NCBI GenBank assembly: GCA_002742695.1
Contig: DLUI01000063.1
Coordinates: 1-33,195, forward strand
Direction: 5' to 3'
DNA length: 33,195 nt
Origin: Sulfuricurvum kujiense
GTDB taxonomy: Bacteria; Campylobacterota; Campylobacteria; Campylobacterales; Sulfurimonadaceae
Within the stretch, counting starts at the first letter, position 1. Each line of letters starts with the position of its first letter. Positions 1 to 33,195 of this stretch are shown here, piece by piece. The notes below the pieces were generated by a model that saw only the letters and a program-made list of their open reading frames with translations, did not search any database and had not been told where the DNA came from. The translations under genes and the position numbers were made by a program.

Positions 1-29
1 TTGAGTTTAAAATCGGCAAACGGGTTCAT
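1..29 (-). CDS. 5' end of a divergent gene (partial)
   Basis: Read on the minus strand, an ATG at 29-27 is preceded by AGGAG at 40-36, six bases upstream. Only nine codons (MNPFADFKL) lie in the window before its edge, so no function can be assigned. It is transcribed away from the PFOR gene, and the 157 bases between the two starts would hold both promoters. The ribosome site and spacing are the whole evidence. Confidence 0.55.
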
Positions 30-129
30 TATTTTCTCCTAATATGGATGATATTGTAGTCAAGTGTTTCAAAAACTATTCTAATGGAGAAGATTTAAGA
101 ATTTAAAATAAATATTGTTTTTTTTGGGT

Positions 130-135
130 TACAAT
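130..135 (+). promoter_or_regulatory. Probable -10 box for the PFOR gene
   Basis: TACAAT follows a T-rich run (119-125), the usual look of a sigma-70 promoter in Campylobacterota, where a -35 box is often weak. It lies about 50 bases before the chosen PFOR start at 187. This placement argues against the longer reading frame that opens at 115, upstream of the box. Confidence 0.45.
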
Positions 136-186
136 TGTAGGCGATGCAAGAGTAAATATCCTAAGAATGAAACAGGAAATTTGATC

Positions 187-3100
187 ATGAGTAAACCCAC
201 TACTATCACCGTCGACGGTAATGAAGCCGTCGCCCTAGTTGCCCATAAAATCAATGAAGTGATCGCTATCTATCCCATCACCCCCTCCTCGCCGATGGGG
301 GAGTTTAGCGATCTCTACAGTTCTAAAGGGCAAAAAAATATCTTCGGCAGTGTGCCGGAAGTTTTTGAGCTTCAAAGCGAAGGGGGGGCAAGCGGTACGG
401 TACATGGTGCGTTGCAGGCAGGGTCTCTCACCACCACCTTTACGGCATCGCAGGGGTTGTTGCTGATGATTCCGAATATGTACAAGATCGCGGGAGAACT
501 CACCGCTACGGTATTTCATGTTGCCGCTCGCTCATTGGCGGCGCAGGGACTCTCCATTTTCGGAGATCATCAAGACGTTATGGGGGTTCGACAAACGGGT
601 TTTGCACTTCTAGCGTCCAATTCGGTTCAAGAAGCGCACGACTTCGCCCTTATCTCCCAAGCGGCGACTCTCCGCTCCCGTATTCCGTTCCTCCATTTTT
701 TCGACGGCTTTCGAACGTCGCATGAAGTGAGCCGAATTGAGAAACTCTCCGATGAGGTTCTGAAAAAAATGATCGATTCGAATTTGGTTGCCGCTCATCG
801 TCGTAGGGGACTAAGCCCCGATCATCCTGTCCTTCGCGGAACGGCGCAGAATCCCGACGTCTATTTTCAGGGGCGTGAGAGCGTCAACCGATACTATCAG
901 GCGTTACCCGAAATACTTCAAGGGGAGATGGATCGTTTTTCCGCACTGACGGGACGTTCTTATCATCTGTTTGATTACGTCGGCGCAGCGGATGCTTCGC
1001 GCGTGATCGTTTTGATGGGCTCAGGTGCAGAAGCGGTGGAGGAGAGTGTCACTTATCTGATTGAGAGAGGGGAGAGCGTAGGGCTTATCAAAGTTCGTCT
1101 GGCACTGCCGTTTGCCGCAGAGGCGTTTATCGCCGCACTCCCCGCTTCGGTTCAAGCGATCGGGGTACTTGACCGTACGAAAGAGCCGGGAAGTACCGGC
1201 GAACCTCTCTACCACGATGTAGTGACGGCACTGTTTGAGCGAGGAGAATCCCTGCCGTTTAAAATGCCTCGGATTGTGGGGGGGCGCTACGGCCTCTCAT
1301 CCAAAGAGTTCACCCCTGCTATGATCTTTGCAATTTACGATGAACTCTCTAACACTTCCCCGAAAAATCACTTTACGATCGGGATTGACGATGATATTAC
1401 CTTAACCTCATTAGAATATGACCACGATTTTATCCTCAAAAATCCCGATCAGTTTCAAGCGATATTTTACGGTCTTGGCTCGGACGGCACGGTGGGGGCG
1501 AACAAAAATACGATCAAAATTATCGGCACCGAGACAGACCATTACGCGCAAGGTTATTTCGTCTATGATTCGAAAAAATCGGGTTCGATGACGACGTCGC
1601 ATCTGCGTTTTGGTACCAAGCCGATCAAATCGAGTTATTTGATTCAAAAAGCCGATTTCGTGGCGGTACATCAGTCGGTTTTTTTGGAAAAACTCGATCT
1701 TCTGGATATCGCCAAAGAGGGGGGGATATTTTTGCTCAACACGCCCTATTCCAAAGAGGAGGTATGGAGTCGCCTTCCCCGTGTGACACAAGAGCGGATC
1801 ATAGAGAAGAAGTTAAAGTTCTATGCTATCGACGCGTATAAAGTAGCTCACGCATCCAATATGGGTCGGCGGATCAACACGGTGATGCAGACCTGTTTTT
1901 TCGCGATTAGCGGTATTCTCTCTAAAGAGGAGGCGATGGCTAAGATCAAAGGCTCCATCCAAAAAACCTACGGTTCCAAAGGGGACGTGATCGTGCAGAT
2001 GAACTACGCCGCCGTCGATACGACATTGGAAAATCTCTACGAAATTGATGTACCTGCGAGGGCTGATTCTTTACTTGAACTTCAAGCAACCCTTAAAGGG
2101 GATATGTCTGAATTTACCCGTGAGGTGATCGGCAAAATTACGGCGTTCAAAGGGGATACGCTTCGGGTTTCCCAAATTCCGGATGATGGTACATGGCCGA
2201 CAGGGACGACACAGTATGAAAAGCGAAACATCGCTCAGGAAGTTCCGGTGTGGGATGCGGATACCTGTATCCAGTGCAACAAATGTGTCTCGGCGTGTCC
2301 CCACTCGGTAATCCGCTCCTCTGTTTTTGATATTTCGTTTTTGAAAAATGCTCCGGCAGGATTCAGTGCTAAAGGGGCAAAAGGGAAAAACTTCGGGGAG
2401 AATGAAGTGTTTAATATCTCGGTCGCTATCGAAGATTGCACGGGATGCGCCCTCTGCGTCGAAGTATGCCCCGCCAAAAACAAATCCCAAACCAATCTCA
2501 AAGCGATCAATATGGTGCCGCAGCTTCCGCTGCGTGAAGAGGGAATCGCGCAGTGGGATTTTTTCCTCTCGCTTCCTAAAATGGATAGAGGCTCGCTCGA
2601 TCCTAGCAACCTCAAAGAGTCACAGTTTCTAGAGCCTTTGTTTGAATTTAGCGGGGCGTGTCCGGGGTGCGGGGAGACACCGTATGTGAAACTCGCTTCC
2701 CAGCTTTTCGGGGATCGGATGGTGATCGCCAATGCGACGGGGTGCAGTTCGATTTACGGCGGTAATCTCCCGACTACTCCGTGGAAAAAGAATGATGAGG
2801 GGAGAGGCCCCGCATGGTCAAACTCGCTCTTTGAAGACAATGCCGAATTCGGGCTAGGATTCCGTCTCTCTATCGATGCGCAGAATGATAGGGCACGCAG
2901 AGTACTCGAAACATTGAAACCGCATTTGGATGGAGCACTCGTCGAAGAGGTTCTCGGTGCCGAACAGCATGCGGAATCACAGATTAATGCGCAGCGCGAC
3001 AGGGTCGAAAAACTCAAACATTCACTAAAAACACTGGATAATGAGGATGCCAAAACCCTTCTTGAGCTTGCCGATTATCTCGTCAAAAAATCGGTCTGGA

Positions 3101-3753
3101 TTATGGGGGGAGACGGCTGGGCGTACGATATCGGATACGGCGGATTGGATCATGTCCTCGCCAGCGGTAAAAACGTCAATGTCCTTGTCCTTGATACACA
3201 GGTTTACTCCAATACGGGAGGACAGCAGTCCAAAGCGACGATGACAGGCGCGGTAGCGAAATTCGCCGCAGGGGGGAAAGCGGGGGTTCCAAAAGACCTC
3301 GCCGCTATGGCGATCGCCTATGAAAACGTCTATGTCGCCAAAGTCGCGATGGGGGCAAATGATACCGCGACGGTAAAAGCATTTGTCGAAGCGGAGCGGT
3401 ATGACGGCCCTTCGATTATCATCGCCTATTCGCATTGCGTAGCGCATGGGTATGATTTGAAATACGGGTTTGATCAGCAAAAACGGGCTGTGGACAGCGG
3501 TTTATGGCCGATTTTCCGATTTAACCCCGATAAAATCAAAGAGGGTGAGAATCCGATGACACTGGATTATAAGGGACCTAAAATCGATGTGAAAGATTTT
3601 ATGTACCGCGAAACCCGTTTTAAAATGGTTGAGAAGATGAATGCTCTGTCGGCAGGAACTTTTCTTCAGACAGCGGCTCATACCGCTGAATCACTTTATG
3701 CGCGCTACCAAAATTTGCATGCATATTATGAACCCTCATCGAAGGAGGCGTAA
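187..3753 (+). CDS. nifJ: Pyruvate:ferredoxin (flavodoxin) oxidoreductase, single-chain
   Basis: Converts pyruvate and CoA to acetyl-CoA and CO2, or the reverse, passing electrons to ferredoxin or flavodoxin in the cytoplasm. The 1188-residue length fits the homodimeric family. Seen in order: the N-terminal pyrimidine-binding TPP domain with YPITPSSPMGE; two [4Fe-4S] sites, CIQCNKCVSACP (Cys 694, 697, 700, 704) and DCTGCALCVEVCP (Cys 751, 754, 757, 761); the third cluster motif CPGCGE (Cys 825, 828); and the TPP/Mg site GGDGWAYDIG followed by SNTGGQQSKAT near residues 970-1010. The frame is open from 115, but ATG 187 (MSKPTTITVDGNEAV) is chosen because AGGA lies nine bases upstream and family members begin this way. 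The next gene starts two bases after its stop, so the two are probably cotranscribed. Confidence 0.97.
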   Translation: MSKPTTITVDGNEAVALVAHKINEVIAIYPITPSSPMGEFSDLYSSKGQKNIFGSVPEVFELQSEGGASGTVHGALQAGSLTTTFTASQGLLLMIPNMYKIAGELTATVFHVAARSLAAQGLSIFGDHQDVMGVRQTGFALLASNSVQEAHDFALISQAATLRSRIPFLHFFDGFRTSHEVSRIEKLSDEVLKKMIDSNLVAAHRRRGLSPDHPVLRGTAQNPDVYFQGRESVNRYYQALPEILQGEMDRFSALTGRSYHLFDYVGAADASRVIVLMGSGAEAVEESVTYLIERGESVGLIKVRLALPFAAEAFIAALPASVQAIGVLDRTKEPGSTGEPLYHDVVTALFERGESLPFKMPRIVGGRYGLSSKEFTPAMIFAIYDELSNTSPKNHFTIGIDDDITLTSLEYDHDFILKNPDQFQAIFYGLGSDGTVGANKNTIKIIGTETDHYAQGYFVYDSKKSGSMTTSHLRFGTKPIKSSYLIQKADFVAVHQSVFLEKLDLLDIAKEGGIFLLNTPYSKEEVWSRLPRVTQERIIEKKLKFYAIDAYKVAHASNMGRRINTVMQTCFFAISGILSKEEAMAKIKGSIQKTYGSKGDVIVQMNYAAVDTTLENLYEIDVPARADSLLELQATLKGDMSEFTREVIGKITAFKGDTLRVSQIPDDGTWPTGTTQYEKRNIAQEVPVWDADTCIQCNKCVSACPHSVIRSSVFDISFLKNAPAGFSAKGAKGKNFGENEVFNISVAIEDCTGCALCVEVCPAKNKSQTNLKAINMVPQLPLREEGIAQWDFFLSLPKMDRGSLDPSNLKESQFLEPLFEFSGACPGCGETPYVKLASQLFGDRMVIANATGCSSIYGGNLPTTPWKKNDEGRGPAWSNSLFEDNAEFGLGFRLSIDAQNDRARRVLETLKPHLDGALVEEVLGAEQHAESQINAQRDRVEKLKHSLKTLDNEDAKTLLELADYLVKKSVWIMGGDGWAYDIGYGGLDHVLASGKNVNVLVLDTQVYSNTGGQQSKATMTGAVAKFAAGGKAGVPKDLAAMAIAYENVYVAKVAMGANDTATVKAFVEAERYDGPSIIIAYSHCVAHGYDLKYGFDQQKRAVDSGLWPIFRFNPDKIKEGENPMTLDYKGPKIDVKDFMYRETRFKMVEKMNALSAGTFLQTAAHTAESLYARYQNLHAYYEPSSKEA

Positions 3754-3755
3754 TT

Positions 3756-4751
3756 ATGGATTTCACCACCACATTTTTAGGATTGAACCTCAAAAATCCC
3801 CTGATTGCCAGTGCGTCCCCGTTGACCTCTTCAGTGGAGAGTATCCGAAGACTCGAAGATAACGATATTGCCGCCGTTATTATGCACTCTTTGTTTGAAG
3901 AGGAGATCAACCATGAAATCCATCAGATTGACCATTTCCTCCATATTAACAGCAATTCGTACGCTGAAGCACTTACGTACCTTCCCGATGAAGTTGATTT
4001 TGAAAATCTTCAAGCCGATAACTATCTTGAAGAGATCCGCCGGATAAAAGAATCGACCGATATCCCTCTTGTTGCCAGTTTGAACGGTATCTCAGCAGGG
4101 GGCTGGATCCGTTATGCCAAGAAACTCGAAGAAGCGGGTGCCGATGCACTGGAGCTTAATATCACCTATATCCCTACCTCGATGGAGATGGAAGGGTATA
4201 GAGTTGAGCAGATGTATATCGATACGGTTGCAAGCGTGGCTGAGAAGATCGATATCCCTTTGAACGTCAAAATGAATGCCTACTTTTCAAACCCTGCCAA
4301 TATGGCGAAACGGTTTGTCGAAGCGGGGGCAAAAGGGTTAACCTTGTTTGATAACCCCACGCGCGTGGAAGTCGATCTGGAACTTCTGAGCCCATTGCAA
4401 AGAGCCAATATCACAACCTCCTACAATCTCAGCGAAACACTGCGATGGTGTGCCATTCTCTACGGTAAACTCTCTTGCTCATTGTGTGCCAACACGGGAA
4501 TCCACAGTGGTGAAGATGTCCTTAAAGCGATTATGAGCGGAGCCGATGCGACGGCGTTGGCATCGGTGCTGCTAACCAAAGGGGAGGGGGAAATCAAGCA
4601 GATTTTGAGTGATATGGGGGAATGGATGGCAAAACACGAGTACGAATCGATTTCTCAGATGAAAGGGTCTATCTCGCTGGCTCATACCGATAACCCCTCG
4701 GTTTACGAGCGTAACTCCTATATGTATGCGTTGCAACACTACCGCCGATAA
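3756..4751 (+). CDS. Dihydroorotate dehydrogenase-like FMN protein linked to PFOR
   Basis: A 331-residue flavin TIM-barrel protein of the PyrD-like family. The start LGLNLKNPLIASASPLTSS and the end NTGIHSGEDVLKAIMSGADA, a phosphate-binding loop, are typical. At the place where true PyrD has an ELNISCPN-type active-site strand this protein reads ALELNITYIP, so it is unlikely to act in pyrimidine synthesis. The start is two bases after the PFOR stop with AAGGAGG at 3742-3748, which indicates translational coupling. Similar genes occur beside nifJ in other bacteria (family knowledge). A redox role tied to PFOR is inferred; the substrate is unknown. Confidence 0.85.
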   Translation: MDFTTTFLGLNLKNPLIASASPLTSSVESIRRLEDNDIAAVIMHSLFEEEINHEIHQIDHFLHINSNSYAEALTYLPDEVDFENLQADNYLEEIRRIKESTDIPLVASLNGISAGGWIRYAKKLEEAGADALELNITYIPTSMEMEGYRVEQMYIDTVASVAEKIDIPLNVKMNAYFSNPANMAKRFVEAGAKGLTLFDNPTRVEVDLELLSPLQRANITTSYNLSETLRWCAILYGKLSCSLCANTGIHSGEDVLKAIMSGADATALASVLLTKGEGEIKQILSDMGEWMAKHEYESISQMKGSISLAHTDNPSVYERNSYMYALQHYRR

Positions 4752-4764
4752 GTATCCTATGCGG

Positions 4765-4770
4765 TATAAT
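4765..4770 (+). promoter_or_regulatory. -10 box for the DUF502 gene
   Basis: A consensus TATAAT lies 26 bases before the ATG at 4797, in the 45-base gap after the dihydroorotate dehydrogenase-like gene. This suggests the DUF502 gene has its own promoter rather than relying on the PFOR transcript. Confidence 0.5.
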
Positions 4771-4796
4771 TCGCCATATCAAAAAAGGCGTGATAA

Positions 4797-5411
4797 ATGA
4801 GTACGAAAATTAGATTTTTGCTTCGTTATATTTTTGTGGGGGCGCTTTCGCTTTTCCCTTTGATCTTGGTGATCGTTGTCGTCAATTATCTTAAAAATTT
4901 AGGGGTAAGTGCCTACTCTTCGCTTCATGATTACACTAACTCGTTTGGGGTGACCTTGGCATTGATGGCAGGTGTTATCGGTGTTTTTGCCGTACTTGGA
5001 TATTCGATTGAGAAATACGGGCGCTCCATTTTTGTTTCAATGATTGACAGTACCTTTGAGAAAATTCCCGCTATCCGCTCCGTCTATTCCGTCTCGAAAA
5101 AACTCGCCGCAATGCTCAGCGGTGGGGAAGACGGGACGAAAAAAGAGGTGGTACTTGTAGAGTATCCAAAAGAGGGGTTATGGGTTCCTGCGTATCTGCT
5201 CAACCGTTATGAAAATATCTGCGTCCTTTTCATCCCTACCTCTCCGAATCCGACGAGTGGATATACGGTTTTGGTAGATGAAGCAAAGATCAAGAAAACA
5301 ACCTTGACCCTTCAGGAAGCCTCGTCGTTTATTATCAGTATGGGAGCCGATTTCCCTCAAAAAGAGAGTGTATCAGCCCTTATTCAAACCCATCAGATTA
5401 GTAAAACGTGA
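4797..5411 (+). CDS. DUF502 family membrane protein
   Basis: A 204-residue inner-membrane protein of unknown function. Two hydrophobic segments are clear, near residues 6-34 (LSLFPLILVIVVVNYL) and 50-70 (VTLALMAGVIGVFAVLGYS), followed by a soluble part holding the family signature PTSPNPTSGYTVLVDE. GG at 4787-4788 is the best ribosome site. The last codons are unusual: after QTHQI the frame runs into island DNA (SKT, then TGA). Without the island it would stop at TAA directly after QTHQI (see 5382-5399). The domain is complete, so the protein should be intact. Confidence 0.9.
   Translation: MSTKIRFLLRYIFVGALSLFPLILVIVVVNYLKNLGVSAYSSLHDYTNSFGVTLALMAGVIGVFAVLGYSIEKYGRSIFVSMIDSTFEKIPAIRSVYSVSKKLAAMLSGGEDGTKKEVVLVEYPKEGLWVPAYLLNRYENICVLFIPTSPNPTSGYTVLVDEAKIKKTTLTLQEASSFIISMGADFPQKESVSALIQTHQISKT
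5382..5399 (+). repeat. Left 18-bp direct repeat of the island (attL-like)
   Basis: ATTCAAACCCATCAGATT, identical to 9557-9574. It covers the last codons of the DUF502 gene (IQTHQI). Read on the other strand it spells the end of NhaA (KSDGFE); with the two bases before it, that reading ends in TAA at 5382-5380. Confidence 0.85.
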
Positions 5412-5502
5412 TTTAGGGGATCAAAAAATCGATTTGATTTTTAACGAAGATGAGAACAGACTGATCGAACAGGAGGCTCGTAAATGGGCGATTCGGCTTT
5501 AG
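5401..5502 (+). pseudogene. Possible 3' remnant of an unknown gene
   Basis: Just inside the island an open frame shifted from DUF502 reads VKRDLGDQKIDLIF, then NEDENRLIEQEARKWAIRL and TAG. The composition, with many charged residues and an amphipathic helix, looks like a real protein C-terminus rather than noise. The frame stays open upstream to a GTG at 5368, but that part lies inside the DUF502 gene and there is no good ribosome site. The likeliest reading is the tail of a donor gene carried in with the island; a tiny overlapping gene is the alternative. I do not recognise the family. Confidence 0.35.
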
Positions 5503-5612
5503 TTTATCACACTAAACTTCTGAATTACAAAAAATTCTAAGCTTTATCGTTCGTGGTGAGTGCTTATGCCCTTCAGGGCAAACAAGTAGATGTAAAATAC
5601 TCGTTAAAAATA

Positions 5613-5621
5613 TGGTATAAT
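5613..5621 (+). promoter_or_regulatory. Extended -10 promoter of the small RNA
   Basis: TGGTATAAT is an extended -10 element with a perfect TATAAT (5616-5621). Seven bases further lies G5628, the predicted first base of the RNA. Confidence 0.65.
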
Positions 5622-5627
5622 TTTTTT

Positions 5628-5707
5628 GCTAACAGTAACTTTTCATATCGTTGATGGAGCGGTAACGCTGAGGTCGAGGGATTAATTACCCCTCGACCTT
5701 TTTTTTT
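5628..5707 (+). ncRNA. Candidate small regulatory RNA (~80 nt)
   Basis: The unit has all the parts of an independent small RNA. It starts with an extended -10 promoter, followed by about 30 unstructured bases beginning GCUAACAGUA. A perfect four-pair hairpin with a GNRA loop follows (AGCG 5658-5661, GUAA, CGCU 5666-5669). It ends in a ten-pair intrinsic terminator. It matches no family I know; it is not SRP RNA, 6S RNA or tmRNA. The first ten bases are complementary to codons 4-7 of the peptide gene 114 bases downstream, so the open 5' end may be a pairing seed. It could instead be the attenuated leader of that gene. Confidence 0.6.
5671..5707 (+). terminator. Strong intrinsic terminator of the small RNA
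   Basis: AGGTCGAGGG (5671-5680) pairs perfectly with CCCTCGACCT (5690-5699) around a nine-base loop. A run of nine T begins at 5699. Confidence 0.9.
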
Positions 5708-5740
5708 ACCCTCCAAAAACGGTATGAGAAGGGGGTCTTT

Positions 5741-5800
5741 ATGGATAGAATACTGTTAGCACTTATTCTATTGTGCATTTTTGCACCTATGCTCAATTGA
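5741..5800 (+). CDS. 19-residue hydrophobic peptide, possible type I toxin
   Basis: The frame encodes MDRILLALILLCIFAPMLN. AAGGGGG at 5729-5735 lies five bases before the ATG, a strong ribosome site for so short a frame. The peptide is one membrane-spanning stretch with a basic residue at position 3. In size and layout it resembles the Ibs toxins of enteric bacteria (19 residues, short polar start, long aliphatic core), a resemblance of form and not shown homology. No -10 box is evident between the RNA terminator and the ATG, so expression may need terminator readthrough. Codons 4-7 are complementary to the 5' end of the upstream RNA. A chance frame cannot be excluded. Confidence 0.45.
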   Translation: MDRILLALILLCIFAPMLN

Positions 5801-5807
5801 GTGTAGC

Positions 5808-5827
5808 CAAGGGGTTTACTCCCCTTG
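5808..5827 (+). other. Hairpin just after the peptide gene
   Basis: CAAGGGG (5808-5814) pairs with CCCCTTG (5821-5827) around TTTACT, starting eight bases after the peptide stop. No T run follows, so it is a poor terminator but could protect an mRNA 3' end. A smaller hairpin, GTGCA-TTTT-TGCAC, sits inside the peptide gene at 5773-5786. Confidence 0.45.
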
Positions 5828-5910
5828 CCCCCCTATTAGCAATCTTTATTATTTCGCCAATTCAAAAACTTTTACTGCTTAATCAATGTATAAAAACATT
5901 TGGCATTACG

Positions 5911-6015
5911 ATGAATATTCTCAACACGATCATCGAAACACTAGGGGAACTGGGAAAAATTCTTGTGACGATTCAATCGTTAATGGAGAAAAAAGAAGAG
6001 TGTTCCCTTTTTTAG
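5911..6015 (+). CDS. 34-residue amphipathic peptide, hypothetical
   Basis: From ATG 5911 the frame gives MNILNTIIETLGELGKIL, VTIQSLMEKK and EECSLF, an amphipathic helix followed by a charged tail. The frame is open back to a GTG at 5773, but that part crosses the 19-residue peptide gene and a hairpin, and its hydrophobic run looks accidental. TATAAA at 5889-5894 could be a -10 box, which would leave a leader of only about ten bases. There is no clear ribosome site. The helix pattern recalls small membrane-active peptides, but I assign no function. It lies between the RNA/peptide module and the palindromic repeat. Confidence 0.3.
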   Translation: MNILNTIIETLGELGKILVTIQSLMEKKEECSLF

Positions 6016-6045
6016 CCATTTTCAGTTAACTGTCATACGCATTTT

Positions 6046-6112
6046 GTCATACCGTACTTGATACGGTATCCATCCATTTTTGTGGATTCCGTGTTGAAGC
6101 ACGGAATGACGA
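6046..6112. repeat. Double-hairpin palindromic intergenic repeat
   Basis: Two stems stand side by side: ATACCGT (6049-6055) with ACGGTAT (6063-6069), and ATTCCGTG (6086-6093) with CACGGAAT (6100-6107). The ends also match each other inverted: GTCATACCGT at 6046 against ACGGAATGAC at 6101, nine of ten. This is the build of a REP- or MITE-like element. A decayed relative lies on the far side of the R-M genes at 9466-9513. Confidence 0.65.
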
Positions 6113-6125
6113 GAGTGTTGAATTA

Positions 6126-6314
6126 TTAATTTTTCGGCTGTAGCGTTATTTTTTCCAACCGTTCATAATGTTCTTTTGCTTCCTTTACTACCTCTTCAAC
6201 TTCAAATCCTTGCATGACTATTTTGTATAAATAAGGCTTTGTAGTTCTCCAATTACGCAATGTCCGTGCATCCACATCTAATAACCGTGCCATATCTTGT
6301 TGAGTCATTTTCAT
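6126..6314 (-). CDS. Small HTH protein, possible R-M controller
   Basis: A 62-residue protein from ATG 6314 (MKMTQQDMARLLDVDARTLR). TQQDMARLLDVDARTLRNWR is a typical helix-turn-helix, followed by NWRTTKPYLYKIVMQGF and a charged helix. The frame is open 11 codons upstream to a TTG at 6347, but ATG is preferred even though the nearest AGGAAGG lies about 15 bases away. It is transcribed away from the methyltransferase gene across a 152-base AT-rich gap. That is the layout of controller proteins of R-M systems, though it lacks clear similarity to known C proteins. Control of the R-M operon is inferred. GC content is low, like the rest of the island. Confidence 0.7.
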   Translation of the reverse strand: MKMTQQDMARLLDVDARTLRNWRTTKPYLYKIVMQGFEVEEVVKEAKEHYERLEKITLQPKN

Positions 6315-6417
6315 GTAGGAATTCTTATACTTCCTTCCTGATAACAAAATTCGGAACCATATGTTGTTAAAATAACTCTATTTAGGAAAAATATGCAATA
6401 ATCCAAAAAAAATAATC

Positions 6418-6430
6418 GGAAAATAATTCC
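6418..6430. promoter_or_regulatory. Possible operator between the HTH and R-M genes
   Basis: GGAA-AATAA-TTCC is a short palindrome 37 bases before the methyltransferase start. A similar half site, TAGGAAAAA, begins near 6383. It is a plausible site for the divergent HTH protein, but four-base arms in AT-rich DNA are weak evidence. Confidence 0.25.
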
Positions 6431-6466
6431 TAATATTTAATTATTAACGACAATTGGAGCACAATA

Positions 6467-8392
6467 ATGGCAAAAAAAGAAGTTGTAACGGATTATTGGG
6501 TTCGCGATTTATTAAAAGAAGCAAATATCGAATTAGAACCACAGGGTAGCACTATTATTGAAATTGATAATGCTTTAAAAAGTGCATCAAAAAAAGGCAC
6601 TGGTAACGTAGGATTTCCTGAATTCGTTGGTGTCATCAAAGATTTTTTATTAGTGATTGAGAATAAAGCCGACTTGTCAAAACATATTAAAATGAATAAT
6701 GATGGACAAATCAGTCTTGAGCCAAAAGATGTAAAAGATTACGCGATTAATGGGGCTTTATTTTATGGGCAACATTTAGCAAAAAATACTTCATATAAAA
6801 AAATTATTGCTTTCGGTATCTCTGGAAATCCAAAAAAACATAAAATTAGCCCTATCTATATTGACGAAACAGAGTGGTATAGAGAACTGCCTGATGTTGA
6901 GTCTTTTATTTCATTTACAGAAAAAAATATTGAAGAGTATTACACAAGAGAAGTATTAAAAGAAGAAACGAATCAAGAAAAAGAGACAGCAGAAATTTTG
7001 CAAGATGCAGCAAATCTACACGAAGATTTGAGAAATTATGGAAATTTAAAAGATGTTGACAAGCCATTGATTGTATCTGGGATTTTACTAGCACTTAGAG
7101 AATCTGATTTTGGCAACTTCTCTATTAAAGATTTAACAGGTGACACAATTAAGACGGATGGACAGAAAATTTACGATGCAATCGTATTTAACTTAACAAG
7201 AGCGAATGTATCTCCTGAAGTGAAAAAAGATAAGATTCTGAGCCAATTTGCACTCATCAAAGACACTCAGGTGTTAAATGAAATAAATCCTAAGTTGAAC
7301 AAAACACCATTAAAGCATTACACTGAATTTTTAGATGATAAGATTTATAGAAACATAAAATACGCAAGATCATCAGAAGACTATTTGGGAAGATTTTATG
7401 GTGAGTTTATGTCCTACTCTGGAGGTGATGGGCAATCTTTAGGTATTGTTCTCACTCCAAAGCATATCACTGATTTGTTTTGTGAATTGATTGATATTAG
7501 CCCCTTTGATATCGTCTTAGACCCTTGCTGTGGAACAGGAGGTTTTCTCGTTGCCGCAATGCACCATATGTTAGAACAAACCGATACTGAGGCTTTGAAA
7601 AAGAGCATTAAACAAAAACAGCTTCACGGATTTGAATTACAGCCCTATATGTTTACAATAGCCACCACAAATATGATTCTGAGAGGCGATGGTAAAAGCA
7701 ATTTAATCAATGACGACTTTCTGAAACAAGATTCAAATAAATTACAGCTCAAACAAGCAACAGTAGGGATGATAAATCCTCCATATTCTCAAGGTTCGAA
7801 ACAAAACCCTGATTTATATGAAATAGCCTTTACAGAACACTTGTTGGATTCATTAATGGTTGGTGGAAGATGCGTTGTGATTGTTCCACAATCTTCTGTA
7901 ACAGGTAAGACAAAAGAAGAAGAGGCAATAAAAGTAAATATATTAAAGAAACATACTTTAGAGGGCGTTATAACTCTGAATAAAAATACATTTTATGGAG
8001 TAGGAGTAAATCCGTGTATAGCTATCTTTACGGCAGGTGAACCACATCCAAAAGATAAAGAATGCAAATTTATAAACTTTGAGAATGATGGATATAAAGT
8101 CAGTAAGCACATAGGGCTTGTAGAAACCGAACAAGCCAAAGACAAAAAACAACATTTAATTGATGTATGGTTTGACAGGATAGAATCAGAAACGAATTTT
8201 TGTGTTAAAACGAGCATAGAGGAAGATGACGAATGGCTTCACAGCTTCTATTATTTTAATGATGAAATTCCAACGGATGCAGAGTTTCAGAAAACTATTG
8301 GAGACTATTTATCGTTTGAATTTTCTATGATAATGCAAAATAGAGGTTATTTATTTGGGCTTGAGCAAGATGCAGATGTCAATAATGCTTAG
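6467..8392 (+). CDS. Nuclease-methyltransferase subunit of a BcgI-like Type IIB R-M system
   Basis: This 641-residue protein joins cutting and adenine methylation. The N-terminal part has a PD-(D/E)xK nuclease pattern: P51-E52, then E65-N-K67 within KDFLLVIENKAD. A helical HsdM-like part follows. The N6-adenine methyltransferase core shows LTPKHITDLF (from 329), the SAM motif LDPCCGTGGFL (351-361) and the catalytic NPPY (437-440). Length and order match BcgI subunit A (about 637 residues), which cuts on both sides of its site. GGAG at 6456-6459 precedes ATG 6467. The specificity gene overlaps the 3' end. No separate HsdR gene is present, so a classical Type I system is unlikely. All catalytic motifs look intact. 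Confidence 0.88.
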   Translation: MAKKEVVTDYWVRDLLKEANIELEPQGSTIIEIDNALKSASKKGTGNVGFPEFVGVIKDFLLVIENKADLSKHIKMNNDGQISLEPKDVKDYAINGALFYGQHLAKNTSYKKIIAFGISGNPKKHKISPIYIDETEWYRELPDVESFISFTEKNIEEYYTREVLKEETNQEKETAEILQDAANLHEDLRNYGNLKDVDKPLIVSGILLALRESDFGNFSIKDLTGDTIKTDGQKIYDAIVFNLTRANVSPEVKKDKILSQFALIKDTQVLNEINPKLNKTPLKHYTEFLDDKIYRNIKYARSSEDYLGRFYGEFMSYSGGDGQSLGIVLTPKHITDLFCELIDISPFDIVLDPCCGTGGFLVAAMHHMLEQTDTEALKKSIKQKQLHGFELQPYMFTIATTNMILRGDGKSNLINDDFLKQDSNKLQLKQATVGMINPPYSQGSKQNPDLYEIAFTEHLLDSLMVGGRCVVIVPQSSVTGKTKEEEAIKVNILKKHTLEGVITLNKNTFYGVGVNPCIAIFTAGEPHPKDKECKFINFENDGYKVSKHIGLVETEQAKDKKQHLIDVWFDRIESETNFCVKTSIEEDDEWLHSFYYFNDEIPTDAEFQKTIGDYLSFEFSMIMQNRGYLFGLEQDADVNNA

Positions 8393-9440
8393 TGATAGAG
8401 AATGGAAAGGATTTTTGTTAAGTGGAGATGATGGTATATTTCAAAATTATCACGGTAAAAGACTTACTAAAGATGACCGTAAAGAAGGTGATATTCCATT
8501 GCTAACAGCTGGAGAACAAAGACAAGGAGTGGCTGAATTCGTTTCTAATCTTTCAATGGAGGTATTCGAAGATTTTATCTCAATTGATATGTTTGGAAAC
8601 TCATTTTACCACAAGCATAAATGCTGTGGCGATGATAATATATACTTTTTTATCAATGATGATCTATCAGAATATGTTAAATTATTTATAACGAATTCAA
8701 TTGGCTACCAAAAAGACAAATATTCATATGGAAAGCAATTTAGACAAAAAAATGCCGACTCTTCAAAAATATTACTTCCAGTGAACCCTAATAATTCAGA
8801 TGAACCAGATTATGATCTTATGGAACAATACATAAAATCAATAATAGGAAGAAAAGTAGAATTTTATAAACAATATACAAAAACAATGTTAAGCAAATTG
8901 GAGTATAAAGAGATACAGAAGCTCGAAGAGATGGAATGGGATGGATTTGAGGTTGGGAAGCTTTTTAAATTTCAAACTGGAAAATCAAAAGGGTTGAATC
9001 ATTTAGAAAAGACAATAAATGGCATTAACTATTTAGGAGCGACAAATAGAAATAATGGTGTTTTATGTCAAGTTAAAAACAATGAGGAGATGATACAAAA
9101 AGGAAACTGCATTGCTTTTATTAGGAATGGAGAAGGGTCAATGGGATATGCCGTCTATAAATCAGAAGACTTTATCGCTACCTCCGATATTACGGCTGGA
9201 TATGCAGACTTTTTAAATAGACATATTGGTTTATTCATTACCACCGTATCAGATAAAATCAGAGGGAAATATAATTTTGGCTACAAAAGAAGTGACACGA
9301 GATTGAAGAAAGAAAAACTTTTACTTCCGGTTAATGATAAAGGTGAACTAGACTATGAATTTATGGAGCAGTATATGAAGAATTTGGAGTATAAAAAAAT
9401 TAAGCTATACCTAGATTTTTTAGAAAATCAAAACAGATAA
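8370..9440 (+). CDS. Specificity subunit of the BcgI-like system
   Basis: About 356 residues, close to BcgI subunit B (about 341). It holds two half repeats, each a target-recognition domain plus a connecting helix. The first begins REWKGFLLSG and ends ILLPVNPNNSDEPDYDLMEQ; the second begins MEWDGFEVGKLFKFQTGKSK and ends LLLPVNDKGELDYEFMEQYM. Such duplicated domains recognise the two halves of a split, bipartite DNA site. The gene overlaps the methyltransferase by 23 bases, so translation is coupled. ATG 8370, 8376 and 8385 are all in frame and none has a strong ribosome site; 8370 is taken as the first ATG. The recognition sequence cannot be read from the protein. Confidence 0.85.
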   Translation: MQMSIMLSDREWKGFLLSGDDGIFQNYHGKRLTKDDRKEGDIPLLTAGEQRQGVAEFVSNLSMEVFEDFISIDMFGNSFYHKHKCCGDDNIYFFINDDLSEYVKLFITNSIGYQKDKYSYGKQFRQKNADSSKILLPVNPNNSDEPDYDLMEQYIKSIIGRKVEFYKQYTKTMLSKLEYKEIQKLEEMEWDGFEVGKLFKFQTGKSKGLNHLEKTINGINYLGATNRNNGVLCQVKNNEEMIQKGNCIAFIRNGEGSMGYAVYKSEDFIATSDITAGYADFLNRHIGLFITTVSDKIRGKYNFGYKRSDTRLKKEKLLLPVNDKGELDYEFMEQYMKNLEYKKIKLYLDFLENQNR

Positions 9441-9465
9441 TAGATTTTTTCTATAAGAGTATAAG

Positions 9466-9513
9466 TTGGAACCCCGTGTCAAGTACGAGGATGACGAAAC
9501 CTTGTCATTCCTA
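9466..9513. repeat. Decayed copy of the palindromic repeat
   Basis: TTGGAACCCCGTGTCAAGTA and the following CGAGGATGACGA align with the right half of the repeat at 6083-6112, sharing TGGA, CCGTG and ATGACGA in the same orientation. The stem CCCCGT/ACGAGG has one mismatch. A second small inverted pair, GGATGAC/GTCATTCC, follows. Confidence 0.45.
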
Positions 9514-9533
9514 AGAAAGTGGTAGTTTAGTTC

Positions 9534-9561
9534 TGAATGAATAAAATCTATTATTCATTCA
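9534..9561. other. 11-bp inverted repeat across the right island end
   Basis: TGAATGAATAA (9534-9544) pairs perfectly with TTATTCATTCA (9551-9561) around a six-base loop. The right arm runs into the 18-bp repeat and includes the nhaA stop. It may be a shared terminator for the convergent specificity and nhaA genes, although no T run follows on either strand, or a recombination site arm. Confidence 0.5.
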
Positions 9562-10742
9562 AACCCATCAGATTTAAGCGGTTTAGTTAAAAAATAGCGT
9601 AATACCGCATATCCGATCACTCCGGAGAGGAGTGATCCTAGTAATATCCCCAGCCTTTCATCGCATAAAGCGAGACCTCCGGCTCTGGCATGCTCAAATG
9701 CAAGAGAGCCGATGAATAACGACATCGTAAACCCGATCCCGCTGATGATTGAAACGCCGTAGAGTTGTCCCCAATTAACACCGTAAGGGAGTTTTCCAAA
9801 TCCCATCCAAACCGCCAATGCACTAAATAAAAATACCCCTGCTTGTTTGCCGATAAAGAGGCCGAATGCGATTCCAAGAGTAATGTTATCGTAGAAATCC
9901 TGTGCCGAAATATTGGAAAAGCCGATGCCGGTATTGGCAAACGCGAACAGCGGCAAAATGATAAAGTTGACCGGTGCGTGGAGGGAGTGCTCAAGTGCAT
10001 GGAAAGAGGGTTTGTTGTTTTTAAGCGGAATCAGTAACCCCAGAATGACGCCGGCTAGGGTGGCGTGAACCCCTGATTTTAAAACCGCTGTCCATAAGAC
10101 GATACCGACCAATATGTATGCGGTGTGGTTGATAACTCCTTTGATATTCATGATAATTAAAAGAGCGATCATAGTCGCCGCAGTGATTAATGAAACGCTT
10201 GATAGCTCGGAGGTATAAAAAAGGGCAATGATGATAATCGCACCCAAATCATCAATAATCGCCAGTGCTAAAAGAAAAAGTTTAAGCCCTTTGGGGACGC
10301 GATCTCCCAAAAGGGTCAATATACCTAGAGCAAATGCGATATCGGTAGCAGAGGGGATCGCCCACCCCTGAAGCGCTATAGGATTGTTCCAGTTGAACCA
10401 TGCATAAATGAGCGAGGGGACTGCCATCCCACCCAGTGCGGCAAAAGCGGGAACGGCTATCGCTTTGGGATCACTGAGAGAGCCCTCAATCACTTCACGT
10501 TTAATCTCCAAACCGATCATAAAGAAAAAGACGGCCATAAGACCGTCATTGATCCATAGAAGAAGCGGTTTGGCAATTACGAGTTCTCCGATGCTGATAA
10601 CAACGGGAATCGACGTCAGTGCATCGTACAATGAGTGAAGATTTGTATTTGCCATGATCATAGCGAAAAGCGTGGCTAAAACAAGGAGTATTCCGGTGGC
10701 TGATTCAAGTTTAAAAAAATTCAGCAGAGAGTATTTGAGCAT
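9555..10742 (-). CDS. nhaA: Na+/H+ antiporter NhaA
   Basis: Exports Na+ (or Li+) in exchange for protons across the inner membrane and so regulates pH and sodium. The 395 residues and roughly twelve hydrophobic segments match the family (E. coli 388). The ion site is visible: D134 in SATDIAFALG and D164/D165 in AIIDDLGAI, equivalent to E. coli D133, D163 and D164. The conserved lysine of LFIGKQAGV and the N-terminal INDGLMAVFFFMIGLEIKRE are also present. AAGGAAAC lies before ATG 10742. The stop is now TGA, using two island bases; before the insertion it would have been TAA at the same codon. The DUF389 gene lies 71 bases upstream on the same strand. Confidence 0.97.
   Translation of the reverse strand: MLKYSLLNFFKLESATGILLVLATLFAMIMANTNLHSLYDALTSIPVVISIGELVIAKPLLLWINDGLMAVFFFMIGLEIKREVIEGSLSDPKAIAVPAFAALGGMAVPSLIYAWFNWNNPIALQGWAIPSATDIAFALGILTLLGDRVPKGLKLFLLALAIIDDLGAIIIIALFYTSELSSVSLITAATMIALLIIMNIKGVINHTAYILVGIVLWTAVLKSGVHATLAGVILGLLIPLKNNKPSFHALEHSLHAPVNFIILPLFAFANTGIGFSNISAQDFYDNITLGIAFGLFIGKQAGVFLFSALAVWMGFGKLPYGVNWGQLYGVSIISGIGFTMSLFIGSLAFEHARAGGLALCDERLGILLGSLLSGVIGYAVLRYFLTKPLKSDGFE
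9557..9574 (+). repeat. Right 18-bp direct repeat of the island (attR-like)
   Basis: ATTCAAACCCATCAGATT, identical to 5382-5399. On the minus strand it encodes the last residues of NhaA (SDGFE) plus the first base of its TGA stop. Next to it on the plus strand is TAA (9575-9577), the probable original stop of the DUF502 gene. Confidence 0.85.
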
Positions 10743-10813
10743 ATGTTTCCTTAATCAGGATACATGATAGAAAAACTAAGTTAACGGTTAGAAAATATAG
10801 AAGACGGCAAAAT

Positions 10814-12178
10814 CTAATGGATGATGATTTTTACGTTATCCGATTTCGTTCTCATTTTGAGCCATTTTTCTATTTTTGCCCGTTCTCCTCTTGAGAGCCG
10901 TTTTTTAGTCTCGACATTGAGAATCAGGCGATTTTCACTGACGTTACGTTCCACTGCCGTTTCATCATAATTTTGGGACAAGACAACATTGGTAACTTTA
11001 GGAAAGAGGGTTTCCAGTTCATTGGGGATAGCACTGTAATAGTCGCGGTTACGTGATAAAAGAGACATCTCCTCTTTTAATCGGGCGATCTCTTTCTCTT
11101 TAGCTTGCAGATCGGCTTTTGTATTTTGATACAAATCGGTGATGATATCGGCTTTGAGTGTGGAGACGTCAACATCTTCGCGTTCGCCGTTTTGATACAC
11201 TTTGAGTTTGGCTTTTTCCAACCCTTCAGCATTTAGCCGTATGATAATGGTATCGAGTTCGCTCTTGGGAACATAGTCTCCGATCAGAAATACTTTTACT
11301 TCGTAGGTTTTTGGGTTGATTTTTACCTGAGCCACATTTGTGTTTTTAAAATTCAGGTGTTCGTTTACAAAGGCGGTCGCTTTGGCTTTAAAGACCTCTT
11401 GTCCGACGAGCTGATAGGCCAAATATGAACTTGGCAGGATCGTAAGAAGCGCTACGGCAACGATATAGCGCTGTGCCCGCTTGGCAACATCGGAGTCGAC
11501 GTATTTTTTCTCCGCCACATTAAATGCGCGAACGACTAAAAATGCCGATAATGCGATGAAAACAAAGTTGATGGTGTAGAGGTAAAATGCTCCGAAGAAA
11601 TAGCTCCAATGTCCTGTTGCCAAACCAAATCCAGCAGTGCACAGGGGCGGCATCAATGCTGTTGCAATAGCAACACCGGGGATAACGTTTGTCTTTTCTT
11701 TGCGTGTGATCGCAACGATTCCGGCCAATCCACCGAAAAGTCCGATCAAGACATCCCACACGGTCGGTGTCGTCCGTGCAAGGAGTTCTGATTGGGCGGT
11801 ATCGAGCGGTGAGATCCAAAAATAAAGGGTAGAGGTAAGAAGACCGATAAGGGTTGCGATAGCCAGATTTTTAAATGCTCTTCGCAGAAGGGTAAAATCG
11901 TTAATTCCCGCTCCGTATCCGATCCCCATAATCGGTCCCATCAGCGGAGAGATAAGCATCGCTCCGATAATAACGGCGGTGGAATTGACGTTTAGACCGA
12001 TGGATGCGACGAAAATAGCAAACATTAAAATCCAGAGATTTGCCCCTTTCATATGAATGTCGCCACGGATACGCTCATCAATAATAGTATCGTCAGCTTT
12101 ATCCTCAAAAAGGCTTAAGCGTTCACGCAAGAGCTGTTTTGCCGTTATCCAGAAACGGTGTTCTTCAATGTTGGTCAT
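10814..12178 (-). CDS. DUF389 family membrane protein
   Basis: A 454-residue inner-membrane protein of unknown function. After a short cytoplasmic start, about six hydrophobic segments cover residues 45-260, including the family signature VIIGAMLISPLMGPIMGIGY. The C-terminal half (from about 265) is soluble, with an alpha/beta part, a coiled-coil stretch near residues 345-375 (KADLQAKEKEIARLKEEMSL) and a final small fold. AAAGGCGAG precedes ATG 12178. The protease gene ends 29 bases upstream, so the two are probably in one transcript. Transport or osmotic stress roles have been guessed for the family, but nothing here decides this. Confidence 0.88.
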   Translation of the reverse strand: MTNIEEHRFWITAKQLLRERLSLFEDKADDTIIDERIRGDIHMKGANLWILMFAIFVASIGLNVNSTAVIIGAMLISPLMGPIMGIGYGAGINDFTLLRRAFKNLAIATLIGLLTSTLYFWISPLDTAQSELLARTTPTVWDVLIGLFGGLAGIVAITRKEKTNVIPGVAIATALMPPLCTAGFGLATGHWSYFFGAFYLYTINFVFIALSAFLVVRAFNVAEKKYVDSDVAKRAQRYIVAVALLTILPSSYLAYQLVGQEVFKAKATAFVNEHLNFKNTNVAQVKINPKTYEVKVFLIGDYVPKSELDTIIIRLNAEGLEKAKLKVYQNGEREDVDVSTLKADIITDLYQNTKADLQAKEKEIARLKEEMSLLSRNRDYYSAIPNELETLFPKVTNVVLSQNYDETAVERNVSENRLILNVETKKRLSRGERAKIEKWLKMRTKSDNVKIIIH

Positions 12179-12207
12179 TTGCTCGCCTTTTGCAAATTGC
12201 TAATCTA

Positions 12208-13305
12208 TTATTCAAACTCATCAAACTTCGGCTCAGGGGCTTTGAATTTTTCACTGAGAAACTTTTGATAACGGGGAGCACTGTCGAAGAGTTTCCGCAA
12301 CGCCCATGTACCGTGCATTTCACTGAGCGATGAATCGACGATCACATAGGAGAGATAGACGGTGTTCTCGTTGATCGAAAACTGCAATCGCTCCAGTGCA
12401 CTGTTTTCCCCTAATAAATAATCATACAGTGCTTCGATATTCTCTTGCGGAATACGGCAGAGTGCCGAATCGGCAATGACGATACCGTTATCGTAATAGT
12501 TGATGTCGATACGGGTTGTTCCTATCTCAAACCGCCAGCTCCGCTGACTCCGTCTGGATAGGGTCACATTAATCTTCAGAGCTTCTAAAATCTTTTCAAT
12601 CAATGCCACGACACCAGAGGGTTTATACCCCTCACGGCGTCGTTTTGCAACGTCGAGTTTCGTTCCGCATTTTGGGCAATAATCATTTTGGATTGTGGAT
12701 TCTACAATTAGATTTTTACATGAACCGCATCGGATAACATCTTCGGTTTTTAGAGCTCGGAACTGATCAAGTGCCTCTTTGAGAGTGTATGAGGGGAGGG
12801 CAAAGCCAAGGTTATTGGAGTTCTGGATGATAAACGTGTTGACACCGATCACCTCTGCAGAGTCGTTAAGGAGCGGCCCTCCGCTGTTTCCGGGATTGAT
12901 GGCGGCATCGAATTGGATGTATTCCACCTCTCCTTGGAGACGGGAGGCTTTGGAGACGATCCCTTCCGTCGTAGAGTAATTAAGTCCGTAGGGATGGCCG
13001 ATGGCAATGACTCCATTTCCGTCTTGTACGGGGATTTCGGAGAGAACCAAAGGATTTTTGCACTCGATAGAGATAGGGGAGCGGATAAATGCGAGATCAA
13101 ATGCAGGATCGTCATAGATGACCGTACCGATGGTTTTAGGGAGGGTTTTGGTACTGATGAGTACCTCTTTGAGGCCACTGACGACATGCGAGTTGGTTAT
13201 GATAAGCTCTCCGATGAGAAAACCGCTTCCGCTGCCGTAGGGGTTAGTGATCTGGACGATACTTTCAATCGTTTGTTCGACCATTTTTTGGGTGGCTGTA
13301 TTCAT
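12208..13305 (-). CDS. Intracellular trypsin-like serine protease with zinc ribbon
   Basis: A 365-residue protein of the HtrA/trypsin fold without signal peptide or membrane segment, so probably cytoplasmic. The catalytic triad is complete: H40 (TNSHVV), D70 (FDLAFI) and S141 (NPGNSGGPL). No PDZ domain follows. Instead there is a zinc ribbon with CxxC pairs C193/C196 and C210/C213, then an alpha/beta domain (about 228-345, RFEIGTTRIDINYYDNGIVI) that looks like the YbjN/type III secretion chaperone fold. The start lies two bases after the stop of the upstream gene, which suggests a shared job. The fold of the C-terminal domain is inferred from its strand pattern; substrates are unknown. Confidence 0.82.
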   Translation of the reverse strand: MNTATQKMVEQTIESIVQITNPYGSGSGFLIGELIITNSHVVSGLKEVLISTKTLPKTIGTVIYDDPAFDLAFIRSPISIECKNPLVLSEIPVQDGNGVIAIGHPYGLNYSTTEGIVSKASRLQGEVEYIQFDAAINPGNSGGPLLNDSAEVIGVNTFIIQNSNNLGFALPSYTLKEALDQFRALKTEDVIRCGSCKNLIVESTIQNDYCPKCGTKLDVAKRRREGYKPSGVVALIEKILEALKINVTLSRRSQRSWRFEIGTTRIDINYYDNGIVIADSALCRIPQENIEALYDYLLGENSALERLQFSINENTVYLSYVIVDSSLSEMHGTWALRKLFDSAPRYQKFLSEKFKAPEPKFDEFE

Positions 13306-13307
13306 AC

Positions 13308-14657
13308 TTACACCTCCGTATAATCGAGATTTTTGATTTGAAGATAATAGCTTTGGCTGAAATGATCTAAATCACTGTAATTGAGGTGTTCTGAAAAATC
13401 ATTTAGTCCTTTGTAACGGCTCATATACGGTTCTATCGATTCACGTATCCGTTGTGCGATGAGGTTCTCTTTAAAGGATTTACTCAGCGGGTCGTACAGC
13501 GGCGTCTCCCCTGCGGCTTTGAAAAAATCGGAGGCGTAGATTTCGACGTGCAGATGAAGGAGCGAGCGAAGTGAGGGGTGAAGCCCGTAGTTGTAGAGGA
13601 TATAGAGGGAAATATAGCGGTAAATGACGGTGATGACATAGGTTGAGCGGTTGTTTTTGTACCAGCGAACTTTCCCCAGCGACTCTTCGATAAAGGCTGA
13701 AATCTCATCGTGCATTGCCTGCTCGAATGGGGAAAACGTATAGGCTGAGTTGTAGAACTGCGTTGCGAACGATTCGATATCCATAGCTTCAAGTTCAGTG
13801 AGATATTGTTCCAAATCGACGTTTTTATCCTCGGTCAGTTTCTCATCGTCCATAAAATAGCCGTTGATTTTTTCACTGATATTTTTAGCCATTTTTTTGT
13901 GGGGGAGGAGAAGATAATCGATTTGCAAGAGGAGGGCAAGATAGCTAAACGAGGTCATCCCCGTATTGTCGTTGGATAAAAGGCCGATAAGGCTTTGCTT
14001 GGTCTCTTGAATCCATTGCTGCATAAAAGTGAAGTTCACCTCAATTTTTTCACGAGGAACACTGAGGAGATGTTCGGTATCCAGCAGTAGTGATTCATCA
14101 AATTCACCGGCTATAAACTCTTTTTCAAAATCGGCATTAAGGGCTATTTCACGGAGAGGGTAAAAGATTTTTTGGGGGGTTATGGTGGCATTATCGAGGC
14201 GGATAGAGAGTTTTACAACCCCTTTTGATTCACTGAATCGGCAATAGGTAAGCTGAAAATCACGCTCTAAAAAACGGCGTTTGATCGCGACGTGAAGTTT
14301 GTCGCTCAGCGCAATATCGGCATGGGCTTCAAACGATGTCAGAGTAGCCACCCCTTTGATGAGAGCATACCCTTGAGTGAGGCTGAAATGGAGCGATTCT
14401 TCAAGACGCTCAATACTTAGATGGGGGGAGGGATAGGTGTTCTTTTGGTGAATGAGGGAGGATAAAAAATACTCATATCCGCTGAGAATATCACCGTCCA
14501 TGAAAGCTGCTGATGAGCGTTCAAACAGTTCTCTTTCATCCGTATTCGGAAGAGCGTGTATCCCCCGTCCATACTGTGGAGCACGGTGCATTGGGAGTGG
14601 ATTTAACCATGTTTTAAACGTATCGAACAGCCGCACTTCATTTTTTCCTTTATCCAT
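13308..14657 (-). CDS. Hypothetical protein coupled to the protease
   Basis: About 449 residues, not recognised. No signal peptide or clear membrane span is seen; a mildly hydrophobic helix (TYVITVIYRYISLYILYNYG) lies around residues 360-385. The N-terminal part holds MHRAPQYGRGIHALPNTDER, the middle looks alpha/beta and the C-terminal half helical. It is the first gene of a minus-strand run and its stop is two bases from the protease start, so the two may form a pair. The frame extends to a TTG at 14678 that has a fair TAAGG ribosome site; ATG 14657 (MDKGKNEVRLFD) is taken but has a poor one. The start is therefore uncertain. Confidence 0.65.
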   Translation of the reverse strand: MDKGKNEVRLFDTFKTWLNPLPMHRAPQYGRGIHALPNTDERELFERSSAAFMDGDILSGYEYFLSSLIHQKNTYPSPHLSIERLEESLHFSLTQGYALIKGVATLTSFEAHADIALSDKLHVAIKRRFLERDFQLTYCRFSESKGVVKLSIRLDNATITPQKIFYPLREIALNADFEKEFIAGEFDESLLLDTEHLLSVPREKIEVNFTFMQQWIQETKQSLIGLLSNDNTGMTSFSYLALLLQIDYLLLPHKKMAKNISEKINGYFMDDEKLTEDKNVDLEQYLTELEAMDIESFATQFYNSAYTFSPFEQAMHDEISAFIEESLGKVRWYKNNRSTYVITVIYRYISLYILYNYGLHPSLRSLLHLHVEIYASDFFKAAGETPLYDPLSKSFKENLIAQRIRESIEPYMSRYKGLNDFSEHLNYSDLDHFSQSYYLQIKNLDYTEV

Positions 14658-14702
14658 TATGAAGCTTAGTGTAATCAAAGCAACCTTAAAGCGACAATAA
14701 AG

Positions 14703-14708
14703 TATAAT
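14703..14708 (+). promoter_or_regulatory. -10 box for the pyrH operon
   Basis: A consensus TATAAT lies 47 bases before the pyrH ATG, in the short gap to the divergent hypothetical gene. The predicted leader begins near GCCC-N10-GGGC (14709-14726), a weak hairpin. Confidence 0.55.
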
Positions 14709-14721
14709 GCCCCTAATTTAA

Positions 14722-15465
<744 letters not shown>

Positions 15466-15483
15466 ACTAAAAGGATCATTACT

Positions 15484-15699
15484 ATGAGACTCGAACAACT
15501 TACTGCAAAAGCACTTGAAACTGCAAATATCGACCGTTACCAATTGGCTATCGCCGTTGCAAAACGCTCAGAAGAGCTTCTAAACGGAGCAACTACTAAA
15601 CTTAACGTCGATGTAAAAAAAGCTAAAACGGCTGATATCGCTTTGATGGAGATTGCCGAAGGGTATATCACGATCAAAGGTTTCGTAGACAAAGACTAA
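15484..15699 (+). CDS. rpoZ: RNA polymerase omega subunit
   Basis: The omega subunit helps fold the beta' subunit and assemble RNA polymerase. The 71-residue protein reads RLEQLTAKALE, then NIDRYQLAIAVAKRSEELLN with the conserved AVAKRSEELL helix. AAAGGATC lies before ATG 15484. Its position directly before spoT is the usual arrangement in many proteobacteria and links transcription machinery with ppGpp signalling. Confidence 0.95.
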   Translation: MRLEQLTAKALETANIDRYQLAIAVAKRSEELLNGATTKLNVDVKKAKTADIALMEIAEGYITIKGFVDKD

Positions 15700-15720
15700 T
15701 TTTACTAAAAAGCGGCATCA

Positions 15721-17880
15721 TTGAATACCATCGACATAGAAAACGTAATCGGAATCAATGATGTTGAGGGTGCGATAGCACACCTCTATAAACATATCCC
15801 TACGTCTGCTGCAATCCAAAATGCCCTTACCTTTTCACAACAAGCCCATCAAGGACAGTTTCGTAAAAGCGGTGAAGCCTATATCGTCCATCCGGTTTTA
15901 GTCGCATCGATTGTTGCTAATATAACCGGAGATGAAGCGATGGTTATTGCCGCGCTTTTACACGACGTGGTTGAAGATACCCATATCGGTATTGATGAAA
16001 TCGCACGCGATTACGGTGATGATGTTGCCCATTTGGTTGAGGGGTTAACGAAGATTGATACGATTCGTGATGCCCAGCTCATCCCTTCGAACTCCGATGA
16101 AAAACTGGTCGTTTCGGCACTCTCGTTTCGAAAAATGTTGATTGCCTCGATTGAAGATGTTCGAGTCTTGGTCGTTAAACTGTGCGATCGTCTTCACAAT
16201 ATGCTTACCCTTGAAGCGTTGGCTCCAATCAAACAGCACCGCATTGCTGAAGAGACATTGGTCGTTTATGCTCCGATTGCAAGCCGTTTGGGTATCTCAT
16301 ATCTTAAAAATCTCTTGGAGGATTTGAGTTTTAAATACCTTTTTAGTGAAGAGAAACAAGCAATTGATATGTATTTCGAGGAAAACTTTCGATCTATCAA
16401 TGCAAGGTTGAGCGATTTTTGCGAAAAATTGACCAAAATGATGTTAGAAAACGGCTTTAATGAAGATGACTTTGAAATCCTCAGCCGTGTCAAACACCAT
16501 TATTCGATCTATCTTAAAATGCAGCGAAAAGGGATCAGCATTGATGAGATACTTGATCTTTTGGCGGTACGGATATTGGTGAAGAAACCGATCGACTGCT
16601 ACCGTGTTTTAGGGCTGGTTCATCTCAATTTTCAGCCCCTCTCTTCCCGTTTCAAAGATTACATTTCGATCCCGAAAGAGAACGGATATCAGACGCTTCA
16701 CACGTCGGTTTTTGATTCAACGGCAATTTTTGAAGTACAGATTCGTACCTATGAGATGCACAAAACAGCGGAACTCGGGGTTGCGGCGCATTGGAAATAC
16801 AAAAGCGGCGGGAACAACCCGATCAGCCTTGATTGGCTCCATAATCTTCAGTACCAAAATGAATCGGTCGAAGCCTTTTACGAACTGATCAAAAATGATC
16901 TTTTCAGCGAAGATATCAGTGTCTTTTCTCCGAAAGGAAAACCTTTCACCCTCCCTCGCGGAGCGGTGGCTCTTGATTTTGCGTATGCGGTTCATACCGA
17001 AATCGGTGACACTGCAGAGGGGTGTTTGATTAACAAAGAGAAAGCCTCCCTTTTAAATGAGCTTCATAACGGAGATATCGTTAAAATTACGACGGGATCG
17101 AAAAAAATCAATCGATGCAGTTGGATTGACGCCGTCAAAACCTCCCGAGCCAAAGCCAGCATGCGGGCGAATTGTAACCAGCGGATCAAAGCGATTGATA
17201 CCGAAACGGGGATGAATATTTTGAGTACCGTCTTTAATATGGATCCGGTACGACTTGAAGAGCTGTTTGCCCAAACTCATTTAGAAGAGCAACGTCACCG
17301 AATCCCTAGCGAACTTGATTTGCTTAAAGAGACGGTTAACCGTTTCGCGCTGGAGATAGGTGAGAACAACCGCATCAGTGCCTTTTTATCCCGTAACCGT
17401 TTTAGGCTGAAACCGTATGTTTTTGCATCGTTGGAAATCTATGCTGCCAGCAGTGTCGGTGATGCCGTATTTGACTACTGTTGTCATCCGAAAACAGGGG
17501 ATGAAATTGTCGCTTTTTTACAGCAGGGGAAAGCGCATATTCACCATAAAATGTGTAAAAATGCGGCAGGGATGATCGATCGCAGAGAACCGATGGTTTT
17601 TGTGCGATGGAGAGCGCAGCACTATTTCCGCTACCACCTTATCATCAGTATGCAAAGTGCGAAAGGCTCTCTCGCCGATTTGCTCACCTATATGGCCAAA
17701 ATGGGTGCCGATATCAACTCTATTGAACTCGGAAAAGAGAAATCAGAACATACGCAATACTGCGAAATGGAGTTTCAAACTCTCGAACCCGATATTAACC
17801 GCCTTCGCTCCAAATTGGAGAAAAAAGGGAAAATCATACAATTTTTTCGGACGGATGATGCGTACCGAAGCCAAGGATAA
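15721..17880 (+). CDS. spoT: Bifunctional (p)ppGpp synthetase/hydrolase
   Basis: A 719-residue RelA/SpoT homologue that makes and degrades the alarmone (p)ppGpp; Campylobacterota usually carry only this one long RSH. The HD hydrolase domain is intact, with H57 and H81-D82 in ALLHDVVEDT, then LCDRLHNM. The synthetase domain has RFKDYISIPKENGYQTLHTS and FEVQIRTYEMHKTAELGVAA. A TGS domain (from about residue 398, ISVFSPKGKPFTLPRG) and a C-terminal ACT domain (about 640-715) follow. The start is TTG 15721: no in-frame ATG occurs until about residue 73, inside the HD domain. There is no good ribosome site, so translation may depend on rpoZ, 21 bases upstream. Confidence 0.96.
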   Translation: MNTIDIENVIGINDVEGAIAHLYKHIPTSAAIQNALTFSQQAHQGQFRKSGEAYIVHPVLVASIVANITGDEAMVIAALLHDVVEDTHIGIDEIARDYGDDVAHLVEGLTKIDTIRDAQLIPSNSDEKLVVSALSFRKMLIASIEDVRVLVVKLCDRLHNMLTLEALAPIKQHRIAEETLVVYAPIASRLGISYLKNLLEDLSFKYLFSEEKQAIDMYFEENFRSINARLSDFCEKLTKMMLENGFNEDDFEILSRVKHHYSIYLKMQRKGISIDEILDLLAVRILVKKPIDCYRVLGLVHLNFQPLSSRFKDYISIPKENGYQTLHTSVFDSTAIFEVQIRTYEMHKTAELGVAAHWKYKSGGNNPISLDWLHNLQYQNESVEAFYELIKNDLFSEDISVFSPKGKPFTLPRGAVALDFAYAVHTEIGDTAEGCLINKEKASLLNELHNGDIVKITTGSKKINRCSWIDAVKTSRAKASMRANCNQRIKAIDTETGMNILSTVFNMDPVRLEELFAQTHLEEQRHRIPSELDLLKETVNRFALEIGENNRISAFLSRNRFRLKPYVFASLEIYAASSVGDAVFDYCCHPKTGDEIVAFLQQGKAHIHHKMCKNAAGMIDRREPMVFVRWRAQHYFRYHLIISMQSAKGSLADLLTYMAKMGADINSIELGKEKSEHTQYCEMEFQTLEPDINRLRSKLEKKGKIIQFFRTDDAYRSQG

Positions 17881-17883
17881 ACC

Positions 17884-19086
17884 ATGATACAAACAGCATT
17901 ACGTGAAATACGACGAGGAACCGCCGAAATTATTGATGAAGCACGTTTAGAGACCCTTCTCAAAAATTGGTTTGAAAAAAAAGAAACATATACCGTTAAA
18001 GCGGGGTTTGATCCGACTGCTCCCGATTTGCATTTGGGACATACCGTCTTGCTCCAAAAACTTGCTGCATTTCAAAAATTCGGGGGGCATATTCAGTTTT
18101 TGATCGGGGATTTTACCGCACAAATCGGTGATCCAACAGGGAAAAGTGAAACCCGTAAAAAGTTGCTTCCGGCGCAGATTCAAGAGAATGCTCAAAGCTA
18201 TAAAACGCAAGTATTTAAAATTCTCGATCCCGAAAAGACAACCGTTGTTTTCAATGCCGATTGGATCAATCCGCTCGGTGCGGCAGGGATGCTGGAACTT
18301 ACAACGACCTATAATGTGGCACGTATGTTGGAGCGAGACGATTTCGACAAACGGCATAAAGCGGGAATCTCGATCTCCATTAGCGAATTTTTGTACCCGT
18401 TGCTCCAAGGGTATGACAGTGTCCATTTGAAAAGTGACGTTGAGATCGGCGGAACGGATCAAAAATTCAACCTTCTGATGGGTCGCCATTTACAGCGGGT
18501 GTATGAGATCGGAAAAGAACAAAGTGTCCTTATGATGCCGATTCTCGAAGGTCTTGACGGTGTTCAAAAGATGTCCAAATCATTGGGGAACTACATCGCC
18601 GTAGCCGATGAGCCAAACGAGATGTTTGGAAAAATCCTCAGCATTAGCGATATCTTGATGTGGCGTTATTATGAACTCTTAAGCACTAAAAGCTTGGATG
18701 AAATTGAAGCGCTTAAAGTCGGAGTGGAAAACGGAACTCTGCATCCGAAAAAAGTAAAAGAGGCGTTAGCCCTTGAAATCACGGCGCGGTTCCATTCCGA
18801 GGAAGCGGCATTAGGTGCCCAAACGGAGTTTGAGCGTGTCCATGCCCAAAGCGAAATCCCGAGCGAAATGGATGAATTTACTACAGAGGCTCCGATCTGG
18901 ATTGCGAAAGCACTGGTCGATTGTGCTCTTAGCCCTTCTACTTCACAAGCACGTCGGGAGATTAAGCAAGGCTCTGTTAAAATCGACCAAAATAAACTAA
19001 GCGATGAGCAATACCAACTTGAAGCGGGTGAATACATCCTTCAAGTGGGAAAACGAAAATTTGCGCGATTAAAGGTAACCCAATGA
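17884..19086 (+). CDS. tyrS: Tyrosyl-tRNA synthetase
   Basis: Charges tRNA-Tyr with tyrosine. The 400-residue class I enzyme shows the HIGH-type signature in [15 protein letters not shown], the KMSKS loop in [13 protein letters not shown], and a C-terminal S4 RNA-binding domain (about 335-400, [19 protein letters not shown]). The gene starts three bases after the spoT stop and overlaps the next gene by four bases (ATGA at 19083), so translation is coupled. Confidence 0.97.
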
Positions 19087-20174
19087 GTTTCAAACCAATT
19101 AAAATCGGTAAGCATACCATTAAAATTCCTATCGTTCAGGGAGGAATGGGTGTCGGAATCAGCTGGGATCGCCTTGCGGGAGCGGTCTCTTCTGAAGGAG
19201 GACTAGGTGTCATTAGCTCCGTCGGTACGGGATATTATGAAGATAAAGTGCATGCGAATAAACTGATTGCTAACCGCCCGTTGGATGCGGAGAATTTTTA
19301 CTCCAAAAAAGGGCTTGAGGCAATTGTCAAAAATGCCCGAAAAATCTGTGGTGATGCCCCTTTGGCGTGTAACATTTTGTATGCGATCAACGATTATGGC
19401 CGAGTCGTAACCGATGCGTGTGAAGCGGGAATTGATATCATCATTACCGGTGCAGGATTACCGACTAATATGCCTGAATTTACGGCGGATTATCCCGATG
19501 TTGCACTGGTTCCGATCGTCTCCTCTCCTAAAGCGCTCTCTATTATCTGCAAACGATGGCAAAAACGGTACAACCGTCTCCCTGATGCCGTTATACTTGA
19601 GGGACCTCTCAGCGGCGGACATCAAGGGTTCACGTATGAGCAATGTGCGATGGAAGAGTATCAGCTGGAAAATCTTGTCGCTCCCGTCGTAGAAGAGGCG
19701 GCGTTGTGGGGAAATATCCCCGTTATCGCAGCGGGGGGAATCTGGGATAAAAATGATATTGATGCAATGATGGCATTGGGGGCTAGCGGAGTACAGATGG
19801 GAACACGCTTTATCGGTACATTCGAGTGCGATGCCCATGATAATTTCAAAGAGGTTCTCCTCGCAGCCAAAGAGGAAGATATCACATTGATGAAATCGCC
19901 GGTCGGTTATCCGGCGCGCGGAGTTCGTACCCATTTACGCGATCTTATCGATACCCGCACGGGTCCCTCTATCAAATGTATCTCTAACTGTGTCGCTCCG
20001 TGTAATCGCGGCGTCGAAGCCAAAGAGGTCGGTTTTTGTATCGCCGATCGTCTGAGCGATGCGTATCTTGGTGATAAAGAGCTTGGTTTGTTCTTTTCAG
20101 GAAGCAACGGCTACCGTATCGATAAAATTATCTCCGTCAAAGAGTTGATGGAAAAACTAACCCACGGGGAGTGA
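19083..20174 (+). CDS. Nitronate monooxygenase-like flavoprotein
   Basis: A 363-residue FMN TIM-barrel protein of the nitronate monooxygenase/FabK family, whose members oxidise nitronates or reduce enoyl-ACP. Seen: [40 protein letters not shown], the H180 motif LSGGHQG, and the phosphate loop [20 protein letters not shown] with VQMGTRF. An unusual C-terminal set of cysteines (C299, C303, C307, C319) lies in [13 protein letters not shown] and could bind a metal or cluster. It overlaps tyrS and the amidase gene by four bases each. Family placement is safe; the substrate is not known, and a fatty-acid role is possible. Confidence 0.88.
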
Positions 20175-21745
20175 GCTTCACCTTGCTGAACCGATTTTTC
20201 TTCCTTGCTATTGTCTGTTTTACCTCTCTTATGGGTGCCATCGACACGGATCGTTTGGAATCGGCTAAAAAAGCGTTGGCAAGCAATGATGAGATTGAGC
20301 AGTTTCGGGGATACAATGAATTTAAAACCCTCTATCTGCGTGCGATTTTGGATAAAGATGCCCCTGTTGCTCTAGAAGCACTAGAGGGGATCGTTCAAGG
20401 GGGAGAGAAACTCGGCATTGATGTCCGTAAATATCAAACCGATTTGGCAAAACTCAAAAAAAATACTCCTAGCGCAAAACCGCTGATGGTCACGGAAAAA
20501 ACACCGACTTCTCCGCTCCCCTCGGTAATATATGATAAAACCTTCAAACCGGCTCTTGTCGCCAGTAAATTTTCGACCCCTGAACCGGAAAAAATGATCA
20601 AATCCGACCCCATACTCCCTAAAAATGAAATCACGATGACGATGCGTCATAGACTTTTGGATACCTCTTGGAAAGATAACGGACTGATATTGGTATTTGA
20701 CAGTGAGATTAAACCCTCAGAAGTCCGAATGTCGAAAATCCTCGAAACCGATAAAAAGCGATTTCGATATATTATGGATATTGACTCTTCGACCCTTTCA
20801 AAAACCCAGACGTTGGAGCATCAAAGTATTAACCGGATCATAATGGCACAATTTGATGCCAAAACACTCCGTGTGGTGATTGAACATAATCAACCTATCT
20901 CGATTAAGACTACTCCTAAGGGTTCAACGCTCTATATCGATCTTTCCCTAGAACCCCCTAAAACTACCCCTCCACTTGCAACCGCTCCGGTTAAAGAAGA
21001 GGTGCAAGAACCTTTGCAATTGTCGGCCCTTCCTCCCCTCGTGACTGTCACTCCACGTGATCGAAGCAAAAAGATTATCGTGATCGATCCGGGGCATGGG
21101 GGAAAAGACAGCGGAGCTGTCGGTAACGGGTTTATGGAAAAAGAGATTGTGTTAGGGATATCAAAACAGCTCTCAGAAAAACTCCGTGCAATGGGGTATA
21201 CCGTTTATATGACACGTAGTAATGATGTTTTTATTGAACTGAAAGATAGAACAAAGTTTGCCAATGATAAAGAAGCGGACCTTTTTGTATCGGTGCATGC
21301 GAACTCTATCCCGAAAACCTCTGATCCTCTTGCGGCACAAGGGCTTGAGACCTATTTTCTCTCACCGACTCGGAGTGAGAGATCGATGCGGGTTGCGGCG
21401 TTGGAAAACTCTGAAGATATGGAAGAGATGGGAGAATACGGTAAGCTCAGTTTTTTGAGCTTTTTGAACAAAGAGAAAATCATCGCTTCGAATAAACTGG
21501 CTATTGATTTGCAAAAAGGGATGTTCAGCAATCTGCGTAAACAATTTCCGAATGTTCATGATAACGGTGTTCGAGAAGCCCCTTTTTGGGTTCTAGTCGG
21601 GGCTCAAATGCCGGCGGTATTGCTAGAAGTGGGATATATCAGTCATCCTGAAGAGTCCACACGCATCGCTGATGAGAAATATCAACGATGGCTTGTAGAG
21701 GGCTTAATGGAAGGGATCGGGCGGTACTTCGCCAATAACAGTTAG
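20171..21745 (+). CDS. amiC: N-acetylmuramoyl-L-alanine amidase (AmiC type)
   Basis: Cleaves the bond between N-acetylmuramic acid and the peptide stem of peptidoglycan in the periplasm, typically for cell separation. The 524-residue protein starts with a signal peptide (LLNRFFFLAIVCFTSLMGA). An AMIN-like beta domain (about 155-260) and a linker follow, then the zinc amidase_3 domain from about 300. Zinc and catalytic motifs are visible: IDPGHGGKDSGA, MEKEIVL, VSVHANSI and the final VLLEVGYISHPEE. The start is GTG 20171, overlapping the previous stop (GTGA). The stop overlaps that of convergent galU by three bases. The symbol follows domain order; AmiA or AmiB would be equally defensible. Confidence 0.92.
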   Translation: MSFTLLNRFFFLAIVCFTSLMGAIDTDRLESAKKALASNDEIEQFRGYNEFKTLYLRAILDKDAPVALEALEGIVQGGEKLGIDVRKYQTDLAKLKKNTPSAKPLMVTEKTPTSPLPSVIYDKTFKPALVASKFSTPEPEKMIKSDPILPKNEITMTMRHRLLDTSWKDNGLILVFDSEIKPSEVRMSKILETDKKRFRYIMDIDSSTLSKTQTLEHQSINRIIMAQFDAKTLRVVIEHNQPISIKTTPKGSTLYIDLSLEPPKTTPPLATAPVKEEVQEPLQLSALPPLVTVTPRDRSKKIIVIDPGHGGKDSGAVGNGFMEKEIVLGISKQLSEKLRAMGYTVYMTRSNDVFIELKDRTKFANDKEADLFVSVHANSIPKTSDPLAAQGLETYFLSPTRSERSMRVAALENSEDMEEMGEYGKLSFLSFLNKEKIIASNKLAIDLQKGMFSNLRKQFPNVHDNGVREAPFWVLVGAQMPAVLLEVGYISHPEESTRIADEKYQRWLVEGLMEGIGRYFANNS

Positions 21746-22566
21746 ATTTTACTTTTCTCGTAAAAGTAGTTGGTGGCTTCAACAAACCCTTCGACACTTC
21801 CGCAGTCAAAACGTTTCCCTTTAAACTTATAGGCTAAAACCATCCCTTTTTGTGCTTGTGTCATAAGGGCATCGGTGATTTGAATCTCGCCCCCTTTACC
21901 GGCGGGGGTATTCTCAATTATGCCGAATATATCGGGAGTGAGGATATAGCGTCCGATGATAGCAAGGTTGCTAGGTGCAACAGATGGATCGGGTTTTTCG
22001 ACCATGTTGGAGATCATATACACCCCCTCTTCGATCTCTTTCCCCTCTATGATACCGTAGCGGTTGGTATGGCTTGGATCAATCTCTTCAATGGCGACGA
22101 TGGAACATTTGTATTTGTTAAACAATTCAACCATTTGAGAAAGGACACTGCGGTCTCCGTTTCCGTCACATAGGTCATCGGCGAGGATAACGGCAAACGG
22201 CTCATTCCCGATGAGTGTCTCACCTGTGAGGATCGCATGTCCCAACCCCTTCATTTCATTTTGACGTGTATAGGAGAAGGTACATTGATCGATAAGAGAA
22301 CGAATCTCAGTGAGGTAGTGTTCTTTATCACTTCCTTTAATCTGATGTTCAAGTTCGTAGCTGACATCAAAATGATCTTCCAATGCCCGTTTTCCCCGTC
22401 CTGTTACGATAGCCATCGTATGCATTCCCGCTTCAACCGCCTCTTCGACACCGTATTGGATGAGAGGTTTGGTGAGTACCGGCAACATCTCTTTCGGCAT
22501 TGCTTTGGTTGCAGGTAAAAATCGGGTTCCGTAGCCTGCAGCAGGGAAAAGGCATTTTTTAATCAT
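21742..22566 (-). CDS. galU: UTP-glucose-1-phosphate uridylyltransferase
   Basis: Makes UDP-glucose from UTP and glucose-1-phosphate for envelope sugars. The 274 residues match GalU. The nucleotide-binding signature PAAGYGTRFLPATKAMPKEM followed by LPVLTKP stands at the N-terminus; later come GLGHAIL, ILADDLCD, VEKPDPS and GGEIQITDA. GGAG lies six bases before ATG 22566. It converges on the amidase gene and is divergent from the small secreted protein. Confidence 0.97.
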   Translation of the reverse strand: MIKKCLFPAAGYGTRFLPATKAMPKEMLPVLTKPLIQYGVEEAVEAGMHTMAIVTGRGKRALEDHFDVSYELEHQIKGSDKEHYLTEIRSLIDQCTFSYTRQNEMKGLGHAILTGETLIGNEPFAVILADDLCDGNGDRSVLSQMVELFNKYKCSIVAIEEIDPSHTNRYGIIEGKEIEEGVYMISNMVEKPDPSVAPSNLAIIGRYILTPDIFGIIENTPAGKGGEIQITDALMTQAQKGMVLAYKFKGKRFDCGSVEGFVEATNYFYEKSKI

Positions 22567-22610
22567 TGAGACTCCTTAATTATGGGTGATATTTTATCAC
22601 ATTTGTCCGT

Positions 22611-22626
22611 AGTAAATCTGTTTACT
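22611..22626. promoter_or_regulatory. Perfect inverted repeat between galU and a secreted-protein gene
   Basis: AGTAAA-TCTG-TTTACT, 22 bases upstream of the TACAAT box at 22648 and 45 bases from the galU start. The position suits an operator serving either gene. No known regulator is assigned. Confidence 0.3.
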
Positions 22627-22647
22627 ATTTGATTACACAACATAAGA

Positions 22648-22653
22648 TACAAT
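22648..22653 (+). promoter_or_regulatory. -10 box for the small secreted protein
   Basis: TACAAT lies 26 bases before the ATG at 22679, with AAAGGAAAG as the ribosome site between them. Confidence 0.5.
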
Positions 22654-22678
22654 GAGGAATCTCTTATAAAGGAAAGTT

Positions 22679-23305
22679 ATGAAAACAACTATTCGTTTAG
22701 CCCTAATTGCGGGAATTTTAGGCACATCTTTAGGTGCATCAAATTTTGATATCGGCGTTTCCGGTTCAGATCAAGGGATTAATGGATTTACCTTTTCTAT
22801 CGGCGATTATTATCGTGTTCCCTATCAGGAAGTTGTGGTGATTGAACGTTCCATCCCGCGTGATGAGATGAGTGTTGTCTACTTTTTAGCTCGTGAGTCG
22901 CATCGCGATGCCCGATACATTAGCGATTTACGTCTGCGCGGAATCAGCTGGTGGGATATCAGTCTGCGGCTAGGACTTAATCCGCATACGTTGTATGTCG
23001 TGGATACCCATCGTTACCATCAACCTCCTTATGGAAAAGCGTACGGGTATCATAAGGATAAAAAGCACCGTCTTCGTGATGCCGATATTGTCGAGTTGGT
23101 CAATGTCCGCTTCCTCTCCGATTACCATCGCATCAGTGCGGACGAGGTAATAGAGCGACGCCGAAGCGGTGAGCGGTATAATCGGATTGATGAACATTAC
23201 CGAGGGAAAAAGCATTCAAATAACCCTCAAGAGCGAAGAGATGATCGGCGTGATGATCGAAACGGACATGGGGAGAAAGGACACGGTAACCCGCATGAGC
23301 GTTAA
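22679..23305 (+). CDS. Small secreted basic protein, hypothetical
   Basis: A 208-residue protein with a signal peptide (KTTIRLALIAGILGTSLGAS), so probably periplasmic. The middle part is compact and aromatic (FLARESHRDARYISDLRLRG, then SWWDISLRLGL), resembling small helical proteins found near envelope genes, but I do not recognise a named family. The last 40 residues are almost all charged or glycine (RRDDRRDDRNGHGEKGHGN), a low-complexity tail that may bind metal or polyanions. It has its own promoter and is followed by a small hairpin. Confidence 0.75.
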   Translation: MKTTIRLALIAGILGTSLGASNFDIGVSGSDQGINGFTFSIGDYYRVPYQEVVVIERSIPRDEMSVVYFLARESHRDARYISDLRLRGISWWDISLRLGLNPHTLYVVDTHRYHQPPYGKAYGYHKDKKHRLRDADIVELVNVRFLSDYHRISADEVIERRRSGERYNRIDEHYRGKKHSNNPQERRDDRRDDRNGHGEKGHGNPHER

Positions 23306-23332
23306 AATAGTTCAATAATCTCTACAGTACGG

Positions 23333-23351
23333 AGGGATTTCATCCCTGTTT
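23333..23351 (+). terminator. Weak terminator-like hairpin
   Basis: AGGGAT (23333-23338) pairs with ATCCCT (23342-23347) around TTC, followed only by GTTT. It sits 28 bases after the secreted-protein stop; the T run is too short for confidence. Confidence 0.35.
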
Positions 23352-23395
23352 CATGCTATTATAAAGTAACTATTTAATAGAGGAAAAACGGGTGG

Positions 23396-24958
23396 ATGAT
23401 GAACCAAGAACTGACACGTAAAGATCAGCTAAAATCGAAATTAAGAGAGGGCGATCCTACCTACCGCTATTACAAATCAATCTTTCATCTCACCCGCGAT
23501 ATGATCGCGATTAGCGACGGGTATCATATTATAGATGCCAATAAAGCATTTGGCGATTTTTTTTCGGCTTTTGGCGTGGATCTATTTGACTCCGATTTTT
23601 CTCTCTCAAAACAGTTTCTGCAGATAGACAAATACGGGTATGTGTATGAGGGGTATTTGAATACCCCTTGGTTTAAAACAGTCTTGAGGGGTGAAAAAGA
23701 GCACTATAAAGTGGGTATCAGCGCACACGATAAAATCTATACTTTTTCAGTTTCTGTCACTTTATTGGAGCCGAGCGAAGATATTTATGTGATTACCCTC
23801 TCCGATGTCACTGATATGATGAGTTACAAGTGTGTTTTGGAGGAGGGGATCCGTATCAGCACACACGAAAAAGAAGAGACACAGTTCATTCTCTCACAAT
23901 ACTATCAGGCGATCGATGCTTCCAACTTGGTAGCACGATGCAATCTGGATGGGATTATCACCTACGTCAACGACACCCTCTGCGAAACGCTCCATTACAC
24001 ACCCGAAGAGTTAGTCGGACGCAATGTCTCGATTTTCTTTGATCGAAACAGCGAGGTCATGTGTGAAAAAATAGCAGAACAGCAGATCCATAACGGCGAG
24101 ATTTGGAAAGGGGTTCTGAAAAATATGGATAAATACGGGGGGACGCGTTATTTTGCCACTACGATTGTTCCTATTAAAAATCAAGATAATACGATTATTG
24201 AAATCCTCTCAATCCGTCATGATATTTCGGAGATGATGAGTGCCAAAGAAGAAGCGCTTCAATTGCTCGAAGCCAAAACTCAGTTTTTCGATCAGGTATC
24301 CCATGAACTTCGTACCCCTCTCAATGCGATTGTCAATTTTACCGATCAAGCGCTGGAGAGCTATGATGAGATTATTGAGGATGAGGAAAGCCGTGAGCTG
24401 GTCAAAAAATATTTGCAGCGCTCGTATGCCAATGCAGAAAACTTGTTGGAATTGATCAACTCTCTTCTTGATATAGCCAAAATGAAATCGGGAAAAACGG
24501 CTTTTAGGATTGCACCTCACAATGCGGTATCACTTACCCAAGAAGCATTTGAAAATTGTTCAAGTCTCCGAAAAAACAGCACTATCCAGTATGATTTTAA
24601 GTCAACAAAAAGTGTTATCCCGATAGAGTGTGACGGAGTAAAATTTAAACAAATCATCACAAATTTGATCTCTAACGCACTGAAATTTACTTCGGATGGA
24701 AGTGTCGTAGTGCGGGTAGAAGAGAGTCCGGATGCGTGTATCATTGAGATTGAAGACAGCGGAATGGGGATAGCCGAAGATAAGCTCTCTCTCATATTTG
24801 AACCGTTTGCTCAAGTACGCGATCATGGTTTCGGTACGGGATTAGGGCTGAATATCGTCCGTGAGTACGCTGAAGCTATGGATATGTCAGTACATGTTCG
24901 CTCCGAAGTAGGGAGGGGAAGCTGTTTTTCAGTACGAGCCAAATTAAAAGGAAACTGA
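23396..24958 (+). CDS. PAS sensor histidine kinase
   Basis: A 520-residue soluble sensor kinase without membrane segments. It has a PAS-like domain (about 24-145), a clear PAS domain (about 165-280, NLDGIITYVNDTLCETLHYT), the HisKA phosphoacceptor H303 in FDQVSHELRTPLNAIV, and an HATPase domain (about 405-517) with NLISNALKFT, IEDSGMGIAEDKLSLIFEPF and GTGLGLNIV. It would sense a cytoplasmic signal and phosphorylate a response regulator. Two ATGs (23396, 23399) are possible; GGTGG lies just upstream. The giant kinase gene begins on the base after its stop, so the two are cotranscribed. Its partner may be one of the regulators at 30867 or 32367. Confidence 0.93.
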   Translation: MMNQELTRKDQLKSKLREGDPTYRYYKSIFHLTRDMIAISDGYHIIDANKAFGDFFSAFGVDLFDSDFSLSKQFLQIDKYGYVYEGYLNTPWFKTVLRGEKEHYKVGISAHDKIYTFSVSVTLLEPSEDIYVITLSDVTDMMSYKCVLEEGIRISTHEKEETQFILSQYYQAIDASNLVARCNLDGIITYVNDTLCETLHYTPEELVGRNVSIFFDRNSEVMCEKIAEQQIHNGEIWKGVLKNMDKYGGTRYFATTIVPIKNQDNTIIEILSIRHDISEMMSAKEEALQLLEAKTQFFDQVSHELRTPLNAIVNFTDQALESYDEIIEDEESRELVKKYLQRSYANAENLLELINSLLDIAKMKSGKTAFRIAPHNAVSLTQEAFENCSSLRKNSTIQYDFKSTKSVIPIECDGVKFKQIITNLISNALKFTSDGSVVVRVEESPDACIIEIEDSGMGIAEDKLSLIFEPFAQVRDHGFGTGLGLNIVREYAEAMDMSVHVRSEVGRGSCFSVRAKLKGN

Positions 24959-27900
24959 TTGCTTAGTCATCATTATCAAATTATCGATACCTTGCATGAA
25001 AATATTTCTACGGTTGTCTATCGTGCCCTTCGGACAAGCGATGGGAAGCGGGTGATTGTTAAAATGCTCAAACCGGGGGAAATGAATGAACACAGAATAA
25101 CCCAGTTTATGAACGAGCAACAGATACTCTCCCAGCTCAAATCCCCTAAAATCGTCAAATTAATCGAGATTATAGCCCTCCCTTCGGAATACCTCCATAT
25201 TTTTGAAGATATTGGAGGGAATTCCCTATACGATATGCTCTTGCACCGCCGTTTTTCACTTTCAGAGGGGCTGAATATCGCCATTAAAATTGCGGAAGCA
25301 CTCCAAATTATCCACCAAAAACATATTATTCACGCCGATATCAATCCTAAAAATGTTATTTATAACCATGAAACCAAAGCACTTCAAATTATCGATTTCG
25401 GATATTCGGTTATTGATAATCATTTTAGGTATAACAGCGATCTCAATGTCGGAACGTCGGGAAATCTTATGTATATGTCTCCGGAGCAGACGGGGCGGAC
25501 GAAGCAGAGGGTTGATCTTCGAAGCGATTTGTACAGTTTCGGAATGAGTCTCTATCACCTTTTTTCGGGATCTTCTCCGTTTGAAGCGAAAGACCGTTAT
25601 GAACTTATCCATAAACAAATTGCCCTCCGTCCCGCACCTATCGAAACGATTGTTGAGAATTTTCCACCGGTTCTCTCTACGATCATTAACCGACTCACTG
25701 CGAAAAAATCGCAAGAGCGTTACCAGAGCGATGAAGCGGTAATATATGACCTGAAACATGCCCTTCGAACTTTGAATAAATCGGCGCAAATCCCCCACTT
25801 CGAGATCGGAACCCGAGATCAGCCCACCCTCCATTTCGGCGATCATATTTTCGGCCGTGACGAAGAGATCGGATTGCTTAAAGAGGTAGCTCAAAAAGTA
25901 ACCTCGCATAAAGGGGTTCGGCTTGTTGTTTCGGGCGCAGGCGGTGTGGGAAAAACACGTTTGATTGAGGAATTTTTAACCCTCTTAAACAGCAGCGGAT
26001 CGAGAATTTTACGGGGAAAGTTTGAACAGAATCGCTCATCTCATCCCTATTTGAGTTTTAAACAACTCTTTGCTCAACTCAAGATGGTGTGGATACGTCA
26101 TATCAAAAATACCCAAGAGGTGCAGTTGGATACTCGCAGTATTCAGACATTGAGCCACTATTTTTCGGAGTTACGGGAGATTTTGACACCTAAGTCTATA
26201 AGCAACGCAACGACGGGCGAAGAGATGCGTCATCAGCTCCCTTATGCGTTGCAGGAATTTTTAAAACAGATCGCAACCGATACCTCACCGTTAGTGATTT
26301 TTATGGATGATTTGCAATGGGCCGATAGCGCATCCCTCGATCTGATCCAAAAAGCGATTTTGCAGATGGATATCCCTAATCTCCATTTTATTTTCAGCTA
26401 TCGCACGGATGAGATTGAGTCTAATCCGGTCTCATTAGAATTCGTCCAAAAAGTCCGAGAGCAGTGTTCGGATGAGGTGTACTTTTTTGACCTTTCCCCC
26501 CTTATGACAAAAGATATGAAAACCATGTTCAAAGAGATGTTAGGGGAGGGGAGATCAGACGTAGAGAGCCTCGCAGAGCTTATACACAAAAAAACAGATG
26601 GGAACCCTTTTTACATTAAAACCTTTCTTTACGATTTGATCGATGCACACGAGATTGCGTATGAGAAGGGGAAATGGCGTTTTGATCTGGAAAAAATTCG
26701 TACGTATGGCGCAAGTGTTAATATTGCCGGTTTGATACGTGCTAAATTTTCGCAGCTTAGCCGTGATGAACAAGAATATTTATACTATTTGTCATTGTTG
26801 GGAGGACGTTTCGATACCCATTTGGCCCTTCGGATGATGCGGGGGCTGAAATACCCCAATACTATTATGCATCAACTCGAATCAAAAGGATTTATTGAGG
26901 TTTTCAGCGGACATTACCAATTTGTACATGACGTGATCCAGCAGCATGTGATCCATTCGATACCGATGACCATGAAGAAAACGATCCATCTCAATATCGG
27001 AGAATTTCTGGAGCGCTCCTATAATGCAGGGGTGTATGATGATGTTATCAATGTTGTCTCCCACATCAATCACCGGGTTGAAGAGGGAAAATGGGAGAAG
27101 GGTGCATTGAGTCTTAATGTGAAAGCACTCTTTGAGATGGTGCTGAGCGGATCGTATCCTTTGGCGCTGGAGCATTTACAATGGATGGATTCCCATCGTG
27201 CTACAGAGGCGTTGGAGCTTCTAAAATATTCGGACAGATTTGATTTCAAAGTAATGCGGATCAAGATTTTCTATTTGAATGCACGGCATGACGAAGCAGA
27301 AAGATACTTACAACTAGTGATGAGCGACGTCAAAAGGGTATCGGAACGTTTGGTCTGTTTTTCCCTTTATAAAGATTTGTGTGTGACCAGAGGGGATGGC
27401 TTTGATTCGCTGGTTTGTTTTGGAAACTCTATCTTGGATGAGTTGGGGATGGCGGTTCCTCAAAGAGGAGATGAGGTTGAAAAAGCGGTTGAGAGGTTGA
27501 AGAATTTTACCCTGAACCACCCTTATTCTCATGAAGCCGATGCTATAAGCCGCCTTCCGAAACTCAAAAATATTTCAAAACAGCGGATGATATCGATATT
27601 AGTCGAGTATTGGGAAGCGGCGTACTATTTAGCCGATATTCCCCTGATGCAGTGGGCGTATTTAAGTATTGTCGAGGTTTCATTCCGTTATGGAAACACG
27701 AGCGGATCGGCTTTCGGATATGTTCTCTACGGAGCTTATATGGTGAGTGAGGGACGTTTCAAAGAGGGATATCGGTTTGGTGAAGCGGCATTGAAACTTA
27801 ATCATCAATTTGGTGATGAAACGATGCTTCCGAAAGTCCATAATTTTATGGCCAATTTTATCAGCCCCTATACTAAGCCGCTTGTTCATAATTTGGCGTT

Positions 27901-30721
27901 GTATCAAAAAAGTCTCCACCAAAGCAAGGTTAACGGTGACATTGTTTTCGGAACATGGGCTAACTTTTTAACCCATTTTAGTGATTATCTCTCAGGACGT
28001 TCACTCGATGTACTGCATGAAAATATTTTAAAAGAGTCGAGTTTTCTCCTCAACTCCGGCGATAAGAAGATGATTGCTATTTTTGACGTATTGCGTTCTA
28101 GCGTCCGAATGTGGCAAGAGAGTGGTGAGGATAGTAGCTCAAATGAAGAGGATGCACTCGCTTTGTGGGAAGAGGAGAACTTTTATCCGGGATTAGCGTG
28201 GTATGGGATTATTAAAGCGCAGACGTGTTGGATTCAGGGAGAAAATGAACGGGGGTTGGAGTATCTGAACCGCTATGTTCGCAGCGATGCCAATGAAGTG
28301 ATTATGTTTCCGAAAATGAGGCTCCATCCCCTACGTGCATTGTTGTTACTAGGAAAAAACACCCCGTTAAATACCGATGAGATGAGCGTTTTAAGGGAAG
28401 ATTTGAAGATGTGTGATGCGTATGCATCCTCTTCCCCCAAAGAGTTTAAGTTTTGGAAATTAGTGATTCGTGCTAAAAGGGGTGAGGCAACCAAGCATTA
28501 TTGGGATGTTGCCAAATTGTACGATGATGCATTGAAGGAAGCACGAAAAATTAACAATCCGTTTGCCATTGCTGTGAGCGCGATATGTGCAGGGCGTTTT
28601 TGGAAAGAGAAGCGGTTTGAGGATTTAAGCCATTTTTATTTCAGTGAAGCGGCGATGGGGTTGAACCAATGGGGTGCTTACGCTATGGCGGAGAGGCTCA
28701 AAATCAAAGCGCATCTGCACTCCTCACATCCTATTGAAGAGTTGGGTCAATCATCGAACAGTTCACTGCTGCGTGCCGAACCGACCAATTTTCGAAGTCT
28801 CCTTAAATCGTTCTATGCTCTTTCACAAACGATGGAGAAAAAAGAGCTGCTTCAAACGCTGATGCAGACGATTTTGGAAAATGCTACGGCGAGTAAAGCC
28901 GTTTTGATCTTGAAGGAGGAGGGGCTCTTTTACACGAGTGCTAGAATCTATTTTGAAACCGGAAAAATTGAGCTGTATCACCTGAAGCTCAATGAGACAC
29001 CGTTTCTTCCGAGTCATCTGATTACCTATGCAATTGAGTCCAAACATAAAGTGATACAAAACAGCCCCGCAGAGAGCGGAAAGTTTCAGTATGACGACTA
29101 TTTTCACTCCCATAAGCCTGCCTCCTCGATGGCGATACCGACGTTGATCGAAGGGGATGTCGTGGGTATTCTCTATCTCGAAAATGAGGAAGTTTCCACC
29201 CCGCTTGATAGTGATACCCTCCAAACCCTTCGGCTGTTATTGACTCAGGCTATGATTATCTATAAAAATACCTTGTTGTATGAAAACCTCAAAACCAATG
29301 AAGATAATCTTAACAAGGCGCAGCAAATCTCCCATGTCGGGAGCTATCAGTATGACAGTGTGAGTGAAACGATTCTATGCTCAGCTGAAATATACCGTAT
29401 CTATGAACTTGACCCGTTTAGTGTCGCTATCAATAGCGACTGGGTAGTAGATCATGTCCATCCAGATGATCGGGAGTTGCTATTACAGGCTAAAGAGAAA
29501 CTCCTCGGCGGGGAGCACTTTTACGACGTGATGTATCGGATACAGACAGCCAAAGGAAATATCCGTATCGTCCAAGAGCGAGCCGAAGCGTATTGGGAGG
29601 AGGATCGTCAAAAACTCTCCGGCACGATTCAAGATATTACAGAAAGCAAACATACCGAAGAGATGATCAACCGCCTCTCTCAAGTGGTGAATCAGACCCC
29701 ATTGTCGACGATAATCACTGACCCGCGCGGTATTATCAACTATGTTAATGCCCATACCTCTAAACTGAGTGGATATTTCGCTCATGAATTGATCGGTCGG
29801 AAAATGAGCATCTTCAATTCAGGGATACATTCCAAACCGTTTTATGACGATCTTTGGGCTACGATTACCCACAAGCGCTCTTTTTGGCGCGGAACCATTG
29901 TTAATCGGATGAAAAACGGCGAACTGCGCGATTGTGCCTCAACCATTTTCCCTATCTTAAATACCCAAAATGAGATTATCAATTTTGTAACCATCCAAGA
30001 TGATGTTACCGAGAGAAATATGAAAGACCGATTGTTTTTGATGCAAACCCGCCAAGCACAGATGGGAGAGATGCTCAGTATGATTGCCCATCAGTGGCGT
30101 CAGCCGTTGGCAATTATGAGTGCTTTGATGAGCCGTCAAAAGATCAACATTATGCTGGATCGTTTCTCACAGGAGGATATTGTCAAAAGCTTTGATGAGA
30201 TGGAGGCTCAGGTGCAGCATCTCTCCCATACTATTACCGATTTTAAAGATTTTTTCAAACCCGATAAACAAACGGCTAAAACAAAAAGTTCGCTTATCGT
30301 TTCCAAAACCCTTGAACTGGTCGAGCATACACTGATGAATAAAAATATCAAGGTTGATGTTGAGCATCTCTATGACGATGAGTATCAAACTTACGAAAAT
30401 GAATTGATTCAAGTGATGCTGAATCTTATTAAAAATGCGCAGGATGTATTTGAAGAGAAAGGGGTTAAAAATCCACGTATTGTCATCCGAAGCGAGCAAT
30501 CGGAGGGGCACGTGATGATCAGTGTCGAAGACAACGGCGGGGGAATTGCCCCTGAAATCATCGATACACTCTTCTCCCCTTATGCTTCAACGAAAAAAGA
30601 GAATGGAACGGGGTTGGGGCTTTATATGTCTAAAACTATTATAGAAGAGCATTGTCACGGCTCAATTGGGGTTGAAAATACACAAGAGGGGGCGCGATTT
30701 TCACTCCGTTTTCCAAGATAA
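24959..30721 (+). CDS. Giant Ser/Thr kinase-AAA ATPase-GAF-PAS-histidine kinase
   Basis: A 1920-residue signalling protein. In order: a Ser/Thr kinase domain (about 1-275) with K35 (VIVK), D127 in IIHADINPKN, and D146-F-G; an AAA/NTPase domain with Walker A SGAGGVGKT (ending at 333) and Walker B IFMDDLQWAD (447-456); a long TPR-like helical region (about 650-1260); a GAF domain (about 1294-1440); two PAS domains (about 1457-1560 and 1570-1687); and a histidine kinase with H1711 in IAHQWRQPLAIM and an HATPase domain with EDNGGGIAPE and GTGLGLYMS. This order is known for trifunctional kinases of cyanobacteria and some proteobacteria. The start is TTG 24959 with AAGGAAA about five bases upstream. 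All catalytic residues are present. The signal and targets are unknown. Confidence 0.93.
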   Translation: MLSHHYQIIDTLHENISTVVYRALRTSDGKRVIVKMLKPGEMNEHRITQFMNEQQILSQLKSPKIVKLIEIIALPSEYLHIFEDIGGNSLYDMLLHRRFSLSEGLNIAIKIAEALQIIHQKHIIHADINPKNVIYNHETKALQIIDFGYSVIDNHFRYNSDLNVGTSGNLMYMSPEQTGRTKQRVDLRSDLYSFGMSLYHLFSGSSPFEAKDRYELIHKQIALRPAPIETIVENFPPVLSTIINRLTAKKSQERYQSDEAVIYDLKHALRTLNKSAQIPHFEIGTRDQPTLHFGDHIFGRDEEIGLLKEVAQKVTSHKGVRLVVSGAGGVGKTRLIEEFLTLLNSSGSRILRGKFEQNRSSHPYLSFKQLFAQLKMVWIRHIKNTQEVQLDTRSIQTLSHYFSELREILTPKSISNATTGEEMRHQLPYALQEFLKQIATDTSPLVIFMDDLQWADSASLDLIQKAILQMDIPNLHFIFSYRTDEIESNPVSLEFVQKVREQCSDEVYFFDLSPLMTKDMKTMFKEMLGEGRSDVESLAELIHKKTDGNPFYIKTFLYDLIDAHEIAYEKGKWRFDLEKIRTYGASVNIAGLIRAKFSQLSRDEQEYLYYLSLLGGRFDTHLALRMMRGLKYPNTIMHQLESKGFIEVFSGHYQFVHDVIQQHVIHSIPMTMKKTIHLNIGEFLERSYNAGVYDDVINVVSHINHRVEEGKWEKGALSLNVKALFEMVLSGSYPLALEHLQWMDSHRATEALELLKYSDRFDFKVMRIKIFYLNARHDEAERYLQLVMSDVKRVSERLVCFSLYKDLCVTRGDGFDSLVCFGNSILDELGMAVPQRGDEVEKAVERLKNFTLNHPYSHEADAISRLPKLKNISKQRMISILVEYWEAAYYLADIPLMQWAYLSIVEVSFRYGNTSGSAFGYVLYGAYMVSEGRFKEGYRFGEAALKLNHQFGDETMLPKVHNFMANFISPYTKPLVHNLALYQKSLHQSKVNGDIVFGTWANFLTHFSDYLSGRSLDVLHENILKESSFLLNSGDKKMIAIFDVLRSSVRMWQESGEDSSSNEEDALALWEEENFYPGLAWYGIIKAQTCWIQGENERGLEYLNRYVRSDANEVIMFPKMRLHPLRALLLLGKNTPLNTDEMSVLREDLKMCDAYASSSPKEFKFWKLVIRAKRGEATKHYWDVAKLYDDALKEARKINNPFAIAVSAICAGRFWKEKRFEDLSHFYFSEAAMGLNQWGAYAMAERLKIKAHLHSSHPIEELGQSSNSSLLRAEPTNFRSLLKSFYALSQTMEKKELLQTLMQTILENATASKAVLILKEEGLFYTSARIYFETGKIELYHLKLNETPFLPSHLITYAIESKHKVIQNSPAESGKFQYDDYFHSHKPASSMAIPTLIEGDVVGILYLENEEVSTPLDSDTLQTLRLLLTQAMIIYKNTLLYENLKTNEDNLNKAQQISHVGSYQYDSVSETILCSAEIYRIYELDPFSVAINSDWVVDHVHPDDRELLLQAKEKLLGGEHFYDVMYRIQTAKGNIRIVQERAEAYWEEDRQKLSGTIQDITESKHTEEMINRLSQVVNQTPLSTIITDPRGIINYVNAHTSKLSGYFAHELIGRKMSIFNSGIHSKPFYDDLWATITHKRSFWRGTIVNRMKNGELRDCASTIFPILNTQNEIINFVTIQDDVTERNMKDRLFLMQTRQAQMGEMLSMIAHQWRQPLAIMSALMSRQKINIMLDRFSQEDIVKSFDEMEAQVQHLSHTITDFKDFFKPDKQTAKTKSSLIVSKTLELVEHTLMNKNIKVDVEHLYDDEYQTYENELIQVMLNLIKNAQDVFEEKGVKNPRIVIRSEQSEGHVMISVEDNGGGIAPEIIDTLFSPYASTKKENGTGLGLYMSKTIIEEHCHGSIGVENTQEGARFSLRFPR

Positions 30722-30751
30722 TAGTAGTGAAATTTCATCAATAGTGTTTTG

Positions 30752-30834
30752 TTGTAATAATTTTGTAATTTTAGAGGAGAATAATTCTCCTGTGACCGTT
30801 TTGTGACTTTTTCATACTACACTTGCTATAGAAT
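30752..30834 (+). promoter_or_regulatory. Regulatory region with 11-bp phased direct repeats
   Basis: Two pairs of direct repeats with 11-base periods stand upstream of the response regulator gene: TTGTAAT at 30752 and 30763, and TGTGAC at 30791 and 30802. Between them is the palindrome AGGAGAA-TAA-TTCTCCT (30775-30791). TATAGAAT (30827-30834) can serve as -10. Repeats of 11 bp are typical of OmpR/PhoB-family binding sites. Confidence 0.4.
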
Positions 30835-30866
30835 TAAAAAATCTAATACAGATTAAACGGTGTAAT

Positions 30867-32282
30867 ATGAAAGATTTGCGACTATTAATCGTCGATGATG
30901 TCGAAGATAATCGCCTAGTCCTGAATGCGATCTGTCGAAAGATGGATGGCTTTGCGATTAAAGAGGCTGTGGATGGGCTTGATGCCATCGCTGTTTGTGA
31001 AGAGTGGCATCCTCATATTATTCTGATGGACGTTATGATGCCCAACCTTGACGGGCTTGAAGCATCCAAGGTGATAAAAAGTCGTTTTCCCGAAACGGTT
31101 ATTATCGTTGTGACCGCCGTCATCGATCCTCAGATGGAAGCGCATATGGCCGCTATCGGGGCGGCAGCATACATACATAAACCGATCGATAAAGAGCTGG
31201 TACGGTTTAAATTACAAAGTTTTGGAGCTTTTTTACGTTCCAAAGACGGAATTCACGCAAAGCTCTCTACGAAAGAGGCTCTCAACCCCTTTTGTTCCGA
31301 TGTCCGTCATTTAAAAACCATCTTTGATATCACCGACGCTGAGGGGATGATGGATTTCGGGGTTTGGATACTTTCTCGTTGTGAAGAACACCAGACTTTT
31401 TCCTCTTCGAAAGTCGATCCGGTGATCGAACTTTTTTATGAGTTGATGCGTCAGGGACTTCGTGCAGAAGAACAAGTGAGCATTATTATCGAAGAGAGTT
31501 TCGAAGAAATTTTTATCACGATGAAATTTGATAAACCGGTTGTACTAAAAGCAAAAACCCAAGAACTGGTGGATGATTTGCAGTCGTACTGCATTATACG
31601 ACAAAATTTTGCCTGTGTCCGTTTAAATATTGGGGTGAATCAGCCGAAAGCTGAAACGATACCCGTTTCAATAAAAACTCCGGAAGTTTGTATTGCCGTC
31701 TCACCATCGCTTTTGCCTTTGTCTGAAGTAGAAGATCTCAAAGAGGTGAGGGTGCTTCAGAGTGAAGAGCAGACACTCCTTCGCCAGAGTTTCGTCAAAA
31801 AAACCTCCGCATTCGAGTATGTAGCAGATATCGGCGGAGACGTGCTGGATGAGATCCGTGATTTGGAGAGTTTGGATGAGGAGTGGAGAGAGAGTTTGAA
31901 CACACTTGAGAGTGAACCGTCAGTTGAAAATATCCGTCAGTTTACGGATGGTGTGCTGGCTGTTTATGTCAAGGCAATTAACAATTTGTTTGAGTTTACG
32001 GCGCTCGCTTATGCCCTCTCATCCTTGGGAACATTTATGAAAGAACAAGCCGATGCGGTTATCAACGATCCCAAAAAGCTAAAAATGCTGGTTATGCTGA
32101 CGGAGCATTTGGGGAGTGATCTTACGTCATGGAGGGAACATATTTTTGCGTTGCAGGATGCGGCGGATATTCATTATCTGGACAGTTCGTTTTTCAGTTC
32201 GTGTATGCAGATAGAGCAGATCGTTGGAGACAAAAAAATCGACAGCGAAGACGATAATGACAACGATATGGAGTTTTTTTAA
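30867..32282 (+). CDS. Response regulator with long unknown C-terminal part
   Basis: A 471-residue protein whose first 120 residues are a receiver domain: D10, D11, phosphoacceptor D55 (IILMDVMMPN), T83 and K105 (HKPID). The remaining 350 residues show no DNA-binding, GGDEF, EAL or HD-GYP motif. Residues about 160-260 (FYELMRQGLRAEEQVSIIIE) have a faint look of a degenerate ATPase-like fold. The last part (about 350-455) is all helix and could be a histidine-phosphotransfer-like or dimerisation bundle, but I see no safe phospho-histidine motif. It follows the giant kinase after 145 bases and may take phosphate from it or from the kinase at 23396. Confidence 0.85.
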   Translation: MKDLRLLIVDDVEDNRLVLNAICRKMDGFAIKEAVDGLDAIAVCEEWHPHIILMDVMMPNLDGLEASKVIKSRFPETVIIVVTAVIDPQMEAHMAAIGAAAYIHKPIDKELVRFKLQSFGAFLRSKDGIHAKLSTKEALNPFCSDVRHLKTIFDITDAEGMMDFGVWILSRCEEHQTFSSSKVDPVIELFYELMRQGLRAEEQVSIIIEESFEEIFITMKFDKPVVLKAKTQELVDDLQSYCIIRQNFACVRLNIGVNQPKAETIPVSIKTPEVCIAVSPSLLPLSEVEDLKEVRVLQSEEQTLLRQSFVKKTSAFEYVADIGGDVLDEIRDLESLDEEWRESLNTLESEPSVENIRQFTDGVLAVYVKAINNLFEFTALAYALSSLGTFMKEQADAVINDPKKLKMLVMLTEHLGSDLTSWREHIFALQDAADIHYLDSSFFSSCMQIEQIVGDKKIDSEDDNDNDMEFF

Positions 32283-32303
32283 ATCTCGAATCACCATTCT
32301 TTC

Positions 32304-32323
32304 TGCATAATTATGCATACAAT
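32304..32323. promoter_or_regulatory. 14-bp palindrome next to the cheY-like promoter
   Basis: TGCATAATTATGCA (32304-32317) is a perfect palindrome directly followed by TACAAT (32318-32323), a likely -10 box 43 bases before the GTG at 32367. It may be an operator, or simply AT-rich promoter DNA. Confidence 0.35.
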
Positions 32324-32366
32324 TATGAGAGAAAGATTTTAACAACTTTTTTAAGGAGCAAAACAA

Positions 32367-32753
32367 GTGGCAAAAAGAGTAATTATCGTCGACGATTCCA
32401 GAGCGGTTATCGCGACAGCAGAATTGGCATTGGATGGGCTTATCAGCAGCGGAGTGATCGAGTTTAAATCGTATTTGAACCCATTAGAACTTTTAGGTGC
32501 GTTGCAAAACGGAAGCGAAAATTTCGATATGTTGATCAGTGATGTCAATATGCCTGAAATGAACGGGTTGGATTTGGCTCGTGCCATCAAATCGGATGAG
32601 CGGTATAAAACCAAGCCGATTATCGTACTCACGACCGAGAGTTCTGAACAGATGAAAATGACCGGAAAAGAGATCGGTGTAACGGGTTGGATGGTCAAAC
32701 CGTTTAACGATGAAAAACTGGTCAAATCAATCAAAATGGTATTAGGAGTCTAA
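32367..32753 (+). CDS. CheY-like response regulator
   Basis: A 128-residue stand-alone receiver domain. Visible are the acidic pair in IIVDDSRAV, the phosphoacceptor aspartate in MLISDVNMPEMNG, the threonine of VLTTESS and the lysine of MVKPFN. It begins with GTG 32367, preceded by AAGGAG at 32353-32358. The following CheW gene starts two bases after its stop, which points to a role in chemotaxis or a chemosensory array. It may be the main motor regulator CheY or an adaptor; the local context does not decide, so no symbol is given. Confidence 0.9.
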   Translation: MAKRVIIVDDSRAVIATAELALDGLISSGVIEFKSYLNPLELLGALQNGSENFDMLISDVNMPEMNGLDLARAIKSDERYKTKPIIVLTTESSEQMKMTGKEIGVTGWMVKPFNDEKLVKSIKMVLGV

Positions 32754-32754
32754 A

Positions 32755-33195
32755 ATGGAGCAAAACACAGCCCAAGGGCGACGGGAACGGTACCTTACGT
32801 TCTTTTTGGGTGAGGAACAATACGGGATTGCGATCGATCGGATCAAAGAGATCATCGCCATTATGAAGGTGACGAACGTCCCGAAGACCCCCGAATATAT
32901 GCGAGGCGTCATCAACCTGCGCGGCTCTATCATCCCCGTCGTTGATACGCGTCTTCGTTTTGGTATGGAGACAAAAGAAGAGGACATGCACACGGCGATC
33001 GTTATCGTCGAAGTGGATAAAGTCAATATCGGCTTTATCGTCGATCGCGTCGAAGAAGTAGCGAGTATCGACAGTGCCAACATGAGTGATCCTCCGAAAT
33101 TCGGTAACAACATCGATACCGATTTTATCTGCTCGATGGCACAGATGGACGAGAACGTTGTGATGATTTTAGATGTTTTGAAGCTCTTTGAAGCG
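32755..33195 (+). CDS. cheW: CheW-type chemotaxis coupling protein (partial)
   Basis: CheW links chemoreceptors to the kinase CheA. The first 147 codons are in the window and the frame is still open at its end. RYLTFFLGEEQYGIAIDRIK and the signature MRGVINLRGSIIPVVDTRLR are typical, as is VNIGFIVDRVEEV. AGGAG at 32744-32748 precedes ATG 32755. A full CheW has about 150-175 residues, so little is missing. A CheV-like fusion with a receiver domain beyond the window cannot be excluded. Confidence 0.93.
   Translation, partial: MEQNTAQGRRERYLTFFLGEEQYGIAIDRIKEIIAIMKVTNVPKTPEYMRGVINLRGSIIPVVDTRLRFGMETKEEDMHTAIVIVEVDKVNIGFIVDRVEEVASIDSANMSDPPKFGNNIDTDFICSMAQMDENVVMILDVLKLFEA

Follow-up and report, generated by a model that had tools for sequence, protein, structure and literature searches.

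Sequence comparison gives good support to the view that a restriction-modification cassette of Sulfuricurvum was inserted at the convergent overlap of a DUF502 protein gene and the antiporter gene nhaA, with a target duplication of about 18-20 bp. nhaA and its DUF389 neighbour are themselves an earlier insertion at the same place. The reading that we hold to be probable, if only just, is that of two nested insertions at one convergent overlap, through recombinase-free capture with target duplication and survival of those events that spare both genes. The window, i.e. the whole stretch of 33,195 nucleotides that was analysed, belongs to genome G000 and carries the following features.

4797..5411, +, DUF502 protein gene, left flank (Pfam PF04367, E 1.2e-17); the insert supplies its last three codons and stop (tail compared in 41 genomes)
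5382..5399, +, direct repeat, left copy (18-mer; 5380-5399 with the right-copy TTCA slip disregarded)
5400..5502, +, MntA-like nucleotidyltransferase antitoxin gene, 3' remnant (homology to the intact G008 gene begins exactly at 5400, 92% over 125 bp)
5484..5524, +, HepT/HI0074-like gene, 5' remnant (sequence comparison with an intact relative)
5525..5908, no strand, unrelated 384-bp replacement within the HepT remnant, with a dispersed structured repeat of about 225 bp
5909..6015, +, HepT-like gene, 3' remnant (alignment to G008 and G019)
6126..6314, -, small helix-turn-helix gene, 62 aa (adjoins the restriction genes in G008 as well)
6467..8392, +, fused restriction-methyltransferase subunit, BcgI-like type IIG/IIB (PADLOC REase_MTase_IIG PDLC03602, E 4e-177, residues 2-631)
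8379..9440, +, specificity subunit (PADLOC Specificity_II PDLC03591, E 3.6e-37; Pfam Methylase_S)
9441..9556, no strand, spacer from the specificity gene to the right repeat (14-nt stretch, inverse repeat at 6053-6066)
9555..10742, -, nhaA, Na+/H+ antiporter, first-generation insert with DUF389 (Pfam PF06965, E 1.1e-140)
9557..9574, +, direct repeat, right copy (18-mer)
10814..12178, -, DUF389 protein gene, first-generation insert with nhaA (Pfam PF04087, E 3.5e-49)
12208..12228, +, third, diverged site copy, which is the 3' end of the trypsin-like gene, the ancestral DUF502 partner
12208..13305, -, trypsin-like protease gene, ancestral convergent neighbour of DUF502 (Pfam Trypsin_2, E 1.3e-21; adjacency in the genus)

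The 18-bp direct repeat ATTCAAACCCATCAGATT, which an earlier note on this DNA had placed at the ends of DUF502 and nhaA, is perfect in both copies (5382-5399 and 9557-9574). It becomes a 20-bp repeat, TTATTCAAACCCATCAGATT, once a tandem duplication of TTCA in the right copy, recognised by inspection, is disregarded; in ungapped alignment, 19 of the 20 positions agree. A third copy of the site, diverged at 3 of 18 positions, lies at 12210-12227, at the end of the trypsin-like gene. Shuffled sequence yielded a mean of 0.12 matches with up to three mismatches, and three matches were reached in 0 of 100 shuffles. The note had also proposed a search of the genome for other islands ending in the 18-mer: the window pair are the sole copies within one mismatch, and one copy with two mismatches is found on contig C153. 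Both copies in G000 are of the nhaA-junction variant (18/18 against the close relative G024), from which the trypsin-end version differs at 3/18, and both therefore appear to be derived from the site of the recipient.

G024 has an empty DUF502/nhaA site, reading ...ATTCAAACCCATCAGATTTAACCGG; its two contigs are connected through an exact 141-bp overlap. At the empty site, DUF502 ends ATT-TAA and nhaA ends GAA-TAA, exactly as the note had reconstructed when it advised looking for this junction in related genomes. In the occupied window, DUF502 reads ATT-AGT-AAA-ACG-TGA and nhaA ends GAA-TGA, so that the TGA stops said to be borrowed from the island are found in both genes. The repeats and the empty site bear out a precise entry at the convergent stop-codon overlap, and the duplicated end leaves DUF502 and nhaA each with an end, in keeping with the proposed entry without loss of either gene. 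As the repeat is real and the empty site of G024, the one genome from which it is known, is as reconstructed, an insertion at the DUF502/nhaA overlap that duplicated about 18-20 bp has good support.

The note was right that the cassette entered the DUF502-nhaA overlap; as an ancestral pair, the two genes do not stand, since 31 of 41 genus genomes pair DUF502 with the trypsin-like gene, either overlapping it or within 52 bp. In G000 and G024, nhaA-DUF389 sits in this DUF502/trypsin overlap flanked by its own duplication (17/20); in G024 too, DUF389 separates nhaA from the trypsin gene. The SDGFE tail of nhaA is absent from the ten homologues compared at other sites (nine genomes).

The insert is AT-rich, with 31-40% GC in windows wholly or mostly inside it versus about 40-53% elsewhere in the window. 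Its restriction genes are predicted to form a BcgI-like type IIB restriction system, with a fused restriction-methyltransferase (NPPY motif read in the translation; Pfam N6_Mtase, E 2.5e-38; G008 homologue 89% identical) and a separate specificity subunit. As in the BcgI prototype, a fused nuclease-methyltransferase of about 640 aa is combined with a specificity protein of about 350 aa, and nothing in the present system differs notably from such type IIB systems. The tidy island with clean ends that had been envisaged is not what is found, as the restriction system is accompanied by decayed MntA/HepT remnants. On its left, the cargo is cut off bluntly within MntA, directly against the repeat, and shows no microhomology with G024 or with the genes of G008/G019; as base 5400 falls within a gene that is truncated here and complete in G008, the insert is not a clean-ended element. 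The intact MntA relative matches Polbeta/NTP_transf_2, its MntA_antitoxin match being below cut-off, and the intact HepT-like relative matches NTase_sub_bind and TIGR01987, both below curated cut-offs. As the note had said of recombinases, no recombinase, transposase or integrase was recognised in the insert from its open reading frames and Pfam; the 62-aa helix-turn-helix gene has only weak matches, to HTH_Tnp_1 (E 0.0019, below cut-off) and to the VC1465 family Xer recombination activation factor (E 0.00089, far below cut-off). Rfam gave no match in the insert at E up to 0.1.

This insertion is no isolated case. Genome comparison shows that, in other species, different cargo has settled at the junction: it is occupied in 5 of 41 genus genomes, with three more inferred from separate contigs, by restriction systems, toxin-antitoxin pairs, nhaA or kinase/nuclease genes, and many of the genes inserted in relatives are defence genes. 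The trypsin gene has no match in G003 or G004. In G008, another species, a single contig carries restriction genes in the interval from DUF502 to the trypsin gene; MntA/HepT are common to G000, G008 and G019 at the site; CcdAB occupies it in G028 and, in G032, adjoins the trypsin gene, the G032 pair having been matched to that of G028 by eye. Among the open reading frames assigned in the joined intervals, five in number, none was recognised as a recombinase; some small or unmatched frames carry no assignment, and the intervals of G014, G032 and G040 are not closed. Phage_integrase matches occur elsewhere in all eight occupied genomes, four of them in G000, and G024 has one on its trypsin-gene contig, about 16.5 kb past that gene.

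Clear repeats, defined as 16/20 or better, accompany four events, namely the restriction cassette of G000 (19/20 ungapped), nhaA-DUF389 of G000/G024 (17/20), G008 (16/20) and G014 (18/20). From 2 to 7 of 156,742 places match as well as these, in sequence that itself holds site copies. All four start exactly where the stop codon of the neighbour begins, the restriction cassette only with the TTCA slip disregarded. They occur only in long-overlap lineages; where the site is unoccupied in these, the overlap is mostly 38 bp (16 genomes) or 23 bp (G005). In G008, the repeat extends over 23 bp (19/23), as long as the overlap of G005; in the tree, G002 and G013, which overlap by 38 bp, are closer to G008 than G005 is. 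G032, G040, G029, G019 and G028 fall below the threshold. The repeats of G032/G040 match at 6/20 in the first alignment and 11/20 after a one-base shift chosen by the analyst, and those of the G029 hairpin insert at 7/20 and 8/20; the G012 and G035 hairpin inserts resemble the latter and were not aligned separately. In the group with 4-bp overlaps, both occupied sites (G019 and G028) share only TTAA, which says little because it follows from the two stop codons; an older repeat could have decayed there since. The identity of G024 to its relatives is unequal on the two sides of the site. A baseline of one other convergent pair showed no clear difference.

Insertion with long target duplication, reportedly described for restriction-modification genes of Helicobacter pylori by Nobusato (2000) and Furuta (2010), resembles the present case in its restriction genes, its lack of a recognised transposase and its direct target duplication at the flanks. 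H. pylori and Sulfuricurvum belong to the same phylum, Campylobacterota. The G024 empty site has one copy of the sequence duplicated at the insert ends, and neither transposase nor integrase was recognised in the insert. The H. pylori duplications are, however, of the order of 100 bp and variable in length (order of size from PMC3874152), whereas those found here are of about 20 bp (18-20 in the window, 16-18 of 20 matching in the other clear events), lie in a gene overlap and surround several unrelated cargoes at one site. As the duplication is far below about 100 bp, the event would work like the Nobusato type and is not called a member of it.

The main competing explanation, which we consider somewhat unlikely, is that a tyrosine recombinase uses the 3' end of the trypsin-like gene as its attachment site; elements would integrate there and lose their recombinase, and later ones would stack by CIME-like tandem accretion, the restriction cassette being one of these or having moved in trans. 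It accounts for repeats of about 20 bp that sit at the 3' end of a gene without disrupting it, for stacked inserts with a repeat between them and for the constant start base; repeats of 8-60 bp including the target gene end, 3'-end targets and accretion are described in PMC5704250. The Phage_integrase matches in all eight occupied genomes and the helix-turn-helix gene's Xer activation factor match, far below cut-off, also agree with it. However, no recombinase was recognised in the joined intervals and no attP partner was found; an incoming attP would need the 18/18 recipient-type variant present in each of the G000 copies. Within two mismatches, the 41 genomes hold no off-locus copy of the trypsin-end 21-mer; nine lie elsewhere at three mismatches, by which the nhaA-type core itself differs. 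Moreover, cargo ends vary, one being inside MntA, and no long repeat is present in the two occupied genomes with a 4-bp overlap. A lost or trans-acting integrase is possible, given that the clear repeats all start at the neighbour's stop codon and that the helix-turn-helix gene weakly matches recombination models. A rather unlikely reading makes the convergent DUF502/trypsin overlap a docking site: defence cassettes would repeatedly be installed there, with duplication of the overlap, by a machinery whose cut is fixed at the stop codon of the neighbour, the cargo itself lacking a recombinase.

It is quite unlikely that the repeats are old, i.e. that cassettes are swapped between species by homologous recombination via conserved flanks, the repeats serving only as occasional crossover or deletion points, and that G024 may have lost the cassette. 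Distant species do share cargo kinds at the site (MntA/HepT, CcdAB), identity around it in G024 is mosaic, and insert-free G038 stands beside G024 in a two-gene tree, which requires loss or recombination. Against this, the duplication looks recent and local, since the G000 copies do not differ from each other and both belong to the nhaA type, and a loss in G024 costs an extra event; for the reason that both copies are of this type, the join of a donor right repeat with a recipient repeat, one copy from each parent, was rejected. An assembly artefact of a draft genome in 166 contigs and 88% complete is highly improbable, as a single contig of G008 has the same restriction genes flanked by DUF502 and the trypsin gene, and usual assembly word sizes exceed 18 bp. 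A viral attachment site was also rejected: the one exact viral-contig match lies in a stretch that has no match to seven flank and cargo proteins and carries phage-like genes by eye, and was taken as chance. No close plasmid source, and hence no plasmid vehicle, is apparent, the four best plasmid relatives of the methyltransferase being 59-73% identical, in Butyrivibrio and lactobacilli. Among the titles listed in literature searches, none concerned this site.

Under the favoured reading of two nested captures, nhaA-DUF389 would have entered the DUF502/trypsin-gene overlap and, later, a fragment with the BcgI-like restriction system would have entered the new DUF502/nhaA overlap. Each entry, as comparison shows, duplicated about 20 bp of the shared gene end, so that both flanking genes keep an end. 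The incoming fragment was probably captured at a break without recombinase, with target duplication, as proposed for the restriction genes of H. pylori; selection would retain events that leave both overlapping genes whole, and flanking homologous recombination probably also carries alleles between lineages. The empty site of G024, the recipient-type copies, the confinement of clear repeats to long-overlap lineages, the blunt MntA cut, the lack of a recognised recombinase and the uneven G024 identity all count in its favour. Against it count the fixed repeat start at the stop codon, not required of random duplication, and the length of the G008 repeat, which fits the overlap of G005 and yet not that of its nearer relatives. 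The weak repeats of G032, G040 and G029, the single empty-site genome, the helix-turn-helix gene's weak matches and the one-pair baseline also weigh against it, and selection to keep the DUF502 tail may be weak, as this tail varies freely among the 41 genomes.

At this locus, the empty site can be set beside the occupied one and the stacked insert, which makes it a case of how small restriction and toxin-antitoxin cassettes settle in genomes without carrying a recognised recombinase. It suggests a rule according to which surviving inserts at convergent gene overlaps should duplicate the overlap. Repeat length should then follow overlap length, which is widely testable.

The perfect 18-mer described in the earlier note, ATTCAAACCCATCAGATT, does occur at 5382-5399 and 9557-9574. 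A third, diverged copy (3/18 mismatched) lies at 12210-12227 in the window, at the extreme end of the trypsin-like gene (12208-13305, minus strand), and proved central to reconstructing how the site evolved. In dinucleotide shuffles, sequences with at most 3 mismatches were matched 0.12 times on average and none of 100 shuffles reached three matches. The genome itself (G000) carries, at up to 2 mismatches, the two window copies and one copy with 2 mismatches on contig C153.

Comparison of relatives for a DUF502-nhaA junction without the insert led to G024, in which DUF502 reads into ...ATTCAAACCCATCAGATTTAACCGG and is directly followed by nhaA, the two genes ending ATT-TAA and GAA-TAA, respectively. 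The empty site reconstructed earlier from the window is thus the junction of G024. The G024 contig stops inside nhaA, and a second contig, overlapping by exactly 141 bp, bears DUF389 and the trypsin gene.

In 31 of the 41 Sulfuricurvum genomes, DUF502 lies opposite the trypsin-like gene, overlapping it by 38 bp (16 genomes), 23 bp (one) or 4 bp (seven), or separated from it by a gap of 0-52 bp (seven, three of which, G012, G029 and G035, show by eye a hairpin-like stretch of ~50 bp). An occupied junction was seen in five genomes (G000, G008, G019, G024 and G028); in G014, G032 and G040, where DUF502 and the trypsin gene are on separate contigs, occupation is deduced from the adjoining genes. 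Two of the 41 (G003 and G004) have no trypsin-gene match. The nhaA gene is present in 15/41 genomes and occupies this site in two of them, G000 and G024. Ten homologues located elsewhere, in nine genomes, had their ends compared, and all lack the tail lent by the site. The site copy left of nhaA agrees with the one right of DUF389 at 17/20 positions. Therefore, the window harbours two generations of insert side by side: the restriction cassette is the younger and neighbours an nhaA-DUF389 pair that is itself an older insertion in the DUF502/trypsin-gene junction.

The insert includes the following features, the remnants being delimited by alignment to the intact G008 pair:

From 5400: last third of MntA
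5484-5524: first 41 bp of a HepT-like gene
Between the 5' and 3' HepT remnants: unrelated replacement of 384 bp (alignment)
5909-6015: end of the HepT-like gene
6126-6314, minus strand: helix-turn-helix gene, 62 aa (weak, below-cut-off matches)
Between the repeats: fused restriction-methyltransferase, 641 aa (REase_MTase_IIG, E 4e-177)
Between the repeats: specificity subunit (Specificity_II, E 3.6e-37)

By subunit sizes and models, the restriction genes fit a BcgI-like type IIB system. The insert is rich in AT: GC content is 31-40% in windows that lie entirely or largely inside it and about 40-53% elsewhere. As noted earlier, no recombinase gene is recognised in it. The 62-aa product weakly matches a transposase helix-turn-helix (E 0.0019, below cut-off), the VC1465 family Xer recombination activation factor (bit score 19.3, cut-off 70; E 0.00089) and PADLOC mad1 (E 0.001, a model without cut-off). 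A 14-nt inverted repeat (93%; 6053-6066 and 9474-9487), with surroundings hairpin-like by eye, flanks the restriction genes.

A toxin-antitoxin-like pair, intact in G008, survives only as remnants to the left of the restriction genes. As MntA homology begins exactly at 5400, the first base past the left repeat, and G024 shares zero bases with G008/G019 at the left join, the left boundary is not a tidy element end. Either an already truncated fragment would have entered, or a subsequent deletion would have reached into the left repeat, in which case 18-20 bp would be a lower bound of the original duplication.

This region also includes a dispersed repeat of ~225 bp (about 5604-5838), matched in 22/41 genomes (own counted, some partially). 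All six copies compared (window and L132-L136) contain a 19-aa hydrophobic ORF, MD(R/K/E)...C(I/L)FAPMLN; the window copy has an RNA folding z of -10.1, and Rfam gave no match at E up to 0.1. The repeat may represent a type I toxin or a small-protein element, as yet unlisted.

The other occupied sites carry various cargoes:

G008: MntA, HepT, small helix-turn-helix gene and same-kind restriction system (methyltransferase 89% identical)
G014: kinase, cyclic-phosphate receiver, WYL regulator and PD-(D/E)XK gene; repeat 18/20, middle missing between two contigs
G019: MntA, HepT and a long ORF without Pfam hit, by eye like a type III Res protein end
G028: CcdAB
G032: HNH fragment and a pair matching G028 CcdAB by eye, adjoining the trypsin gene
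G040: type III restriction genes and DUF218 gene, adjoining the trypsin gene

The G008 repeat spans 23 bp (19 matching); the overlap is 23 bp in its relative G005, and 38 bp in G002 and G013, which are nearer G008 in the tree. The G008 specificity gene is split into two ORFs (L034, 8492-9591), the last of which takes its tail, IIQTHQI, from the site repeat. On G040 contig C81 (L121, 7677-12868), mod, res and DUF218 are packed between hydrogenase-like genes and the trypsin gene; as DUF502 of G040 adjoins a pepN-like gene, rearrangement may be involved.

Both window repeats are of the DUF502/nhaA-junction variant, not of the trypsin-end variant, an argument that the recipient's own site gave rise to both, as expected under target duplication and not under recombination between a resident and a slightly different incoming site. 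A less probable alternative is that the 3' end of the trypsin gene is an attachment site of a tyrosine recombinase, which may have moved the cassette in trans. The strongest point for this alternative is that all four clear repeats (at least 16/20) start with the first base of the stop codon of the neighbouring gene (for the window cassette, only with the TTCA tandem duplication in the right copy set aside), the 20 bases upstream matching at just 2-6/20; since chance placement would scatter the starts, this constancy may reflect a fixed cut. PMC5704250 describes remnants of integrative elements stacked at gene 3' ends, and integrase-family matches occur elsewhere in all eight occupied genomes, including, in G024, about 16.5 kb past the trypsin gene on the same contig, so that help in trans is conceivable. 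However, none of the five joined intervals has a recognised recombinase, a few small ORFs lying outside the scan.

The group with clear repeats is the one in which unoccupied junctions mostly have a 38-bp overlap; in the 4-bp-overlap group, the two occupied junctions share TTAA only. This pattern is drawn from a small sample (four clear events versus two). The pair of stop codons by itself accounts for the TTAA, and the pattern could also be mimicked if a left copy free of constraint had decayed. The G032/G040 repeats are weak (6/20 at first alignment, 11/20 after a one-base shift of our choosing, a score attained at 981 of 156,742 places), and those of G029 score 7/20 and 8/20.

To the left of the site, G024 shares 91-92% identity with both G000 and G038 across 5-8 kb; its identity to G038 is just 83% farther left and, on the trypsin side, 83% overall (76-86% in 400-bp steps). 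Identity of G024 thus shifts near the site, though elsewhere too, in a mosaic pattern (L138, L124, L189). In a two-gene tree without support values, occupied genomes are interspersed with unoccupied ones and the uninserted G038 adjoins G024. Given this interspersion and these shifts, loss or flanking recombination probably contributes to the distribution.

The baseline was one further convergent pair of the window, amidase/galU. galU was matched in 40/41 genomes and 30 loci were fetched, 16 of them at 90% identity or more; the other 14, lower-identity copies (73-78%) with no amidase at the locus, were excluded. Among the 16, amidase overlaps galU or lies within 92 bp in 14, one is at a contig end, and one has no amidase within about 1.5 kb. 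This baseline is too small to name the DUF502 junction statistically hot.

Insertions of restriction genes that duplicate roughly 100 bp of the target have been described in Helicobacter pylori, as cited in PMC3031569, PMC1643837 and PMC3874152. Between this type of insertion and the stacked integrative-element remnants of PMC5704250, the window case works most like the former, its duplication being shorter and a single gene overlap being used repeatedly.
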